Shown here in pieces: positions 1 through 62,664 of a DNA stretch of 62,664 bases. A program made the translations under genes and the position numbers. Every line of letters begins with the position of its first letter. The stretch's first letter is position 1. The DNA is from a virus. A model generated the notes under the pieces. It saw nothing but the letters and a program-made list of their open reading frames with translations, did not search any database and was not told where the DNA came from. The DNA lies in IMG/VR virus record IMGVR_UViG_3300050821_011855, positions 1 through 62,664 of that record. One strand, 5' to 3'.

Positions 1-506
1 CCGCCGATGCTGCCGGTCACGGTCCCGACCGGAACCCCGGCGATGCCGAGGTCGTTCGCGATGATCTCCGCCGCGTTCGAGAAGCTCGTCGCCGCCGCGA
101 GGTTGATCGAGGCCGTCTTCACATTGCCGTCGATCGTCACGTTCAGCGTGGCGTTGAAGCCCTGGAGCGTCGCTAACGCGAGCGCCGAGATGTTGCCGCC
201 GCGCAGGTAGGCCGAAACGGCGGCCGTCGGGTACTGCGCGAAGAGGATCGCGCCCGGGATCTTGCTGGCCCCCTCGAAGCCGGAGAAGTAGGTCCCGGCG
301 ATCGACGCCTCCTGCGAGGTCGCGCCGAAGAAGCTGTTCACGGATGGGAGGTCGGGGAAGGACTTGACGGTCGGGAGCGCGTTGCCGTTGATCGGCACCC
401 GCGTGTTTGTCGTCAGGACGAGGCCGATGAGGTCGAGGCCGGTGCCGCCCGCGGCGAGCACGCTGGGCGTGACGGAGACGAGTTCACTTGCCGGGATGGT
501 GCTAAT
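1..506 (-). CDS. DUF3383 tail sheath-like protein, N-terminal part
   Basis: Partial: the gene runs off the left end. The readable N-terminus contains IPASELVSVTPSVLAAGG, then SFFGATSQEASIAGTYFSGF and ILFAQYPTAAVSAYLRG, which match the DUF3383 family of phage tail sheath-like proteins. The family normally begins M-S-x-I-P-A-S. Here the codon at that place is ATT (504-506), preceded on the minus strand by GGGGAGA, a good ribosome-binding site. There is no ATG, GTG or TTG in frame nearby. Either ATT is used as a rare start or an ATG has been mutated or misread. It is the last leftward structural gene in the window; the tube and tape-measure genes expected after it are absent. Confidence 0.85.
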   Translation of the reverse strand, partial: MSTIPASELVSVTPSVLAAGGTGLDLIGLVLTTNTRVPINGNALPTVKSFPDLPSVNSFFGATSQEASIAGTYFSGFEGASKIPGAILFAQYPTAAVSAYLRGGNISALALATLQGFNATLNVTIDGNVKTASINLAAATSFSNAAEIIANDLGIAGVPVGTVTGSIG

Positions 507-722
507 GGGACTTCTCCCCTCGCGCGGAATCGGGCCGATTAGGCAATACCACGAACCGAACGGCTTTACACTACCCCTCTTTTCGGGCTACGGTCGGGGA
601 CTCGCGGCGATCAACGCGACGGACGGCGACCCGTTTAACGAGCTTCCCTCGTCTCGGTGTCGCCTTTTGGTGACCCCCTGCGCCGTCTTGGGCTTGATCG
701 GCCGAGACGGGGGAGGACCCTT

Positions 723-1355
723 ATGGAGCGCCTGCTTATAAGTCGAGCAGAGGCTTTGGCTTCTGGCCTATCTCGATACTTTACTGGAAAGCCTTGTCCA
801 TACGGACATATCAGCGAACGAAGAGTCACTGGTAGAGAGTGTTATGGATGTTTTTTAGAAAGAAAGAAAATCTACAATTCGACTGAACGAGCGCGCAATC
901 TGGCACGCATGGCTCAAAAACGAAGACGGTCTCAGCCGACCTATAAACGCAATCGCTACGAGCGCAAAACTCCCCTCATCGTTTTGAAGGATGCATTGCG
1001 CAATGCCCTCTATAGGAAACCTAGTAAGAATCCGGCGACGATTAACGACCTGATAGATATGTGGGTTAACCAGAATGGTTGCTGCGCTCTTTCTGGAATT
1101 AAAATGACGGTCGGGGGGAACAATGGAGTCCCTCGCGAGACCTCTCTTTCCTTAGATAGAATAGACAACTCGCGCGGCTATGAGGCCGATAATCTTCGGC
1201 TCGTGTGCCACGCAATTAATACGTTTCGTCAGCGTATGACTGACCAGCAAATGATTGAAATGGCGCGCACTCTTGTCAGCTACCATGATCGCATGAACTT
1301 AACCCTGAACGCGCTTCCGGGCGTAGCTGACCGGGCGCGGGGAGACCTGTCATGA
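723..1355 (+). CDS. HNH homing endonuclease
   Basis: The start is the ATG after GGGGAGGACCCTT. The N-terminus carries a zinc-knuckle-like GKPCPYGH ... CYGCF. The C-terminal half has an HNH core (CCALSGI, then LSLDRIDNSRGY and NLRLVCHAIN). Selfish nucleases of this kind insert between phage genes. It lies rightward among leftward tail genes, is visibly more AT-rich than its neighbours, and its end overlaps the next gene by ATGA, so the two probably arrived as one unit. It overlaps no virion gene. Confidence 0.85.
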   Translation: MERLLISRAEALASGLSRYFTGKPCPYGHISERRVTGRECYGCFLERKKIYNSTERARNLARMAQKRRRSQPTYKRNRYERKTPLIVLKDALRNALYRKPSKNPATINDLIDMWVNQNGCCALSGIKMTVGGNNGVPRETSLSLDRIDNSRGYEADNLRLVCHAINTFRQRMTDQQMIEMARTLVSYHDRMNLTLNALPGVADRARGDLS

Positions 1356-2041
1356 ACCGAAACTCTTTCGCTTTGCTCTTCCTAATTTCCGTGAGTTGTG
1401 CGGCGCACGCCGACGTAATCAGGCCGCAATGCCAAACCGATGAATCGCGCGGATTGCGTCTGGCGTCCGAGGCGATGTATCGCGCCGCCGCAGATAGTCA
1501 GTTCCACTACCCGGACTGTCCAAACGGCTGCACGCTTTCAACTCCGTCGTCTCAAATCGAGATAATGAACGCGACCGCCGAGCGCTTCCGCGCCGAAGCG
1601 CGAGCGAGCCTCTACAAAGCCCGCGCTGCCGAAGCGGCTAAATGCCCGCAATGGGAGCGCGCGATCATGGATAACGGCCCCGCGACGGAAGAAGAAAAAA
1701 CAAAGGTTACCGATCTATTTGATGCGGCAATAGCGCAAGAATGGGAACAGCTTGCCAAACAGAAGGCATGGCAGAAAGACCACCCGCAATGCAAACATGT
1801 ACATTGGCAGGGCGGCAGCGGTGCCTCGAAGGAAGATTTGAGTGGTAAATTTGAAGGAAAGTCGGGCCATTGTAGCGTAGACGGAAATGGCGAACTCTGG
1901 CGCGGTTCCGACGATAACCTGAAAGCTTGGTCTCCAGACACCAATCCGAGACTCGCCAAAATAGCCTGCGCCAAGGCGCTGCAACAATTTGGGTTCGGAA
2001 CTGGCGAAGGCATGGACGACCCGAAACTATGTCGTCGCTGA
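1352..2041 (+). CDS. Exported protein of unknown function
   Basis: I do not recognise a family. The N-terminus (MNRNSFALLFLISVSCAAHA) is a clear Sec signal peptide with likely cleavage after AHA. The mature part of about 210 residues is hydrophilic and has about nine cysteines, which suggests periplasmic disulfides. It is translationally coupled (ATGA) to the HNH gene before it and converges on the neck gene, with a one-base gap. It looks like a moron (accessory cargo gene) carried in with the endonuclease. Confidence 0.6.
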   Translation: MNRNSFALLFLISVSCAAHADVIRPQCQTDESRGLRLASEAMYRAAADSQFHYPDCPNGCTLSTPSSQIEIMNATAERFRAEARASLYKARAAEAAKCPQWERAIMDNGPATEEEKTKVTDLFDAAIAQEWEQLAKQKAWQKDHPQCKHVHWQGGSGASKEDLSGKFEGKSGHCSVDGNGELWRGSDDNLKAWSPDTNPRLAKIACAKALQQFGFGTGEGMDDPKLCRR

Positions 2042-2042
2042 T

Positions 2043-2831
2043 TTAGGGCGGGAAATTCGCATCAACGCTGACCGGCGTGACCGTGACGACATCGGCGAAG
2101 GTCTGCGGCACGGAAACGACCTGGCCGATTTGGAGATGGGCTTCAAGAATCCATCTCCACTCATAGGCCATCGATTCGTTCACAAACATCATGTAGCGCG
2201 GGTCGTCGGCGTATAGCGGCGAGACCCCAGCCTGCGCACCAGGCAAGGCTGCGAAGAACTCGGTCGCGAAGGAGTCCCGAAACGCCGTGCTGACGGTCTG
2301 CGCATAATCCGCCGCTTGATTGCCAGTCGGGGCTGTGGCTGATGGCGCCGAATGAAAGTCCAACTGAATCACGCACTCGGCCTGCTGCTCCATCTCCTTC
2401 TGCCCCGCCGAGAGCGTCTCGCTCGCGACGACCTGCGCCGGCGAGACGGCGTAGACTCCGGCCCCGCCCGGCGTGCCCGAGGTCTGCGAGAGCACCATCG
2501 TTCCGGCCGCCACGCCGACGCCGAAGACCTGCGCGCCGATCAAGATTGTCCCGAAGGCGACGGAGGACACCGTCATGACGCCGGCCCCGGACACCGTCGC
2601 GATCAAGCCGGTGAACTTCACGTCCTCGTACGAGTCGACATTCGTCTCAAGCCGCGGGAAGCGCAGCGCCGTGAGGACGACAAAATCCGTGCCGATTGGT
2701 TCCGGGACACGATTCTGCACGGCCGCGATCACGTCGATCGGCTTGCCGTCCCCACCGAGCGCCGGCAGCACCGCGAGCAGGAAACTTCGCAAGGCCGTTT
2801 GCGCGTCGTCTTGGGTCGGGGAGATGATCAT
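2043..2831 (-). CDS. Neck/tail terminator-like protein with inserted beta module
   Basis: The N-terminus (residues 1-73, with [16 protein letters not shown] and LETNVDSY) and the C-terminus ([19 protein letters not shown]) resemble phage neck or tail-terminator proteins of the LIC_12616 type. Between them, residues about 74-139 form a beta-rich insert ([24 protein letters not shown]) that also occurs in three other virion proteins of this phage. It starts by ATGA overlap with the small gene upstream. Role in the tail-neck joint is inferred from family and order. Confidence 0.7.
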
Positions 2832-2932
2832 GGGAACGGCATCTGTTCACGGTCAAACCACGGCCACGTCGGCTCGCCATTGCTCACCAGAAATGCGGCG
2901 ATCAGGAGCGCCCAATCAAGCCAGAATATCAT
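2828..2932 (-). CDS. 34-residue membrane peptide
   Basis: A tiny gene tied by ATGA overlaps to both neighbours: its start overlaps the stop of the HExxH gene and its stop overlaps the start of the neck gene. The peptide begins [20 protein letters not shown], a single membrane span, followed by a short polar tail. No family recognised. The double overlap is the main evidence that it is translated. Confidence 0.55.
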
Positions 2933-3243
2933 CGCCGATGATCCTGCGGCCAGCCGTTGCAGTGCCCGATCTCGTGGCGCCGGATCAGTTCGGCCGCGCG
3001 CTCGGCCACTCCGCCGATGCCGGTGATCGGCACCATGACCTGGCACTCGCCATCCTTGATCCGCGAGCAGCCGTAGCGTCCGCGTCCGCAGGTCGCCTCA
3101 ATGGTGTTCCAGTCGCGAGCAAACACCTTGACCGGCCCATCGAACGGCTGGTCGTAGCGCGCGGGCGGGAGCTGGATTGGATCGACCGCGAAGGCCGACG
3201 TGGCGAGCAGCCAGAGACAGAGGATGGGGAGATACCAGGGCAT
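2929..3243 (-). CDS. Exported HExxH metalloprotease-like protein
   Basis: The chosen start gives MPWYLPILCLWLLATSAFA, a Sec signal peptide. The C-terminus has RRHEIGHCNGW, an HExxH zinc-binding motif with the extended HxxGW, plus cysteine pairs (ATCGRGRYGCS, GECQ) that fit an oxidising compartment. At about 104 residues it is very short for a peptidase; such small HEIGHCNGW proteins recur in phages and plasmids and may be zinc-binding but not proteolytic. It follows the SGNH hydrolase gene by 4 bases and is coupled to the membrane peptide. Confidence 0.6.
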   Translation of the reverse strand: MPWYLPILCLWLLATSAFAVDPIQLPPARYDQPFDGPVKVFARDWNTIEATCGRGRYGCSRIKDGECQVMVPITGIGGVAERAAELIRRHEIGHCNGWPQDHRR

Positions 3244-3247
3244 CAGA

Positions 3248-4693
3248 TTACCCGGGAAACGGAATGTGGGGACTCGGCAACATCCGCAGCACGGGTTTTC
3301 TGATGTCGAGAGTCCCGACAATCGTTCCCGTCCCCGCGATATAGATCGTGATGACCGGCGCCACCTTCACCGCCCCGGCGACGATTGGGAACGGCTCGCT
3401 GATTGCGTAGATCGAGATCGGCCGCGTCGGAAGAACGCCACCCGTCGCGACGTTCAGAGGATTCGGCCCGTTTGAAGTGAATAGCGTCGTCCCGCCGCTA
3501 TTGTTCTGCGTAACTTGGCTCTGAAATCCACGCCAACAGTCGGCAGCAGAAAAATCCAGTTGGTGCTGCATCACGCAATACGCACCAACCGGCACCCAGC
3601 TCGGAATGTTGATGTAGATCGCAGCGGGCCGGAACACGAAACTCTCATAAACCGCAGCCCCGGATGGCGTGCAGACAAGACGCTGCTTTTGCGCGCCCGA
3701 TTCATCGGGGTCAGCAACCAAGGAACATGCGACGGTGACGCTCGACCCGCTCGGGCTGGACCCACCGCGAATGACGTTGAACCCGGTCGTAACGGTGCCG
3801 GACACGCCCGCGCCGCTGATTCCCCCGCCAGAACCCTTAAAGCCCGGATTGCTATGCCAGTTGTCCGAGGTGAGGCTGTTGGGATTGATCGCGAGGCCGG
3901 ACCAGCCGAGACCGTCGAGCGCGAGGTTCAACGCCGCCCCCATCAGCGGACCGGCGGGATTCCCGAAGTGCGGGTCGTCGGCCACCATTCCGGGAAGCGA
4001 CCCGGGGAACTGGCCTGCGGGAGGCGACAAATCTCCAATCACCGGCCCGATATCAAGCGCCGTCAGCTTGCCGCTGTAGCGCCCTCCAGCGGCCATCGAC
4101 TTGATCCAGTCGTTGACCGTCTGCCCGTCGAAACGGCGCTGATCGCCGTAGGGGATCGCCGTGCTGGGATACGTCACGGTGTCGGTGCTGCGCGGTTCCG
4201 TGAGACTTTGGATGAAGGGGATTCCGTTGCTCAAGATCGCCGCGTCCCACACGGCCTGCATGTTTGTTTGGATGGTGGCGATTGCGAGGCTGGCGGAAAT
4301 CGCGTTCGTCGGCCCCGTGCAGTGGATCGCGTCCGGCGTGTAGGAAGCGAGCATCGAAGTCAGTTGCGCCGGCCATTGCCGCGGATCAGTCCCGCCGACC
4401 GCGAAGCTCGCGCCGCGCCAGAAGTTCGGCGAGTTCGCCGTGTCGTTCCACTGCGCGTGCTGGAACCGTGGATTGAGCCACCGCGCCCAATAGGCGATGC
4501 CGCCCTGGTTCGCGTTGAGCTGCGTGCCGCCAGCATTGGCGTTGATCGGAATCTGGTTGCGGCTGTCTCCCATCGTCCCGAGGCGCTTCGTCGCTGTGAT
4601 GACGGGCGATGAGAATAGTTGAGCCTTCGCGACGTGAGGCGCGGCGAACGCCAGCGAAGTCCCTTTGAGCAACGTCCTACGATTCAGGATCAT
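3248..4693 (-). CDS. SGNH-type hydrolase with Tat-like signal
   Basis: A 481-residue protein. Three SGNH/GDSL esterase blocks are visible: GDSR (about 42-45, nucleophile Ser), GPTN (127-130, oxyanion Asn) and DDPH (239-242, catalytic Asp and His), the last followed by the usual glycine/alanine helix. The N-terminus NRRTLLKGTSLAFAAPHVAKA has a twin arginine before a hydrophobic stretch and an AKA cleavage site, typical of Tat export. In phages SGNH enzymes usually deacetylate or de-esterify capsule or LPS from the tail; here the leader suggests export from the infected cell instead or as well. It overlaps the gene upstream by ATGA. Confidence 0.75.
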   Translation of the reverse strand: MILNRRTLLKGTSLAFAAPHVAKAQLFSSPVITATKRLGTMGDSRNQIPINANAGGTQLNANQGGIAYWARWLNPRFQHAQWNDTANSPNFWRGASFAVGGTDPRQWPAQLTSMLASYTPDAIHCTGPTNAISASLAIATIQTNMQAVWDAAILSNGIPFIQSLTEPRSTDTVTYPSTAIPYGDQRRFDGQTVNDWIKSMAAGGRYSGKLTALDIGPVIGDLSPPAGQFPGSLPGMVADDPHFGNPAGPLMGAALNLALDGLGWSGLAINPNSLTSDNWHSNPGFKGSGGGISGAGVSGTVTTGFNVIRGGSSPSGSSVTVACSLVADPDESGAQKQRLVCTPSGAAVYESFVFRPAAIYINIPSWVPVGAYCVMQHQLDFSAADCWRGFQSQVTQNNSGGTTLFTSNGPNPLNVATGGVLPTRPISIYAISEPFPIVAGAVKVAPVITIYIAGTGTIVGTLDIRKPVLRMLPSPHIPFPG

Positions 4694-5523
4694 TGGAAAT
4701 AGATCAGCGTAGCGATGCCGCGCAGACCAGCGGCGCCCGCCGCGTTTTGGCCGCCGCCACCGCCGCCACCACCCCAATTGCCGGCCGATGGCGCGCTTCC
4801 TCCGACCGCCGTCGTGCCGCCCGCACCCCCATCGCCGAGCAACGAGGGACCGCCCGCACCACCGCCGATGTTGGTGCCTCCCGCCACGGTCGTTGTGCCG
4901 ACGTACGATCGGGCTGAACCGCCGCCGCCGCTGCCGGTCCCCGCTCCCGCGCCTCCGAACCCGCCGACCGCATAGTTTGGACCGCCGAAGGTGTTCTGGA
5001 TTGTCGCTGCCGTGCCCGCGTTGGCGCCGCCCGCGGGGCCGTTCAAATTGTAGGGACCTAACGCCTGACTGCCCCCGGAGCCGCCGTTCGCCGCAGCGCC
5101 AGCACCACCCGCACCCCCACCCCATGCAGTCGGCACAAATCGCAGAGCGCCAGTGATCGTCGTGTTGCCGCCGGCAGTAGCAGCGGCGCCCCCGACGACG
5201 CCGGCTGTGCCGCCGTCGCCAATCGTGATCGTTAGGGTCGATCCGGGAGTGACCGCGAAGGCATAGTCCGTGATGCAATTACTACCCGCGCCACCGCCGC
5301 CTGCTCCACCCGTCGCGTTCCCTGCGCCACCCCCGCCGCCACCGCCGCAGTATTTCGCCCATATGACGTTGACCCCGGCGGGAACAACGAAACTGTTTGC
5401 TCCCGCTGTGGTAAAGCTTGTTTGCTGCGGGACGGGACCGGAACCATGGCCGATTACTTCCGCGAGAGAAGACGCGGTGAGCCCGGAGAAGAGAGCCGCC
5501 GCGAGTAAAAGACGGCGGATCAT
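4690..5523 (-). CDS. Glycine-rich fibre-like protein with signal peptide
   Basis: 277 residues. MIRRLLLAAALFSGLTASSLAEV is a Sec-type signal peptide. The rest is dominated by glycine-rich loops (YCGGGGGGGAGNATGG, WGGGGGGGGQNAAG) around beta segments, like the glycine-rich domain found in many phage fibre tips; it ends RGIATLIYFQ. It lies in a chain of ATGA-coupled genes between a larger fibre-like protein and the SGNH hydrolase. A receptor-contacting or surface-exposed role is inferred. Confidence 0.7.
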   Translation of the reverse strand: MIRRLLLAAALFSGLTASSLAEVIGHGSGPVPQQTSFTTAGANSFVVPAGVNVIWAKYCGGGGGGGAGNATGGAGGGGAGSNCITDYAFAVTPGSTLTITIGDGGTAGVVGGAAATAGGNTTITGALRFVPTAWGGGAGGAGAAANGGSGGSQALGPYNLNGPAGGANAGTAATIQNTFGGPNYAVGGFGGAGAGTGSGGGGSARSYVGTTTVAGGTNIGGGAGGPSLLGDGGAGGTTAVGGSAPSAGNWGGGGGGGGQNAAGAAGLRGIATLIYFQ

Positions 5524-7289
5524 TGGACCTCTCCTGCGATGAAGGCGGTGGCGCTGCCCGTTTTAGTGAAACAACCCGTCGTGCTCACCACCACCACGAT
5601 CCCGGTTGCAAAGTTGAGCGGCGGCCCGGGCTGCCACGAAGCACCAAACGGCGCGTTGCTGATCGGCCCGTAACATTTCTTCGGAGTCACAGCACCATCC
5701 GTCGGCGCGCTGGTGGCATCGAACAGCATCACATAAGCCCCCGCGATGCCGGGAGAGACGCTAAAGCCATAGAGATTCCCCGGACTGCCCTTGAGCACAT
5801 GGCTGGCTTCGGCTGAACCCGAGACGACGGGGGCTATTCCAGCACCCGCTGTCGCGCTGGGTTGAGGCGTGAACCGCACGCCACCCTCAGGAAACAGCGA
5901 TAGCGGACTGGTCTGAGCGTTGGAGTAGGCAGGAGCCGTCGCAGTCACGGCACCTTGAATGAGCGGTCCAGTCTGCCCAGAAGTCGCCGATCCCTGCGCT
6001 ACTCCCGCGTTCGTCACAAACGCATTCACCCCTGGCACCAGCACCGCACCGGGCGACGTCCCGTAGTTTGCCATCGCGCCGAGCGTGCCCGTAGCCCATT
6101 GCGTGAGGCCCATTGATCCGAGGAAGTTTGTTCCAGCCGGCAATGGCGACGACAGCGCCACCGCCGAAGAAACGGACGACGCATTTGTCGCGACCGTGAT
6201 CGTCTGCGCCCCGGCGGCGGTCGAGACGCGCACCCGCGCATTCGTGCGGCCTCCGGTATTGACGCGGAACTGCTGATCCGTCGTCAGCGTCGTGATCAGA
6301 TTCCCGGTCGCTGGCTGGATTCCGTTGCAGGCCGCCCATGTCGTACCAGCATCGTCGGAACACTCGATCGTCAGCGTTGCGCCCGAGCCCGTGAGCCCCG
6401 ATACCGCAAAGGCCGTAACTCCCTCGCCGTTATTGAGGTTGACCGTGACGGCAGCATTGAGCGTGCCGGAACTGATCGTCGCGCTGGCGCGGACATCGGG
6501 CTGCGTAACCGCCTGCGGCGAGCCGAAATTCGGCAGGCTCGCGAGACTGACCGGCTGGGTGGCTTGCCAGAAGGTCCCGGTGACGGGGAACGTCCCGCCA
6601 GCTCCAGTCACAACCCACGGTGTCGTGCCCTGATTGACGGATGGAGGGGAAGCGAAGGCCGGCAGTGTGCCGCTAATACCGACAGAACCTCCGGCCTGGA
6701 AAGGTGAGTTGAGCGTCGTGTTGATCGTAGTGAGCCGCTGCGCGAGTCGCTGGAGCCGCGCCTCGATCGTGCATCCGCTTGTGTTGTCGCCCGCGCATGC
6801 TGCGTCCGTAGTGGCACCCTGCGCAACGTCGGCCCCATCTGCAACTGTAATGGCCCCGCCACCCCCCCCGCCTCCACCACCGCCTGCCATTGATCCAGGA
6901 GGCGTCCCGAGCCCGGTCTCGACGTAGAGCGTCGTCGTGCTCGATGCCGTGATCGCGGCGACATAGGCGAAGGGGCCGGACTGCCCGATCGGGAAGCGGT
7001 CGTAGGCCCCACAGAGCCCTGACTTGAGCCAGGAGCCGTTCGCAGTCGTCACCGATGCCGAGGAGCCGCCAAAGGCGAGATAGGCGTCGTTCGATCCCGT
7101 GTTGCATATCAGCGCGACGTTCCCGGTCGCCGGCAACGCGGTCGCCGCGGAGGCGTTCGTGACGTTGATGTTCGAGATGCGGCCCTGCGAGTACCATGGC
7201 TGCTCGACCTTCGCAGGGACATCCTGCCCGAAGGCCGGCGCGCCGAGCAGCAGGGAGAGCACGAAAACGAGTGCAATCTTGATCTTCAC
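5520..7289 (-). CDS. Fibre-like structural protein with signal peptide
   Basis: 589 residues beginning MKIKIALVFVLSLLLGAPAFG, a textbook Sec signal. The body is Ser/Thr/Gly/Ala-rich with many short beta repeats, a Gly8 linker near residue 135-145, and no recognisable catalytic domain. That composition, and its place with the glycine-rich fibre and SGNH genes, suggests a tail fibre or surface adhesin. It overlaps the next gene by ATGA. No specific family is claimed. Confidence 0.6.
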   Translation of the reverse strand: MKIKIALVFVLSLLLGAPAFGQDVPAKVEQPWYSQGRISNINVTNASAATALPATGNVALICNTGSNDAYLAFGGSSASVTTANGSWLKSGLCGAYDRFPIGQSGPFAYVAAITASSTTTLYVETGLGTPPGSMAGGGGGGGGGGAITVADGADVAQGATTDAACAGDNTSGCTIEARLQRLAQRLTTINTTLNSPFQAGGSVGISGTLPAFASPPSVNQGTTPWVVTGAGGTFPVTGTFWQATQPVSLASLPNFGSPQAVTQPDVRASATISSGTLNAAVTVNLNNGEGVTAFAVSGLTGSGATLTIECSDDAGTTWAACNGIQPATGNLITTLTTDQQFRVNTGGRTNARVRVSTAAGAQTITVATNASSVSSAVALSSPLPAGTNFLGSMGLTQWATGTLGAMANYGTSPGAVLVPGVNAFVTNAGVAQGSATSGQTGPLIQGAVTATAPAYSNAQTSPLSLFPEGGVRFTPQPSATAGAGIAPVVSGSAEASHVLKGSPGNLYGFSVSPGIAGAYVMLFDATSAPTDGAVTPKKCYGPISNAPFGASWQPGPPLNFATGIVVVVSTTGCFTKTGSATAFIAGEVQ

Positions 7290-7329
7290 TTGAACTCCCC
7301 TTTTTCAAGTTGCGCCGATTAGGCGCGGC

Positions 7330-7599
7330 TTAGTGCCGTTCGAAGACTTGCACCTCGGGTCCGCCGAACACGTCGTGCGACTCGCCGACCGCGATGGTGA
7401 CGACCCCGTCGTCGAAGGATACGTCGCACGGCGGATAATGGAGCGGCCCTTCGTCCGGACCATCGTAGAGCCGATGAGTATTGTGCTGCTTCGCCGGCAG
7501 AATGATGACCGTCGCTTCCGTCGGATCGCGCTGCTCCGCGCAGGCGTCGGGCTCCCGCGAGCGGCGCTCATAATCGATGATTCGAACGATGTCGCCCAT
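7330..7599 (-). CDS. Small conserved-type phage protein
   Basis: 89 residues, acidic, no signal or membrane span; unrecognised. It begins 1 base after the stop of the head-completion gene and ends 40 bases before the fibre gene, so it is probably co-transcribed with the connector genes. Confidence 0.55.
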   Translation of the reverse strand: MGDIVRIIDYERRSREPDACAEQRDPTEATVIILPAKQHNTHRLYDGPDEGPLHYPPCDVSFDDGVVTIAVGESHDVFGGPEVQVFERH

Positions 7600-7600
7600 T

Positions 7601-8194
7601 TCAGGCTCCGTTCTGAAGGACGATCCCCGCGCAGCACCAGTCGGGGAACTGCTCGAGGATGACCGTCACGAGCCAGGTGCCGGCATGCGGACCACTCGGG
7701 ATGACTACGAGATCGCCGCCCTTGCGCTCCGCGCGCACGATCGAATCGACCTCGCCATGCAGGTATACTTTCCACTGCACGCCGGCGAGGTTCAAGCCTT
7801 CTACCTGGCGGAGGTCCCGCGCCGACATGGGCTGGACATTCCCGCGCAGCATCAGCGAGGTCGTCATCGCCACCGAGCCGACGGCCTGCTCGTTGTTCAG
7901 GAGGTAGTTTCCCGGCCCTCCGGGCGCCCCTGAGAGCTGTTCCGTGATCAGGGTACTCGGAGCCACCCCGGACCCGGAAACCGTCTGGCCGGGCTGGAGG
8001 AGCCCGGCGGTCTGCCCGGTAACGGTGAGGGTATCCCCGGCGATCGATGCCGTGATGGCGCCCGGCGTGGCGTACAGGGGCGGGCGCCCACCATCCGCCG
8101 CCGTTGGACCCTGGCCCACGCTGATTCGGACGGTTACGGGCATCGGCGGGAGGACCGCCGCGATGACCGGGCCGACTATCGCGTTCAGGTCCAT
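7601..8194 (-). CDS. Head-tail joining protein with inserted beta module
   Basis: 197 residues. The C-terminal half (MRGNVQPMSARDLRQVEGLN-type sequence, then VYLHGEV and EQFPDWCCAGIVLQNG) matches phage head-completion proteins lying between the capsid and tail genes. Residues about 46-111 are a beta-rich module (TLTVTG, LLQPGQTVSGSGV, SGAPGGPGNYLL) inserted where the native protein would pass directly to the MRGNVQP strand. The same module is in the neck, cement and baseplate J proteins. One-base overlap (TGATG) with the gene upstream. Confidence 0.7.
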   Translation of the reverse strand: MDLNAIVGPVIAAVLPPMPVTVRISVGQGPTAADGGRPPLYATPGAITASIAGDTLTVTGQTAGLLQPGQTVSGSGVAPSTLITEQLSGAPGGPGNYLLNNEQAVGSVAMTTSLMLRGNVQPMSARDLRQVEGLNLAGVQWKVYLHGEVDSIVRAERKGGDLVVIPSGPHAGTWLVTVILEQFPDWCCAGIVLQNGA

Positions 8195-8487
8195 CAGAGC
8201 AGGCCCAATTGTTCGGAGGGCGTGGGCAATACTTTGGGCTTCGGGTCAAGCTTCCTTTTCGGCGGAAGATCGAGCGGCTTTTGCGTCGGTACGAGATGAG
8301 GCGGAAGCTGGCGCCGGTAACGCCACGCCATGATTTCGAGGTAGTAGCGCTGCCGATCGGTCAGATCCCGCTCGGGCGTCGCCTTGGCGAGGAACGCCAT
8401 ATTGCGAGCGAATCGCTTCTCGGCCGATGCCGGCAAGAAGCTGCAAAGGCCGAGAACCGTCGCTAGTTCGATTTCGTGCTCGGTCAT
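8194..8487 (-). CDS. Conserved phage protein, unknown function
   Basis: 97 residues from the ATG at 8487 (MTEHEIELATVLGLC). The central part TDRQRYYLEIMAWRYRRQLP is a helical, arginine-rich motif seen in small phage proteins next to head-tail genes. The C-terminus is lysine/proline-rich. No clear ribosome-binding site, so the exact start is uncertain. Confidence 0.6.
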   Translation of the reverse strand: MTEHEIELATVLGLCSFLPASAEKRFARNMAFLAKATPERDLTDRQRYYLEIMAWRYRRQLPPHLVPTQKPLDLPPKRKLDPKPKVLPTPSEQLGLL

Positions 8488-8573
8488 TTTGAGCGCATGG
8501 ACCAGGGCGGGAGACGGCGTGCAGGTGCCGGGAACCCACCGCCTCCCCAGGCCCGGCTTCCTCGACTTACCGC

Positions 8574-9476
8574 CTACTGCGGCAGGTTGTAACTGTACGA
8601 AAATTCGTAATCGTTGATGCCGGCGGTGCCGGGCGCCGTCGTGGGCGCGATCGTGCGGGCGGTGGCGTCCACTACGGCGCTCGTCGCAACGTCGTCGGTC
8701 ACCGCGCGCGACCACGCCGTGACGGCGCCGGTGACCGTGGTGATGACCTTCGTCGCCTTGACGATCGCGAAGTTGGTCACGCCGGGGCCGGTCGGAACGC
8801 CGAAGTCATTGGAGGGGCCGATGCCGACGGTGTTGCCGGTGCCGCTGCCGCTCGCGGCATAGGCGGACACGGTCGCGGAGGTCAGCGTCGCGTAGGCGTT
8901 CGCGCTCTTGACCGTGGCGCTCGCGTTCTGGATCAGGCTGATGTTCTCGGTGACCGCGTTGCCGTCCTGGTCGATCCCCACCAGCGCAAGATTCCCCGCA
9001 GTGATCGCGGTCGTGGTCGTCGTGCCGATGACGATTCGGACCTGGAGCTTGCGGGCCTGCGGGGGCTGCGCGGCGGTCGTCAGCGCCACGTTGCTCGGCG
9101 TGACCGCGTTGACCACTGTGGTGAGATCGGCCGGCAGCGGCGCCAGGAACACCACCTTCGACACCCGGACCTGCGCCGCGGAGATGGCCTTGACCGCAGC
9201 TTGGAATCCGGCGCCGCTGACGGCGCCATCGAGGGTCGCCGTCCCGGTGGCGTGGACGTTCGTTCCCGTGATCGGCCGCGGCGTCGTCGCCCCGATCGTC
9301 ATGTTGTCGATCAGACCCGGCGCGCTCGCCGTCGGCGCCGTGAACGGGAAGACGACGTCGCCCAGCGTCGAGCTGAAGAAGGTCGTGTTGCCCGCGAGAG
9401 CAGAGACCGTCGCGGCCAGGAGCGTGGTTGCGGCGGCGAGGAATAGCGCCCGGCGGGCGGCGGCGAGAATATTCAT
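8574..9476 (-). CDS. Structural protein with signal peptide, unrecognised
   Basis: 300 residues. MNILAAARRALFLAAATTLLAATVSALAG looks like a signal peptide. The body is Thr/Val/Ala-rich with alternating beta segments and ends NDYEFSYSYNLPQ. Position among head-tail connector genes, ATGA overlap with the neck gene before it and composition suggest a virion component (fibre or decoration), but a signal peptide here is unexpected. No family recognised. Confidence 0.6.
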   Translation of the reverse strand: MNILAAARRALFLAAATTLLAATVSALAGNTTFFSSTLGDVVFPFTAPTASAPGLIDNMTIGATTPRPITGTNVHATGTATLDGAVSGAGFQAAVKAISAAQVRVSKVVFLAPLPADLTTVVNAVTPSNVALTTAAQPPQARKLQVRIVIGTTTTTAITAGNLALVGIDQDGNAVTENISLIQNASATVKSANAYATLTSATVSAYAASGSGTGNTVGIGPSNDFGVPTGPGVTNFAIVKATKVITTVTGAVTAWSRAVTDDVATSAVVDATARTIAPTTAPGTAGINDYEFSYSYNLPQ

Positions 9477-10006
9477 GATGTCACCTCGTGGTCGACGGAG
9501 TTTAGCAGAAGCCCGGTCCAAACCAATGGCTTCGTTGGGGCACCAGCGAAGGATTCCCCGGCCGCCACGGCAGCCGCCGCGCGACCTACATCCCGTCCGG
9601 TCATGCCGACGCGATCAGGGAACCATTTCCGCAGCATCAACGTAATCGGCCGCAGCGGTGGGGCGTTCGTATTGATTATTGATTCCCGCAACTGTCCGGC
9701 GATTGCCGCACCCGCAATGTCCAACGCCTTTTCGGCGTCGTAGTCGTTTTCTTTCAGCAGGCCAGCGATGGCGGCGGGCCACTCGCCTTTCTTGGCGGCG
9801 ATCATGTTGCGGAAGAATGGACGCGGCGGAATACGCGCCTTTGGGGCGCCAAATTCTTGGATAGCCGCCACCATCGCCACAGAGGTGCCGTTAGGGTAGC
9901 GCGCGCCCTCAAGTATGCCGACCCGCAGCGTCGCTGGCTTCGAGACCTTCGCCGCTATCGTGCGGAGGGCCGATTCGAATTTGCGCCCGCCGCTGATCGA
10001 GGCCAC
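9473..10006 (-). CDS. HK97 gp10-like neck/tail-completion protein
   Basis: 177 residues from a GTG start preceded by GAAGG; upstream extensions run over the previous gene and give arginine-rich nonsense. Contains VGILEGARYPNGTSVAMVA, IPPRPFFRNMI, and the C-terminal TKPLVWTGLLLNSVDHEV, matching phage proteins of the HK97 gp10/virion neck type that finish the head-tail joint. Starts 7 bases after the alanine-rich small gene and overlaps the next gene by ATGA. Confidence 0.75.
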   Translation of the reverse strand: MASISGGRKFESALRTIAAKVSKPATLRVGILEGARYPNGTSVAMVAAIQEFGAPKARIPPRPFFRNMIAAKKGEWPAAIAGLLKENDYDAEKALDIAGAAIAGQLRESIINTNAPPLRPITLMLRKWFPDRVGMTGRDVGRAAAAVAAGESFAGAPTKPLVWTGLLLNSVDHEVTS

Positions 10007-10013
10007 GGGTTGC

Positions 10014-10277
10014 TCAAGCCTTCGGAGGTAGGGACGCCGCGAGCTTGGTCGTCTCCGCAGCCACCGCAGCCGCCTGCGTGCCGATCGCCGCGCTGAGGTC
10101 GGCGATTTTCTTCGCCGCAGCCGCAACGGCGGTGGGGTTATTCGCAGCCAACGCGTCCGATAGCGCCTGGACTTCCGCCTGGATCGCGGCGTCGTTGGCG
10201 GTGACGTTGGTCGCCAGCGCGTTCACGCTCGCGGCGAGAGAGGTCACTGCGGCATTGAGGTCGTCGAGTGCGGTCAT
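10014..10277 (-). CDS. Alanine-rich coiled-coil protein
   Basis: 87 residues from the internal ATG (MTALDDLNAAVTSLAA). Almost entirely helical, with heptad-like Ala/Leu/Ile spacing over the full length, so probably a coiled coil. Similar small proteins accompany neck genes in phages, but I cannot assign a function. Confidence 0.6.
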   Translation of the reverse strand: MTALDDLNAAVTSLAASVNALATNVTANDAAIQAEVQALSDALAANNPTAVAAAAKKIADLSAAIGTQAAAVAAETTKLAASLPPKA

Positions 10278-10346
10278 GATCTTGGCTCCTATGGTTAGCA
10301 GTCGGTTCAGCTTTTTCTCGCCCGCTGGCCACTGAGACATGCGGGC

Positions 10347-10556
10347 CTACTTCTTCGCGACGATCCGCGCGATGTTCTCCGCGTGAACGTGAATCCGGGC
10401 TGCGGACATCGTGAGATCAGCCGCAGTCGGTTCCGGCCGCTCCGCGCCGATGCGCTCCTTCGCCTTGTACGCCTCCCACTCGGCGAGCATCGGCGCCGCC
10501 CGCTCCTTGAACTCCATCAGGTCGCGGACCTGCCGCATGATCGTGTCGATGTCCAT
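10347..10556 (-). CDS. Small helical phage protein
   Basis: 69 residues, charged and helical (MDIDTIMRQVRDLMEFKERA). Preceded by an AAGGAG-like ribosome-binding site and 19 bases downstream of the connector gene. Function unknown. Confidence 0.6.
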   Translation of the reverse strand: MDIDTIMRQVRDLMEFKERAAPMLAEWEAYKAKERIGAERPEPTAADLTMSAARIHVHAENIARIVAKK

Positions 10557-10575
10557 TTCGTTTGCTCCTTGAGTT

Positions 10576-11052
10576 TCACCACGAGCGGCGGCCGAAGCCT
10601 GGGAAGACGTAGGACGCCGCCGCGGCGCGGCGCGCGCGCTGCGGACCGCCGATGTAGAATCCTGTGCGGAACTGCGCCGTGGCCGCTACGTAGGCCGCCC
10701 CCCACGATGTCTGGTTATACCACTGTAGCGAGGGGCTTCCTGCGTTGCTCTCGTACTCTGCCTGCACCGAGACGGAACCCTGAGTCGCCGAGCTGATGCG
10801 ACCGACGATGGCCGGTGGCGGCATGGTCCCGGTCGACGATGGGTTGTCCTGAGCATCGCGAGGGGACCACAGATAAGCGATGTGCGCCGTCAGCAGATTG
10901 AGCAGCTTCGGCGCCTGTGGCAGCGCGGCCGGCCAGCCGGAGTTGTCGAAGTAAAGCGTGGCGAAGTCGAAGAACGCTGCGGCCTGCGTCGGGTTAACGT
11001 TCGCGTATCCCGTCAGGGCGACCCACGCGTTGTAGTCGAACGTGACCGCCAT
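10576..11052 (-). CDS. DUF4054 head-tail connector protein
   Basis: 158 residues. Matches the DUF4054 adaptor family: ATLYFDNSGWP near residue 35, LLNLLTAHIAYL, GRISSATQGSVSVQAEY and WYNQTSWGAAYVAATAQFRT. These proteins form the ring that connects portal to tail. Located directly downstream of the capsid and two small genes, the usual place. Confidence 0.8.
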   Translation of the reverse strand: MAVTFDYNAWVALTGYANVNPTQAAAFFDFATLYFDNSGWPAALPQAPKLLNLLTAHIAYLWSPRDAQDNPSSTGTMPPPAIVGRISSATQGSVSVQAEYESNAGSPSLQWYNQTSWGAAYVAATAQFRTGFYIGGPQRARRAAAASYVFPGFGRRSW

Positions 11053-11069
11053 CGGACCTCACGATCGCG

Positions 11070-11603
11070 TCACGCCGCGGTATCGAGATCGGTCGGGCCT
11101 CTGGTACCGAAGACCTTCAAAGGGAAGCCCTTGAGCGGCTGATCGACTCGCGGATCTTTGATCGGCTCGTTCGGGCGCGCCGGCATCATCGGGGAAAGAT
11201 CGCTCTTCACGTCGCGCTTCTCCCGAGCTTTTGCCTTGACGTCCGCCCCCTTCTCGGAAGCAAAGATGAGACCGCTCTCCAGCGCAGGAAAACCCGCATA
11301 CTGCGTCTTCCATTCGTCCCAGAACTCCTTCGGGATACCGAACGTCAGCGCACAGCCATCCTGCATCTGGGGACGCTCATGATAGCCCTCGGGCGGCATA
11401 ATGGGGTAGGCCGTCCCATTGATGGTGTAAATCTTGCCGACCTTGCGGGACTGCTTCTCCATGAAGTAGCCGCCCCTGCCGTCGGGAACGCGGACCTCGC
11501 TGAATTTACTGAGCTGGAGTTCCAGTGCATGCTCCAACTTCGAGGCCACGATCACCTTCGCGCCTGCGGCGCTCGCCTTCGCGGCGGTGGGGGCGGGTGC
11601 CAT
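11070..11603 (-). CDS. Phage protein downstream of capsid, unknown
   Basis: 177 residues starting MAPAPTAAKASAAGAKVIVA. Contains YTINGTAYPIMPPEGYH and LTFGIPKEFWDEWKTQY. The FW-x-EW-K motif is shared with the 82-residue gene just upstream (DFWREWKEQHKE), so the two may be related by duplication and divergence. One-base overlap (TGATG) with that gene. Structural role is likely from position only. Confidence 0.6.
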   Translation of the reverse strand: MAPAPTAAKASAAGAKVIVASKLEHALELQLSKFSEVRVPDGRGGYFMEKQSRKVGKIYTINGTAYPIMPPEGYHERPQMQDGCALTFGIPKEFWDEWKTQYAGFPALESGLIFASEKGADVKAKAREKRDVKSDLSPMMPARPNEPIKDPRVDQPLKGFPLKVFGTRGPTDLDTAA

Positions 11604-11851
11604 CACGCGTTCTCCTTCGGTTGTTCCGCGACCTCGTCGAGGTGTTCGAGCAAGATCGTTTCCTTGTGCTGCTCTTTCCACTCCCGCCAGAAGTCGGCGT
11701 CAAGCTGATTCTCGCCGGGAGTAATGACGTACGAGGCCTTAACCTGCGGCCCCGCCGAGAGCGCGGCCCGCATCGGGTCCGCCGGCAGCGAATGCCAAGT
11801 CTGCGCCACGAATGGGCTGCCGAGCCAGCTGATAACCTTGACCGTCGTCAT
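11603..11851 (-). CDS. Small phage protein downstream of capsid
   Basis: 82 residues (MTTVKVISWLGSPFVAQTWH). Ends with DFWREWKEQHKETILLEHLD, resembling a stretch of its downstream neighbour. Unrecognised family. 24 bases after the capsid stop. Confidence 0.6.
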   Translation of the reverse strand: MTTVKVISWLGSPFVAQTWHSLPADPMRAALSAGPQVKASYVITPGENQLDADFWREWKEQHKETILLEHLDEVAEQPKENA

Positions 11852-11875
11852 GTTCCCTCGCGGGCGATCCCGGCC

Positions 11876-12973
11876 TCAAATGCCGATCATCGTCACGACG
11901 CCGACGGGCATCCGGGTCAGTGTCCCCCATGTTCCCGACGTGAACTTCTGCGAGAAGGATGAGTTGCCGGGGACGATCCGGCCAGCGCGGAGCTTCTCGT
12001 TGAACGCCGCGTAGGCGACCTTTTGCCGAATGACCTCGTCGACCCTCAGCTGCATCACATTGCCGGCGGTCGAAAAGCCCTGGAAGTTGACTACGGTTTT
12101 CTTGCCGTACTGCGGCGCCGTCATGATCTTCAGGTTCGGATAGCCCTTCTTGATCAAATCGTCGGTGAACAAGCCGAAGCTGTTGGCGAAATGAAACGCC
12201 TGGTTCGATCCCGGGGATAGCGACAGCGTCATCGGGCTGTTTTCTTTGACGGTGCCCTGCGTCTGCTGAATCAGCGCCTGGATCAGCGCCAATGCATCGT
12301 TATAAACCTCGTTTGGCGTTGCGTTCGGCGAACCACCCGAAGTGAACCAAGTCGTGCCGCCGTTCGCCTTGACCGCCGGAGTCAGCGCCGCCGAGAGGAA
12401 CGGATTGTTGATGTAGCCATAGCACTGGAGTCCTTCCACGCCGAGGGCGTAGGTGAAGTTCTGGTAGCGGTTGAGCAGGTCGGCCGCCGTGGCCTGCAGT
12501 TCCGAGACGTAGGAAATCTTTGCGAGCCCCATCCGCTCGGTTTCGAGGTCGCCGTACTCGAGGAAGCATTGGAAGAGATATGCCTGGACCTGGGGCCAGT
12601 TGACGTTGAGGCCGGCGCGACCGCTCGTGGAGCGGTCGCCGTAAGTGGATACTTCGCCGGTCTCCTCGACGACTGGCAACATCCGGGTCTGGTCGGTCCA
12701 TGCGCCGATGCGGCGCTCCGTCAGAATCTCCGCAAAATCGAGCGGCGCATAGGCGACGCGGTAGACCTCGGGATCGATCGTGGTCGTGAGCAGAGCCGGG
12801 ATCGCAGCCGAGGGATCGGTCGAGAGCGCGGGCTGCGCGTCCAACGCGAGTTGCGGGTTCCGCTTCCACTCGTCGGGCAGATACATCTGCACGCTCGGCA
12901 GGGCGTAGAGCCCCGCTTCCTCGTGCATGGGGCGGTCAGCGAGCCACTGGCTGCGAGCCTCTTGCAGATTCAT
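11876..12973 (-). CDS. Major capsid protein, DUF2184 family
   Basis: 365 residues from the ATG preceded by GAGGAGATCGAC, a strong ribosome-binding site. Recognised by the DUF2184-type layout: N-terminal LPDEWKRNPQLALDAQPAL, a central AYLFQCFLEYGDLETERMGLA segment, and the C-terminal EKLRAGRIVPG and VVTMIGI. These are HK97-fold capsid proteins of phages that also have DUF1073 portals and DUF2213 proteases, both present here. Confidence 0.88.
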   Translation of the reverse strand: MNLQEARSQWLADRPMHEEAGLYALPSVQMYLPDEWKRNPQLALDAQPALSTDPSAAIPALLTTTIDPEVYRVAYAPLDFAEILTERRIGAWTDQTRMLPVVEETGEVSTYGDRSTSGRAGLNVNWPQVQAYLFQCFLEYGDLETERMGLAKISYVSELQATAADLLNRYQNFTYALGVEGLQCYGYINNPFLSAALTPAVKANGGTTWFTSGGSPNATPNEVYNDALALIQALIQQTQGTVKENSPMTLSLSPGSNQAFHFANSFGLFTDDLIKKGYPNLKIMTAPQYGKKTVVNFQGFSTAGNVMQLRVDEVIRQKVAYAAFNEKLRAGRIVPGNSSFSQKFTSGTWGTLTRMPVGVVTMIGI

Positions 12974-13019
12974 GTCGATCTCCTCATCCCTCAAGTGGTT
13001 CCGCAGCGCACGCTAATCA

Positions 13020-14006
13020 TCATCCGTAGGGATGGTCGGTGATCTTGACGATCTCGCCGGGTAGTCCGACGCTCGCTGCAAACCATTTCGTCTCCACCGC
13101 CACGCTCGCCGTAATCGTGGTCGACGCGACCACGGTGTTGTTGTCGACCACCATCGTCCCGCCGGACCCGCCGGCGCCAGTGAGGTTCTGCGTGATCGAG
13201 GTGCCGGCCACGACGTTCGTGCCGGTGAGCACGTCGCCCACTTGGAAGGTCCCGGTCGCGGTGCCGATGGTCAGCGTACCGTAGGTGCCCGACACCGTGG
13301 TCGAGGCCGCGCTCTGGTCGCCGACGCTGAGCAGATAGCGGCCGATGCCACCCGCCGCCTCGCCGGCGATCAGTGGCGTGACCTGGGAGACGACCTTGGA
13401 TCCCGTCGCGATGCCGGTGCCGGTGATGTTCGCGCCGGCGACGACCGTGCCGGAGCCGACTGCGGTAACGGTCAGGACGTCGTCAACGACAGAGCCGGTG
13501 ACCGAGAAAGTCGAGGCCGCGATCGAGGAGCCCGTCGCCGACGCGCCGCCGATGACGGTGCCGGCTGCGGCGAACTGCACCTTGCCGGTCTGGAGGTTGG
13601 CGAACGCCTTCATGGCGGCGCCGCCGAAGGGATCGGCGGTCTGCGCCTCGGTGGTTCCATCGTTGACGACGGCCCAGTCGCCGCCGGTGAAAAGTGTGCA
13701 CCCGAACCCAGGCGCGATTGTCATCCCGGCGAATGCCAGGTAGTTCGTGATGAGACCTTCCTTCTGGTTGCCGACGAACCCGGCCACCGGTCCCGCGCCG
13801 AAGTTCTTCGCGACCTTGGCAGTACCGGCAGGGTCGACCGGCGGATAAACCCACGCGAAACGACCGATGACGAGACCGTTCACGGAATCGGCGATGAGCC
13901 CTCCAGGACCCGCCGGAAACGCAAAGATCGGGTTCTGGGTAACACGGTCCCCTGCCACATAAAATGCAGGCTGGGCATACACCTGAGTCTGATATCCGCC
14001 GGGCAT
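13020..14006 (-). CDS. Capsid cement/decoration protein with two beta modules
   Basis: 328 residues, start preceded by GAGGAGACAAG. Residues 1-155 match Gp24-like structural cement proteins (NGLVIGRFAW, ITNYLAFAGMTIAPGFG, LQTGKVQFAAAGTVIGG). Residues about 168-239 and 240-300 are two tandem copies of the beta-rich module found in other virion proteins here (VLTVTAVGSGTVVAG; GTLTIGTATGTFQVGDVLTG). The C-terminal 28 residues (KWFAASVGLPGEIVKIT) return to the native fold, so the modules sit in a loop and could project from the capsid surface. Confidence 0.8.
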   Translation of the reverse strand: MPGGYQTQVYAQPAFYVAGDRVTQNPIFAFPAGPGGLIADSVNGLVIGRFAWVYPPVDPAGTAKVAKNFGAGPVAGFVGNQKEGLITNYLAFAGMTIAPGFGCTLFTGGDWAVVNDGTTEAQTADPFGGAAMKAFANLQTGKVQFAAAGTVIGGASATGSSIAASTFSVTGSVVDDVLTVTAVGSGTVVAGANITGTGIATGSKVVSQVTPLIAGEAAGGIGRYLLSVGDQSAASTTVSGTYGTLTIGTATGTFQVGDVLTGTNVVAGTSITQNLTGAGGSGGTMVVDNNTVVASTTITASVAVETKWFAASVGLPGEIVKITDHPYG

Positions 14007-14044
14007 GATCTTGTCTCCTCTAACCGTTCGTCGGCGTCAGGTCG

Positions 14045-15205
14045 TCAGGCCACCCGCGTGATGCGATCCGAGCCGGGGAAACGCGTAGCTAGGTCCTTCC
14101 TGTCGGATTCGTCCATGCCGAGCGTCGGGGACCGGCGCTCCGTCCGCTCGTTCGCCGGCGGCAGCATCTCGACCATCTGCTTGAGGCCGGCGCTGTTGAC
14201 GCCCTCGGTCTTCTTGCCGCGCGCCTTGAGCACGTGGCGGCGGACATCGTCGGCGGTGTCGAAGACGAGGTCGCTGCGCAGCTCGCCGATCAGCGGCTTC
14301 GCTTCGTCGAGCGCCATGCGGATTTCGCGTTCGTTCTGACGAATCTGCTTCGCCTGGGTTTCGAGGGCTTGCTTCAGATTGGCGTCTATCTCGTCCTTGG
14401 TGACCATCTTGTCCCTCGCTCCGCGCGCGCGGTCCTCGGCTTCCTTGGTCTCGCGCGCCCTGCGCTCCTCCTCAGACTCGTCGTTGGCGTAGTGGTGGTG
14501 GTGCTTGGCGTCCTTCGCGCCGGGGTGCCGGTCCTCGGCCTCCTTCTCGCGCCGGCGCCGCGCCTCTTCCTCTTCGCTCTCATCGCGGGCACCGTGGTAA
14601 TGGTGCACGTCGTAGCCATGGCGGTCGCCGACAGCCGGTTCCGGCATCATGCCCCTGAGGTGTTCGAGGTCGTCGTCGCTCATCCCCTTGCCGCGCAGCC
14701 AGTCCATCACGGCGTCGAAGGTCTTGCCCTTGTCGGCCTCGGAGAACTCCTTGCCCACTTCCTTCGGGATTCCGAGGTTCGACTGGCCGTGCGCCGCCGC
14801 CTCCATGGCGCGGTGCTGCTCCTCGGAGACGGACTCGTCGCCGCCCTCGTGCGGCTCCTCGAGCTTCTTGAGCGCGCCCTCGACGTGCTCGAGGCCGGCG
14901 TCCTTGGCGATCGTCTTGCCCTTCAGGAGCGGGCGCAACTTCGCGACGATCTCCGCCGCTTTGAAATTTTTGCTGTTGAGGCCCTGGAAGACCGGGAGGT
15001 AGTCGACCTTCGCGTCCATCGCCAGGAGCGGGTTGACCGCGCGCGCGGTGAGCCGGAGCGCCGCGGCGGCGAGTCGGGTCGGCTTCGTCGTCATGATGTT
15101 CTCCCGCGTGAGCAGCGCCTCGTCGAGACCGAAGAGCTTCATTGCTTCTCGCGGGGTCATCCCTTTGGCTTTGAGCGCCGCAACAACTGCCTTAGCTACG
15201 GTCAT
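14045..15205 (-). CDS. Scaffold-like protein (detached DUF2213 tail)
   Basis: 386 residues, highly charged. A helical N-terminus is followed by a histidine/glutamate/arginine-rich centre (HGYDVHHYHG, AKHHHHYANDESEEE) and a C-terminal block (TKDEIDANLKQAL, REIRMALDEAKPLIGELR, FDTADDVRRHVLKARG) like the C-terminal part of phage DUF2213 protease-scaffold proteins. The protease itself is a separate gene about 700 bases upstream. Role as assembly scaffold is inferred from composition and order. Confidence 0.65.
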   Translation of the reverse strand: MTVAKAVVAALKAKGMTPREAMKLFGLDEALLTRENIMTTKPTRLAAAALRLTARAVNPLLAMDAKVDYLPVFQGLNSKNFKAAEIVAKLRPLLKGKTIAKDAGLEHVEGALKKLEEPHEGGDESVSEEQHRAMEAAAHGQSNLGIPKEVGKEFSEADKGKTFDAVMDWLRGKGMSDDDLEHLRGMMPEPAVGDRHGYDVHHYHGARDESEEEEARRRREKEAEDRHPGAKDAKHHHHYANDESEEERRARETKEAEDRARGARDKMVTKDEIDANLKQALETQAKQIRQNEREIRMALDEAKPLIGELRSDLVFDTADDVRRHVLKARGKKTEGVNSAGLKQMVEMLPPANERTERRSPTLGMDESDRKDLATRFPGSDRITRVA

Positions 15206-15236
15206 CGCCCCTCGCGAGATTCGGCGTCCCGCGATG

Positions 15237-15265
15237 TTTACGACCTTTTCGCACTTTGCTACAAC
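15237..15265 (+). promoter_or_regulatory. Weak sigma70-like promoter
   Basis: TTTACG, 17-base spacer, TACAAC, in the gap between the scaffold gene and the small rightward gene at 15298. Each box has four of six consensus bases, so this is only a candidate. Confidence 0.25.
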
Positions 15266-15297
15266 TGCCCCAATGGGCTAACCAAGGAGATCGAAGC

Positions 15298-15492
15298 ATG
15301 TTCACCGTGCGCTACGACGCAGGAGAGATCGCGCTGACGCTCTCAGCACCGAGCATCGAGGCCGTGATGGAATTGGTCGAGCGTCATCTGAAATTCACGA
15401 TTCTGTGCCGACGTTCTACGGAAGGACTTCCGCAACCCGGCGCCGATCCTGCGCCACGGCCTGCGAGACGACCTCGGGCGCGTAAGCGATAA
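15298..15492 (+). CDS. Small rightward ORF antisense to HTH gene
   Basis: 64 residues from an ATG with an excellent ribosome-binding site (AAGGAGATCGAAGC). The N-terminal 40 residues (MFTVRYDAGEIALTLSAPSI) look like an ordinary small folded domain. The Pro/Arg-rich C-terminus runs antisense over the end of the leftward HTH gene. No family recognised; a rightward gene inside the leftward head operon is odd. Confidence 0.5.
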   Translation: MFTVRYDAGEIALTLSAPSIEAVMELVERHLKFTILCRRSTEGLPQPGADPAPRPARRPRARKR

Positions 15493-15643
15493 CGGCGAGC
15501 AGAATTTCGGCGGGCTTCTCAGGATGCCTTGAGCCCTGCTCCCACTTTCGGAGCGTGCTGACGCTGAAGCCGAACGTGGCGGCGAACCGCGTCTGGCTCA
15601 TCCCGAGCCGCTCGCGAATCTCGCGGACGCTGGACTCGGCCAT
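15416..15643 (-). CDS. XRE-family HTH protein
   Basis: 75 residues. IRERLGMSQTRFAATFGFSV with STLRKWEQGSRHPEKPAEIL is a classic XRE helix-turn-helix of the type found in HigA-like antitoxins and phage repressors. It overlaps the 94-residue gene upstream by one base. That pairing resembles a toxin-antitoxin or regulator pair, but the partner is not a recognised toxin. Its 3' end is antisense to a rightward ORF. Position between protease and scaffold genes is unusual for a regulator. Confidence 0.75.
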   Translation of the reverse strand: MAESSVREIRERLGMSQTRFAATFGFSVSTLRKWEQGSRHPEKPAEILLAVIAYAPEVVSQAVAQDRRRVAEVLP

Positions 15644-15927
15644 CAATTGGCCCTCAGCCGCAACATGTCCTCTAGCGTCCCTACCTCTACTGGCAGTGAG
15701 TAGCCGTGCCCGAGGATGTCGTTCGGGATCGGGTCGCCCAGGGCGAGCGCTACTGCCTCGTCGTTGGGTTCCTCGTCGCGCAGGCTGATGAAGTGACCCT
15801 GCGGCGCGATCGTCTTGAACACGTCGCCCTTGCGGAGGTCGACGAACTCGCGCTGCTCTGTCCAGCCATCGCCAGTCCAAATGATCGCGTGAAAGCGCAA
15901 CTCCTTCGGCGTCTTAGGCCACGGCAT
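15643..15927 (-). CDS. Small phage protein paired with HTH gene
   Basis: 94 residues from MPWPKTPKELRFHAIIWTGD. Contains LRKGDVFKTIAPQGHFISLR and DPIPNDILGHGYSL. Its start lies inside the end of the protease gene (14-base overlap) and its stop overlaps the HTH start. No family assigned. Confidence 0.65.
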   Translation of the reverse strand: MPWPKTPKELRFHAIIWTGDGWTEQREFVDLRKGDVFKTIAPQGHFISLRDEEPNDEAVALALGDPIPNDILGHGYSLPVEVGTLEDMLRLRAN

Positions 15928-17119
15928 TGAGCGCCTCCGCGATCGCGTCCCACTGGAGGTCCGCCAGCGAGTCGGCCACGACGACGTCGGGCCCCGCGCG
16001 GCCCTGCTCGACAAGCGCGACGTGGTTGACCCGGATGTTCCTCATCACCCCGTCGAAATCCTCGCCGTCCGCCGTGCGGCCCGGCGTCATGTCGGGGTCG
16101 TAGTGATAGCCCATCGAGAGCTGCTTCTTCTCGCTATTGTTGATCGCGTCGATGGCTTCCTTCGTCCAGACCGTCAGGCTGTTGTCGAGATAAGGGGGGC
16201 CGAAGGCGGCCTCCGTCCCGACCGAGCCGACCACGTCGTATTGCTTCGCGTCGTCCGCGCTCACCGGGATGTGCTTGCGGAGCAACTGGACGCCGTTGGA
16301 CGACGCCGCACCCTTCCGCAGCTCCTCGGGGTCGCGATAGAGCCGGTAGAGCTTATCCGGGTCGAGCCCCAGCTTATGCGTCCGCGTCTCCGGGTCCCAT
16401 CCTGGAATCTCGCTGCCCTTGTACGGGCCGACATTCGCTTTCGAGATGTGAACGCGCGCGACGCGCAGCCGTCCGTCCTGGTCCTCTTCGCGCCCGCCGA
16501 CCGGCTGGTCCGCGGCGAAGTCGGTGGCGAGGTCCCAGGGCATGTAGTCGTAGGCGAGGGCGGAGTCGGTCGCAGCATCGCCCGCCTCCGTATCGTATTC
16601 GTAGCGCGTGACATTCCCGTCCTTGTCGACGTCTATGTGAGGTTGACCCAGCGCGACTCGATCACCGGGCTTAAGAATTGTCCATCCTCCAGCAGGCCCA
16701 GCCGTTAGAACGAGCGTCGTCGTTTTGTTGGTTTGCAGCGCCCATGCCCACGCGACTTGTATGGCGCCAGTCATGTTAGTTCCGGCCGCCCGTTTGCGTG
16801 GCTTGAGTCCCTGTTTCGCAAGATTCCCCCTTCCCGTAATTTTGTAACCTTTTTTCTCACCTGATGGCTCGCCTCCACCTCCCGAGCCGAACTTGCCGTC
16901 AGTATCTCGCGGGTGATCGGATTCATTGAACTCCGCGTCGAAGCTGAACTCGGCCTCGTCCTCCGCATGCTCGTCCTCTTCGCGCTCCTCCGCGAAAAAC
17001 TGCCGCAGCCCCTCCTCCAGCCCGCGCCAGGCTTCCTCGTCCATGTCGTAGGCTTCGCCGCGACGGGATGCGCCAGCCGGGATGCCGCTGCTGGGGGCGA
17101 GAACGGGGACAGGTTGCAT
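15914..17119 (-). CDS. DUF2213 prohead protease
   Basis: 401 residues from the ATG after GGGGACCTGAA, 1 base after the upstream stop. The C-terminal half is DUF2213: RVARVHISKANVGPYKGSEI, DNSLTVWTKEAIDAIN, KKQLSMGYHYDPDMTPG, and MRNIRVNHVALVEQGRAGPD. The N-terminal half has an acidic helix and a linker FNESDHPRDTDGKFGSGGGG, then about 100 residues of beta-rich unrecognised sequence. HPRD-DGKFG linkers are common in modular phage head proteins. It would mature the capsid before packaging. Confidence 0.8.
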   Translation of the reverse strand: MQPVPVLAPSSGIPAGASRRGEAYDMDEEAWRGLEEGLRQFFAEEREEDEHAEDEAEFSFDAEFNESDHPRDTDGKFGSGGGGEPSGEKKGYKITGRGNLAKQGLKPRKRAAGTNMTGAIQVAWAWALQTNKTTTLVLTAGPAGGWTILKPGDRVALGQPHIDVDKDGNVTRYEYDTEAGDAATDSALAYDYMPWDLATDFAADQPVGGREEDQDGRLRVARVHISKANVGPYKGSEIPGWDPETRTHKLGLDPDKLYRLYRDPEELRKGAASSNGVQLLRKHIPVSADDAKQYDVVGSVGTEAAFGPPYLDNSLTVWTKEAIDAINNSEKKQLSMGYHYDPDMTPGRTADGEDFDGVMRNIRVNHVALVEQGRAGPDVVVADSLADLQWDAIAEALNAVA

Positions 17120-17120
17120 T

Positions 17121-17429
17121 TCAGGTCCCCGCCGCAGGCTGGACGCGGATTCCGAGAAAGCCGCGCCGCCAGATAGCCTGCGCCTTGTCTGTAGCGTTCG
17201 ATGCAGGCGGGAGGACAAACACCTGTACTATCTCAATGGGACGATTGAGGTAATTCTCCAGGGCGTCGGCATAGTCTCCTGGGCTTCCCTGCGGGGAGCC
17301 AAGCACCGTGACTTGCCATTGCCCGGCATATTCGTGGCGTCCCTCAGTCAGATATGCGCCGTCGGCGTCATCGAGGCCAAGGCCGTCGGGCTTTTCCTCG
17401 GTCGAGCAAGGCTTAAACTCAATGTTCAT
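17121..17429 (-). CDS. Small phage protein, unknown
   Basis: 102 residues (MNIEFKPCSTEEKPDGLGLD). Contains ENYLNRPIEIVQVFVLPPAS. Overlaps the membrane peptide upstream by ATGA and ends 1 base before the protease start. No family recognised. Confidence 0.6.
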   Translation of the reverse strand: MNIEFKPCSTEEKPDGLGLDDADGAYLTEGRHEYAGQWQVTVLGSPQGSPGDYADALENYLNRPIEIVQVFVLPPASNATDKAQAIWRRGFLGIRVQPAAGT

Positions 17430-17566
17430 CCGAAGACGCCCGTCGGTAGGAGCATGACGAATACGAACGCAAGCGCCGCGACGATGTAGACAGCAGCGGC
17501 GAGGGCATGAATGATTACGCCCTCGCCTAAAGGCGTGCGCGAGACCAAGTCGCCCTTTTCGTTCAT
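17426..17566 (-). CDS. 46-residue single-span membrane protein
   Basis: Too short for most gene callers but linked by ATGA overlaps at both ends. The sequence begins MNEKGDLVSRTPLGEGVIIH and then has one hydrophobic span (ALAAAVYIVAALAFVFVMLL). Function unknown. Confidence 0.6.
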   Translation of the reverse strand: MNEKGDLVSRTPLGEGVIIHALAAAVYIVAALAFVFVMLLPTGVFG

Positions 17567-17757
17567 GGGGTTCCAGATACCACGGCCGGGGAGCAACGGA
17601 AAGCGGAGACCTTCAGGCGGTCGCCCTCGGCGTTCCAGCAGCGGCGGCAGAGGTCGTGGTCCTTCTTGCCGCGCCAGCCACGGCGGCGCCGCTTCTTGCC
17701 CTTAGATGGGAATCGGTAGACCGGCCGCCCGCAGTCCGCGCACGCCTGCCGCGCCAT
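17563..17757 (-). CDS. Zinc-ribbon protein
   Basis: 64 residues starting MARQACADCGRPVYRFPSKG after GGGAGAGGTCG. A CxxC pair at the N-terminus and CRRC about 30 residues later form a zinc ribbon around a strongly basic loop. Probably a small nucleic-acid-binding protein. Confidence 0.6.
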   Translation of the reverse strand: MARQACADCGRPVYRFPSKGKKRRRRGWRGKKDHDLCRRCWNAEGDRLKVSAFRCSPAVVSGTP

Positions 17758-17850
17758 CGACCTCTCCCTCGCGGGGAGGATAACGCGAATCATCGGCTGA
17801 GTCTCTCAAGCGACCGACGCCGGTTAGCTTCGCCGATCTTCCTTTTCGTC

Positions 17851-18148
17851 TCATCGCTTCCATCCGCTCGGTCCTTCGCCTCCGTCGGTTTTGTTCACGA
17901 GCGCGATGCCAACGCTACGCCAAAATGCGATTCGTTCTTTTTCTAAGACAAACGCCGCTTCTTCCGTCATGCCCCCTTCAACCATTCTAACCTCGACACA
18001 CATGCCGAGGCGGGCGAGTTTAGAAATGATGCGTCTGTGGTGAGGATTTCGGCTTTTGACCCAGGCGCGGCGCCTGCGTCCCTTCCCCCACATAAAAGCA
18101 GATGTCCTTGTCGGGTCGCCAGTGCTCGTAAACGTAGAAGCTATTCAT
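17851..18148 (-). pseudogene. GIY-YIG nuclease, frameshifted at a G5 run
   Basis: Reading from the ATG at 18148 gives NSFYVYEHWRPDKDICFYVG, the start of a GIY-YIG-type nuclease. After a run of five G (18085-18089 on the plus strand) the frame shifts. The downstream frame gives KGRRRRAWVKSRNPHHRRI, then LVNKTDGGEGPSG, the normal remainder of the family. Removing one G restores a continuous protein of about 98 residues. Either a sequencing indel in the homopolymer or a decayed homing nuclease. The start overlaps the Mu F-like gene's stop by one base. Confidence 0.75.
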
Positions 18149-18957
18149 CAACTAAATCCCCTTACGGCGATCCTCCAACTGCAACGGCATCCCGGCTCCG
18201 TTCCAGGCCAGATGATTTTGCCCGTCGCAGGGTCGCGCCATCCGTTTCTAACACTAAATCTCTTTCCATGCTGTTTGACGTGAGTCGGGCGCGGGTTTTT
18301 CCCGGCGTGCGAATGGAGCCAGATGCCGTTTTTCTCATCTTCCTTTTCAAGCCCGAGGTCGAGTTCGCGGACGCGCCGCAGCGCCGTCGTCGCTTTTTGG
18401 TTTTGGTCGAGGCTTATGAAGTTCGCCCGCCGCTGCGTGATTCCGTAGCGGTCCCGAAGTTCTCGCGAGAGAAACGAAAGGTCCCGCCCCTCCGTCACCG
18501 ACCGCTGGACTAGCCCGCTGACTTGCGAGTGGTACTGCTCGGGAATGGACTTGATCAGCGCAACCTGCTGTGCGACCACCGCATCGACCACATCCCGCAT
18601 CCCCGCCGTCATCTGAAACCGCACCGTCATCCCCGCATCGCGGAGTATCTTGCGCAGGGCGGCGTCGGAGCGATTCTGCGCCGCGCGCCGGAACCAGTCG
18701 GCGAGCTTCGGGGCGGCCGCATTGATCCGCTTGCGCCAGCGATCGCCGAGGCGCCGCAGCTCCCGGTCGAGGTCGCGGGCGGGCGTGGCGTCCCTCGCCA
18801 TCACCGGCGGTTTGTCCTCGTACTGCTCGGTGAGCGCGGCCTCGTACTCGTCCGCCATCTCCTGGATGACAGCGCGCAGCTTGCGCCGGTAAGATGCCGC
18901 GATTCCCGCGTTAGCGAGGACGGGCCTGAGTGTTTTCTGTTTTCTGCGGATGGCCAC
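18148..18957 (-). CDS. Mu F-like head morphogenesis/minor capsid protein
   Basis: 269 residues. The C-terminal ISLDQNQKATTALRRVRELD, GIWLHSHAGKNPRPTHVKQH and GTEPGCRCSWRI are hallmarks of the phage Mu F-like minor head protein family. The N-terminal half is helical and charged. Such proteins assist head assembly or DNA ejection and are encoded next to the portal, as here. Confidence 0.82.
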   Translation of the reverse strand: MAIRRKQKTLRPVLANAGIAASYRRKLRAVIQEMADEYEAALTEQYEDKPPVMARDATPARDLDRELRRLGDRWRKRINAAAPKLADWFRRAAQNRSDAALRKILRDAGMTVRFQMTAGMRDVVDAVVAQQVALIKSIPEQYHSQVSGLVQRSVTEGRDLSFLSRELRDRYGITQRRANFISLDQNQKATTALRRVRELDLGLEKEDEKNGIWLHSHAGKNPRPTHVKQHGKRFSVRNGWRDPATGKIIWPGTEPGCRCSWRIAVRGFS

Positions 18958-18965
18958 GGCGAAAT

Positions 18966-19310
18966 TCAGGTATTAGCCACGAGCGTCATGCGCTCAACGG
19001 CTCCCTTGAACTCATAGTTTCGGAATGTGCCGCGCCAGCGATACACCGCGCCTTCTTCGCCTTTGAGGCTTCGCAAAAACTCAATCAAGGCGTCGTAGAA
19101 CCACGGCGAGTCGTCGAGGCCCCTGAACACGCAACACAATGGCGTGGGGTTAAGGCGCCCGCAGTCATAACATCCAAGCGCAAACACCACGTAGCCCGGA
19201 TAGGTCTTGTTCTTTCGCGGTGCCAAATGGCCCCATGTCTCTTTCATCACTGCCGCCCGGTGGGCCGCATCAATCGGAGCCCAAGCTTCCGCCATCGATT
19301 GTGCGCTCAT
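18966..19310 (-). CDS. Small phage protein, unknown
   Basis: 114 residues from MSAQSMAEAWAPIDAAHRAA. Contains several cysteines (CYDCG, CCVF) and RSLKGEEGAVYRWRGTFR. ATGA overlap with the gene upstream. Located between portal and Mu F genes. Unrecognised. Confidence 0.6.
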   Translation of the reverse strand: MSAQSMAEAWAPIDAAHRAAVMKETWGHLAPRKNKTYPGYVVFALGCYDCGRLNPTPLCCVFRGLDDSPWFYDALIEFLRSLKGEEGAVYRWRGTFRNYEFKGAVERMTLVANT

Positions 19311-19636
19311 GTGACCAACTCTCCGCGATAGACCGGCTCGCTTTCCCCGATCACTCGGAATTTCTGGACTTCCTCTTTGCCTTGCGGCCGGACCTCGACC
19401 GTTGGCGGGTTGCGTTCGCCGCAAGTCAGGACGATGTATTCGCCGCCATCGGAGTCGTACCGCTCGCAAAACTTTTCGGCCGCCGTCTCAGCATCAATCC
19501 CGTGGACAGTCTCCCACTCCTGGTCGTCATCGACATAGATTGGGCCGCCCTTGGCGAACCGGCATTCAAATGCCGGCTTGCAGACGTGCGGGGTAAAAAA
19601 TACCCACTCGCGGCAAATGGAACATCGTTCGCTCAT
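19307..19636 (-). CDS. Cysteine-rich small protein
   Basis: 109 residues. The N-terminus MSERCSICREWVFFTPHVC has a likely zinc-binding CxxC...HxC arrangement. The rest is acidic. Preceded by GGAGCG. Coupled to the next gene by ATGA. No family assigned. Confidence 0.6.
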   Translation of the reverse strand: MSERCSICREWVFFTPHVCKPAFECRFAKGGPIYVDDDQEWETVHGIDAETAAEKFCERYDSDGGEYIVLTCGERNPPTVEVRPQGKEEVQKFRVIGESEPVYRGELVT

Positions 19637-19685
19637 TACGCTCCTCGTTGGTAACTCACCGTGAGCGATGTCGCCCTCTCGAAGA

Positions 19686-19724
19686 AGCGGGCGGAGCGCC
19701 TACGCTGGGAACGCCCCGCCCGCT
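19686..19724. other. Hairpin downstream of portal gene
   Basis: AGCGGGCGG and CCGCCCGCT form a 9-bp stem around a 21-base loop in the 141-base gap after the portal gene. No T-run follows on the minus strand (TCTTCG only), so it is at best a weak terminator or an RNA-stability element. Confidence 0.3.
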
Positions 19725-19777
19725 GTGGCGTCTGCCACGGTGCCCCCCTGCGGCCTTGCGACCCAGGTGCGCGGGGA

Positions 19778-22700
19778 TTATTTTCCCTTTTCGCCGGTTT
19801 GTCCAGTGGGCATATAGCCGGCCCTCAATAAGTGCTCGACGCCGGGGTGCAGCGGCGCTGGCGGGTCCGCCATCGGTCGCCACTCGAAGGCGTCGTGCTC
19901 GTTCGACAATTTGGGTTGGAACGGATTCTGGATCGGGTGCGAGAACGTCCAGTAGTCGGCGCCGTGGTCCGCATTGCGGTTGAGCAGCGGCAAGTAGTCG
20001 TCGTCCGAAAGCTGCCAGCCGGTCTCCTCGCCGACCTCGCGCATCGCGGCATCGCGCGGGCGCTCGCGCGCTTCGACACTGCCCCCCGGGAACGCCCACT
20101 CGCCGGCGCGAGGGTGGCCCGGCGCCCAGCGCAGGAAGAGGGCGTGATTGAGTGGGGTCACGAACGCCACGCCGGCTGCTGGCATTGCCTCGTCCAGGGC
20201 CAGGTCACCCGTCCCGCGGAAAGGGACGACCTTGCGTCCCTGGCCGCCGCCCTCCCCGCCCTGCGCGATCGGCTGCGGCTTGCCGCCCTCGGGCTCCAGC
20301 CCTTCAGCCTCCTCCTCGAGTAGGTCCGGCACGTCCTCCGGGTCGATGTCGTCGTAACCCGAGCGTGGGTCGTTCGCGATCCTCTGGCGCTCCTCTTCCT
20401 GCCAGATGGCGCCCGAATCGATGACGATCTGCCCAGTCTCGGCCTTGAGTTTCTGCAACTCCGCCTCTTCCTTCTCGCTGAGCGATTTCAGCGGCACATA
20501 CTCGTGCGTGATGTCCTCGTCGATCTCGTCCCACAGCGATAGATTCATCACCCACGACACGTAGGTGAGCAGCGGGTCGAACAGCTTGACCTGGTAGGCG
20601 CCGATCGTCTCGTTGAACGCCTGCAGCTCGCCCTCCGATGTCGCGTTGAGCCCCTGCGGCTGCATGCCGGTAAACTTGACTGCGGGGATACGGGCGATCG
20701 AGTTGTGGACCAGAATGCCGTTGGCGAAGAACTCGGGCAGGAAACCTTCGGCCACTTCGAGATTATAGACCGACTGCAGCTGCCTTTCGATCACGCGAAC
20801 GCTGGCGACCGCCACGGACTCTGAAAGCGGCGCAATTGCAGGCCGAGGAGCAATAAAGTTTCCGTTTCGGCAGAAGGGCCGTGAAGGGGTCGCCACAAAC
20901 CGCGCAGAGCTTCGTTTGCGGCTGGAAGCGGTTGAAGTTGAGCCGGCCGTTCTGGACGATATGGTGGCTTGTGTGATCCGAGCGGGTGAGAAGCTCGAAG
21001 TTTGAAAGGCGATTGTTGGAAGTGTCTTCGTCGACGTGATGAACGTCAAAGCCTTTCGGAATAGGGCCGACGTGAGTTTCGTAGATTTTGCGATGAAGGC
21101 GGCCGCCAGCTCTCGCGTTGTTGTAGTAGCCCCATTTGGTTCGCCACCACCAGCGTCCGCGCCAAGCGACCGGGGGGCCATATTTCCCGGGGCGCCGCGT
21201 TTGACCGCGAGCAGGCGGTGAGAATGATCGACATTCTGCGCACTGACAAATTCGCGGGTCGTCTCCGACCAGATCGGGTGCCATCCTGTTACCCTCAAAA
21301 CGCTATCGCCAGCGCGTATTTCGACCAGTTCCGACGCCATTCCAGTTTGCCCGGCCCAGCGGAGCGGAGCAAGTCCGGTCCGCGTCATAACCCTATCTTT
21401 TATCGTGACTTTTTCGATCGGCACGGGTCCCCTGTCCGTCTCGACAAGGGTGCCGGCCTCGCAACACATGATGTCCTCGTGCGCCGAGGACTTGAGTTCC
21501 TGGAGTCCCGAAATCGGGTGCGAGACGCTCTTCACGTCCTCGCTATCCTTGTTGGCGACGAAGACACCCTGGTTGTCGCGCGTCATGGTGAAGCCGAGCA
21601 CGCGCGCGACGAGGTCGGCACCGCCTCCGCCTACGCTGCCGGGTTGCAGCGTCGTCTGCAGGTCCGTCAGCAGCACCATCGTGGCGAACGACTGCACGAG
21701 GTCCGCTACGCTCTCCCGCGTCCTGATCCAGATGTCGACATAGGGCTTCGCCATCTGCGAGAGCGAGAGCCCGCCGAACGAGTAGGCCGGCTTCAAGAGG
21801 TCCGGCACCGGGCGGCCGACGAACGTCGGGATACGGGAGCGGTGGATCTCCCGGCCCATCACGTACCAGCGCTGCGGGTTGTACCAGTCGAGCGCGAGCG
21901 GATTGCTGGCGTTGTAGTTGAGCGGGTAGACCCAGAGCGCCTCGACGTTCGCCACGCGCTTGAGCCAGCCCGGCCCGACCTTGGCCTGGAGCGCCTCGCG
22001 CATCGCCTGCGCGCTGGTCATGGCCGCCGGGTCGATCAGCGGCATCTTCAGCTCGTCGTCCTTCTCATCGCCAGAGTCGAGGTAGAGGTGCCCGCGTCCC
22101 ATCAGGCCGTCGTAGAGCGCGGCGTCGCAGAAGCGGTCCCGCAGCTGCAGATGCTTCTCCATGTCCCGCAGTTCGCGGATGCGCTTGCTCTTGTCGTCGT
22201 CGCCGGGCTTGGTCGCGCGCGATGCCGGCCCGTTCGGCTTCTTCTTCGCAGCGATCCTCGCCGCAGCCTTCTCGTCCCCCTTGTCGCGCTTCTCCTCGTC
22301 GCGCTGCCCGGTGCCCTTCCACACCCAGCCCTTGCGCGTCATCTCGGTCGCGATCGTCTCGCTGATGACGCGGAACTCCGGGCGCTGCGCCATCTCGGAG
22401 AGCATCGGATAGCCGAGAAAGAACAGCCCCTCGGAGGCGACGGCACCGAGCAGTCCGCCCTGCATCCATTGGTTCTGCGCCCACCCGTTTTGCGATACGA
22501 GGTCCTGGTCGAACGCCATGCGCTGCTCGCGCGGCGGCATCGCGGCCGCAGGATGCAGGAAGCGCAGCGGCGTCTTCCCCTCGATCCGGTAGGGGCACCA
22601 GTCCAGCGTGCGGGGACGTTTCTTCGCTGCGGCCTGGCTCGCCTCGATCATCTCCATCAGCCGGTCGAGGCCGATGCGCGGGGCCGCTTGGGCAGGCTGG

Positions 22701-22798
22701 GCGGGGGCCTTCGTCGGCGCGTTGTCGACTACGAGCTTCGGTTTGGCGCCGGAGCCATTCCTGCGGCCGCCCCAGCCGCCCTTGCGCTTGTAGGCCAT
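19778..22798 (-). CDS. DUF1073 portal with intein and C-terminal Nudix domain
   Basis: 1006 residues from the ATG after AAAGGAAAGCAC. Residues about 75-445 and 700-830 form a DUF1073/HI1409-type portal: QNGWAQNQWMQGGL, RGHLYLDSGDE, then after the intein SIARIPAVKFTGMQPQGLNA. Residues 446-699 are an intein (separate entry) inserted in the conserved AHEDIMC/SIARIP site. Residues about 870-1006 are a Nudix hydrolase fold: a perfect Nudix box from G906 to W928 (GSVEARE, then REVGEETGW) in a typical strand context (GVAFVTPL, WAFPGGS, YWTFSHPI, AFEWRPM). The portal is the DNA gate of the capsid; the Nudix part could hydrolyse a nucleoside-diphosphate-linked substrate. In this portal family a C-terminal fused domain can be the anti-CBASS enzyme Acb1; here Nudix occupies that position. 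Fusion is continuous, with no stop between domains. Confidence 0.9.
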   Translation of the reverse strand: MAYKRKGGWGGRRNGSGAKPKLVVDNAPTKAPAQPAQAAPRIGLDRLMEMIEASQAAAKKRPRTLDWCPYRIEGKTPLRFLHPAAAMPPREQRMAFDQDLVSQNGWAQNQWMQGGLLGAVASEGLFFLGYPMLSEMAQRPEFRVISETIATEMTRKGWVWKGTGQRDEEKRDKGDEKAAARIAAKKKPNGPASRATKPGDDDKSKRIRELRDMEKHLQLRDRFCDAALYDGLMGRGHLYLDSGDEKDDELKMPLIDPAAMTSAQAMREALQAKVGPGWLKRVANVEALWVYPLNYNASNPLALDWYNPQRWYVMGREIHRSRIPTFVGRPVPDLLKPAYSFGGLSLSQMAKPYVDIWIRTRESVADLVQSFATMVLLTDLQTTLQPGSVGGGGADLVARVLGFTMTRDNQGVFVANKDSEDVKSVSHPISGLQELKSSAHEDIMCCEAGTLVETDRGPVPIEKVTIKDRVMTRTGLAPLRWAGQTGMASELVEIRAGDSVLRVTGWHPIWSETTREFVSAQNVDHSHRLLAVKRGAPGNMAPRSLGADAGGGEPNGATTTTRELAAAFIAKSTKLTSALFRKALTFITSTKTLPTIAFQTSSFSPARITQATISSRTAGSTSTASSRKRSSARFVATPSRPFCRNGNFIAPRPAIAPLSESVAVASVRVIERQLQSVYNLEVAEGFLPEFFANGILVHNSIARIPAVKFTGMQPQGLNATSEGELQAFNETIGAYQVKLFDPLLTYVSWVMNLSLWDEIDEDITHEYVPLKSLSEKEEAELQKLKAETGQIVIDSGAIWQEEERQRIANDPRSGYDDIDPEDVPDLLEEEAEGLEPEGGKPQPIAQGGEGGGQGRKVVPFRGTGDLALDEAMPAAGVAFVTPLNHALFLRWAPGHPRAGEWAFPGGSVEARERPRDAAMREVGEETGWQLSDDDYLPLLNRNADHGADYWTFSHPIQNPFQPKLSNEHDAFEWRPMADPPAPLHPGVEHLLRAGYMPTGQTGEKGK
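20702..21463 (-). other. Intein inserted in the portal
   Basis: 254 residues. Block A begins at Cys1: CEAGTLVETDRGPVPIEKV. Block B is LRVTGWHPIW with the conserved T-x-x-H. The C-terminal blocks F/G are VYNLEVAEGFLPEFFANGIL and VHN, followed by Ser as the first extein residue. All key splicing residues (Cys1, TxxH, HN, Ser+1) are present, so protein splicing is expected. The middle (about residues 530-675 of the precursor) is a low-complexity Ser/Thr/Ala/Arg-rich stretch, because there the DNA codes for an HNH nuclease in another frame. Confidence 0.88.
20763..21284 (-). CDS. HNH endonuclease nested out of frame in the intein
   Basis: 173 residues, a different frame from the surrounding intein. 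Its HNH core is WGYYNNARAGGRLHRKIYE, HVGPIPKGFDVHHVDEDTSN and LELLTRS-like NFELLTRSDHTSHHI, followed by a zinc pair (LCAVCGDPF, YCSSACN). The only in-frame ATG lies within intein block B and is preceded by GAGGGTAACAG, a plausible ribosome-binding site. This would be the homing nuclease of the intein, made as a separate protein instead of as an in-frame domain. Alternatively two indels have put an originally in-frame domain out of frame. Confidence 0.75.
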   Translation of the reverse strand: MAPDLVGDDPRICQCAECRSFSPPARGQTRRPGKYGPPVAWRGRWWWRTKWGYYNNARAGGRLHRKIYETHVGPIPKGFDVHHVDEDTSNNRLSNFELLTRSDHTSHHIVQNGRLNFNRFQPQTKLCAVCGDPFTALLPKRKLYCSSACNCAAFRVRGGRQRSRDRKAAAVGL

Positions 22799-22872
22799 CG
22801 TGTGCTTTCCTTTTTCTTCGGGAATCAACTTGATTAGGTTCAACTTAACCCCACCGACCGCAGGAGCACAAG

Positions 22873-23154
22873 ATGAGTTGGCGCGAACATTGGCCAAGTG
22901 TGAAGAGTTCCGTTGTACCCGGAGATGTCATCAGCGGGTGTCGCGACAACGACACCGGCACCTATCGCCTTTTCGTCAACAAGGGTTGGCGAGACATACA
23001 GGTCGGCGCGCACGAAGCTCATCAGATCGAAACGTGCGAATGTTGCGACCTATCTCTCGAAGACTTGCGCGCGCTCGTAGTCGTCCTGGAGAAGGCTATC
23101 ACTGAACACAAGCCTTGGCCGGCGACCGAGCTGACCGAGACGGCCATCCGATGA
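22873..23154 (+). CDS. Small rightward gene beside portal
   Basis: 93 residues with a good ribosome-binding site (CAGGAGCACAAG). Starts MSWREHWPSVKSSVVPGDVI; contains CECCDLSLEDLRALVVVLEK. Divergent from the portal with 74 bases between starts, and coupled by ATGA to the next gene. No family recognised. Confidence 0.55.
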   Translation: MSWREHWPSVKSSVVPGDVISGCRDNDTGTYRLFVNKGWRDIQVGAHEAHQIETCECCDLSLEDLRALVVVLEKAITEHKPWPATELTETAIR

Positions 23155-23303
23155 CGGTCGACTGGTCGCGGTGGATGGAGGGGCCGGCGGTGCAGGCGCG
23201 GCTACTCGCCGACTACCGCGAGGCGATCGCCAAGGAGCGCGACGCCAACGCGGCCCGGTGGAAGCGAATGACGCCCGCGCAGCAGGCCGCCTACCCGCGG
23301 TAG
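23151..23303 (+). CDS. Small rightward protein
   Basis: 50 residues (MTVDWSRWMEGPAVQARLLA), helical and charged, ATGA-coupled to the preceding gene and converging on the GcrA-like gene with a 13-base overlap. Unknown function. Confidence 0.5.
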   Translation: MTVDWSRWMEGPAVQARLLADYREAIAKERDANAARWKRMTPAQQAAYPR

Positions 23304-23779
23304 GGCACTCGCGTTTGTGGGACGCTTCGATTGGCGCGCCGCGACGAGAAGTCGAAGCACTTCGCGGCGTGATACGGGCAATAGGGCAGCCCACCCGCGA
23401 GGTCAGCCTGCGGTTCACCGCAGAACAGCTTGGCGCGCTCGTGCCATTTCCCGAGTGGAAAGCGGCAGCTCTCGTGGGTCAGTGCGGCAATCAGGATGCC
23501 GGGTCCGGTTGGGGCCACGATGGGGGTAGGTGGCGCTACGATGCGGGGAATGATCGCGGGCGCGTGTTTTCTCGGCAACCGCACTCCGCCATCGTGGGGA
23601 CCTTGCACGCGCGCCGCCAGCCCGCGCCGATGAATCTGCCCCAGCACCGCGCTGCGCGTTGTGAACTCTCCCTTAACCGGATCGGACAGCAGGTCCGCGA
23701 TTCGCGCAGCCGAACTCCCATCGGCCCACAGCCGCTTCAAGGCAGCTATCCGTTCGGTCGTCCACTCGAAAACCCTCAT
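23291..23779 (-). CDS. gcrA-like: GcrA-family cell-cycle regulator
   Basis: 162 residues. The N-terminal FEWTTERIAALKRLWADGSS with RIADLL and TRSAVLGQIHRRGLAAR is the GcrA DNA-binding helix-turn-helix. The C-terminus CRFPLGKW, FCGEPQ, GLPYCPYHAAKC is the GcrA cysteine-containing domain that contacts RNA polymerase sigma70 region. GcrA controls transcription from GANTC-methylated promoters in Alphaproteobacteria, so this phage copy may redirect host cell-cycle transcription or its own late genes. An alternative start is the ATG at 23833, adding 18 residues; neither has a strong ribosome-binding site. Confidence 0.85.
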   Translation of the reverse strand: MRVFEWTTERIAALKRLWADGSSAARIADLLSDPVKGEFTTRSAVLGQIHRRGLAARVQGPHDGGVRLPRKHAPAIIPRIVAPPTPIVAPTGPGILIAALTHESCRFPLGKWHERAKLFCGEPQADLAGGLPYCPYHAAKCFDFSSRRANRSVPQTRVPYRG

Positions 23780-23851
23780 TCCCAGTCTTTTTAGTCGCAA
23801 TAGGGAGCCATGCTCGTCACCGTTCTCATCCATCGTCCTGTCCGACGCGGC

Positions 23852-24610
23852 TCATAGAAGCGCGGTCTGTTCGGGCTTCGCGGCTGGGCGCCACCTCGGA
23901 GCGTCGGCCTTGATCTTCTCATAGACGAGGGGATGCTGCGTGCGGAAGTCGGGGCAGGCATCGCGCAGGAAGCGGCCGTTCTCGACCTTGAGCCAGCCGT
24001 TCGCGACCCAGCGGCGGTGGTCGATCTGGAGATACTTGAAGTCGAGACGGTCGACGAAGCCGCGCTCCTCGAGGAGGACGGCGATCTTGATCGCCCTGAT
24101 TTTCCAGTCAGTGAGCTGGAGCGGGGCAGATGCGCCGGCAGCAACATCGGGCACGTATTCGGGAAGCTTGTACCGCTTCGCCGGCGCCATCTCGTGCCAC
24201 TGCTCCCAGAGATCATTGGGTTTCGGCAGGCCCGGAAAGAAATGGCTATTGTAGCGTGGATTCAGGCCCCTCGCGGCGAGGTCCCTCATCCTGATAATCG
24301 TCACGCCGACGTAATCGCAGATTTTGTCGAACGCCGCTGCGACATCGGGAACAAGGATGGCGCGGCAATCCGGGCCGGGCCCGGCGACGTGATAGCTATA
24401 GCCGTTTTCGATCGCTTGGTTTACGACGTCGACATTGAGCCGGAGCTTGGCTTGGACACCGATCTGGAAGCCATCTGCAGTGCGCACCAGGAGGATGTCC
24501 CATCCCTCGGTCTCGGCATAAGCCGTCCAGCCATCAGGGAGTGCAGCAATGAACGCCGCGCAGAGTGCCACCTCTGAGGCAAATGGCTTCGATTTTGCTG
24601 GTTTTGCCAT
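23852..24610 (-). CDS. PD-(D/E)xK nuclease-like protein
   Basis: 252 residues starting MAKPAKSKPFASEVALCAAF. AYAETEGWDILLVRTADGFQ followed by IGVQAKLRLN gives a Glu...Asp...QxK pattern on predicted strands, as in PD-(D/E)xK-type nuclease folds. It is also followed by PDCRAILVPDV. The start overlaps the terminase stop (TAATG). Catalytic activity is inferred; no assigned family name. Confidence 0.55.
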   Translation of the reverse strand: MAKPAKSKPFASEVALCAAFIAALPDGWTAYAETEGWDILLVRTADGFQIGVQAKLRLNVDVVNQAIENGYSYHVAGPGPDCRAILVPDVAAAFDKICDYVGVTIIRMRDLAARGLNPRYNSHFFPGLPKPNDLWEQWHEMAPAKRYKLPEYVPDVAAGASAPLQLTDWKIRAIKIAVLLEERGFVDRLDFKYLQIDHRRWVANGWLKVENGRFLRDACPDFRTQHPLVYEKIKADAPRWRPAAKPEQTALL

Positions 24611-26280
24611 TACCGCCGCCGGCGCCCCGCCGTAGCGAGCGCCTGCAGGACCTCCGGCGACCACACGGCCGGCCCGGGCTCCATCCTGGCGAACCGCATC
24701 ATGCAACCGTCGCCGAGGTTCGGCGACGGCATCCCGGCCGGGGACTTATCGATCACTATCTTGCCGGCACCGTTGGTCTGGTAGGTGGGCTGCGAGAGTT
24801 CGCGTACTAGCTGCCAGCCGATGCTCTCCGGCTTCTCGAACAACGCGGGATCAAGGTCAAGGATATCATCCGGCGGACAGGATTGGCCCTTCTCGACCCA
24901 CAGAAAAGTGCGTTGCGCACGTCGGCGCAATTCCCACCATCCTTGCGCCTTCCGATTCTGGTAATAATCCTTGTTGAGACGCCCCTTATCGCCCTCGCGC
25001 CCCTTCGTGCCCTCGACGATGCCCTCTGGATCGACTACACCTTCCGAACCTCGGAAGCCGATTACGGCATGCTCGCGGAGCTTTTGCTCTTTCCGGCGGT
25101 CATTGATGACGCGGGCATCGCCGCGAACCAGAGCCCCCATGCCATCGGCGTCGTAACGCCAGCGCCAGCATTCATTCGCATCGGCGATCGAGAAGGCGCG
25201 CTCAACCGATGCGAAGGGGTCCGATCCTTTCCCTCGCCATTCCTCCGCAACGCTGACTGTGGTGCCCTGACCGCCGACCATGGCGCAGGCATCGCCTTCA
25301 TCGCCGATGTCAAAGGCGAGCCGCATCTCGCCCGATGGTGCGATGCCAAGCCTACGCTTCGCCCCGATGCAGGCTTTGACCCACGCGCCGGGAATCACGA
25401 TGCCCTGGACTGATGCCGAGCGGTCGCGATCAATTTCCTGCGCCACCACGACGGGATCGAGATCGCGGCATTGCTTTTCGTACCAAGCATCATCCTTTCG
25501 GGGATCATCCTGCCATGCGAAAAAAAACGTCTTCACTTTTTTCGTGAGAATACGGCGCGCCGTAGGGTTCGCGGAGCCGTTCACCGAGGAAACATCGATA
25601 CGGCAGTTCGTGGTCTGTGACAGCGCGAAGTCAACGAGTTCGGGCTGCTCCAGATATTCGGCCTCATCAATGATGGTGAACGAAGTGCGGTCGCCACGGC
25701 CGATCTGATTGCCAGCTTCACCAGTGATAATCGAGCCGGTTTCCGGGAAATTGACCCGCATGAACGGCGAGTCGCGCCAAGGCACCCACCCACCGCGGAA
25801 CTCCGCAGGTAGATTCGTCAGGAAGAGCCTTGCCTTGGGGATGATTGGCTTGTAAGTGCCGATGCGATCTACATATTCCTCTTTGCGGGAGCCAAAGCCG
25901 ACCGCGATGCCTTCAAAAAACAAACATACTGAGCAAGAGAAAGCGACGGCCTCCCAAGTGACCCCACATTCACGCGCCTTTTCCGTCGCCCCTGGTTCGC
26001 GGGAGCGCCACCGGTTCCAAATCCAGTGAATCCACTCGACTTGCTTCGGAAAGAGAATGAACGGAATAATCGCCGGCAGGCCGACCTCTGGATTGCGGGG
26101 GTCGTAGGTAACGCCGAAATCACTGATAAAGTCGGCAATCCCTTGTGGCCCAGAGCGATAGTAAGCCTTTAGTTCCGGCACCCACTCGGGGTGAGCGCGA
26201 ATATCTTCCAGAAAGGCGAGCCGCTTGCGGAACGCCGTCGCGTAGTCGGGATTCTTCCAGTCAAAACCTTCATGGAGCAT
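24610..26280 (-). CDS. terL: Terminase large subunit
   Basis: 556 residues from MLHEGFDWKNPDYATAFRKR. ATPase features: KQVEWIHWIWNRW (adenine-binding Q region), EKARECGVTW as the variant Walker A/'REMGVTW' motif of phage terminases, and FTIIDEAEYLEQPELVDFA as Walker B. The C-terminal nuclease domain has MRLAFDIGDEGD and RWRYDADGMGA, acidic residues of the RNase H-like fold. It packages DNA through the portal encoded three genes downstream. Confidence 0.88.
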   Translation of the reverse strand: MLHEGFDWKNPDYATAFRKRLAFLEDIRAHPEWVPELKAYYRSGPQGIADFISDFGVTYDPRNPEVGLPAIIPFILFPKQVEWIHWIWNRWRSREPGATEKARECGVTWEAVAFSCSVCLFFEGIAVGFGSRKEEYVDRIGTYKPIIPKARLFLTNLPAEFRGGWVPWRDSPFMRVNFPETGSIITGEAGNQIGRGDRTSFTIIDEAEYLEQPELVDFALSQTTNCRIDVSSVNGSANPTARRILTKKVKTFFFAWQDDPRKDDAWYEKQCRDLDPVVVAQEIDRDRSASVQGIVIPGAWVKACIGAKRRLGIAPSGEMRLAFDIGDEGDACAMVGGQGTTVSVAEEWRGKGSDPFASVERAFSIADANECWRWRYDADGMGALVRGDARVINDRRKEQKLREHAVIGFRGSEGVVDPEGIVEGTKGREGDKGRLNKDYYQNRKAQGWWELRRRAQRTFLWVEKGQSCPPDDILDLDPALFEKPESIGWQLVRELSQPTYQTNGAGKIVIDKSPAGMPSPNLGDGCMMRFARMEPGPAVWSPEVLQALATAGRRRR

Positions 26281-26308
26281 GGGCGATTGCCATCCTTCAC
26301 GCCGCCCA

Positions 26309-26755
26309 CTACCCGCGCACTGCCTGAACGCGCCGTTGATAAACGCGCGAGAGCGACTCGGCATCATGCATGTCAACCACCTTGCCGCCGTCGATCATCT
26401 TCGGATCGGGCGGCGGGGGCGGGGGCGGTGTCATCATGATCGCTCGGAACGTGGGGCTCTGGTAGGGCGCCAGCCTCGCCGCAGCCTCCATCGCCAGCCG
26501 CGCGTACTTCTCGAACTTCGCCTCGTCTGGCTCGCGTCCCTGTAGGCCAACCACGCCGGGCGGGAGCGGCTGGTGTGCCGCGGCCATTCCCGCGAACAAC
26601 TCCATGAAGTCGCGCAGGATGTCTTTCCCGAGCCGATCGGGCCGCCCGCCGGTGAGCATCTGCTCGGCGATGCGCGCCTTCTCCTCGCGCTCGATCGTCG
26701 CCTTGTTGCGGGAGCCGGGGGGGCGGCCGCCGGGGTGCTTCGGCTTGGGGGTCAT
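26309..26755 (-). CDS. terS: Terminase small subunit-like protein
   Basis: 148 residues. GGRPPGSRNKATIEREEKAR at the N-terminus and FEKYARLAMEAAARLAPYQS match DNA-recognition small terminase proteins of this phage group. It contains a Pro7 run near residue 110. It ends 28 bases before the large subunit start. Confidence 0.75.
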   Translation of the reverse strand: MTPKPKHPGGRPPGSRNKATIEREEKARIAEQMLTGGRPDRLGKDILRDFMELFAGMAAAHQPLPPGVVGLQGREPDEAKFEKYARLAMEAAARLAPYQSPTFRAIMMTPPPPPPPDPKMIDGGKVVDMHDAESLSRVYQRRVQAVRG

Positions 26756-26776
26756 GCAGGTATTTTACTGGGGAAA

Positions 26777-27879
26777 CTAGTTTTTCTCAAATGCGCGGAT
26801 CGCGCGCCCGATTATTTCCGGGATTTGCGGGACGACGGCGTTGCCGAGCGACCTAAGTCGGTCCACCCGAGCGGGAACCCCATCAGCCACTCGACCCACG
26901 TCGGGTTCAGCGAGCCACCAACCGCCTTCGCAACTTCCTGTGGATTCGGCGCGCGCCCCTCTGCAAATTCCGCAGACCGAAATTTGCTCGATGCCGTCGG
27001 CGTCGCAAACCGCACCACCTCGTTCAACGGCCGCGAGTTCGGCGGCAAGGTATTCGGTGAGGACGGGGCGCCCTTCCAGTTCCGCGCCGATGGCGTTGGC
27101 CAAAGGCGCGCAGCCGTCGTTAGCGTATCGGGCTTGCCCCGATGGCCGCCCGTTTGCTCGCTGTCCTCTGCGCGCGGTGTGGGCCAAAACACGCGATCTT
27201 TCAGGTTGCCCCAATAGCTCGCGGCAATGGTCGGGTCGCGCGACTGCCTGTCTCGCTTCAATCTCGGCGGTCGCGGATTGCCCGCATCGAAAGCCTGTGG
27301 TGTCGGCCATGTCGCCGCTTGCGTCCGCAACCGTTTGTAAGTATCTGGAATGCTCTCGCCGTTCGCGTAGCGCTCGATCGCGCCGGCCGGTTTGCAATCC
27401 TCCACGCTCGGCGTGATCCATTGCGATAATCCAGACGCGGTCGCGTCGGTGAGGCGCACCAACGCCGGTATGCAATGCCATTCCGCGTCATGCCCGATCT
27501 CGGCCAAGTCTCCGAGAACCGTTCCCATCCCTCGACCAAGCAGCGCTGCCACGTTCTCCACGATCGCGTAGTGCGGTCGAACCACGCGAATGGCTCGTAG
27601 CAGTTCCCGCCAGAGTCCCGAACGCTCGCCGGCAAGCCCGGCGCCTGCCCCGGCGACGCTGATATCCTGGCAGGGGAAACCTCCGCAGATGACATCCGCT
27701 TCACCTTCCTGAAATTCGCGGGTGGTCACGTCATCATGGATCGGAACGGCGGGCCAGTGTTTAGTGAGCACGTCACGGCAGAAAGGGTCGATCTCACAAA
27801 AGCCGACCGTGCACATGCCGGCGCGCTCAAGGCCAAGCGAGAATCCGCCGATGCCGCTAAAGAGGTCAAGAACTCTCAT
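26777..27879 (-). CDS. dcm-like: DNA cytosine-5 methyltransferase, frameshifted
   Basis: From the ATG at 27879 the first 138 residues contain motif I (DLFSGIGGFSLGL), motif IV with catalytic Cys70 (GGFPCQDIS) and motif VI (ENVAAL). At about 27465 the canonical reading moves to another frame, which gives motif VIII (GVGAPHRRDRVWIIA) and motifs IX-X (RVDRLRSLGNAVVPQIPEII), ending at 26777. The original frame stays open to 26812 and encodes WPTP-rich sequence ending LNPTWVEWLMGFPLGWT, itself a common ending of annotated phage methylases. A one-base loss next to CCGGCGTTGG explains the break. Activity depends on frameshifting or on this being a sequencing indel. The target-recognition region lies in the dual-frame segment. 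Confidence 0.8.
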
Positions 27880-28088
27880 CAGAGCGGCTTGGAGATGTCG
27901 AGCTGGGTGACGACGGACTGGCCGAACTGGTTGAAGCCGATGGCGAAGTTCACGACGAGGCCGTCGCGACGGGATTCATTCAGGATAGCGACGACGGGCT
28001 CGAGCGCGGCGCGAATCTTGGCGCGGTAGTCTGCGGCTTTCTCGGCGTCGGGCTTGCCGATGGAGACAACGTTCGATTCTTGTGTCAT
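27879..28088 (-). CDS. Small phage protein, unknown
   Basis: 69 residues (MTQESNVVSIGKPDAEKAAD), with helix DYRAKIRAALEPVVAILNES. ATGA-coupled to the gene upstream and overlapping the methylase start by one base. Unrecognised. Confidence 0.6.
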   Translation of the reverse strand: MTQESNVVSIGKPDAEKAADYRAKIRAALEPVVAILNESRRDGLVVNFAIGFNQFGQSVVTQLDISKPL

Positions 28089-28507
28089 GGCCTCACTGCG
28101 GTCTGCGGCTGTGCCGGTGCCTCGGGGAGCGGTTGCGGCTTCTCGGCGTTCGACACGCCGTCGGCGAAAATCTCGCGCAACGCCTTGCGGAACTTTAGCA
28201 CGTTGACGAGGTCGCCTGCGACCGAGGAGGCGACGATTCGGCCCATCTCGCGGACGAAGCAGAGCATCATCATCTGCGGCGGGATGCCGAAGTCGGCGGC
28301 GCGCGCAGCAACCCCGCTCATGATCGTGCCGGCGACCTGGCGGACGTAGAGGTCGAGCGGGGTGAGCTGGGGGGCACCTTGGGCAGCGCGCATCGCACGC
28401 ACGAGGGCCGCCAGCTTGGGGGCGGTGTGCGCGTTGATCTCGTTGTCGTCGACTTGGCGGAGTAGCTCGTCGACGGAATCGGACTCGGTAGCTTTCGATT
28501 CGCTCAT
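28085..28507 (-). CDS. Phage protein, unknown
   Basis: 140 residues. Acidic N-terminus, then a helical central region (LTPLDLYVRQVAGTIMSGVA, FGIPPQMMMLCFVREMGRIV) and a Pro-rich tail. First gene of the leftward packaging operon, facing the divergent control region. No family recognised. Confidence 0.55.
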   Translation of the reverse strand: MSESKATESDSVDELLRQVDDNEINAHTAPKLAALVRAMRAAQGAPQLTPLDLYVRQVAGTIMSGVAARAADFGIPPQMMMLCFVREMGRIVASSVAGDLVNVLKFRKALREIFADGVSNAEKPQPLPEAPAQPQTAVRP

Positions 28508-28628
28508 TGGCGCCCTTCGAGAAAAACCCAGCCCGCCGGCGTTCTGCTCCCTGGTTGCTGCTGTGCTTGTCGGAGGCCGCCGCCGGGCGGGCCAGGCGAA
28601 TCGGATCGTAGGGGGAAATTGTTCCCCG

Positions 28629-28641
28629 TGTCCAGTGGACA
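28629..28641. promoter_or_regulatory. Operator-like palindrome
   Basis: TGTCCA-G-TGGACA, perfect 6-base arms around one base, about midway between the divergent starts. Shape and place fit a dimeric repressor site; the binding protein is unknown. Confidence 0.4.
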
Positions 28642-28669
28642 GAGGCCAGCGGGTGTGGTGGAGTCGGCC

Positions 28670-28678
28670 TGTGGATAA
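28670..28678 (-). promoter_or_regulatory. DnaA-box match
   Basis: TGTGGATAA, an exact match on the minus strand to the TTATCCACA DnaA box, 22 bases before the start of the rightward gene. A single box does not define an origin; it could be a DnaA-responsive site. Confidence 0.4.
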
Positions 28679-28699
28679 CCCGGTGATGGAGAGGACAAA

Positions 28700-28939
28700 A
28701 TGGCAGTCGAGAAGGAACGAGTCGACGCTTACCTCGCGACGACCGCGCGGTTTGAGCCCGACATTGCGATGACCGACCAGGACGCGGCGTTAAGCTCGAT
28801 CGCCATCAGCCTGAAGCGAATTGCCGATGTCCTGGAGGGCCGGAAGGCCAGCGGGAAGCCGGGCGAGCCCAATTTCGATGCCGGGACATTGGGCGCATTC
28901 GACATGCTCTGCAACGCGTATCATGCGAGTTTTAGGTGA
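28700..28939 (+). CDS. Small phage protein, unknown
   Basis: 79 residues (MAVEKERVDAYLATTARFEP) after GGAGAGGACAAA. Contains ALSSIAISLKRIADVLEGRK, a helical segment. First gene of the rightward chain; overlaps the next by GTGA. Confidence 0.6.
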   Translation: MAVEKERVDAYLATTARFEPDIAMTDQDAALSSIAISLKRIADVLEGRKASGKPGEPNFDAGTLGAFDMLCNAYHASFR

Positions 28940-29376
28940 GCCGGGTCGTCTCCAACGCGATGCGCGACGTGCTGATCAAGCACCTCGACGGCGCCGCGGT
29001 CCCGATCTCCGCGCCCTCGGGCTCGACGTGGAACCGCTCGGCAGAGCACGACCGCCGGCGCGCGATCCGGTTCCGCACGACCCGCTGGCTCGTCGAGCTG
29101 AAGATGCTGCGCGACGACGGCCACCGGCCACCCCGGGCGACCACGATCACCGATAAGGGCCGCGCCGCACTCGCAGCGGCGCTTGCGGATTGGGCGGAGG
29201 CCTTGGTTCGTGCCGGCTACGGCTTTAACGATTCGTTGACCATGCCGGCGGTAGTATCGGCGCCATGCCCAAGCGACCCGCCCATCCCCTCCCCTGCGGC
29301 TGCTGGACCGACTGCCGATTCTTCTGCGCGGACCACGCCCCGAAGTGTATCATTCGTGCCACACGCCACGAAATAG
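28936..29376 (+). CDS. Putative winged-helix-like small protein
   Basis: 146 residues from GTG (GTGA overlap). The first 95 residues (SNAMRDVLIKHLDG, RFRTTRWLVELKMLRDDG, TTITDKGRAALAAALADW) look like a compact helical DNA-binding domain of winged-helix type, by pattern only. The last 45 residues are Pro/Ser/Ala-rich and overlap the next gene, so the true C-terminus may be disordered. Confidence 0.5.
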   Translation: MSRVVSNAMRDVLIKHLDGAAVPISAPSGSTWNRSAEHDRRRAIRFRTTRWLVELKMLRDDGHRPPRATTITDKGRAALAAALADWAEALVRAGYGFNDSLTMPAVVSAPCPSDPPIPSPAAAGPTADSSARTTPRSVSFVPHATK

Positions 29377-29477
29377 ATTCGGGCCGCTCACTTCCTGCTG
29401 GACATCGGGGACGATTTTCCCTAATTTCGATCCTGCGCCGGGGACGAGAAATCCTCGCCGATAGGAGCCCAAGATGA
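29265..29477 (+). CDS. Cysteine-rich small protein
   Basis: 70 residues. MPKRPAHPLPCGCWTDCRFF followed by CADHAPKC is a dense Cys/His cluster likely to bind zinc. It overlaps the preceding gene in another frame by 112 bases, which lowers confidence, but its stop forms an ATGA overlap with the following gene and contains that gene's ribosome-binding site. Confidence 0.5.
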   Translation: MPKRPAHPLPCGCWTDCRFFCADHAPKCIIRATRHEIDSGRSLPAGHRGRFSLISILRRGREILADRSPR

Positions 29478-29647
29478 AAACCGCCGACGCTCACGCCCTC
29501 TTCCTCCTCCAGCTCGACATCTGCGATCAGGCTATGTCGGTGGCCAGGATGGCGTTCCTTTCGCCCATCGCTCAGCGCGCTCGCGACCGCTACTTGGCGG
29601 TCGAGGTCGAGGCGCCGGTGATTTTGCTTCCTGGGAGGGCATCATGA
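29474..29647 (+). CDS. 57-residue protein, unknown
   Basis: Starts MKTADAHALFLLQLDICDQA after AGGAGCCCAAG. Helical, ends VEVEAPVILLPGRAS. ATGA overlaps at both ends show it belongs to the translated chain. Unrecognised. Confidence 0.6.
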   Translation: MKTADAHALFLLQLDICDQAMSVARMAFLSPIAQRARDRYLAVEVEAPVILLPGRAS

Positions 29648-29979
29648 AGCCCGGACACCGCTACGAGGTCGGCGACCAGCCCTGCCGCAACCTGAAGCGC
29701 GCGCAGGAAGGCGCGGGATGGGCCAACGTCCACGAGTGCCCGAAGTGCGGCGGCAATCGCACGTTCTGCGAGACCTGCTGCTGCGATCACCACGACGGCG
29801 GCTGGGATGCCTGCCAGCCCGCCGCGTTCATATGCGTGCCTGTCAAGTGCCCGGATTGCACGAAGGGCGTCGACTACGGCGAAACCTGCGTCCGATGCGG
29901 CGGTACTGCGGAAGTCGATTGGGATGACCCGGCCCATCCCGATTATCGGAGGGCAGCATCATGTTCTACCTCATCATGA
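29644..29979 (+). CDS. DnaJ-like zinc-finger protein
   Basis: 111 residues with repeated CxxCxG-type knuckles: CPKCGGNRTFCETCCCDHH, CPDCTKG and CVRCGG, as in the zinc domain of DnaJ but without a J domain. Start after GGGAGGGCATC. Likely a small zinc-binding adaptor; partner unknown. Confidence 0.65.
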   Translation: MKPGHRYEVGDQPCRNLKRAQEGAGWANVHECPKCGGNRTFCETCCCDHHDGGWDACQPAAFICVPVKCPDCTKGVDYGETCVRCGGTAEVDWDDPAHPDYRRAASCSTSS

Positions 29980-30131
29980 AGGACGGCGACTCCCGCCGCT
30001 GGTGGAACGCCGACGCCGAATCCTGGGGAACGCGGCAGGCCGCCACGCGCTACCGATCGGGCGAATTGCGCTGGTTCGCCATGCCGCCGGGAAGCCGCTG
30101 GGTCGGCCCATGCGACGGGAGCGAATCATGA
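29961..30131 (+). CDS. 56-residue protein, unknown
   Basis: MFYLIMKDGDSRRWWNADAE, tryptophan- and arginine-rich, starting inside the end of the previous gene after GGAGGGCAGC and overlapping the next by ATGA. No family. Confidence 0.55.
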   Translation: MFYLIMKDGDSRRWWNADAESWGTRQAATRYRSGELRWFAMPPGSRWVGPCDGSES

Positions 30132-30229
30132 CCTTCTTCGACATTCTCGATGATGCCGCAGCGCTCGTGTCGCTCGCGCTCTTCCTCGCCTGCATGGCCG
30201 TTATCGGCTCGCTGATCGCGGGAGCGTGA
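30128..30229 (+). CDS. 33-residue membrane peptide
   Basis: MTFFDILDDAAALVSLALFL, then ACMAVIGSLIAGA: one hydrophobic span with an acidic N-terminus. ATGA-coupled to the gene before and 1 base before the next start. Confidence 0.55.
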   Translation: MTFFDILDDAAALVSLALFLACMAVIGSLIAGA

Positions 30230-30230
30230 G

Positions 30231-30545
30231 ATGGCACAATCACCACGGGTCATTGATTTCGCCGGCGAGCCGCACAAGCAAGACTTTCGGAACGGATCGA
30301 CTTGGAGCATCCGGGGCGAAGTCGCGGGGCTCAACAAGTCCTACCGATTCTCTGCGGCGCAAACCCTCTACTTGCCGCCCGATCTAAATTCGGGCGTCAG
30401 CGTTTCTCTTCGGACGCACAGCGGCAAGTCCATCCCCTACGCAAAGTGCGTGGCGTGGCGCGAAGCGGTCGAACGCGACACCACCATCGTTGCCTTCTTC
30501 GCCGAACAGCAAGCCGCGCTTCAAGCCAAAGCGGAGGGCCGCTGA
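30231..30545 (+). CDS. Small phage protein, unknown
   Basis: 104 residues (MAQSPRVIDFAGEPHKQDFR), ending with a helical tail AFFAEQQAALQAKAEG. No motif identified. Follows the membrane peptide by 1 base after GGGAGCGTG. Confidence 0.6.
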   Translation: MAQSPRVIDFAGEPHKQDFRNGSTWSIRGEVAGLNKSYRFSAAQTLYLPPDLNSGVSVSLRTHSGKSIPYAKCVAWREAVERDTTIVAFFAEQQAALQAKAEGR

Positions 30546-30546
30546 A

Positions 30547-30771
30547 ATGGCGCGAGAACTTCAGCCGACCGACAAGGTTTTAGTTTGCGACAAATGCCTT
30601 CGCGCCTGCTGCTGGTACGGCGAGTTCATGTGCGAAGATGCCGTCGGTGCAGGCTTGGTCGTCATGACGGTAGACGACCTGCGAAAGCTCTCACGCGAGA
30701 GCGAAGATTACTGGTCCGACGAGACCATGATCAAAATCTACGGCGACGCCGACCGGGAGTTCGTCACATGA
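30547..30771 (+). CDS. Zinc-binding small protein
   Basis: 74 residues. VCDKCLRACCWYGEFMCEDA is a Cys-rich N-terminus like small phage zinc proteins; the C-terminus is acidic (SRESEDYWSDETMIKIYGDA). Follows the previous stop by 1 base and overlaps the next gene by ATGA. Confidence 0.6.
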   Translation: MARELQPTDKVLVCDKCLRACCWYGEFMCEDAVGAGLVVMTVDDLRKLSRESEDYWSDETMIKIYGDADREFVT

Positions 30772-31025
30772 CTCTCGCCTATCCCCTCCTCGGTCCCGCC
30801 ATCCCGGTCCGCATCGAACTCGCCGATCCCGAGTTCTTCTCGGCGAACCCGAAGAAGCTGAGGGTCGAGGACAACCCCGGCACCGGCCGAATCTACTTCA
30901 TCCTGAAGGGCCGCATCGTCGCGGTCGGGAAGCCGGCGGCGCGTCCCACCCGCTCATCAATGGCAGAGTATTGTCCTGGATTCGCATCGCCTTTTTGTCG
31001 GCGGCGCTTAGGCCATAACGGATGA
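30768..31025 (+). CDS. Small phage protein, 3' end probably replaced
   Basis: 85 residues. The first 60 (LGPAIPVRIELADPEFFSAN, NPGTGRIYFILKGRIVAVGK) read as a normal protein. The last 25 (TRSSMAEYCPGFASPF and a basic tail) are antisense to the ParB-like gene and look out of place. It seems that the native C-terminus was lost at a recombination junction near 30945-30960. Confidence 0.5.
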   Translation: MTLAYPLLGPAIPVRIELADPEFFSANPKKLRVEDNPGTGRIYFILKGRIVAVGKPAARPTRSSMAEYCPGFASPFCRRRLGHNG

Positions 31026-31278
31026 GAACGGGGAACGCGCGCATTCCAGCGAGGCGCGCACTTTCGAGCCGACCGTGACCTTTCAGGATGAAGTCGTCGT
31101 CACCGTCGATAACGATTCGCTGGTCGGGTCCGAACTTCTTGAGCACTTCGGCGAGCAGCGCAATTTGCTCGGGAGGATGTGTCCGCGGGTTGTTCGGATA
31201 GGGCCGGATTTTCGCGAGCGGCCGGGTTTCCTCACGCATCTTCGGCCACAAAGACTCAAACGCGTTCCGCTTCGCCAT
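30898..31278 (-). CDS. ParB/Srx-domain protein, truncated
   Basis: 126 residues from the ATG after GAAGGAGGCGTA. RPLAKIRPYPNNPRTHPPEQ, then DDFILKGHGRLESARLAGM and KAMRIQDNTLPLMSGWD are the ParB-like N-terminal domain found fused to phage DNA methylases or alone. Family members continue after GWD; here the sequence turns into APPASRPRRCGPSG, antisense to the rightward gene. Probably cut at the same junction. Confidence 0.7.
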   Translation of the reverse strand: MAKRNAFESLWPKMREETRPLAKIRPYPNNPRTHPPEQIALLAEVLKKFGPDQRIVIDGDDDFILKGHGRLESARLAGMRAFPVLIRYGLSAADKKAMRIQDNTLPLMSGWDAPPASRPRRCGPSG

Positions 31279-31478
31279 TACGCCTCCTTCGGCCAAGCCG
31301 TAAAGGTCGCCTCGCTCGGCGCGTCACTCCAGAGCACGTTGCGCAGAGGAAGCGGGGCGTAGGCGGTCACTGCTACCTCGATCATGGCGCGCCCGTTGTG
31401 AACTTCCCCCATCAGAATAGCATCGTAGACGATGCCAGAAATCGAGCGGAAGCGCACCGCGTCACCCCGCTTCGCCAC
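31278..31478 (-). CDS. Small phage protein, unknown
   Basis: 66 residues with a beta-barrel-like pattern (MAKRGDAVRFRSISGIVYDA, AMIEVAVTAY). TAATG overlap with the ParB-like gene; 17-base overlap with the zinc ribbon gene upstream. Confidence 0.55.
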   Translation of the reverse strand: MAKRGDAVRFRSISGIVYDAILMGEVHNGRAMIEVAVTAYAPLPLRNVLWSDAPSEATFTAWPKEA

Positions 31479-31725
31479 GGGCGCGCTCCTCCATCTGGCG
31501 GATGACGAAGGCCAAGTCGGCCGTAAGTTGACGGTCTTGAATGAGGCGGAATCCAGCGGGAGAGATTACCTGCCCCGTTCCGGCCACAGGGCGAACGACG
31601 GCGCGCCAGGCCGCCACGCAAGCGTTGCACCACATCGCCCGCGGCTGCCAATACGAGCGCGGAGGAAACTCTCCGTGCGCTTTGTGCTCCCCGCATCCGG
31701 GGCAAAGTCGAGTCTCGCGTTTCAT
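31462..31725 (-). CDS. Zinc-ribbon protein
   Basis: 87 residues: RLCPGCGEHKAHGEF and WCNACVAAW provide two CxxC pairs, as in small HNH-related or ribbon proteins; the remainder is helical. No catalytic HNH residues follow. ATGA-coupled to the gene upstream. Confidence 0.6.
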   Translation of the reverse strand: MKRETRLCPGCGEHKAHGEFPPRSYWQPRAMWCNACVAAWRAVVRPVAGTGQVISPAGFRLIQDRQLTADLAFVIRQMEERARGEAG

Positions 31726-31925
31726 GCGCGGGCCTCCGGCGGGTCGAAGTCGTCGCCGGGCGGAATCTCAACCGGCAAGCCCTGCAGCTTGCGATGGATG
31801 CGCCGGACGATCTCGTAAGCCTCGCCGTCCTCCGCTTGGCTAAGCGCTCTGCGGGACTCTAGCGGAACGCTTTCGATCTCCACGATGATTGCAGATATTT
31901 CCTTGCGCGTTCGATCCAAACTCAC
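31722..31925 (-). CDS. Small helical protein, unknown
   Basis: 67 residues (MSLDRTRKEISAIIVEIESV), acidic Pro-rich C-terminus. ATGA overlaps to both neighbours, so co-translated with the helicase. Confidence 0.55.
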   Translation of the reverse strand: MSLDRTRKEISAIIVEIESVPLESRRALSQAEDGEAYEIVRRIHRKLQGLPVEIPPGDDFDPPEARA

Positions 31926-32737
31926 GTTGCGGCTCCATATTGCGGTGTGAAGATTCCCGTCTCGGGGTCAACGTGGAAGTGGCAGCATCCCACCTTTCCG
32001 GCTCCGATCTCGCGCACCTTGGCGCTGATGACCTTGGCCGTATTTTTATCTGCCTCGCGAACAACCACGAGTCCGTTGTCGCATTTGTTGAACCAGTTCA
32101 TTGATCCCTCGATGTCGGCGAGCGTTGGGAGGCGCCCGCCGTGCTCGTTCACGGCCTTCGTCGGATGGGCGACCAGAATGACCGACACGCTGAAGAACCG
32201 GCAGAATTGTTTGAGACTCATCAGACACTCGCCGATGTAGTCGCTCATCAGCATATCGCGCGGCTTCGACCTTTCCAACTCGTTCCAGGGGTCGATCATC
32301 ACCACGTCGACACCGTCGACTGTGACCGCCTTGACCGCTCGCTCGAGTACCCAATTAAGCGTCCGAGGCTCTGAGTCGTAGGCATCGGGGATCGAGGACT
32401 GGACGAAGCACTGACGAGCCGCAAACGTGTTGAAGGTCGCATCGTTTTTCCATATCGGCTTCAGTTTCTCCTTCAGATGTTGCTCGTTCTCGGGGACGTA
32501 GAGGAACGACCGAACGTCCCTCTTGGCCAAATTCAGCAGGACATTGAGCAGGAATGTCGACTTGCCGGATCCCGCGATTCCGGTCACCACCACAAACTGC
32601 CCGCGGTACAGTTTGAAAATCTGGTCCAACTCCCACCACCCGGTGCTGATCGCATGCTCGGCAATCGATTCGCGCTGCGGGAGGTCGGCCAGCGTGAAGT
32701 AGCCAGCCTGTCCGTGCCGGAAGCGGGTGGCATCCAT
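31922..32737 (-). CDS. Replicative helicase, RecA/DnaB-like
   Basis: 271 residues from MDATRFRHGQAGYFTLADLP. Walker A is GIAGSGKST (about 53-61); Walker B is VDVVMIDPWNEL; VSVILVAHPTKAVNEHGG and GRLPTLADIEGSMNWFNKCD are DnaB-type motifs H3/H4. It is shorter than DnaB (no N-terminal domain), like helicase-only DnaB/Twinkle proteins of phages. It should unwind DNA at the fork, loaded by the protein encoded just upstream. Confidence 0.82.
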   Translation of the reverse strand: MDATRFRHGQAGYFTLADLPQRESIAEHAISTGWWELDQIFKLYRGQFVVVTGIAGSGKSTFLLNVLLNLAKRDVRSFLYVPENEQHLKEKLKPIWKNDATFNTFAARQCFVQSSIPDAYDSEPRTLNWVLERAVKAVTVDGVDVVMIDPWNELERSKPRDMLMSDYIGECLMSLKQFCRFFSVSVILVAHPTKAVNEHGGRLPTLADIEGSMNWFNKCDNGLVVVREADKNTAKVISAKVREIGAGKVGCCHFHVDPETGIFTPQYGAAT

Positions 32738-33315
32738 CAGAGGACAGCCTTCCGCCAATCATGCGGGTCCCCCCGCGCACCGACTGGCTTACCCCGCTGT
32801 ACCACCGCCCGCACCCGATTCCGCCACGTCGCAAACCAGTCAAGCTTGACTCCGCGTTGGCCGGGAACGCCGACCCAATAATCGACGAACTCCGACCATG
32901 TTCGATCAATCTCAGCGTCGGCAGCGCCCTCCGATCTGGCAAACTCACGCCATTCCGCAATGAGTGCCGCGCCGGGCGCCATCCGCGTCCCGCGCGCCCC
33001 GCGCGCCCTTCCATTTACTCCGTTCTTACTTGCTGCTTCTTCCTGAAGGCCTTCAGGAGAAGAAAGAACATCATTAGGCTCACTAAGCTTGTCGGCGGAT
33101 TGTCGGCGGATTTTTCGTTGACGCTCACGGTCATAGGTGCGTCGCCTTTCCGCAGCGCTGTCCACCGGATGTCGGCGGATGTCGGCGGACTTATCGGCGG
33201 ACTTATCGGCGGATTCTTGGGCGTGCTGTTGGGCGAGGTCGACGGCGGCCTTGATGGAATCCGCCGACAGTCCGGTGGACAAGAGCAACTGAACGAGGTC
33301 GCCAATCGCACTCAT
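32737..33315 (-). CDS. Replication initiator/helicase-loader-like protein
   Basis: 192 residues. The C-terminus EWREFARSEGAADAEIDRTW and LDWFATWRNRVRAVVQ is the DnaT/phage O-type C-terminal domain. The centre is a linker with SADKSADKSAD repeats and basic residues. The repeats reflect repeated DNA words, see the candidate origin. The gene lies directly before the helicase, as in lambda O-P-like modules. Confidence 0.7.
   Translation of the reverse strand: MSAIGDLVQLLLSTGLSADSIKAAVDLAQQHAQESADKSADKSADIRRHPVDSAAERRRTYDRERQRKIRRQSADKLSEPNDVLSSPEGLQEEAASKNGVNGRARGARGTRMAPGAALIAEWREFARSEGAADAEIDRTWSEFVDYWVGVPGQRGVKLDWFATWRNRVRAVVQRGKPVGARGDPHDWRKAVL
33041..33267. repeat. Candidate replication origin: iterons plus palindrome
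   Basis: Inside the loader gene the word TCGGCGGA occurs six times on the plus strand (33092, 33103, 33172, 33182, 33194, 33206) and once inverted (33260). Spacings of 10-12 bases put several on one helix face. Just left of them is an 18-base perfect palindrome, TCCTGAAGG-CCTTCAGGA (33041-33058), followed by an AT-richer stretch to 33090. This resembles lambda, where iterons lie inside gene O. Origin function is inferred. Confidence 0.5.
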
Positions 33316-33716
33316 GCCGCGACCGCCTTGCGCGCGAGCGCTGCGGCTTTGAGATCACTGAGGCCAAGCTTCGGCGGCAGCGGTTTGGCCGCAGCCCATC
33401 TTTTCTCCAATTCTTCAAGTCGGCTTTTGGCGCGCGCTGCATGAGCGGCCGTAACCGTTCCCGCGGTGTTCCCGTCCAAATCTATTCGAGGAGCCCCTTC
33501 GACAAGTCCACGTAAGTAAGTGGCCCCGCTAGTATAATCGCGCAGCGCCAGAGAAATATGCTTCCATTTTAAGTCCCCGCACCGAGCAACCAAATCGACG
33601 GAGATACCAATTTTAAGCGGAAATTTTGGTTGCCTTTTCGGACAGAACGCTAACGGGAATCTCTCAACCAGGATTGCCCTGGTCTCATGCGCAATACGGC
33701 GCTGATTTGGATACAT
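33312..33716 (-). CDS. ProQ/FinO-family RNA-binding protein
   Basis: 134 residues from MYPNQRRIAHETRAILVERF. FPLAFCPKRQPKFPLKIGIS, then ALRDYTSGATYLRGLVEGAP and RIDLDGNTAGTVTAAHAARA follow the ProQ/FinO core (FP-x-xF, PLKIGI, YL, G-x-RIDLDG). These RNA chaperones bind structured RNAs and control mRNA or antisense RNA. Coupled by ATGA to the loader gene, so likely involved in replication control. Confidence 0.8.
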   Translation of the reverse strand: MYPNQRRIAHETRAILVERFPLAFCPKRQPKFPLKIGISVDLVARCGDLKWKHISLALRDYTSGATYLRGLVEGAPRIDLDGNTAGTVTAAHAARAKSRLEELEKRWAAAKPLPPKLGLSDLKAAALARKAVAA

Positions 33717-34102
33717 GACCCCGGTCCCTTCGGGTTTGGGCGGGCGGGGGCAGCGCAAGGGACGCGCCGCGCTCCCGCCCGTATTCCGTTCAGTGGCCGA
33801 CCGAACGGCAGTTCAAGTCGAACGATTTTACCGCGACTCGGCGGCGGCGTCCACTAGGCTAAGCCGGATTCGGGGACGGGTTCCAGCGCTAGGGTTAGCG
33901 GCTGTGGTCAAAGAAATCGCAACACTTAGCGGGGACGAAAAAAGGCGCGGCCCGAAGACCGCGCCAAGTTCGTTGGGGAGGAAACTGTCGTCAAACACGG
34001 GCGCCACCGGGTGGAGACGCCCGCGCGGGGAGTGTGGGCGCGAATCGGCGGGCGAACAAGCGGGAATGCACTTGGTATCTAGGTGGGGTGCGTCATCCTG
34101 CG
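33717..34102. other. Gene-free gap holding a leftward terminator
   Basis: 386 bases between the ProQ-like gene and the zinc/HTH gene. Apart from the terminator at 33938-33965 I see no convincing gene: open frames here are low-complexity and cross the terminator. It should also carry the promoter for the ProQ-loader-helicase operon, but no clear boxes stand out. Confidence 0.6.
33938..33965 (-). terminator. Rho-independent terminator
   Basis: On the minus strand GGCGCGG, an 8-base loop, CCGCGCC and then six T. A classic stem plus T-run, placed after the gene at 34103. It ends the leftward endonuclease VII-methylase-RusA operon. Confidence 0.75.
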
Positions 34103-34591
34103 TCATTCCGCAGGAGATTCCGCCAACTTCTGCCGCGCCCGCCGAAGTGTCGGTTCGCTAAGGCCAATTTCCTTTGCGATGGCGCGGTTCGACCTCTCGG
34201 GATGGGCCGCAATCGCCGCCATGGCGCGGGCGAGCGCGGTGGGTTCAGGGGCGGCGACTTCGGCCGGGCCCGCTGCACGCGCCCATCGGTGAGTCGGCAC
34301 GTAGGCCGCCCCGCATGCGCACGGGCAGCCTGATTCGGTGCCACACCTCGTGCAGCGCATCTTGCCGCCGATTCGGGTCATGCGGCCGAGCAGGAAATCG
34401 GCCCGGTCGGCACCGAATCGCATGTGCTTCGCGGTATAGGCGCGCCATGTCCGTTCATCGGGCGGCAGATCGTCCCGCCACCAAGTGTCATACCGCTCCC
34501 GCAGCTTCACCAGCCCGAGCCCCGCCGCGATGAGCCTGCCGCAGCGCTCGAACTCGTTCACGGCTTGGATTATCAGGGCGGTGTCAATCAT
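34103..34591 (-). CDS. Zinc/HTH protein
   Basis: 162 residues. N-terminal helices (LIIQAVNEFERCGRLIAAGL), a zinc cluster MRCTRCGTESGCPCACG, and a C-terminal helix-turn-helix RSNRAIAKEIGLSEPTLRRA. Such proteins occur in phages of rhizobia and may act as regulators. Last gene before the terminator; ATGA overlap with the nuclease gene upstream. Confidence 0.65.
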   Translation of the reverse strand: MIDTALIIQAVNEFERCGRLIAAGLGLVKLRERYDTWWRDDLPPDERTWRAYTAKHMRFGADRADFLLGRMTRIGGKMRCTRCGTESGCPCACGAAYVPTHRWARAAGPAEVAAPEPTALARAMAAIAAHPERSNRAIAKEIGLSEPTLRRARQKLAESPAE

Positions 34592-35193
34592 AAAAGGAGT
34601 CCTTTTTTCAAGTATTTAATAGCCAAATTAAGAATAGCTGTATCGTCCTTTGCAAATCCTAAAACATGGTTACAGTGACGACAAAGTATTCCCCGCACTT
34701 TATTGGTCGTATGGCAATGATCTACAACCCAGCCATTTCTGCCGGGGTCGTCTGTTCGACAAATCGCGCATCTGCTACCTTGTGAATTAAAAATTGCATC
34801 GCGTTCTTCGAGAGTTATACCATATTTCCTTTTAAAATAATATTTTTGGAGGGATTCTGGATTGTTTTTCGCCCATCGTTTTGCTGTAGCCCTGCTTTTT
34901 TCTGGGTGTTTTCTATTATGCTCTCGCGCATATGTAGTATGTTTTTTCCGACGTTCTTCAGTCACTGGTGGAGGTCCCCTTCGGGCATACCAATCTCTGA
35001 ATTGCTGGCGTCTACGCTGTAGACGTTCTTCCTCAGTTGCTGCCTTAGCTCGCTTAGGCGTCATACGGAGTTCAAAATCACCATGTTTTGTAAAACGCTG
35101 GTAGTGCATGCTGCACATTCCGTGCGCAAGAAGTTTGCGCTCACAACCAGGCACAATGCACTTCGTCCAAACTTCACCACTTCTCCCTCTCAC
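34588..35193 (-). CDS. Endonuclease VII-like protein
   Basis: 201 residues. The C-terminal half RCAICRTDDPGRNGWVVDHC, then TTNKVRGILCRHCNHVLG is the recombination endonuclease VII fold: CxxC, D-H-C-H and CxxCN. The N-terminus has a second Cys cluster (CIVPGCERKLLAHGMCSMHY) and a basic helix. T4 endonuclease VII resolves branched DNA, but homing nucleases of the same fold are common. The gene is much more AT-rich than its neighbours, favouring recent acquisition. ATGA-coupled to the MT-A70 gene. Confidence 0.78.
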   Translation of the reverse strand: MRGRSGEVWTKCIVPGCERKLLAHGMCSMHYQRFTKHGDFELRMTPKRAKAATEEERLQRRRQQFRDWYARRGPPPVTEERRKKHTTYAREHNRKHPEKSRATAKRWAKNNPESLQKYYFKRKYGITLEERDAIFNSQGSRCAICRTDDPGRNGWVVDHCHTTNKVRGILCRHCNHVLGFAKDDTAILNLAIKYLKKGLLL

Positions 35194-35870
35194 GGTTTCG
35201 GCGTCCAGCCGGGGCCGCCCGCCGCCACGCGCTCCCGCACCGCAGCATAGGCGTCACGGAACGAGCCTTCGACATCGGCGGTTGCGTTGTAGGGCGCATC
35301 GAATTTCCCGACCTCATTTCCCCATACCGTCCAGTTTGGACGCTGTGCCCGCGCAAATAATTCAAGGTATGGGCCGGGAACTAGGCGTTCGATTCGGTCG
35401 TGGATTTCGTCGGGCTTGCGCGAATGTTCGCGGCGGCGTTGATCCAAAATCTGGCGCACGTCGGCATTGAATCGCTTTGGGCTACCGCGCGTAGCGAGCC
35501 AGCACTGCTCGAACTCAGCCCGCGTCCATTTTCCCATGCCCATTTGGGTAACAACATCGTCGGGAAACAGGGGCAAGCCATCGCCTTTGATCCAACCGAA
35601 GGCAACCGACTTCAGCGTAAATCCCCATGTCTTGCAAAGCTTTACGGCCTGCGGAATTTGCGTCTGAACTATCCACAGAAAAAGAACACATGAATCGGCC
35701 GCTAGGTCGCGAACTGGCATCGCGTATAGGTCTTCATGCGACATGGTGTTATAGTGGGCCTCACCACTACGGCCTTGGCCTTTGTGCGACCACGTAGCGA
35801 AGGGCCACGGCGGGTCCGCGAGGATCGCGCCAAAATGCCTGCGCGGCAGGCCAGCGAACGGGTCAAGCAT
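35190..35870 (-). CDS. MT-A70-family adenine methyltransferase
   Basis: 226 residues. DPPW catalytic motif in GAILADPPWPFATWS; SCVLFLWIVQTQIPQAVKL, GFTLKSVAFGWIKGD and PYLELFARAQRPNWTVWGNE are MT-A70 signatures. It methylates adenine N6 in DNA (RNA in eukaryotic members), probably protecting phage DNA from restriction. 8-base overlap with rusA. Confidence 0.85.
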   Translation of the reverse strand: MLDPFAGLPRRHFGAILADPPWPFATWSHKGQGRSGEAHYNTMSHEDLYAMPVRDLAADSCVLFLWIVQTQIPQAVKLCKTWGFTLKSVAFGWIKGDGLPLFPDDVVTQMGMGKWTRAEFEQCWLATRGSPKRFNADVRQILDQRRREHSRKPDEIHDRIERLVPGPYLELFARAQRPNWTVWGNEVGKFDAPYNATADVEGSFRDAYAAVRERVAAGGPGWTPKP

Positions 35871-36495
35871 CGAATGCTCCCATCAACTTGATTTCAACTT
35901 GCACCTTCGGCTCCTCGCCGTAGCGCTTTTCGATGGTCGCTCGGACGACCTGCGAATCGTCCCGCCAGCAGATGCCGTTCAGGCCATCGAAAGCCACTTT
36001 TTGGCAATTGTCGGCATCGGGCCGTCCAGTGGGCCAGATCGCGCCGACAAGGGCCGCATCCCGTTTTTTGGCGCTCCAGGACGGTGGAACGCCCATAATT
36101 GCCGTCACGGTGACGTTTAGCGGCCCCGTGAGCGGTTCTCGGCCCTTCATGGCCACTTGGCCGGCGTAACCCAGCGCCCGCTCATAGGCGCGCGTCTTTG
36201 CGGGGGTATAGGCATGCCCTTTGCGGGTGAACCGGGGGCGACCCTTGCCGAGCGGTTGCCCCGGCAAGACGACGACGATCGGCTCCTTTGATGCAACAAA
36301 GGGGGCCTTTGATGCAACGGCGGCCGGTTTTATGCACCGTTGAGCGAAATTATGCCCGGAATCTCCTCCGCTCCGGGCCGGCGGTTGGGAGTGGCCGGGA
36401 GGGAGGCTTATTTCCTCCCGGACGCCGGAGACTACTTTGCGGCCGCGCCTCGCCTGGTGCGCAGCCAGATCCTTCTCGGTCCAGCGCAGGCTCAC
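35863..36495 (-). CDS. rusA: RusA-family Holliday junction resolvase
   Basis: 210 residues. The catalytic domain begins near residue 70: IVVVLPGQPLGKGRPRFTRK, then PLTGPLNVTVTAIM, GRPDADNCQKVAFDGLNGIC and WRDDSQVVRATIEKRYGEEP, with conserved Asp residues of RusA (PDxDN, DDxQ). The first 65 residues are an extra basic leader, so a later start is possible. It would resolve recombination intermediates before packaging. Confidence 0.82.
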   Translation of the reverse strand: MSLRWTEKDLAAHQARRGRKVVSGVREEISLPPGHSQPPARSGGDSGHNFAQRCIKPAAVASKAPFVASKEPIVVVLPGQPLGKGRPRFTRKGHAYTPAKTRAYERALGYAGQVAMKGREPLTGPLNVTVTAIMGVPPSWSAKKRDAALVGAIWPTGRPDADNCQKVAFDGLNGICWRDDSQVVRATIEKRYGEEPKVQVEIKLMGAFDA

Positions 36496-36938
36496 TCCGC
36501 GGCGACCGATCCGGGCGACGGGAACGGCCGGACGTTGCGGCGGTGGCCCTGCTCGGCGCCGGCGTCCTCTTCGGGTTCGTCTTCGTCGCCATCGGCAGGA
36601 TCGAACTGCATCGGCTCAACAGATTCGGAGCGTTTCGCGAGCCCGCTGATGTCCCAATAGTGCTGGAAGGTATCGAACCACTCCCGCAGCTTCTCCGGCT
36701 CCAGCTTGTCGAGCGCCCGGATCGTGCTGAAGACCTTCTTGTGCAGCCCGTGCTTCTCGACCGCGACGCCTATCTCCTCGCGCAGCGTGCCGTTGATCGA
36801 AGCCACGTCCGCGCTCGCCGCCCGCGCCTTGCTCAGCAGCGACTTCAGCCGCTTCTCGGAGACGACCTTCATGACCTCGCTCGGCTTCGCCTGCTCGGTC
36901 GCGCCTTCGGTCTCTTGGTTCTTCTTCGGTCTTGCCAT
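36492..36938 (-). CDS. Phage protein, unknown (helical, GapR-like layout)
   Basis: 148 residues. A basic N-terminus (MARPKKNQETEGATEQAK), a helical centre (SADVASINGTLREEIGVAVE, HKKVFSTIRALDKLEPEKLR) and an acidic tail. The centre vaguely recalls small nucleoid proteins but I cannot assign it. Preceded by GGAGGACGGCGA; ATGA overlap with rusA. Confidence 0.55.
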   Translation of the reverse strand: MARPKKNQETEGATEQAKPSEVMKVVSEKRLKSLLSKARAASADVASINGTLREEIGVAVEKHGLHKKVFSTIRALDKLEPEKLREWFDTFQHYWDISGLAKRSESVEPMQFDPADGDEDEPEEDAGAEQGHRRNVRPFPSPGSVAAE

Positions 36939-37153
36939 TCGCCGTCCTCCTGTTGCGCGCCCGATGCGCGGCTATTGAGTGAGGGTTCCCGTCTTTCCGG
37001 TCGCCCGCGCCCCGGGGATTTTTGAGGCGAAGGCCGTCACCCACAACCCTGTCAGCGCTGTCCGCCCGCGCTAGCCTACTAGGACTTCTGCGGAAAACAG
37101 ATACCGAGACCCCTTCTGTACCTGCCTTCCTCCATCCGTTCGCATGGGATCCC

Positions 37154-37327
37154 TCAATGGAACCTGTGCATCGCCTCGTCGTCGGCCCGGATCGCGTCCA
37201 GCATCGACTTCACGATGACGCCCGGCGGCGCCCCGGTCGCGCGCACCAGCTCGGCGAGCCACGCCCGCAGTCCCGGGTCGAGCGGCACCGGCAGATAGTC
37301 ATCCTCGTCGTCAAAGCGGATTCCCAT
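37154..37327 (-). CDS. 57-residue protein, unknown
   Basis: MGIRFDDEDDYLPVPLDPGL, then RAWLAELVRATGAPPGVIVK: an acidic start followed by two helices spaced like a ribbon-helix-helix protein. No clear ribosome-binding site. Isolated by about 80-215 bases from neighbours. Confidence 0.5.
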   Translation of the reverse strand: MGIRFDDEDDYLPVPLDPGLRAWLAELVRATGAPPGVIVKSMLDAIRADDEAMHRFH

Positions 37328-37406
37328 GCGAGCGGTGATACGCGATTCGCACCCGCCGCAGAATCCTGCGGGACGGATTTCCCCAAGTCTGTGCGTGGGG
37401 TTCCGG

Positions 37407-37667
37407 TCATTCCTGCGGGTGGCGCCCCATGCCGATCATGCGCGTCGGCGGCCAGGGCGCGCCGTCGGGCCACGCCTCCCGGAAGGCGTTCACGATCTTT
37501 TCTGCCTTGCGGATGGCGACTGAATAGGGCTGATTTCCCGCCTTGAGATCGCGGAAGAAGGTGCGGTTGCCGTAAAACTTCTTGCTGATCGCGGCCAAAC
37601 TCGCGCCGGTCGCCTTACCGTAGGCCGCGGCTATTGCCAGCAGATTGTCCCGGAGGATTTTCTCCAT
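37407..37667 (-). CDS. HTH regulator, Cro/CI-like
   Basis: 86 residues. MEKILRDNLLAIAAAYGKAT, then GASLAAISKKFYGNRTFFRD and LKAGNQPYSVAIRKAEKIV have the spacing of an XRE-like helix-turn-helix. It is divergent from the early operon at 37845, the position of a phage repressor or Cro. Confidence 0.7.
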   Translation of the reverse strand: MEKILRDNLLAIAAAYGKATGASLAAISKKFYGNRTFFRDLKAGNQPYSVAIRKAEKIVNAFREAWPDGAPWPPTRMIGMGRHPQE

Positions 37668-37844
37668 GCGCGTCCCGACCTATCCAGGTTGCCCAGGCGC
37701 GAAGGTACTATTATCCCCCGTCCGCGTAAAGAGGCTGTGGCAAGAATCCCACAGCGGGGATGATTTTCTCTTTTGGACTTTACAAAGGCTCGGCTTTAGG
37801 CAATTGTTTGGACCTGCGACGCAGCCGAGAGGGGCGGACGAACG
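37668..37844. promoter_or_regulatory. Divergent early control region
   Basis: 177 bases between the HTH gene and the rightward early operon. It contains a perfect 7-base inverted repeat GCTGTGG-CAAGAATC-CCACAGC (37734-37755), a likely operator. A GATAAT hexamer on the minus strand (37710-37715) could be the -10 box for the HTH gene, and a TTGGAC on the plus strand a -35 box for the early operon; neither has a good partner box. Confidence 0.45.
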
Positions 37845-38081
37845 ATGGCTGACTTCCTGCATTCCTGCGAAGGCAATCTCCCGCTCGACGGTTATGGGGC
37901 GGCGGTCACCGGTTGCCAAGAGGATGCCGAAGGCCGGTTGTGGATCGGCAACGGTGAATACGGTTCGCAGGTAGCCTTCTGCCCTTATTGCGGATTCAAA
38001 GCTCGCGTCGTTCCCGAAGTCATCTCTGAAGACGCGCGCCTCAAAGGGCGCGCGCTTCCGGCCACGCATAGGAGACGTTGA
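37845..38081 (+). CDS. Zinc-finger small protein
   Basis: 78 residues, first gene of the early operon. MADFLHSCEGNLPLDGYGAA and VAFCPYCGFKARVVPE provide cysteines for a zinc site. One-base overlap (TGATG) with the next gene. Confidence 0.6.
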   Translation: MADFLHSCEGNLPLDGYGAAVTGCQEDAEGRLWIGNGEYGSQVAFCPYCGFKARVVPEVISEDARLKGRALPATHRRR

Positions 38082-39064
38082 TGCCATTCCCCGAAGGCTA
38101 CCTGCCCCGCGAGGGCGATGTGCTCGTCCTGCATGGACGCGTGAAGTTCGACTGGGACCTCGAAGAGGACAAGCCGGAGCGCGCCATCGTTTGGATCGAC
38201 GTCGAGGGCCACGATGGCCGCCACGCCATCCGCGTCGCGCTCTCCTGCATCGTCGGCATCAAGCGCCGGACCTGGAAGCCGGGCGAGGCCGTCTGCGTTC
38301 GCAACGCCGGGGGCATCTTCGGCAACGTCGTCAGCACCAGCGGCGATTACGTCTGGGTGGCGCTGGACGACAACTCGGAGAAGCCTCGCCATGCCGGCAC
38401 CAGCGGACATGCGACGGTGCACTGCAACGAGATCGAGCCATTGCTACAACCGAGCCCGCAGGAAAAGGCGGAATCGGCTAAGTTTTTCGCGGCCTTCGCC
38501 GACAAGCCAAAGCCGAGCAACTTCGCCATCGCGCTCGCCGAAGCGCTCCCGAAGGAGGTTGGCAGCGCCTTTGCCATGATCGAGCGGCCGTCTAGGGACG
38601 ACGTTCTGATCGTGACGCCGGGCTTCATCATGCCGGGCGAAGACCGCCATCGGCTCCAAAAGATTGCCTTCGCCCTAGGTATTCCACCAGCCCCGGTTCG
38701 GCTCGCCTTCAGCGATGTTGAGCCCGACGATCAGGGCCTCCTACCCAATGAGCGGTCGGACCCGCCCCGGACATGGGAGAGCGACCAGGGACCGCGCCCG
38801 ATACCGCCCTTCGACCCGGCCGCTTCGCCGATGGAACCGGATGCCGAACTTCGCCAGCGCCTCCGAAAAAAGATGCTCAGCCGGGGCGTAATACCGCCGG
38901 CCGATCTCAATCTGGTCGAAGTGGCGACCGGCGCCGATCTCGACAAATTGGCCGCTTACTACAACCTGAACCGGTACGCCCTTTCCGAGGAAGAATTTCA
39001 AGGCCGGATCGCTGCCGATGAAGCAGAGGGCGCGGCGCTTCGCAACCCGGAGGAGCCGCTGTGA
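38081..39064 (+). CDS. Early protein, unknown
   Basis: 327 residues from the ATG after TAGGAGACGTTG. N-terminal beta-rich part (GDVLVLHGRVKFDWDLEEDK, VCVRNAGGIFGNVVSTSGDY), a middle helical part and a C-terminal helix with LRQRLRKKMLSRGVIPPADL. No family recognised. GTGA overlap with the next gene. Confidence 0.6.
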   Translation: MPFPEGYLPREGDVLVLHGRVKFDWDLEEDKPERAIVWIDVEGHDGRHAIRVALSCIVGIKRRTWKPGEAVCVRNAGGIFGNVVSTSGDYVWVALDDNSEKPRHAGTSGHATVHCNEIEPLLQPSPQEKAESAKFFAAFADKPKPSNFAIALAEALPKEVGSAFAMIERPSRDDVLIVTPGFIMPGEDRHRLQKIAFALGIPPAPVRLAFSDVEPDDQGLLPNERSDPPRTWESDQGPRPIPPFDPAASPMEPDAELRQRLRKKMLSRGVIPPADLNLVEVATGADLDKLAAYYNLNRYALSEEEFQGRIAADEAEGAALRNPEEPL

Positions 39065-39972
39065 CCGACGCCCAGAACCCCCGCGAGGCGATCGGCGCGA
39101 ATTTTCCGCCGCTCGCCCGCTCGATCGCCGCGGAGCAGGGCGACTTCGCCCTAGTAGTGACGGCGTTTCTCGAGGATGAGTACGCGCCGCAGCCGGCGCT
39201 CGTCGCCGCGCTTCTCGACGAGGCCCGCGCGCTCCCGAACCCGATCGAGGACGACGAGACGAAGGGCAAGTACACCTCGCTCATCAAGCGCCTACGCGAC
39301 GCCTCGAAGGCGCTCCTCGCCATTCACGGCAAGGAAAAAACGCCGTACCTGCGCGGCGGACAGGCGGTCGACCAGTTCTGCTTCGGGCTCATCGACAAGC
39401 TGGCGCGGCGCGAGAAAAAGGCGAAGCCCGGCGCTGCCGACATACTCGGCCAGCGACTCACCGACTACGACACGAAGAAGTTGCGCGAGGAACAGCAACG
39501 CCTCGCGGCGCTGGCGGCAGAGGAAGCGAGAGTTGCGAAGGCGGCCCAGGACGAGGCGGACCGCCGGGCGGCAGAGGCGGAGGAGGCCCGCCTCGCCGCT
39601 GAGCGCGCGAAGAAGCCGGAGACCATCGCCGCTAAGGACGCCATAGCCGGCGTCCGGGAGCAGGCCGCCGGCGCCGCCAAAGCCGAAGCCGAGATCGCGA
39701 CCGCACGCGCGGAGGACGCCCACATCGCCACGCTGGCGAAGCCGGCCGATCTCATGCGGATGCGGGGCGACGACGGTACACTTTCGACAATGGCGACGGA
39801 GCCCTACGCCGAGATCGAGGACGACTCGAAGCTCGATATGGCCAAGCTGTGGCCCTTCGTCGCGCTCGACGCGAAGGAGAAGGCGCTTCGGGCATGGGCC
39901 CGGACTACGGGTTACTCTCAACCGATGGCTGGCGCGAAGATCGGCAAGCGGCCGAAGTCGGTGGTGCGCTGA
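39061..39972 (+). CDS. Coiled-coil early protein
   Basis: 303 residues from GTG. The centre (about 150-240) is a long Ala/Glu/Arg-rich coiled coil (LREEQQRLAALAAEEARVAK). N-terminal LPNPIEDDETKGKYTSLIKR and C-terminal LDMAKLWPFVALDAKEKALR are globular. Proteins of this type often precede single-strand annealing protein genes in phages. Function unknown. Confidence 0.65.
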   Translation: MTDAQNPREAIGANFPPLARSIAAEQGDFALVVTAFLEDEYAPQPALVAALLDEARALPNPIEDDETKGKYTSLIKRLRDASKALLAIHGKEKTPYLRGGQAVDQFCFGLIDKLARREKKAKPGAADILGQRLTDYDTKKLREEQQRLAALAAEEARVAKAAQDEADRRAAEAEEARLAAERAKKPETIAAKDAIAGVREQAAGAAKAEAEIATARAEDAHIATLAKPADLMRMRGDDGTLSTMATEPYAEIEDDSKLDMAKLWPFVALDAKEKALRAWARTTGYSQPMAGAKIGKRPKSVVR

Positions 39973-40469
39973 TGCGTTTCCAGAAGGGTAATCTGGCTAG
40001 CCTTCGACACGGGCATGCCTCGCACATAAGCGGGAAGGTATCCCCTGAATACGGATGCTGGATTAACATCAAGGCTCGCTGCCTCAATCCTCAACACAAA
40101 AACTATTCCTATTACGGCGGGCGCGGGATCACGGTCTGCGCGCGGTGGCGGGATAGCTTTGAGGCTTTTCTAGCCGATGTCGGCCTCCGTCCTTCACCGA
40201 AGCATACAATCGACCGCTACCCGGACAACAATGGCCACTATGAACCGGGCAATGTTCGGTGGGCTACCCGCGCGCAGCAGATCGACAATCGCCGGAACAT
40301 GCGGACCGTCGTATTGAATGGCGAAACAATTACCGTCGCGGAAGCCTGCCGACGCCTTGGATTGAACCTTAAAACCGTCCAAACCCGGATTAAGATCTGG
40401 GGATGGGCGCCGGAAGAGGCGATTACGCCCCTGCTCGGTCGCCGCGACCGTCCGAGGAGGCTCCGTTGA
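39972..40469 (+). CDS. HNH-like homing endonuclease
   Basis: 165 residues. GGRGITVCARWRDSFEAFLA, then TIDRYPDNNGHYEPGNVRWA and TRAQQIDNRR are typical of the phage HNH/AP2-type homing nuclease family also found at 54688. The C-terminus has a helix-turn-helix-like segment (TVAEACRRLGLNLKTVQTRI). TGATG overlap with the gene before and TTGA overlap with the HIRAN gene after, so it inserted without breaking the operon. Confidence 0.78.
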   Translation: MRFQKGNLASLRHGHASHISGKVSPEYGCWINIKARCLNPQHKNYSYYGGRGITVCARWRDSFEAFLADVGLRPSPKHTIDRYPDNNGHYEPGNVRWATRAQQIDNRRNMRTVVLNGETITVAEACRRLGLNLKTVQTRIKIWGWAPEEAITPLLGRRDRPRRLR

Positions 40470-40756
40470 AAAGCCTCTTCGCCCTCGTCGGCATGAAGCA
40501 CCGTGGGACCGAGGCGCTCGTCGCGTCGCTCCCGCAGGGCGAGCCGCTGGAATTGATTCGTGAACCGACAAATCAATTCGACCCCAACGCCATCAAAGTT
40601 TTCGCGCGAGGTCAGCATGTCGGCTACATCGCAGCGAAACAGGCTAAGCCGCTCGCGGTCAAAATAGATAGGCAAGACAATGCCAGCGTCAAAATACTTC
40701 CCGCCCGCCTCGCGATCGACGGCGGTCGCTGGCCAATGTGCGAGGTAGAGGAATGA
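40466..40756 (+). CDS. HIRAN-domain protein
   Basis: 96 residues from a TTG start with a strong ribosome-binding site (GAGGAGGCTCCG). LFALVGMKHRGTEALVASLP, ELIREPTNQFDPNAIKVFA and VGYIAAKQAKPLA form a complete HIRAN domain, which recognises 3' DNA ends or damaged DNA in helicases such as HLTF. A stand-alone HIRAN near annealing protein and exonuclease suggests a recombination or repair role. Confidence 0.82.
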   Translation: MKSLFALVGMKHRGTEALVASLPQGEPLELIREPTNQFDPNAIKVFARGQHVGYIAAKQAKPLAVKIDRQDNASVKILPARLAIDGGRWPMCEVEE

Positions 40757-40912
40757 GCACGCAAGACGCGATGATCTCGAACCTCGCAAAGGCGCTCCGT
40801 TCGGCGAGGCACTTCATCTGCGGAATCCTACGACAAAATGAATCCAGCCGAGCGTCAGTGGATCGAACACTTCGACCGCGCGCTCGCCAAAATCGACAAG
40901 GCGCTCAAATGA
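40753..40912 (+). pseudogene. Small early gene with a one-base frameshift
   Basis: From the ATG at 40753 the first 20 codons read MSTQDAMISNLAKALRSARH. Shifting by one base near 40813-40825 gives AESYDKMNPAERQWIEHFDR, then ALAKIDKALK and a stop that forms an ATGA overlap with the next gene. Without the shift the frame runs into the neighbour. Probably a 53-residue helical protein interrupted by one extra base, real or from sequencing. Confidence 0.55.
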
Positions 40913-41055
40913 CGAAGGCACGCCTTCTGGCGGCGCAGGCCGCCGACGACTTCTTCACCGCCGCGCCGAAATACCGGACACGCGCAAGATTCATCGAGAT
41001 CGTCGAGAAGGCGATCCTGGAAGGGAGAATGGAAAATGGCGAAAGCAAAAACTAA
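40909..41055 (+). CDS. 48-residue early protein
   Basis: MTKARLLAAQAADDFFTAAP, helical and basic, overlapping the genes on both sides (ATGA before; 20 bases after). Unknown. Confidence 0.5.
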   Translation: MTKARLLAAQAADDFFTAAPKYRTRARFIEIVEKAILEGRMENGESKN

Positions 41056-42028
41056 GGACGACGACGGGCTCGCGCTGTTCGACGCGCCCACGAGCGAGAA
41101 GACGACCATCACGCACGAGAACCCCGCCGTTCCCGCCGCAGTAATCAAAGCCCCGCGAATGCCGACGAAGAAGCAGATGGCCGCGCTAGAGGCGATGCCC
41201 AAGAGGGCCGGCGCTATCGTCGCGCCTCAGCCGGAAAACGGCACCCTCGCGCTCCTCCAAACCGTCGAGCGCCTCTCCACCAACAAGGACACGAACCCCG
41301 CCATCGTCGAGATGCTCCTCAAGGAGATGCGCGACCTCCGGGCCGAGCAGGCGCGCGCGGTGTTCGACGCGCAGATGGCCATGATGCAGGGCGAACTCCC
41401 GATCGTTGACCGGCGCGGGAAGATCGTGGTCCGCGAGAAGGACGCGAGGGGAGAGCGCACCGGCAAAGTCACGCAGTCGACGCCCTACGCGCTTTACGAG
41501 GATATCATCGAGGACGTGCTCCCGATTCTGTCGAAGTACGGGTTCTCGATCACGCACATCACCGACACCGAGGAGAAGGTCCGGGTCGAGAGCATCCTTT
41601 CCGGCCATGGCTTCGAACGCCGCACGAAGCTGACGCTCATGCACGACTCGACCGGCAGCAAGAACTCGGTCCAGGCCGTCGTCTCCTCCGTGAGTTACGC
41701 CAAGCGCATCAACCTCTGCGCCCTCGTCAGTCTCGCCACGCGCGGGGAAGACGATGATGGGGCCGGAGCTGGCCGCCCGCTCGTCACGGGCGAGCCCATC
41801 ACGTCCGAGCAGCTCGGCCAGCTCGTCGACCTCCGCGAGGCCGTCGACTGCAAGCCCGACTATTTCCTCAAGGGCCTCAACCAGCGCCGCCCGAACGGCC
41901 ACCCCGAGATCGCGAAGCTGGACGACCTCCCGGCCGCGCGGTTCGACGAGGCGATCGCGATGCTCAGGTCATTCGAGGCGAATCGCAAAGCACGCGATGA
42001 GAAGACCGCGCAGGGAGCGCAGGCGTGA
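41036..42028 (+). CDS. erf: ERF-family single-strand annealing protein
   Basis: 330 residues from the ATG after GGGAGAATGGAAA. The core (about 105-245) has AVFDAQMAMMQGELPIVDRR, STPYALYEDIIEDVLPILSK, YGFSITHITDTEEKVRVESI, LTLMHDSTGSKNSVQAVVSS and VSYAKRINLCALVSLATRGE, the ERF signature. It anneals complementary strands in phage recombination and pairs with the YqaJ exonuclease two genes downstream. Confidence 0.88.
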   Translation: MAKAKTKDDDGLALFDAPTSEKTTITHENPAVPAAVIKAPRMPTKKQMAALEAMPKRAGAIVAPQPENGTLALLQTVERLSTNKDTNPAIVEMLLKEMRDLRAEQARAVFDAQMAMMQGELPIVDRRGKIVVREKDARGERTGKVTQSTPYALYEDIIEDVLPILSKYGFSITHITDTEEKVRVESILSGHGFERRTKLTLMHDSTGSKNSVQAVVSSVSYAKRINLCALVSLATRGEDDDGAGAGRPLVTGEPITSEQLGQLVDLREAVDCKPDYFLKGLNQRRPNGHPEIAKLDDLPAARFDEAIAMLRSFEANRKARDEKTAQGAQA

Positions 42029-42471
42029 GCAAGCGTCCCGGTAATCCTGGATATGCGGCAGGCTGGTGCATCTACTATCGCTATAATCGCGATGTGAAGC
42101 CGGGGCAGCCCAATACGTGCGAGGCTGGCGTTGATTATGCCGCATGGGACGGAATCAAATTCGCAACTCGCCCCTGCTTTCTTGACGAGAAGGGAAACAG
42201 CAAACCAGATGCGGCTCACTGCCCTAAACTGCGGCGGCCAACATTGGTTGAGATCAAGGCGCATGAAGAATGGCTAGGGACGCGCATGAAGCTACAGGGA
42301 ACCGTCATGGTCGGAATTGCGCCTTGGCGAGCCGCACACAAGGGACAATCGTTTGCAGAGGTTGTGGAGTGTCCCGCCTGCCAAGGACGCCTTCACCTGT
42401 CAATCGCCGCATACAACGGTCACGTCCATGGCCATTGCGAGACAGACGGGTGCGTGTCGTGGTCGGAATGA
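42025..42471 (+). CDS. Cysteine-rich early protein
   Basis: 148 residues from GTG (GTGA overlap). N-terminal GYAAGWCIYYRYNRDVKPGQ and FATRPCFLDE; C-terminal zinc ribbon VECPACQGRLHLSIAAYNGH with HCETDGCVSWSE. No family assigned. ATGA overlap with the exonuclease. Confidence 0.6.
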   Translation: MSKRPGNPGYAAGWCIYYRYNRDVKPGQPNTCEAGVDYAAWDGIKFATRPCFLDEKGNSKPDAAHCPKLRRPTLVEIKAHEEWLGTRMKLQGTVMVGIAPWRAAHKGQSFAEVVECPACQGRLHLSIAAYNGHVHGHCETDGCVSWSE

Positions 42472-43187
42472 AACCCGCCGCCGCCAGGAAGCCGCCCGAG
42501 GACCTCGTCGAGGTGTTCGACGAGGTCGAGCAGGGCGGCGATGAGTGGAGAAAATTGAGGATGGGAATTCCGACGGCCTCAGTTTTTGCTGACGTGATGT
42601 CTGAGGGGCGCGACGGCCCCGATACCGGCGTCCGCGCGAATCTGATGCGGCACTTGGCGGCGGAAGTCATCTTCGAGCGCCCGATGGAGACGTTCGCGAG
42701 CGCCGCGATGCTGCGCGGGAAGGATCACGAGCCCTGGCTCCTGGAGCAATACGACGCCGAGATGCACAGCCGCGCCTGGGCGCGCGGCGAGGAGCATCCA
42801 GGAATCCGGCGCGTTGCTTTCATTCGCCGCACCATCCGCGATCCGCTGATGACCGTTCCGCTTTTCGTGGGGTGTAGCCCTGACGGGCTCGTCGGCGAGG
42901 ACGGCGTCATCGAAGCAAAGTCGATGCGCCCCGATCTGCTAGTGAAGCTCCTCGACTCTGGCCGCTTTCCCTCAGAGCATCGCTGGCAGACTCAGGGCTC
43001 CCTCTGGGTAACTGGCCGCCGCTGGTGCGATCTCTGCATCGGATATGAGGGTTTTCCGCTCCGCGCGGAGTACCGCGTCGAATGGAGCGCCACCGATGCC
43101 CAGGCGCTGCGGAACCAGTGCGAGATATTTGTTCACGAACTCCGCAAGCTGGTCGAGCGCGTCAAACAGAAAGGGGCCATCCGATGA
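42468..43187 (+). CDS. YqaJ-type viral exonuclease
   Basis: 239 residues from MKPAAARKPPEDLVEVFDEV. Lambda-exonuclease fold: EWRKLRMGIPTASVFADVMS, MLRGKDHEPWLLEQYDAEM, FVGCSPDGLVGEDGVIEAKS (Asp...EAK catalytic pair) and HRWQTQGSLWVTGRRWCDLC. It degrades one strand at ends and hands ssDNA to ERF. Confidence 0.87.
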   Translation: MKPAAARKPPEDLVEVFDEVEQGGDEWRKLRMGIPTASVFADVMSEGRDGPDTGVRANLMRHLAAEVIFERPMETFASAAMLRGKDHEPWLLEQYDAEMHSRAWARGEEHPGIRRVAFIRRTIRDPLMTVPLFVGCSPDGLVGEDGVIEAKSMRPDLLVKLLDSGRFPSEHRWQTQGSLWVTGRRWCDLCIGYEGFPLRAEYRVEWSATDAQALRNQCEIFVHELRKLVERVKQKGAIR

Positions 43188-43297
43188 TCCTCGACTACAC
43201 GATCACCGTAAGCATAGGCCCAGGCTTCATCTGGCTCGGCGCGATCGCGCTGTGCCTCGGCGCATTCGTTGCGCTCGCTTTCGCGGCGAGGGAATGA
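43184..43297 (+). CDS. 37-residue membrane peptide
   Basis: MILDYTITVSIGPGFIWLGA, then IALCLGAFVALAFAARE: one hydrophobic span. ATGA-coupled to the exonuclease; next start 1 base after its stop. Confidence 0.55.
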   Translation: MILDYTITVSIGPGFIWLGAIALCLGAFVALAFAARE

Positions 43298-43298
43298 C

Positions 43299-43727
43299 GT
43301 GGTCGCGTACAGCTTTAAACGCCGCTTCGTCGCGCCGATCCGTACAGGATTGGGCGACCAACAGTTCGTCGTTGACGAAAAGTGCGGCGCTGGGTGCTTG
43401 TTGCCGGTTTTGCCAAAGCGCCAGACTATCCGAGCCGATCGCAAGCGCCACGCCAGGCCGGGCGAGGAACTTCAGCTCTACTGCGGGAAGCGGACGAAGC
43501 AGTGCTTCCTGATCGGGCGCGCGCGGTGCATCTGTATCGAGCCGATCCGGTTCCTGATCCGCAACGATGCTTTGACGTTCGACCGCTTCGATAAACAGGT
43601 GAAAATCTCCGATGCCTTCGCCCGCCAAGACGGCTTCGCCGATGCGAAGGAGATGCATGATTTCTGGCGCAAAGAGCATGGCCTCGGCGTCTGGCACGGC
43701 GTGCTCATCCGGTGGCAGCCGTTATGA
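43299..43727 (+). CDS. ASCH-domain-like protein
   Basis: 142 residues from GTG after GAGGGAATGAC. VAYSFKRRFVAPIRTGLGDQ, RPGEELQLYCGKRTKQCFLI and ARQDGFADAKEMHDFWRKEH fit an ASCH domain, a PUA-like fold proposed to bind RNA or modified nucleotides. Ends GVWHGVLIRWQPL. ATGA overlap with the next gene. Confidence 0.7.
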   Translation: MVAYSFKRRFVAPIRTGLGDQQFVVDEKCGAGCLLPVLPKRQTIRADRKRHARPGEELQLYCGKRTKQCFLIGRARCICIEPIRFLIRNDALTFDRFDKQVKISDAFARQDGFADAKEMHDFWRKEHGLGVWHGVLIRWQPL

Positions 43728-44296
43728 GATACGTCCCCTGTATGTTCATCTGGGACGAGCGGACGCTGACCATGGCGCTTGAGCCGCGCTATGCGAAGGT
43801 TGCGCGGCGACAGTACCATGACCGCGAAGCCTATCCTCTTGTCATTTTGGAAGCGCGAAGTCGCGCAAGCCACAATCAGTTCTTCAGTGCCGTGGCTTCG
43901 GGATTTTCAAACCTTCCCGAAAATCTAGAGGTCATCAAGGAACGGCTCGGGATCAAAACAATCCCGCCAGACGGATGGATTGATGAAGATCATCTGAGAA
44001 AATGGTGCCTTTGTGAAACAAATCACTGCGACGTTGACGAGTTCGACTTCGACTCGCCGAAGGACGCTGTCACCTTTGCCCGCTATTGCCGGAAGAAGGA
44101 CAATGAAAATGGGACCTACACGACGATCCTAGTCCGGGGCTCGCACGTGGTCGTCAAGACGCCGCATTCTCAGTCGGCCGCTGCGATGTCCAAGGAGCCA
44201 TTTGAACGCTCGAAGCGCGACGTTCTCGATCTGATCGAAGCGATGACCGGGCTCAAGCGTGGAACGCTGAACAAGGAGGCTGGGAGGGCAGCATGA
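43724..44296 (+). CDS. Early phage protein, DUF1367-like
   Basis: 190 residues. MFIWDERTLTMALEPRYAKV and ARSRASHNQFFSAVASGFSN, LPENLEVIKERLG resemble the DUF1367 phage family with its RS-x-xxHNQFF motif. Function unknown. ATGA overlaps both sides. Confidence 0.55.
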   Translation: MRYVPCMFIWDERTLTMALEPRYAKVARRQYHDREAYPLVILEARSRASHNQFFSAVASGFSNLPENLEVIKERLGIKTIPPDGWIDEDHLRKWCLCETNHCDVDEFDFDSPKDAVTFARYCRKKDNENGTYTTILVRGSHVVVKTPHSQSAAAMSKEPFERSKRDVLDLIEAMTGLKRGTLNKEAGRAA

Positions 44297-44631
44297 CCGA
44301 GCAATTCCGCGCGATCGAGTGGGAACCGATCGAGTCGTGCCCGGAGGGCGTTGCGGTCGAGGCGTGGGTCGAGCGGCGAATCGAGCGGCCCGACGGAGGC
44401 TACAGGCTGCCGTTCCCGGTGGCTTGGCGACCGAGCATCTTTCTTCGCCCTGATGGCTGGCGCGCACCGCCCGAGCATATCTTCGACGGGCGCGTCTGGT
44501 TCAATATCGAGTACGACCCGCCGGTCGGATTGATCGTCGGCCCTTCCTACTGGCGCCGCTGGCCCGAGCGGGTGTCGGCCGTCTTCGTCACGCCAGAGCT
44601 GCCGCGCCGCCAGGCAGGGGGCCGCGCGTGA
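44293..44631 (+). CDS. Small early protein, unknown
   Basis: 112 residues (MTEQFRAIEWEPIESCPEGV), tryptophan-rich: WFNIEYDPPVGLIVGPSYWR. No recognised domain. ATGA and GTGA overlaps link it to neighbours. Confidence 0.6.
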   Translation: MTEQFRAIEWEPIESCPEGVAVEAWVERRIERPDGGYRLPFPVAWRPSIFLRPDGWRAPPEHIFDGRVWFNIEYDPPVGLIVGPSYWRRWPERVSAVFVTPELPRRQAGGRA

Positions 44632-44945
44632 GCAAGATCACCGTCGCGGAGCAGCTCGCCGAGATCGAGGCTCTCGCGGAGGACTTCCGCTGGGCGCGCG
44701 ACAAGCGCGAGGCACCGGAGTGGAAGACCCTTCCATGTGCTCAAGATGATCGCCTCGCGGCTGCGCGGGCAGCTGCCGGGCGCTGCCCCCCGGCGAGGCC
44801 GCGACCGCACTGGCGCCACGACGAGATGGAGCGGCTGCGCGCACTCCTCGGCGCGGAGGTCGGCTTCATGCAGGAGATGGTCGGGCGCTGGCCGGCGATA
44901 CTGCACGCGCTGGAGCAGGTAGCTGCGGAGGAGACAACGGCATGA
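44628..44945 (+). CDS. Small early protein with possible double frameshift
   Basis: 105 residues from GTG. N-terminus AEQLAEIEALAEDFRWARDK and C-terminus DEMERLRALLGAEVGFMQEM are helical and consistent. Between about 44733 and 44800 the frame reads LAAARAAAGRCPPARPRP, while the +1 frame reads VLKMIASRLRGQLPGA, which fits the helical protein better. Two compensating indels are likely. Confidence 0.5.
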   Translation: MSKITVAEQLAEIEALAEDFRWARDKREAPEWKTLPCAQDDRLAAARAAAGRCPPARPRPHWRHDEMERLRALLGAEVGFMQEMVGRWPAILHALEQVAAEETTA

Positions 44946-45397
44946 GCTACGATATCATTCATATTCACGGCATGCCCTACGTCGTGTGGCAATGCCGAAC
45001 GTGCGGCGTTTTCTCGACCTGCCCGCAGGCGGTCTATGAGGAACAACGCGCGGAGGGCGGATTTCACCATTGCTCGAATGGCCACCAGTGGGGTTGGACC
45101 AAGGAGAACAGCGAGCGCGAGAAGCTCCGCCGCGAGCGGGACCGGCTCAAGCAGGAAACGGCGCGCCTTGAAGACGCCCGCCGAGAGGCCGTGGAGTCGG
45201 CCAATCGCGAAACCGCGCGCGCGGACGCCGCCGAGCGCAAGGCGAAGCGGCTGACGAAACGCGCTGCGGCTGGAACCTGCCCTTGTTGCCAGCGCACGTT
45301 CTCAAACATGGCATCCCACATGAAGCAGCGGCACCCGGAGTTCGTCGCCGAAACCGGGGCGAACGTCGTTCCAATCAAAGTGAGGAGGAGCACATGA
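44942..45397 (+). CDS. Coiled-coil zinc-finger protein
   Basis: 151 residues. CRTCGVFSTCPQ and HHCSNGHQWGW at the start, a coiled coil (EREKLRRERDRLKQETARLE) in the middle, and a C2H2-like finger CPCCQRTFSNMASHMKQRHP at the end. Likely nucleic-acid binding. ATGA overlaps both sides. Confidence 0.7.
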   Translation: MSYDIIHIHGMPYVVWQCRTCGVFSTCPQAVYEEQRAEGGFHHCSNGHQWGWTKENSEREKLRRERDRLKQETARLEDARREAVESANRETARADAAERKAKRLTKRAAAGTCPCCQRTFSNMASHMKQRHPEFVAETGANVVPIKVRRST

Positions 45398-45774
45398 CGC
45401 TTCTGATCGAGGGCCTGCTCATCGACCGCCTGATCCAGCAGGTCGAGCGGAGGACGGAAGCCGAGCGCGGCCGGGCGGATGGCTTGCGCACGCTGGAGAA
45501 CGCCGGCCGGGACTGGGGCGAACTCATGTCGAAATACAAAATGCTGCAGGACGAACGCGACCGCATCACCATGACGCGCGACCGCCTCATCGCCGACAAC
45601 AAGGCGTGGGATGAGAAAAGCGAGAAGGTCTCCTGCGCGATTGACGCGCTATGTGAAGCGGCTCGGGCCTATCTCGCGGCACCAGCGGGCCGCTCGAAGT
45701 CCGGCCTCGCCAGCAGCTTGCGCCACAAGATCGGAGAGGCTGAGAAGATGTCCGATTCCTGGGGCCCTTTTTAG
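45394..45774 (+). CDS. Helical early protein, unknown
   Basis: 126 residues, mostly helical/coiled coil (DRLIQQVERRTEAERGRADG, YKMLQDERDRITMTRDRLIA). No family. Ends 43 bases before the HNH gene. Confidence 0.6.
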   Translation: MTLLIEGLLIDRLIQQVERRTEAERGRADGLRTLENAGRDWGELMSKYKMLQDERDRITMTRDRLIADNKAWDEKSEKVSCAIDALCEAARAYLAAPAGRSKSGLASSLRHKIGEAEKMSDSWGPF

Positions 45775-45816
45775 AACGGCTTGACTTATAACACGCGCTG
45801 TTCTAACGCTGTTTAC

Positions 45817-46311
45817 ATGGGGAAACAGTGCTTTAAATGCGGCGAGACAAAGCCACTTACCGAGTTCTATGCGCATTCTCGGATGGCGGATGGACACCTC
45901 AACAAGTGCAAGGTTTGCACCAAAAAAGATGTGGCTGATCACCGCGAGGAAAATAAAGAGCTCATCCAAGCCTACGACCGAGAACGCAGCAAAACTGAAA
46001 AACGTCGGTTGCTAAACCTGATGTCCAGCAGGCAACGTGCCTCCACTGAGGAAGGTCGGAAGAAGATACGAGAAGGATCGAAGCGATCCTACGAAAGACA
46101 CAAGCTCAAAGCGGCCACTCGGGTAATTACAGCCCGAGCAATTCAAACAGGAAAACTCAAAAGACAACCATGTGAGAGATGTGGGGCATCAAGAACGGAA
46201 GCCCACCACGAAGATTATCTCAAACCACTAGAGGTCACTTGGCTCTGCCGAAAATGTCACGGTCAGAGACATCGGGAGATTAATGAAGAACGAAGGAAGA
46301 ATGGGCAATGA
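45817..46311 (+). CDS. HNH endonuclease
   Basis: 164 residues from MGKQCFKCGETKPLTEFYAH. An N-terminal zinc ribbon (CFKCG...CKVC), a long basic helix, and the C-terminal HNH fold PCERCGASRTEAHHEDYLKP with LCRKCHGQRHREI. More AT-rich than its neighbours. A free-standing homing nuclease is likely. ATGA overlap with the next gene. Confidence 0.82.
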   Translation: MGKQCFKCGETKPLTEFYAHSRMADGHLNKCKVCTKKDVADHREENKELIQAYDRERSKTEKRRLLNLMSSRQRASTEEGRKKIREGSKRSYERHKLKAATRVITARAIQTGKLKRQPCERCGASRTEAHHEDYLKPLEVTWLCRKCHGQRHREINEERRKNGQ

Positions 46312-46862
46312 CCCGATTGTATAGGCCACATATCCCTCTTGAGGTCCGCTTCCGCGTGGCAATGCGGCAACTCGGAGGATCGGGCTTTGGTTTCTCCAAT
46401 GCAGGCGAGTGGCCGGACCCTGACAAGTGGATAGCCTCCTGGAAGAGGACACAGTTTGCCCAGGGCGGCCTCGGTGTTTTGCTTGCTCGCTTTCTGGCGC
46501 GGCTCGCCGTGGCTCTCAAATGCGAGGTCAAGGATCTTAGGCTGGATCACGATCCGCCGTTAGGGGCGCGACCGCAGTTCCGCACCGGCCTCGGGAAGAC
46601 GCGCTACGAACCCGACGCCAACGACCCGGCCCACCTTTTCTACCGCCCGCACGGCCCGCAATTCGCGGGGAGCCACGTCATCAAGACGAACGTGCGCGGC
46701 GATCATGGTCAGCATCCCGACCGAGTGCTAATCAAACGGGAGCGGAAGCGGTTGCGGAAGGCGAAGAAACGGCGCGGCCCCAAAATACGTTCGCGCGGCT
46801 TCGACAAGCGGTTCACCCGGAAACTCTCGGGCGAGGTCGTCCCGAGGAAGAGGCGGAGATGA
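46308..46862 (+). CDS. HNH-like phage protein
   Basis: 184 residues. LRLDHDPPLGARPQ, HLFYRPHGPQFAGSHVIKTN and VRGDHGQHPDRVLIKRERKR with a very basic C-terminus. A DHDP + H-x-x-KT + RGDHGQ pattern occurs in phage proteins annotated as HNH-like. Catalysis is uncertain. Confidence 0.55.
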   Translation: MTRLYRPHIPLEVRFRVAMRQLGGSGFGFSNAGEWPDPDKWIASWKRTQFAQGGLGVLLARFLARLAVALKCEVKDLRLDHDPPLGARPQFRTGLGKTRYEPDANDPAHLFYRPHGPQFAGSHVIKTNVRGDHGQHPDRVLIKRERKRLRKAKKRRGPKIRSRGFDKRFTRKLSGEVVPRKRRR

Positions 46863-47398
46863 GCGCGCAGCTTGATCTTCCGATCGCGGTGCGGCCACCG
46901 CCGAAGATGCCGCCGGGTCCGATTGTCAGGTCAGCGGAGGTCGCCGACGGCTGCCGCTACGTGTTGCGCCGCGCATGGGGAGCCGGCCCCTCGATCCTCT
47001 GGCATGGGCTCAATCCGTCACGCGCCGACCACGAGCGCGATGACCCGACGATTCTGCGCGAGGTCGGCTTCTCCTTCCGATGGGGCTTCGGATCGATGGT
47101 GAAGACGAACTTTTACCCATTCGTCACGCCGAAACCGGCGGAACTCTGGCGGTGGGCGGGAGCGCGCGAGTCAGTCGAGGCCAAGCATCGCAACGTTCTG
47201 AAAGTTCGCGATGAGATCCTCCGCGCCGACGTCCGGGTCGCGGCATGGGGCGCCGGCGTCGGCTTCGATGTCGTCAACGAGTTCCTCGGGATGATGTTCT
47301 GGGACCGCGACCCGCTGACGTGGAATTTGAGATCGAGGAGCCATACGCATGATCGACCGACAAGGCGGCCGCATCCTCATCGAGTGCGATTCATGTGA
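46859..47398 (+). CDS. DUF1643 protein
   Basis: 179 residues. CRYVLRRAWGAGPSILWHGL, NPSRADHERDDPTILREVGF and GFGSMVKTNFYPFVTPKPAE match DUF1643, a small conserved family in phages and bacteria of unknown activity. The last 30 residues (from TWNLRSRSH) overlap the next gene out of frame and look non-native, so the 3' end may be altered. Confidence 0.72.
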   Translation: MSAQLDLPIAVRPPPKMPPGPIVRSAEVADGCRYVLRRAWGAGPSILWHGLNPSRADHERDDPTILREVGFSFRWGFGSMVKTNFYPFVTPKPAELWRWAGARESVEAKHRNVLKVRDEILRADVRVAAWGAGVGFDVVNEFLGMMFWDRDPLTWNLRSRSHTHDRPTRRPHPHRVRFM

Positions 47399-47501
47399 CG
47401 AAGTCTTTGAGGGCGACGAACGCGCGGAGTTCGCCGAGACGTGGGCCGCCGCGAAGCGCGACGTGCACGGATGCTCGAAGTGCGGAGTCTGGATCGCATG
47501 A
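47349..47501 (+). CDS. 50-residue zinc-ribbon protein
   Basis: MIDRQGGRILIECDSCDEVF and GCSKCGVWIA: two CxxC knuckles. Start after GAGGAGCCATACGC. ATGA overlap with the next gene. Confidence 0.65.
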   Translation: MIDRQGGRILIECDSCDEVFEGDERAEFAETWAAAKRDVHGCSKCGVWIA

Positions 47502-47746
47502 AACAAAATCTTGCCGACCGAGCCTTGCGCGTCGCTATGACCGGGATCGTTCCGGTCGACGATCCGCACATCATCGCGGACATGCAGGCACGGATCGACG
47601 CACTTGGCGCCCTCCTGGAGCAGCACCGTTGCCAAGTAGACAGCCACATGTCGGTCGGCGAATGTGTTAAGTCCGGCGCTTGTGGCTGTAGTTGCGGATT
47701 GTTTATCCCCGCTGCAAGCGCAGCACCACCGAGGAGCAGAGCATGA
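47498..47746 (+). CDS. Small early protein, Cys-rich tail
   Basis: 82 residues (MKQNLADRALRVAMTGIVPV); helical part ADMQARIDALGALLEQHRCQ and a GECVKSGACGCSCG cluster. ATGA overlaps both sides. Unknown. Confidence 0.55.
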   Translation: MKQNLADRALRVAMTGIVPVDDPHIIADMQARIDALGALLEQHRCQVDSHMSVGECVKSGACGCSCGLFIPAASAAPPRSRA

Positions 47747-48375
47747 GTATGTTTCGACGCGAGCCGGTCATCGAGCCGGACGACGAACCGAATCGGGGCG
47801 GGCTGGTGATCCCCGCTGACCTTCGGCGCGAGGTGCACCCGCGCCAGGAGGACACCGGGCCGGCGGTTTACGCGCCGCCGCGGAGCCGCCCCGGTGCCGA
47901 CGCCCGGGTGGTGGAGCTGCAACGCGCCCTCGCACCGAGGCTCGCCGCCCCGCCGCCCCCGCTCTCCGAGGAGGCGCGCAAGCTGGTGTCACAGCAAGAC
48001 ATCAGCCGCGCCGAGGCCGTGCGGGACTCGCAGCGCGCTATGGCCGCGGCGCGGCTCGCGGAGTTCGACGCCTGGGTGAAGATCAGGATCGAGGAAATGA
48101 TCGCCGAGGGCGCAGCCTTCAACAAATGGGCAGAGGAGCGGCGCGCTTTTTTGGTGGACTTCTCTGACCGCGTCTACGCCTGGGGCGACGATCACGTCGC
48201 CAAGGTCGTCGCCGAGCAGGAGGAGCGCGCCCGCTTGCATCACCGCGACGTCGACATCGTCCTATCGACGCAGGCACTCCTCGAGAAGCACGGCGTCCCG
48301 CTGCCGCCGCCGAAGGCGGCTACCACAGATGCCGAGAAGTCCGACGTTGCGGAGAACTTAGATGAGCCTGCATGA
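47743..48375 (+). CDS. Early protein, unknown
   Basis: 210 residues from MSMFRREPVIEPDDEPNRGG. Pro-rich N-terminus, then a long helical domain (RAEAVRDSQRAMAAARLAEF, FNKWAEERRAFLVDFSDRVY). No family. Last gene of the ATGA-linked chain. Confidence 0.6.
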   Translation: MSMFRREPVIEPDDEPNRGGLVIPADLRREVHPRQEDTGPAVYAPPRSRPGADARVVELQRALAPRLAAPPPPLSEEARKLVSQQDISRAEAVRDSQRAMAAARLAEFDAWVKIRIEEMIAEGAAFNKWAEERRAFLVDFSDRVYAWGDDHVAKVVAEQEERARLHHRDVDIVLSTQALLEKHGVPLPPPKAATTDAEKSDVAENLDEPA

Positions 48376-48466
48376 AACTGATCGCCGCCGCAGTGCCATC
48401 TGAAATTCAGGTGGGATCGGGGACGGCGGGGAATCCGTCTCTCTGCCACAGCCCGGTTAATAACGG

Positions 48467-48847
48467 ATGGAAACGATGAAAGACCTGTTTTTGATTGTCG
48501 GACTGGCATTCACGGTGGTTGGTATTCTCCTGCGTATCAGGATGCGCCGCAGAACCTCCATGGTCATCTGTGCACGTTTCTGGCTAGCGATGTTGGTTGG
48601 TATCGTGCTTCTACAAAACTACTGGCTAGTTCCTGGCCTTCTGTGCAACGCAGCCGCGACACTAGCTAATGAGGGAACAATGCCCGTTTTTAACTGTGCA
48701 GACACAATAAAGCTCACCGGGTTTCATGTCCGCGGCCAACCAAATCATCGATTGCAATGCCTATGCGACAAGTATGCCGGGGCGAGCATTGGCGACTTTT
48801 TAATTCTCGGTGCTTTAGTTGGTAGCGTTGTCGCCCGGTTCGTGTAA
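48467..48847 (+). CDS. Membrane protein, unknown
   Basis: 126 residues with three hydrophobic spans (LFLIVGLAFTVVGILL, FWLAMLVGIVLLQNYWLVPG, DFLILGALVGSVVARFV) and cysteines between spans 2 and 3. More AT-rich than the operon before it. Probably host-membrane modifying cargo; no family. Confidence 0.55.
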   Translation: METMKDLFLIVGLAFTVVGILLRIRMRRRTSMVICARFWLAMLVGIVLLQNYWLVPGLLCNAAATLANEGTMPVFNCADTIKLTGFHVRGQPNHRLQCLCDKYAGASIGDFLILGALVGSVVARFV

Positions 48848-48862
48848 GGATCAAGGCTGCCA

Positions 48863-48973
48863 TCAGAAACAGCAGTGGGTAATCTCCTGGCACGACACGA
48901 TCATGCCCATCATGGCGAATGCCAGCATGAACGCGAGCGCGCGGCGGATCAGCCAGTCGGGGATCAGTTCCAT
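48863..48973 (-). CDS. 36-residue membrane peptide
   Basis: MELIPDWLIRRALAFMLAFA, then MMGMIVSCQEITHCCF: one membrane span, Cys-rich end. Starts immediately after the stop of the lipoprotein gene. Part of the leftward lysis/membrane group. Confidence 0.5.
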   Translation of the reverse strand: MELIPDWLIRRALAFMLAFAMMGMIVSCQEITHCCF

Positions 48974-49162
48974 CTAACAGCCCCGGCAGATGCTAGGCGG
49001 TGGTGGCGGATAGGGCGGTAACGGATCAACCTGCGACTTCGCTGGCGGCTTCTGTTGTTCGACGGGCGGTGGCCGCAGATGTTTGATCACGCGCCTGGGT
49101 TGCTCATCGCACCCGGCCAGGAGCAGAACGGCCGCCAGAGTCAGTGAACGAGCGCGTTCCAC
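48974..49162 (-). CDS. Small proline-rich lipoprotein, o-spanin-like
   Basis: 62 residues from GTG. VERARSLTLAAVLLLAGC is a lipoprotein signal with a good lipobox (LAGC). The mature part is short and proline-rich (HLRPPPVEQQKPPAKSQ, PPYPPPPPS), the form of Rz1-like outer-membrane spanins. It overlaps the end of the two-span membrane gene upstream by 22 bases. An obvious i-spanin is not seen directly next to it. Confidence 0.6.
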   Translation of the reverse strand: MERARSLTLAAVLLLAGCDEQPRRVIKHLRPPPVEQQKPPAKSQVDPLPPYPPPPPSICRGC

Positions 49163-49320
49163 GGGGCGCCGAAGTCGTGCCACCCGAGGATGGCGATCAT
49201 CACCAGCAGCCAGAAGTATCCACCCATCACCCACCAAGTCGGGCGCGCGTCGTACCAAGGGCGGACGGTGAAGATGACGTAGAGCACCCAGATCAGCCAG
49301 AACCAGAACGAAAGTGGCAT
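49141..49320 (-). CDS. Two-span Trp-rich membrane protein
   Basis: 59 residues with a perfect ribosome-binding site (AAAGGAGGCGATC). MPLSFWFWLIWVLYVIFTVR and WWVMGGYFWLLVMIAILGWH are two spans separated by a short loop. Size and topology are compatible with a holin or pinholin, but that is inference. Confidence 0.65.
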   Translation of the reverse strand: MPLSFWFWLIWVLYVIFTVRPWYDARPTWWVMGGYFWLLVMIAILGWHDFGAPWNALVH

Positions 49321-49401
49321 GATCGCCTCCTTTGTTTGTTTAGTCTCACGACAAAACGTTGGAACTCTATCCCCGTGATCCGCAGCGTAGCCGCTTCCTC
49401 T

Positions 49402-49563
49402 CTACAGCCGTCCCATCAGCAGCAAGACGACAACGACGATCAATATTACGCCGATGATTCCGATTCCGCTATGCCCGTACCCATAGCCTGGACCGCCGGG
49501 CGCCCACGGCCCGATTCCGCCGACAAGAATCAAAATCAGGACGATCAGCAGGAGCAACCCCAT
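49402..49563 (-). CDS. DUF3309 membrane peptide
   Basis: 53 residues after GGGAGGCCGCA. MGLLLLIVLILILVGGIGPW, a Gly/Tyr/Pro-rich loop (GPGYGYGHSGIG) and a second span ending LLLMGRL match DUF3309, a small family common in Alphaproteobacteria. Its presence supports such a host. Confidence 0.75.
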   Translation of the reverse strand: MGLLLLIVLILILVGGIGPWAPGGPGYGYGHSGIGIIGVILIVVVVLLLMGRL

Positions 49564-49612
49564 TGCGGCCTCCCTATCGGGCGCGCGGCCCATGCGGTAA
49601 CGCGGCGTCTGC

Positions 49613-49894
49613 CTATCTCGTTCCGTGCATCAACCAAGCGCCGATCGCGACCGCCAAGCCGGTAAGCGTTCCGGTCATCGCTCCGACCAACCCGGCCTTG
49701 ACCTTGAGCATGGCGATCTCGACCCGCATCGCGCCGATATCGTTGGTCTTGAGGTCGTCGAACTTGTCGTGCAGCGAACCGATATCCCTTTCGATTCGCA
49801 CGAGTTCGCCCAGCACGAGCCGCCGGTACTCGGTCCAGCCTTCCCCGGTCCCGCCCGCTACGCCGAGAGAGTCACCTTCTGATGGTGGCAACAA
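49613..49894 (-). CDS. Coiled-coil protein with C-terminal membrane span
   Basis: 93 residues. A coiled coil (LGELVRIERDIGSLHDKFDD) followed by a hydrophobic C-terminus (GLVGAMTGTLTGLAVAIGAW). Layout like XhlA-type holin-associated proteins or i-spanins. Its start overlaps the PAS gene end by 23 bases. Confidence 0.6.
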   Translation of the reverse strand: MLPPSEGDSLGVAGGTGEGWTEYRRLVLGELVRIERDIGSLHDKFDDLKTNDIGAMRVEIAMLKVKAGLVGAMTGTLTGLAVAIGAWLMHGTR

Positions 49895-50285
49895 CGACGA
49901 GCCCCTTCGTCAGAACGATCGGATTTAAGACAACCTCTACCCTGATTTCGTGCCCATCCTTGTGAGCACCCATGATCGGACGGCCCCGACCCATCTGGCG
50001 CGCAACCGGTTCCTTCGCGTAGAGCGCGCGGTAGTGGGCGTGCTGGTCGCGGAACGCGGTCGGCATCAGTATCTCGATTTGCCGGTCGAACAGTTCGCTA
50101 CGCGGGAAGCCGAACAGCAACTCCGCCTGCTTGTTCGCTAGCTGAATTTTTCCCTCGCTGTTCACGACGATGATCGCGTCGGTGAAGTCCTCGAACAACT
50201 TCATCATGAACTCGGGATCGATCAGATGTTTCTCGATCTCTCGGAGCTTATCGAGGTCGCTGGGCGAATGTTCGGTTTCGCTCAC
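49872..50285 (-). CDS. PAS-domain protein (1)
   Basis: 137 residues from GTG. One PAS domain fills the protein: FEDFTDAIIVVNSEGKIQLA, NKQAELLFGFPRSELFDRQI, EILMPTAFRDQHAHYRALYA, GRGRPIMGAHKDGHEIRVEV, ending GLVVVATIRR. No output domain (kinase, cyclase or HTH). Closely related to the next gene, so a tandem duplication. PAS domains sense small ligands, redox or light, or mediate dimerisation. Confidence 0.82.
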   Translation of the reverse strand: MSETEHSPSDLDKLREIEKHLIDPEFMMKLFEDFTDAIIVVNSEGKIQLANKQAELLFGFPRSELFDRQIEILMPTAFRDQHAHYRALYAKEPVARQMGRGRPIMGAHKDGHEIRVEVVLNPIVLTKGLVVVATIRR

Positions 50286-50295
50286 TTTGAATCCC

Positions 50296-50712
50296 CTAAG
50301 CCTGGCGCCGCGTCCGCCGTACCACCGCCAGATACAGAGAGCCGTGTAGAGTGGGGACGATCGGACTGAGGTTGATCTCGACCTCGAACTCGCGGCCGTT
50401 CTTATGCCGACCGCTGAGCACCATACCGACTCCCATCGGGCGGACGCGCGGGTCCTGGAAGTAGGCGTCGCGATGCGCAACGTGGCGTTCGCGCACGGCC
50501 TCCGGTAACAGCATCTCTACCGGCTTGTCGAATAGCTCGCGCCTCGCGTAGCCGAACAGCAACTCAGTCTGCTTGTTGAGAAGCTGAATGCGCGCCTGAT
50601 CGTCCACCAGGATGATCGCGTCCGGGAGTTCCTCGAAAATCGCAATGGCGATGTCGGGATCGATCAGATGGCCGCTGAGTTCCCGCAGCTTGGCGATGTT
50701 CTCGTTGGTCAT
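50296..50712 (-). CDS. PAS-domain protein (2)
   Basis: 138 residues. FEELPDAIILVDDQARIQLL, NKQTELLFGYARRELFDKPV, EMLLPEAVRERHVAHRDAYF and GVGMVLSGRHKNGREFEVEI align end to end with its neighbour at 49872. Also lacks an output domain. The two starts share the motif L-(S/E)-x-H-LIDP. Ten-base gap between them. Confidence 0.82.
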   Translation of the reverse strand: MTNENIAKLRELSGHLIDPDIAIAIFEELPDAIILVDDQARIQLLNKQTELLFGYARRELFDKPVEMLLPEAVRERHVAHRDAYFQDPRVRPMGVGMVLSGRHKNGREFEVEINLSPIVPTLHGSLYLAVVRRTRRQA

Positions 50713-50739
50713 TGTCGATTCTCTCGACCACCCGGTTTT

Positions 50740-50877
50740 TTACCACAAGAGCGCGGCGACCGAGGCCAGCAGCGAGGCCACGAACACCGCCGTAACGACC
50801 TCGACAACCAACTGTTCGACCGTCGTGAGTCCGCGCCACCAGTAGCGCCATTGCCTGATGGGGTTTGCTTTACCCAT
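50740..50877 (-). CDS. 45-residue membrane protein
   Basis: MGKANPIRQWRYWWRGLTTV, then a span EVVTAVFVASLLASVAALLW. Weak ribosome-binding site. First gene after the leftward terminator, so it may start the PAS operon. Confidence 0.5.
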   Translation of the reverse strand: MGKANPIRQWRYWWRGLTTVEQLVVEVVTAVFVASLLASVAALLW

Positions 50878-50904
50878 GGCTTATTTCACACATGCCGTTG
50901 GGGA

Positions 50905-50946
50905 ATGTCAAAACGAAACCGCCGGGAGGGGGCTCATTCCCGGCGG
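50905..50946 (-). terminator. Likely terminator after the OMP gene
   Basis: On the minus strand CCGCCGGGA, a 10-base loop, TCCCGGCGG, then TTTCGTTTTGA. A 9-bp GC-rich stem with an interrupted T-run, 40 bases after the outer-membrane gene. Confidence 0.65.
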
Positions 50947-50987
50947 CTCGCTTAGGCGGGGCAGCTTGCGGGAGCCCCGCAGGGATT

Positions 50988-51833
50988 TTACTTCGAGGCG
51001 ATCACGATGCCTCCCGGCGACCACATGTAGCGCAGCTCGACCGCGTACAGGTTCCCCATGCTGGCCTGCCCCGCGAACGTCGCGTTCGTGGTCGGGTCGA
51101 ACACGTGGTTGAACTGCAGGCCGTGGTTCGCCAGCACGATCTTGGTGCTGACGTCGAACACGCCGCCGGTCGGCTTGCCGCCCGAGTCGAGCTGCTGCCA
51201 CAGCGCGCCGATCGGCCTGATGCGGAGCGCCCATACCACGTCGGCGCCGCCGGCCGCGCCGATGTCGCCGCTCACCCCGAACGCCTCGAAGCCGCCGGCC
51301 ATGTAGGTCCGCGGCGCCGCCGAGACGTGAGCGCCGGGCGGCGGGATCGGGCTGAAGGTGCCGAACGAGAGGCTCCCGAGACCTATCGCGTTGGCCGCGT
51401 TGGCGAGCAGCGTGAGAGGATCGACCGAGCCGCCGACCCGGACCTCGCAGCCCACCGACCACCGGCTTGCGACGCTCGCCGCCACGGGCGGTGCCCCAGG
51501 GCCGACCGCTACGATAGCGCCGCTCGTGATGTTGCGGTAGCTCGCGTCGCACTCGCCCGCGTACCAGTGCGCGGCGGTGCCCTTCATGTAGCCGACCTCG
51601 CCGCCGATGTAGCCGCCGTCGGCCTTGACGTTGCCGGCGACGAGACTGTTGAGGCCTAGCGTGCTCGTCGAGGTGTTGGCGACCGCTGCCCCGGTCTCGA
51701 GGCCGACGTAGAGCCCGCCGGTGTCCCAAAGGCTCGCAGGCGTGGGTGGGAGCGCCTTGTATGGAAGATCGGCCGCCTTCGCGAGCGCGCAGAGCGCCGC
51801 GAGCGCGACCGCCGCGAGAAGAAGTCGTTTCAT
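50988..51833 (-). CDS. Outer-membrane protein, rhizobial Omp25/31-like
   Basis: 281 residues, start after GGGGACGATCC. Signal peptide MKRLLLAAVALAALCALAKA, mature start ADLPYKALPP, typical of Rhizobiales outer-membrane barrels. Alternating beta strands follow (GLYVGLETGAAVANTSTSTL, GGYIGGEVGYMKG, WYAGECDASYRN), ending with a strand YAVELRYMWSPGGIVIASK. It is probably made in the infected cell to alter its surface, for example to block other phages. Own terminator downstream. Confidence 0.75.
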   Translation of the reverse strand: MKRLLLAAVALAALCALAKAADLPYKALPPTPASLWDTGGLYVGLETGAAVANTSTSTLGLNSLVAGNVKADGGYIGGEVGYMKGTAAHWYAGECDASYRNITSGAIVAVGPGAPPVAASVASRWSVGCEVRVGGSVDPLTLLANAANAIGLGSLSFGTFSPIPPPGAHVSAAPRTYMAGGFEAFGVSGDIGAAGGADVVWALRIRPIGALWQQLDSGGKPTGGVFDVSTKIVLANHGLQFNHVFDPTTNATFAGQASMGNLYAVELRYMWSPGGIVIASK

Positions 51834-51972
51834 GGATCGTCCCCTTGTTTGACGCCGGCGCTGCCCGGCGCCGACCGGGAGAGCCGACACCCGCGCGGGC
51901 GGGAGCACAAGGGGAAGTTGGGTCGGTCGAGACGATTGTTAGCCGGGTGTGTCGTCGCGGCCACAGTAAAGC

Positions 51973-52002
51973 GAAGCGCCCCGAGTTTCCCCGAGGCGCT
52001 TC
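51973..52002. other. Hairpin between OMP gene and tRNA
   Basis: GAAGCGCC and GGCGCTTC form an 8-bp stem around 14 bases. On the minus strand it follows the tRNA by about 95 bases and could be a terminator or processing signal, but no T-run follows (GCTTTACTG). The rest of 51834-52095 shows nothing else. Confidence 0.35.
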
Positions 52003-52095
52003 CTACGGCGTCCGCCCGCCGCTAAGCCTACTCGCCGGATCAACTCCCCCTTTGCTCATCGCGGCGCAGAGGAATCCCCGACTTTCGCACGGGAT

Positions 52096-52172
52096 TGGTT
52101 GCGGGGGTGGGATTTGAACCCACGACCTCTAGGTTATGAGCCTAGCGCGCTACCGGGCTGCGCCACCACGCG
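52096..52172 (-). tRNA. Initiator-type tRNA-Met (CAU), CCA encoded
   Basis: 77 bases including the encoded CCA. All arms fit: acceptor CGCGTGG/CCCCGCA, D arm GCGC-AGCCCGGTA-GCGC, anticodon arm CTAGG-CTCATAA-CCTAG, variable AGGTC, T arm GTGGG-TTCAAAT-CCCAC. The unpaired C1-A72 at the acceptor tip is the hallmark of bacterial initiator tRNA, and the D loop matches E. coli tRNA-fMet closely. The anticodon stem has two, not three, of the usual G-C pairs, and there is one T5-C68 mismatch, so function as an initiator may be weakened. Confidence 0.88.
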
Positions 52173-52178
52173 GCTGAA

Positions 52179-52206
52179 ATAATACACGATCGGCAGACGG
52201 TGTCTA
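52179..52206 (-). promoter_or_regulatory. Sigma70-type promoter for the tRNA
   Basis: On the minus strand TAGACA, a 16-base spacer, TATTAT; each box is one base from consensus. The -10 box ends 6 bases before the tRNA 5' end, so transcription would start almost at the mature end. The -35 box overlaps the end of the gene at 52204. Confidence 0.7.
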
Positions 52207-52416
52207 GGCGGGAACCTTGTCCGCCGCGTCGCAGCCCACATCGGCGATGCGCCGCAGGCTGGCGTCGATCTCCGCCCGGTGCGCCTGGATCGTCTGGTCG
52301 GCCTGCCGCCTTATGAACGGGCCGCCCAGGATGTTCTGCTCGGCCTTCTGGATCGCTTCGTCCACCAGGGGCCGCGTCGCGTTCATGAAGGCGTCGAGCT
52401 TGGCCTTGGATGTCAT
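52204..52416 (-). CDS. Small helical protein, unknown
   Basis: 70 residues (MTSKAKLDAFMNATRPLVDE) after AAAGGAAGCAAAA. Helical, with QKAEQNILGGPFIRRQADQT. ATGA overlap with the gene upstream. Unknown. Confidence 0.6.
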   Translation of the reverse strand: MTSKAKLDAFMNATRPLVDEAIQKAEQNILGGPFIRRQADQTIQAHRAEIDASLRRIADVGCDAADKVPA

Positions 52417-52685
52417 TTTTGCTTCCTTTTCGAGTATCTTTTCCGATGCGGGGCTAGAGCACGCTCAACTCTAGCGTTGGGTTTGATCGGCGTCGTCGTA
52501 CACCGACCCTCAGTGATGTTTGGGGAAATGCGGATTAGATGATTTGCCCACCACCACATTTCTCCGGTTTCGGTCTGAACAACACCCCACCATAGTTGGC
52601 TCGGCCACGTCCAACTGAACAAGATGAAGCCTTCACCTAGCGGCGTTTCGCATTCAATTGGAGTGGTTAGTTGCCGCACGCCCAT
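52413..52685 (-). CDS. Small Trp-rich protein, unknown
   Basis: 90 residues from the second of two consecutive ATGs. SWTWPSQLWWGVVQTETGEM and WWWANHLIRI are unusually tryptophan-rich; the C-terminus is basic. More AT-rich than its neighbours. No family. Confidence 0.5.
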   Translation of the reverse strand: MGVRQLTTPIECETPLGEGFILFSWTWPSQLWWGVVQTETGEMWWWANHLIRISPNITEGRCTTTPIKPNARVERALAPHRKRYSKRKQK

Positions 52686-52775
52686 CAAGTACCCCCTTTG
52701 CCGGGGCCAGGGAAGCCCGCCAACGCGATTCCCGGGCCGGCGGGTGGATATCGCTCCCAGAGCTGGCGCGCCAGC

Positions 52776-53438
52776 CTACGCCTTTGCCTGCGCGGGCGCA
52801 CCGCCTCCCAGCAGGGACGGAGGGGCGGGCGGATCGAGCACTGGCGGGGTCGCGACCGCCGGGTCGGCGATCGCCGTCTCGATCCGGGCCTTGATCGCCT
52901 CGACGGCCTCCGGGGAGGTCGGGTCGAGCCCGAGCTGCGCCATCGTTTCCTTGCCGTGCGCCTGGACGTAGGCGACAGTGCTGGCGACGGCGGCCTGCTT
53001 GATGACGACCTGGCCCTTGCCTGCGAGCTGCGCGGCGGCGACCTTGGTGCCCGCATTGAGACCGTTGAGGATGATCTCCTGCAGCCGGGCGCGCGCGGCA
53101 TCGGTTATCTGGATGCCGGCCTTCTGCATCAGCTTGTAGATCAGGCCAGTGAGCAAGGTCGCGATGGCGCCGCCGCCGACCGTGATGACCCACGTGAGCG
53201 CCTGGCCGGCGATCGAGCCGGTGTCGATGATCGCGGGAGGGGCGATTACGGCCGGGACGCCGATCCCGCCGGGTTGCGGCTCAGGCTGGACAAATTGTGC
53301 GAGGTTGACGGTGCCGAGCGGGGGCGAGAAGGTTACCGGATTCCAGCATCCTCGATTATCGCACTCGAGCGTGCCGCGGGCGGCGGCCGACGAGCACAGC
53401 GCGGCCACAAGGCCGAGCGCGAGCAGGATTCGCTTCAT
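52776..53438 (-). CDS. Holin-like protein with signal peptide
   Basis: 220 residues. MKRILLALGLVAALCSSAAA is a signal peptide; residues about 78-100 (GQALTWVITVGGGAIATLLT) are a membrane span; the amphipathic region AGIQITDAARARLQEIILNG to ARIETAIADP resembles phage holins of the LL-H type. A signal peptide plus one span could delay holin action (signal-arrest style). It is in the lysis cassette with endolysin and phospholipase-like genes. Confidence 0.6.
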   Translation of the reverse strand: MKRILLALGLVAALCSSAAARGTLECDNRGCWNPVTFSPPLGTVNLAQFVQPEPQPGGIGVPAVIAPPAIIDTGSIAGQALTWVITVGGGAIATLLTGLIYKLMQKAGIQITDAARARLQEIILNGLNAGTKVAAAQLAGKGQVVIKQAAVASTVAYVQAHGKETMAQLGLDPTSPEAVEAIKARIETAIADPAVATPPVLDPPAPPSLLGGGAPAQAKA

Positions 53439-53641
53439 CGGGCTTCCCCCTTTGATCGTAGGTTGGTCTCATACAGGTCGATCGCGGCCGTGAACAGGAG
53501 GAGCCGTTCCGACAGGCTGCATCCCGCCCACTTTCGCTTGACCTCGTCCATCAGGACACGAAGGTTGACCACGGCCATTCCGCGAAGGAAAGCCTCGAGC
53601 CCTTGTACCCGCGCTTTGAACTGCGACTCAGTTGCTCGCAT
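53435..53641 (-). CDS. Small helical lysis-cassette protein
   Basis: 68 residues (MRATESQFKARVQGLEAFLR), helical, with VNLRVLMDEVKRKWAGCSLS. ATGA overlap with the holin-like gene and 14-base overlap with the phospholipase-like gene. Unknown. Confidence 0.55.
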   Translation of the reverse strand: MRATESQFKARVQGLEAFLRGMAVVNLRVLMDEVKRKWAGCSLSERLLLFTAAIDLYETNLRSKGEAR

Positions 53642-54086
53642 AGGGGCGATAGTAATACTCGCCGTAGCCCCAGCGCCAGGGAAACGGCAGCTTAGGTGAA
53701 CCGCCCGGCTGCACGCCCGCCCACATGACCCAAGCGAGCCACGGGTGCCCGGTCGCGGCGACGCAGCGCCAGAGGCCCTCGTCCGCGCTCGCGCGTTGCT
53801 CGACCGTCCCGCCGCGCCAATACCAGAAATCGTGCCCGACGCAGCAGCCCTCGAACGGCGGCGGCGCTCCGAACACGGCGCGCCACCCGATCGACAGGCC
53901 TCCGGAGCAGCCATCCGACGTGAAGCGGTAGACCGGGCGGGGCTCGACTTGGTCGCTCGCGGCGAGGAGGTCTGCCGGAATCTCGACGCGCGGCGACGGC
54001 ACCACGTAGGGCGCGATGAAGAACGCCGCGATAATGACCGCTGCGATTTTGGCGGCGCGAATCAAAGCCCGAACTCGCGTTTCCAA
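53628..54086 (-). CDS. Phospholipase A2-like membrane-anchored protein
   Basis: 152 residues. An N-terminal anchor (AAKIAAVIIAAFFIAPYVV) is followed by FTSDGCSGG (about 56-63) and FEGCCVGHDFWYWRGGT with CCxxHD (81-86), the catalytic signature of phospholipase A2-fold enzymes. Then CVAATGHPWLAWVMWAG and LPFPWRWGYGEYY. Located between holin-like and endolysin genes, so it may attack membranes at lysis. Catalysis is inferred from motif. Confidence 0.68.
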   Translation of the reverse strand: METRVRALIRAAKIAAVIIAAFFIAPYVVPSPRVEIPADLLAASDQVEPRPVYRFTSDGCSGGLSIGWRAVFGAPPPFEGCCVGHDFWYWRGGTVEQRASADEGLWRCVAATGHPWLAWVMWAGVQPGGSPKLPFPWRWGYGEYYYRPYASN

Positions 54087-54700
54087 AGATCGAGTTGCCG
54101 GCGGCGCTCAGCGAGACCATTCAGGCCTCCGTTAAGCGCACGCGTCTCGCCGATCAAGTCATCCTTCGCCGCGTGCGGCAAGCATCCGCACAGACACCAG
54201 TCCGCGACCCCACATTCGAGCGCGTGCGCCGGATCGCTGATGAGGTCCGGTTCCTCCATGATGTCGATCTCGACACCCTTCTCGGTGAGGAATTTCTGGA
54301 GCTTCTCATAGCCCTCGCGGCCGGTGACCTGGGAGAGCCCGCGCCCGCGGTAGTTCCAGCCATCGTCGGACGGGGGCGGCGCGTTGCGCATTCTCCCCCC
54401 ATAGGCGATGTCCGCGATGAGCCGGGGGTTGTGCGCGGCGCGCTGGGCCATGGCGGGCGTGAAGTGGGTCGGGAACGTCTTGCGCAGCCCGGCGGCCGTG
54501 TAGTTCATATTTTCCACCATTTCTAATCCTTGGCCGCACTCCTCGGAGAACTGCGCCATCGCGTGCGCGACGACGAGCGCGGAGTCGAGCCCGTATTTCG
54601 CGAAGACTTCGGAGTGCGTCGCGACGATGCCCTCGATCAGGCCGGGGACGTGCTGATTCCCCGCAGGCCATCTTCGGTGCATGATTTCTAAGGTGAGCAT
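54062..54700 (-). CDS. GH19-family endolysin
   Basis: 212 residues from MLTLEIMHRRWPAGNQHVPG. VVAHAMAQFSEECGQGLEMV carries the catalytic Glu region; YGGRMRNAPPPSDDGWNYRG and RGLSQVTGREGYEKLQKFL are the GH19 chitinase/lysozyme core. No signal peptide, so export depends on a holin. The first 15 codons differ almost everywhere at synonymous positions from a remnant of the same N-terminus at 55258, on the far side of an HNH gene; the start overlaps that HNH gene by 13 bases. Confidence 0.85.
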   Translation of the reverse strand: MLTLEIMHRRWPAGNQHVPGLIEGIVATHSEVFAKYGLDSALVVAHAMAQFSEECGQGLEMVENMNYTAAGLRKTFPTHFTPAMAQRAAHNPRLIADIAYGGRMRNAPPPSDDGWNYRGRGLSQVTGREGYEKLQKFLTEKGVEIDIMEEPDLISDPAHALECGVADWCLCGCLPHAAKDDLIGETRALNGGLNGLAERRRQLDLWKREFGL

Positions 54701-55176
54701 GATCCATATTCTCGTTTGTTGTTGTTCTGCTCTGTCCACGTCGCCCATCGGCAATTCGTCGGCTCGTAGTTCCCGTCATTGTCGACACGTTCGAGCGTCA
54801 GACCAGAAGGGCGCCGTCCCATATCGGCGATGAAGTTTTCAAACGAATCCCAGCGCGCGCAGACGCGAATGCCTCGCCCCCCATGGTATCTGAATTTCTT
54901 GTGCCTGGGGTTGTTGCAGCGCTCTCGCATCGCCAGCCAGACGCGATACTCGGGCATGGAATAGCTGAGACCATGCTTGAAGTTCCGGTCGGCAACTTGC
55001 TCACGATGAAGACATCCGCATGACGATGTTTTGCCCTTTCGGAGCTTGCCGCCCTGTACTTCTGTTTCGGCTCCGCATTCACAACGGCACAACCAACTAT
55101 GCCATTTGCCGCCCGTGAATCGCAGGACTGTGAGCCGCCCGAACTTACTACCGGCCAAGTCGATTACTTTCCCCAT
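54688..55176 (-). CDS. HNH-like homing endonuclease at endolysin start
   Basis: 162 residues from MGKVIDLAGSKFGRLTVLRF. N-terminal zinc module (CRCECGAETEVQGGKLRKGK, SCGCLHREQ) and C-terminal GGRGIRVCARWDSFENFIAD, LTLERVDNDGNYEPTNCRWA and EQNNNKR, the same family as the gene at 39972. It lies exactly between an endolysin start remnant and the present endolysin start. Confidence 0.82.
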   Translation of the reverse strand: MGKVIDLAGSKFGRLTVLRFTGGKWHSWLCRCECGAETEVQGGKLRKGKTSSCGCLHREQVADRNFKHGLSYSMPEYRVWLAMRERCNNPRHKKFRYHGGRGIRVCARWDSFENFIADMGRRPSGLTLERVDNDGNYEPTNCRWATWTEQNNNKREYGSCSP

Positions 55177-55258
55177 GGCCGACGTTGTGCCATACGGCCA
55201 GCGAAAGCGCAAGGTCTCCGTGGGGCCACCGCCGCTGCATCATTTCGAGCGTCAGCAT
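55148..55258 (-). pseudogene. Remnant of the endolysin 5' end
   Basis: After a good ribosome-binding site (GGAGGCGCGCACG) the frame reads MLTLEMMQRRWPHGD, matching 11 of the first 15 residues of the endolysin, then loses similarity and stops at TAG. Most matching codons use different synonymous bases. It appears to be the original gene start, cut off when the HNH gene inserted. Confidence 0.65.
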
Positions 55259-55323
55259 CGTGCGCGCCTCCAAGTTGCAGCCGCAGCATTGGCCCGCCGC
55301 TGGCGCTCCGTCAAGGGCGCGTT

Positions 55324-56733
55324 TCAATTCTGATGCACTTGCGCCGATGCTTGAACGTCAAGAGATGCACAGGTCCCGGCCGAAATCGCGAAAGCGACGT
55401 AATGACCGGCGCCGATGGCAGCATTGCTGACCGTCCCATCCACGGCGGTTCCGGCTCCTGTCACGGTGGCGCTCCCTATCGTCGTTGGGCTTGCACAGGA
55501 TGCATCGGTCCCACATTCGTACATCGTCACCGTGGGGTTGCCGACGCACGAGAACGAGATCGCGGAGGCTTCGAGATTGTCCACGGTTGAAGCCTTGGAG
55601 AACTTGTAGAACACCGCCTTCGTGTTGATGACGGAGGTCAGGAGACCGGGCTGGAAGCTGATGTGCTCGGTGGCATTGTTGTTGAGGTTGCCGCCGGATG
55701 ACGCTAGGCCGCCGCCGACGTTGAGCGAGAACAGCGCGCCGGGGCTGATGCCGTTGAGGGTGGGGCAAGTGATGGCGCCGAGCGTGCTGATCGATAAGCT
55801 GCAATCACCGGACATCGTATAGCTGCCAAACGCACCGGCCGGACCTTGGTCTATCAAAAGATTGCCAGCAGACAATGGGATTCCCGTTAACGAACTGTAT
55901 TCGGGCGGTGCGTAATGTCCATTTGCGTTGTTTCCCAAACGAACGGTCATAAACCCCGAGACCGGGACTATTCCGATTTGAAAACCATCTGCTCTATTGA
56001 CAGCAAAATCCACCGTGCCCGTATTTTCAAACACGATTGGCTGTCCGATCGCTATGCTCCCAAATAAATTGGCCTGCGGCATCGTGACGACTTTGTTAGG
56101 AGCCGTCATCGAAACCGCTTGAACAGACAAAACTGGATTTGTCAGAGTTACGCTCACCGCAGAAGTGATCGGATTGACGCCCTGGTTGCTAAAAATGTTG
56201 CCTTGATTGGTCTGATTGATGAACGCGAGCATCCCCGCCATCGTGGCGATCTTCGTGCCGCCGCCGAGGTTGCCGCCCGATTCCGACGAGCCGCTCCACG
56301 TCGATCCCTGAAGATCGACCCGGCAGCCGCCGCCGTTGCAGTTCGCGTCAACGACGGTGACCGTCCAGGTGCCGTTTGATACCGCGCCATTGTTGGCGAC
56401 CACCAGTACGTCGCCCGTGACCATGTAGAACGTGTTGGCGACCAATAGTTCGATCAGTCCGCCGTTGTTCTGGGTACCACTGATCTTGGCGAGCGGCGTG
56501 GTGCAGGCGCCGTTGCAGGTTGCGATCTGCGCGTTGATCGAACTATTTGATCCAACGAATGCCTGATAGTCGGCAGAAGTATTTGCTTCCGTTCCTCCCG
56601 CCGCGCTTTTCCATACCAGAGTCCCGGGACTCATATCGCCGACGATGAAGAACGGATAAAGGGAAACCTGCGCCTGCGCGGCAAATGCCCACAACGAGAA
56701 CAGAAGTCCGAGAATGATCTTTCGCATGGTCAC
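55324..56733 (-). CDS. Fibre-like protein with signal peptide
   Basis: 469 residues from GTG (GTGA overlap), or 467 from the ATG at 56727. MRKIILGLLFSLWAFAAQAQ is a Sec signal. The body is beta-rich (WKSAAGGTEANTSADYQAFV, SGDCSLSISTLGAITCP) with phage-fibre style repeats (LSAGNLLIDQGPAG). Probably a tail fibre or exported adhesin. No enzymatic domain seen. Confidence 0.65.
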   Translation of the reverse strand: MTMRKIILGLLFSLWAFAAQAQVSLYPFFIVGDMSPGTLVWKSAAGGTEANTSADYQAFVGSNSSINAQIATCNGACTTPLAKISGTQNNGGLIELLVANTFYMVTGDVLVVANNGAVSNGTWTVTVVDANCNGGGCRVDLQGSTWSGSSESGGNLGGGTKIATMAGMLAFINQTNQGNIFSNQGVNPITSAVSVTLTNPVLSVQAVSMTAPNKVVTMPQANLFGSIAIGQPIVFENTGTVDFAVNRADGFQIGIVPVSGFMTVRLGNNANGHYAPPEYSSLTGIPLSAGNLLIDQGPAGAFGSYTMSGDCSLSISTLGAITCPTLNGISPGALFSLNVGGGLASSGGNLNNNATEHISFQPGLLTSVINTKAVFYKFSKASTVDNLEASAISFSCVGNPTVTMYECGTDASCASPTTIGSATVTGAGTAVDGTVSNAAIGAGHYVAFAISAGTCASLDVQASAQVHQN

Positions 56734-59645
56734 ATCCTTAGCGACGCCTGAAGGTTTCCAGGTTGGGTCGGGGAGCCGGCGTTCATCAGGGCCGTCGCCC
56801 CCACGGCATTCTCATTTGCCGAGAGCGTGTGCAATCCGATTACGGCGTTCCATACGCCAGAGTTGGTCGCCGACCCGTTGGTGGCCGCATTGGCGTTGGT
56901 CTGAACGAACGACCCCGAAGTCGAATATGATGTCGTGGTATCAAACCCTACGCCAAATTCACAGCCATTGAAGGTGCTCGGGCCGGTCGTGCAGAATGTC
57001 GCATAGGACCACGTGAGGCCGTCCTCGTTCACGCCGACGACGAAAGTTATCTGGTTGCCCGCGCTCGCCCGCGCCTGCTGCGGCGTGCCAGAAGCCGCGA
57101 GGTTATAAGCCGCCCCGTTGTCGATGACGGAGGTCGTGATGCTGCGGCGATTATAGTAGTTCCACACGCAAAACCGCGCGGCGCCCCCGCCCGATGCCGC
57201 GCTGCCATAGGTGAAACTCACGCTGCCGGCCGCGCCCGCGTCGGTGCAGATCGTTCCGAGGTAGGTTGCCCGATTGGCCGGAACCGAGCCGTAGTCAGTC
57301 GCGCCGTTATAGCAGTGCGTGAGCGCATTCGCGTTTGTGAGATAGCCGCGCTGCGCGAAGTTGAGCATCGTGTAGCCGGTGCCACGCGCCGTGTTCGAGC
57401 CGCCCGTGTCAGAGGCCCATCCTCCGCCCGCGCCGTTCGTGGCGACGCAAATTCGATTCGCTCCGCTATGCACCCACCAGACATCAAATACGCCGTTCGC
57501 GTTGAGCACCCCGGTTCCAGAATTGGCCATCGCCGACGTGACATCACACGACGCGATGGCGTCGATTTGATCGGTCGCGCCATCGAAGTAGGGAACGTAG
57601 CGCCCGCCGGCACAGTCGTAGCGAAGCGTAGTGACCGCCGCTGCCGAGGCTGTCATGACCGGAACGTTCGCGGTCAGCGTGATACGCCCCTGCGGTTCGA
57701 CGGCGCCAGCGACGCCACAGGCCGCGCCGTTCACGTAGCACCCGACTGCGTTAATCGTGCCGGCGCCTTTGTTCCCGCCGGTCGCGGCGCCCAACACGGT
57801 GCTGCCATCACCTTTGACCGAATAGTTCGCAAAGTTCATGATAAAGTTAGCAATCGTCAAATTAGGCAGGTTGGCCCAACTGCCGATCGAGTAGGCTCCC
57901 TCGCTGAAAAACCAGTCTCCGGTCGCCGCAATCGGCGAGGTCGTCAGGCCCTCGGAGGATTGCAGGGTTTGAAGATGCGCCCATGATCCGGCAACGTTTC
58001 CGGTGCTGGCATACAGGTGCGCCGAGCCGAGCGAAGTGGGTTGTGCCGGTGTTCCGCTTAGAAGCGATGAAGTGAGCGTGATCCTCTGTCCAAAGAACCG
58101 CGTGGCGGTTCCCGTCAGTCCGGCGCTGAGATCGAGCGGAGACAAATCCGTGATGACGCAACTGGTATCGCAACCGGCATAGCCGACGCCGCCGTATTGA
58201 CCGAACCCGCCCGGAACGTTGACGTTCGAGTAGTTCGTAAAGAACACGCTCCCGATGTCACCGTTCGGATTGGTGATGCCGGAAGTGATTCGAGTAGCGA
58301 AGAGCGCGCAGCCGATGCCGTTCCCGCTCAGATTTGCGCCGCCGACGGTACAGTTGTGTCGCCATCCTGTCGCGTAGGTGTTTTGCAGGCCGAACGCATC
58401 GTTGCCCGCTCCGGTGACGCCAGAGTTGAATGTCCAATTAAGGATGTTCCCAGAATATGGCCCTGCGGTAGACCCACTCGCCGGGCCTGTTTGCAGGACA
58501 TCAAAACCCTTGATCAGCGAAGCGGGCGCGGGCCTACTAAACAATCCACCGTTAAGGACCGCGCCATTGGTCCCACTATTGTTTCCAGGCAGCAACCACA
58601 GCGTACCTGCCGGCTCGATAACGGCGTCGCCTGGAACGGTGCCGGTGGCGAAGTGATCAGCCACCCCAACAATGCCCAGCGCAAATTCATCACTTGTGCG
58701 ACCTATGTTTATTTTCGTGTCCGCATTCGACACGCCCGAGCGAGCAATCAGGGCATCGCCATTGGGGACTGTCGCGGTCAGCGGCCCGTTCACTATGGCC
58801 GCCGACCCGGCGACCGTAGAACACTGAGTGCTCGCCCCGAGACCGACCGGGAAGGCGCCGAGAGCGGTGCACCCCGCAGCAGCGGCCACCCATGACGGAG
58901 TGCCAGATGAATTTTCTGACAGAAAATTCGTGCCGGAATTATTGCCGGGGATCGTGACCCATGTCGAGCCGTTCCAATAAGCGATATCGCCGGCCCGCGT
59001 CGGTGTCGGGAAGATATTGTTGGTGCATCCTACCTGCGTCGTCGCGTTGCAGCCGCCCTGCGCATAGGGCAGCGGCGACGTGATCCCGTAGCCGGCGAGC
59101 GTCGTCGGGGTCGAGGCGAGCTGGGCGAATGTGTAATCGTTCGCGGCGGGCACTACGGTCCCAAATCGACCGTTGAAGGTGTTCACTAGATTGTCGGTGA
59201 TTCCGTAACCCGCGATGGTCGTCGGTTTGCTGCCGATCTGCGCGAACGTATAGTCTGCGCTCTGCGCGGTCACCGCCCCGGTGCGACCGAAGACCGAAGT
59301 AACGCCGCCGCCAGGTGGTGTCCACGTCCCATCGGCTCGCAGGAAGTTCGCCGTTCCGCCACCACTGGGCGGGACACAACCGGCGACTCCCGCCGTGAAC
59401 GTTGAGCAGGCGATGTCGAGTACGCCGCCCGAAGGCGTCACCGTGATCGGCGGCACCCCGACCACATTGCTCGGGTTGAGCGGCGTGAAGCCGAGGAAGT
59501 TTTGTTTCGCGCTAAAACACGCCTGCCACTGCGCGCTCGTCAGGATCGCGCCGGGCGCGATATAGGGGCACGTTCCCTGCGCGCGCGCCTCGCCCGAGAA
59601 GAGCGACGCAGCCGCGAGCAGGATGAGGGCGAAGAGTTTTTTCAT
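56730..59645 (-). CDS. Large tail fibre with signal peptide
   Basis: 971 residues. MKKLFALILLAAASLFSGEARA is a Sec signal. Residues 30-230 have fibre repeats (VTSVFGRTGAVTAQSADYTF, QIGSKPTTIAGYGITDN, then a second QLASTPTTLAGYGIT copy) as in many phage fibres. The C-terminal third is a beta-rich receptor-binding-like region (GVWNAVIGLHTLSANENAVG). It is the largest fibre here and the probable main adhesin. Confidence 0.75.
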   Translation of the reverse strand: MKKLFALILLAAASLFSGEARAQGTCPYIAPGAILTSAQWQACFSAKQNFLGFTPLNPSNVVGVPPITVTPSGGVLDIACSTFTAGVAGCVPPSGGGTANFLRADGTWTPPGGGVTSVFGRTGAVTAQSADYTFAQIGSKPTTIAGYGITDNLVNTFNGRFGTVVPAANDYTFAQLASTPTTLAGYGITSPLPYAQGGCNATTQVGCTNNIFPTPTRAGDIAYWNGSTWVTIPGNNSGTNFLSENSSGTPSWVAAAAGCTALGAFPVGLGASTQCSTVAGSAAIVNGPLTATVPNGDALIARSGVSNADTKINIGRTSDEFALGIVGVADHFATGTVPGDAVIEPAGTLWLLPGNNSGTNGAVLNGGLFSRPAPASLIKGFDVLQTGPASGSTAGPYSGNILNWTFNSGVTGAGNDAFGLQNTYATGWRHNCTVGGANLSGNGIGCALFATRITSGITNPNGDIGSVFFTNYSNVNVPGGFGQYGGVGYAGCDTSCVITDLSPLDLSAGLTGTATRFFGQRITLTSSLLSGTPAQPTSLGSAHLYASTGNVAGSWAHLQTLQSSEGLTTSPIAATGDWFFSEGAYSIGSWANLPNLTIANFIMNFANYSVKGDGSTVLGAATGGNKGAGTINAVGCYVNGAACGVAGAVEPQGRITLTANVPVMTASAAAVTTLRYDCAGGRYVPYFDGATDQIDAIASCDVTSAMANSGTGVLNANGVFDVWWVHSGANRICVATNGAGGGWASDTGGSNTARGTGYTMLNFAQRGYLTNANALTHCYNGATDYGSVPANRATYLGTICTDAGAAGSVSFTYGSAASGGGAARFCVWNYYNRRSITTSVIDNGAAYNLAASGTPQQARASAGNQITFVVGVNEDGLTWSYATFCTTGPSTFNGCEFGVGFDTTTSYSTSGSFVQTNANAATNGSATNSGVWNAVIGLHTLSANENAVGATALMNAGSPTQPGNLQASLRM

Positions 59646-59649
59646 CGCG

Positions 59650-60699
59650 CTAATATTTGATGATGTAGTTCACGGCGATGCTCGGGCTCAAGACGGGGAG
59701 CGGCGTGCCGCTGCCGCCGGACGCGGCGCTGCCCTGCGCGGTTATGCTCACGTTGGCGACCCCGCTCCCCGTGCCCGTCGACTCAGCCAGACCAAAACCG
59801 GAGCCGCTCTGCACCGTCGCGTCCGTATTGCCGGGCACGCCCAAAAATTTGGTGGCCCTGATATCTGGTGGGTGCACGTGTCCGGAATCAGCGACCGTGA
59901 TGCCCGAGTTCGTGAAGCTGATGTTGGGCAGATGCGTCCGCAGTATCGAGAAGTTCTGCTGTCCGCCGTTGTTGCCGAGAACTGAGGCGTCGTAGTTCCC
60001 GCCCGCGCCGGTGATCCGCCCCGTCGCGCTGCCGGGGTCTACACCGACCGCCATGCGCGCGCGGAGATCGGGAAGATTGAAGGTCGTCGACCCGTCGCCC
60101 GCGCCATAGGTGGTCCCGATTACTCGGAATAGGTTCGCGTAGGTTGCCCGCGAGATCGCCTGCCCTTGGCAGAGCAACCATCCAGCAGGAGCCGTCGATC
60201 CAAAGAATATCGTTCCGCTGCCGACCGGCGCGTAGCCGACGCCCGCCCAACCGGCGCCGCCGGTATCCGGATTCGTCGTGTTGTTGTCGGCCGTCGACAC
60301 CCACCAAGACGAGGGCGTCGTAGCAGATGCCACGAGCGCGCCAGCCGGATAGCCTCCAATCGCGGTCGAGAACGCGGAATCCCATGTGATCGGGCCGCCC
60401 GATGCCTGCCACAACGCCCACTGCGACAATTGTTTGAAGATGCCGTTGAAGTCCTGCCCGAACGGGGGACAACCTCCCGATGTCGCCGGCACGAAGGTCA
60501 GTGGCGGGAATCCGTCAGGAAACGACGCTGCGCAGTTCTGGATTCCGATCTGCGACGTATTGGGAATAGTTCGGATGTAGGATGGCCCCGCCGAGTTTCC
60601 CCACGGTGTCGAAATCTTCGGCGGGATGCTCGCTGCGGTCTCCGCGAGCGCGGCCGACGGCAGGAGCAGGAGCGCGATGACAGCAAACAGTTTCTTCAT
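59650..60699 (-). CDS. Tail collar fibre protein with signal peptide
   Basis: 349 residues. Signal MKKLFAVIALLLLPSAALA. N-terminal fibre-like SGGCPPFGQDFNGIFKQLSQ; a phage tail collar domain at about 180-225 (FFGSTAPAGWLLCQGQAISR, YGAGDGSTTFNLPDLRARM), and a C-terminal fibre tip ending LSPSIAVNYIIKY. Collar domains belong to short tail fibres and tail-tip adhesins. Ends 4 bases before the large fibre. Confidence 0.82.
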   Translation of the reverse strand: MKKLFAVIALLLLPSAALAETAASIPPKISTPWGNSAGPSYIRTIPNTSQIGIQNCAASFPDGFPPLTFVPATSGGCPPFGQDFNGIFKQLSQWALWQASGGPITWDSAFSTAIGGYPAGALVASATTPSSWWVSTADNNTTNPDTGGAGWAGVGYAPVGSGTIFFGSTAPAGWLLCQGQAISRATYANLFRVIGTTYGAGDGSTTFNLPDLRARMAVGVDPGSATGRITGAGGNYDASVLGNNGGQQNFSILRTHLPNISFTNSGITVADSGHVHPPDIRATKFLGVPGNTDATVQSGSGFGLAESTGTGSGVANVSITAQGSAASGGSGTPLPVLSPSIAVNYIIKY

Positions 60700-60710
60700 G
60701 GTCTCTTGCC

Positions 60711-61289
60711 CTACGGGTGCACGAGGGTCGCCGCGACGCCGACCGGCTTCGGCAGGACGCCAGCGGTCGCCAGGATCACGATCTCGACCTGGGTGAGCGC
60801 GAATGTAAAGAAATAATGCATCGTCATGTTCCCCAAGTCCTTTACGTAGCAGTCTCCGCGTCCGGGGAAAAGCGCAAGCAGCACGGCGTTGATCCCCGGG
60901 ATCGAGCCGTCGCAGATGTTCGACGCCGCCTTCGCCAGGATCAGCGTGCGGAAGTCCGAATCAGAGAGCGCGAAGTTCGTCGTGATCTGCTGCCCGCTGA
61001 AGAACCCGCCCTGCCCGAACCCCGTCCAGCTCGATCCGGCCTCCTCGAAGCCGAAGAAGGTCTGCGAGCCGGGGATCGAGAGCACGCGGCCGACGCCGAC
61101 TCGGCGCCCCCACATGTCGAGCCCGATGCCCTGCGCAGTATCCAGATTCCAAATCAGATCATAGAAGCTATCCAGGTTCGCCGTCGGGTCGAGCGCGGCA
61201 TTGAGCGACGTGATGAGCGAGGTGATCGCGCCGGAATTTGCGTATTGTGTCAATAATGTTGACCAGACATCGAAGTAGGGGATCGTCAT
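60711..61289 (-). CDS. DUF2612 baseplate-associated protein
   Basis: 192 residues from MTIPYFDVWSTLLTQYANSG. NLDTAQGIGLDMWGRRVGVG, FFGFEEAGSSWTGFGQGGFF and LSDSDFRTLILAKAASNICD match DUF2612, which links baseplate J to fibres in contractile-tailed phages. ATGA overlap with the gene upstream. Confidence 0.83.
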   Translation of the reverse strand: MTIPYFDVWSTLLTQYANSGAITSLITSLNAALDPTANLDSFYDLIWNLDTAQGIGLDMWGRRVGVGRVLSIPGSQTFFGFEEAGSSWTGFGQGGFFSGQQITTNFALSDSDFRTLILAKAASNICDGSIPGINAVLLALFPGRGDCYVKDLGNMTMHYFFTFALTQVEIVILATAGVLPKPVGVAATLVHP

Positions 61290-61507
61290 ATCGGCGTCTC
61301 CGCGATGACGAAACGTCCGATCGCCTGATCCCCGGGCGCCTGGCCCGGCAGGTAGCGGGGATAAGGTGCCCCCGCGCCGAGCGGCGGATTCACCGGCGCG
61401 CCGATCATGTTCACGACGAAGGTTGACGGGCTCGCGCGCGGGCGGACCGGCGCGGCCTGCCGGCGCGGGTAGATCGGACGAGGATAGGGGGCCCCGGTGC
61501 TGATCAT
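61286..61507 (-). CDS. Small proline-rich protein, unknown
   Basis: 73 residues (MISTGAPYPRPIYPRRQAAP), with no regular fold visible apart from ASPSTFVVNMIGAPV. Starts directly after the baseplate J stop and overlaps DUF2612 by ATGA; likely a small baseplate accessory. Confidence 0.55.
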   Translation of the reverse strand: MISTGAPYPRPIYPRRQAAPVRPRASPSTFVVNMIGAPVNPPLGAGAPYPRYLPGQAPGDQAIGRFVIAETPI

Positions 61508-62626
61508 CTAGGTCGTCACCACAACAACATTTGACGCCAGGAGTTGCGGCTCCTGGTTCGCCTGCACGGCGACGACGGTCTGATTCGGCGAGGAGAGGGT
61601 GATCGCCTCCGAGGCGACCGTCTGCGGGTTGCTGAGGTTGTAGGTGCCGGTCCCGCCGGAGCCGGTGCCGAAGGACGTGATGGTCGTCCCCGGCGCGACG
61701 ACGTTCCCGGCGTCCGAGAGTGTCTGCCCGACCGCCACGGTTCCCGAGGTGACGCCGGTAACGGTGAGAACGCCGATGCCGCCGACGATCGCGATCGAGC
61801 CGGTGACCACGGCCCCCGGCGTGTTCGCGGAGCCGACCAGGATCGCGGCGACCTGCGCCCACTGCCCGAGCGCATTGATCGCCTGGATGAAGGCGTTGGC
61901 GTAGACGGTCTGCCCGATGCGCGCGCGCAACCCAGGCACGACCGGCGAGGCCGACGCCGCCGAGTTCATGGTCTCTGCAGCGACGGTCTGCGCCACGCTC
62001 ACGGTGTACGTTCCGGTCCCGCCGGTACCACTCCCGAGCGCGGTGATCTGCGTGCCCGGCGAGAGCGCCCCGGTGTTGTCGGAGAGCGTCTGCCCGACCG
62101 CGATCTGCCCGGCGACGAGCGAGGAGACCGTGAGCACGTTCCCGGCGATCGAGCCGACGAACACCGCGCCGGTCCCGACGATGCCCTGCGTGAAGGCTGC
62201 GATGACCGCGTTCTGCACCAGGGTCGCCGCGTTCGCCGGAATCAGCGGCGAGTTTACGAGCATCACCTTGAAGAGGAACTGCAGCGGCGCCGGGATTGTG
62301 AACTTCACCGTGTAGGCGATCGGCGCCGAGTAGAGCGGGTTGCGGTCATAGGCCGTGACGGTCGTCGTCCCGGTGTAGGAGCAGCCCGGCGCCTTCTTCG
62401 AGAGAATGGCCTGAGCGACGTCGGCCTGCGCTCCTCCGGCGACCGCGACGTAGATCGAGTTCGCGGCGACCGAAACGCCGCCGACCGTGACCGGCGCGTT
62501 CGTCCCGTTGTCATAGCCGAAGTAGTCGAGGACCCCGGGAACCTTCGCCACCGCTCCGATGATCGAGCCGATGGCCCCGAAGCTGTTGCCGGCCACGCTG
62601 TCGAGCCGCCGCCCCTCGAACGACGC
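61508..62626 (-). CDS. Baseplate J-like protein, N-terminus missing
   Basis: Partial. Frame is open from the loop of the end repeat ([20 protein letters not shown]) through [57 protein letters not shown] and [15 protein letters not shown], typical of baseplate J proteins. Two beta modules are inserted (about 61961-62170 and 61598-61813: [39 protein letters not shown]). The foldback arm beyond 62626 brings a stop into this frame, so it is not part of the gene. A GTG at 62596 is unlikely to be the true start. Confidence 0.8.
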
Positions 62627-62664
62627 CCGGCAACAGCTTCGGGGCCATCGGCTCGATCATCGGA
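62555..62664. repeat. Terminal foldback: perfect 38-bp inverted repeat
   Basis: Bases 62555-62592 and 62627-62664 are exact reverse complements around a 34-base loop, the right arm ending at the contig end. Both arms carry the same baseplate J coding sequence; the right arm is antisense. This is the pattern of a chimeric fold-back read or assembly end rather than a biological telomere. Confidence 0.8.

Follow-up and report, generated by a model that had tools for sequence, protein, structure and literature searches.

Displaced and replaced gene ends beside phage HNH endonuclease genes: a candidate splicing-free homing element in an endolysin gene

The window analysed here is the IMG/VR virus record IMGVR_UViG_3300050821_011855 at its full length of 62,664 nt. 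On its minus strand, the tail genes are followed by a short endolysin start, an HNH endonuclease gene and the working endolysin gene, in this order. The features of the locus are as follows.

55267..55271, minus strand: GGAGG, ribosome-site-like sequence preceding the remnant start
55214..55258, minus strand: remnant, apparently the displaced native endolysin codons 1-15, MLTLEMMQRRWPHGD (from relatives; GC3 0.87)
55148..55258, minus strand: short remnant ORF, 36 aa, overrunning the HNH start codon
54688..55176, minus strand: HNH endonuclease gene, free-standing, 162 aa from ATG 55176 (PHROG 374)
54656..54700, minus strand: putative replacement endolysin start, codons 1-15, MLTLEIMHRRWPAGN (GC3 0.60, HNH-like)
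54062..54655, minus strand: endolysin body, codon 16 onward (QHVPGLIEG...; PHROG 181)

The original prediction, that two versions of one protein start lie on either side of the HNH gene and that the remnant has a good ribosome site, describes the locus correctly. The remnant begins at ATG 55258 with GGAGG 8 nt 5' of it; the present endolysin start lies at ATG 54700, overlaps the HNH stop by 13 nt and is preceded by a ribosome-site-like sequence weaker than that of the remnant, and the gene ends at 54062. Translational coupling of the 36-aa remnant ORF to the HNH start is possible. A third similarity (RFRWPYGT, 55190-55212) was set aside, as it may be due to chance.

The target gene was assigned to the PHROG 181 endolysins (E 1.1e-43), and no Pfam model matched the endolysin (54062-54700), even with E values up to 1 allowed. 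The HNH protein falls into PHROG 374 'HNH endonuclease' (E 4.8e-63) and contains the conserved motif of the family, including cysteine pairs and DNDGNYEPxNCRWAT; it received no Pfam name, and a Foldseek search of its structural model (pLDDT 86) against the PDB gave no significant match, the best being the HNH enzyme PacI (E 0.34, TM 0.2). The ORF is open from TTG 55212, and ATG 55176, which lies inside the limits first drawn for the locus, is most likely its start. The gene stands outside any group I intron or intein: Rfam predicted no catalytic group I intron structure in the window insert, and likewise no intron in the inserts of the 11 other IMG/VR loci and of the KIL tail-sheath start described below, with a KIL intron as the positive control.

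The two endolysin starts agree at 11 of 15 residues (29 of 45 nt), and they use a different codon at seven of the eight shared residues that offer a choice of codon, in agreement with the prediction that most synonymous positions differ. Their flank similarity score of 62 was reached by none of 322 mismatched-flank comparisons (maximum, 50). Endolysin relatives were collected (eleven at first, and more by profile search); the HNH-less relatives examined carry no HNH gene upstream, and their gene reads ...RWPHGDQHVPGLIEG... or similar. Measured in nucleotides, 10 of 12 HNH-less relatives resemble the remnant more closely than the present start (one tie, one exception). The present version of the start, whose presence there would have spoken against the original prediction, occurs in none of the HNH-less endolysin relatives. 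The remnant and the gene body have GC3 values of 0.87 and 0.84, compared with 0.60 for the present start and 0.65 for the HNH gene; the first 15 body codons directly after the present start have a GC3 of 15/15, and the composition step falls at codon 15/16. A general AT-rich effect at gene starts was checked and fails to explain the shift; the HNH-less relatives have no comparable GC3 drop at the gene start (pooled, 0.63 vs 0.69). Since remnant and body are alike in GC3, as are HNH gene and present start, the former look native, and the latter look like a single newcomer.

These comparisons also bear on a mosaic exchange, in which an HNH gene together with a whole foreign endolysin replaced the old one and left a scrap of its start, with no special part for the nuclease or for the divergence. 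The nearest endolysin relative, L002 (81% identical), has several codon choices of the present start (CTC, ATC, CCT, GGG, AAT), and neither a close syntenic empty-site relative nor a near-isogenic pair was found for the window phage, so that exchange of the whole endolysin is conceivable here; furthermore, an identity of 0.64, as between remnant and present start, is not unusual among relatives (0.38-0.71; mean, 0.55), and phage endolysin modules commonly recombine. However, the step in composition lies at codon 15/16 and not at a gene end, and most relatives are closer to the remnant than to the present start; with the additional evidence given below, we regard a mosaic exchange as unlikely. 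As four residues also differ between the two starts of the window, the new one may be a foreign diverged allele and not a purely synonymous recoding.

For recurrence, 162 distinct loci of the window's HNH family were taken from IMG/VR, and their translated upstream and downstream flanks were compared. In sense orientation, a score of at least 43 was reached at 10 of the 162 loci, compared with 17 of 3000 mismatched flank pairs; other genes of the same loci, used as a control, gave 12 of 436 at the same threshold, and at least some of these control matches are real tandem repeats or low-complexity sequence. After each match was read, and weaker well-placed matches and the antisense direction were added, 12 of the 162 loci (window included) were credible in that two diverged copies of a gene end flank the nuclease; at each credible locus, the score was equalled or exceeded in 0-2 of 322 mismatched comparisons, and L026, L160 and L190 are the weaker ones. 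They are distributed as follows.

5' type, sense: window endolysin, L021 RusA, L041 spanin-like, L120, L076
5' type, antisense: L039 holin
3' type, sense: L026, L265 DnaB, L160, L151
3' type, antisense: L249, L190

In L120 and L076, the HNH N-terminus carries the displaced start as a fusion, and the HNH C-terminus is formed by the displaced end in L026, L265 and L160; the remnants comprise only 9-31 codons across loci. Pooled over the nine sense loci, GC3 is lower in the replaced segment (75/145) than in the remnant (97/145; p=0.012) and in the adjacent 15-codon block of the gene body (98/135; p=0.0004), and the replacements of L076 and L265 differ little from their own remnants (about 80% nt identity). 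The recurrence of this layout at many unrelated genes, beside the same nuclease family, argues further against a mosaic exchange.

A flanking duplication is not detectable in most members of this HNH family. A scan of genome contigs for the HNH gene yielded only 3 loci, and HNH matches were found in 12 of 297 genomes of one host's order, at loci with no clear duplication. Nine HNH loci of named phages had no flanking duplication, and among twelve further ones it was found in KIL3b only. Several strong flank matches were discarded: those at L116, L165, L213 and L157 as low-complexity sequence or chance similarity out of frame, that at L187 as distant and far from the boundary, and that at L225 as repeated nuclease-associated domains.

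The HNH-less relatives that represent empty sites carry the target gene in a single copy, and native and replaced ends were distinguished at three such sites, two of them in IMG/VR. L361 lacks the HNH gene but is related to L265 and shares its next gene. The DnaB gene of L361 ends AADMPAAFEGFM, with GGGTTCATGTGATG leading into the gene that follows. In L265, this form lies downstream of the HNH gene, whereas the working gene ends HSEMPPAFEGFF. The comparison identifies the downstream remnant of L265 as the native end of DnaB, which adjoins the next gene. L391, an HNH-less relative of L120, has the start MPAFELRPVMGSDCLEIL, which matches the L120 remnant at 29 of 39 nt and the replacement at 22 of 39 nt, with native sequence resuming at codon 14; this shows the L120 remnant, too, to be native. 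Among named phages, nothing close to the targets of L076, L120 and L160 was found.

The clearest of the three empty-site comparisons is that of cultured Pseudomonas syringae phages at the tail-sheath gene, where the site is empty in KIL1 and occupied in KIL2, KIL3 and KIL3b; KIL1 and KIL3 are a presence/absence polymorphism at the same site for this class of elements. The sequences of KIL3b and KIL3 are the same in the compared region, and KIL3b is identical to KIL1 at 499 of 500 nt upstream and at 895 of 900 nt of the gene body, so the insertion leaves the whole gene body unchanged, contrary to a mosaic exchange. The native sequence survives at 27 of 27 nt in the KIL3 remnant, which continues as a fusion with the HNH gene; the replacement start keeps 22 of 27. 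The 3' side of the KIL3 HNH gene reads AGGAGACTATC, ATA ACT GTC CTA ACC, and then GATATCATCGAA ATT...; GATATCATCGAA is found at both junctions of the insert. Codons 2-5 (TVLT) are all (4/4) synonymously changed relative to the native sequence, and the start codon reads ATA. The KIL phages provide the best evidence for synonymous recoding.

The native start is kept at 26 of 27 nt in five HNH-less KIL relatives, even though the identity of two of them falls to about 66% over the following 300 nt. In KIL4 (L419) and KIL5 (L418), the middle of the HNH gene is deleted and both starts are retained, likely a decay stage of a homing cycle. Among the tail-sheath genes of L417, L420, L421, L423, L424 and L425, the first 27 nt hardly vary at synonymous positions (26/27), against an identity of only about 66-77% in the 300 nt that follow; this suggests that an additional DNA or RNA constraint acts at the site entered by the HNH gene. 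In L409 (KIL3b, at 1797), L422, L418 and L419, the restored start is ATA for ATG with AGGAG 6 nt upstream; the HNH-bearing KIL phages have no other in-frame start before this ATA, and the deposited annotation begins the gene far downstream. Near the 3' end of the tail-sheath gene (L422, 3063-3296; L418, 2662-2895), Rfam detects a group I intron (RF00028, 71.9 bits), which is followed by a putative endonuclease gene; hence, the tail-sheath gene hosts both an intron and a splicing-free element.

An intron at the insert itself, with the present start not used, is very improbable. HNH genes are often intron-borne, the 12-nt repeat at both KIL3 junctions would allow splicing to regenerate the native message, and fungal introns with duplicated N-termini have been described (PMC7315562). 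Yet Rfam finds no intron in the inserts while it detects one, of group I, farther downstream in the KIL tail-sheath gene, the replacement segments keep the protein sequence (in KIL, by four synonymous changes and with an AGGAG of their own), and antisense insertions occur. The least probable of the alternatives is a tandem gene duplication with decay of one copy and an HNH gene between the copies by chance. The HNH gene of L138 does lie between two full-length homologous genes, for small membrane proteins, but the empty sites are single-copy, the remnants are limited to 9-31 codons, and no duplication intermediate is seen between the near-identical KIL1 and KIL3.

It is likely, in our judgement, that the insert is a splicing-free homing element consisting of a gene for a site-specific HNH nuclease and a replacement copy of an end of its target gene. 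In an endolysin gene that lacks the HNH insertion, the nuclease would cut near codon 15/16, and repair from the carrier phage would copy in the HNH gene and the replacement start, with the upstream region and codons 1-15 as the homology arm on one side and the gene body as that on the other. The recipient's old codons 1-15 would be left upstream as the remnant, available as an arm for the next round of transfer, and the replacement start would restore the reading frame of the endolysin. As the replacement start differs in sequence, the restored junction would probably no longer be a target of the nuclease, and the difference is consistent with resistance to cleavage; cleavage at the junction, homing and protection are what we infer from sequence comparison. 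The claim of the original prediction that a recoded start restores the target is well supported by the composition of the window, the 11 other loci and the empty sites in L361, L391 and KIL1, though four residues of the start differ as well in the window. The broader proposition, that phages harbour a widespread natural home-and-rescue class in which an HNH nuclease is accompanied by a recoded part of its target gene, from either end and in either orientation, so that important genes could be entered with no need for splicing, is favoured with less confidence.

Yeast WHO elements and mobile ORFs of fungal mitochondria already follow the logic of such an element, and Tremella introns do so in another form. 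The WHO elements of Torulaspora and Lachancea yeasts (Coughlan et al. 2020, PMC7282813) combine a nuclease gene with a resistant replacement end of FBA1, with no splicing, and the displaced old end has been proposed as a second homology arm (PMC7282813). A nuclease gene with a replacement gene end, a displaced native end and the absence of splicing are common to these and the phage loci; for displaced and replaced ends beside the nuclease, the evidence comes from the empty sites in L361, L391 and KIL1 and, in the window, from composition and relatives. In WHO elements, however, the nuclease is eukaryotic and intein-derived with a zinc finger, FBA1 is the main host gene, only 3' ends are involved and cleavage has been shown, whereas the phage loci have HNH nucleases, many targets, 5' and 3' ends, both orientations and a presumed cleavage; the window, with its phage HNH family and endolysin target, has neither the intein-like domain and zinc finger nor the FBA1 target of WHO elements proper.

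Mobile ORFs with duplicated C-termini in fungal mitochondria (Glomus atp6, atp9, cox2 and nad3; Allomyces atp6; PMC3630166) similarly place an endonuclease ORF in a gene, where a foreign diverged terminus yields a hybrid gene and the native terminus is displaced, but they encode LAGLIDADG or GIY-YIG enzymes and involve C-termini only. In Tremella (PMC7315562), a mobile element with an N-terminal duplication also exchanges a fragment of the host gene; these elements were read as introns, whereas no intron structure was detected in the phage inserts. Intronless homing is known for the free-standing phage endonucleases SegF, SegG and MobE (review PMC2988022; also PMC12724721), likewise HNH or GIY-YIG genes with double-strand-break repair and co-conversion of flanks; in contrast, these are mostly intergenic and cut at a distance, and displaced and replaced gene ends were not found described in the available portions of these sources. 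The engineered HomeR home-and-rescue drive (PMC7968924) has a nuclease in an essential gene and a re-coded rescue of the missing end in common with the phage loci, but is synthetic, CRISPR-based and built in Drosophila. Nuclease genes at exchange boundaries were already known (PMC10448857). The literature searched contained no report of displaced and replaced gene ends beside phage HNH genes; its partial coverage makes this no proof of novelty.

Under the proposed mechanism, a selfish nuclease with neither intron nor intein could live inside coding sequence by supplying a substitute end, as a natural counterpart of engineered home-and-rescue gene drives. This would make gene ends points of exchange in phage genomes and would account for otherwise puzzling duplications of gene starts and for start codons that are mis-annotated; with KIL1 and KIL3, near-isogenic and cultured, the idea is directly testable.

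Other arrangements were observed among the HNH loci. In L044, the HNH ORF continues in frame into a MazG-like protein, and in L053 and L054 the order of the HNH domains is reversed, with the nuclease part before the DNA-binding part. In L269 (Escherichia phage PGN829.1), two pieces annotated as DNA polymerase I flank the HNH gene, representing a split gene or an intron.
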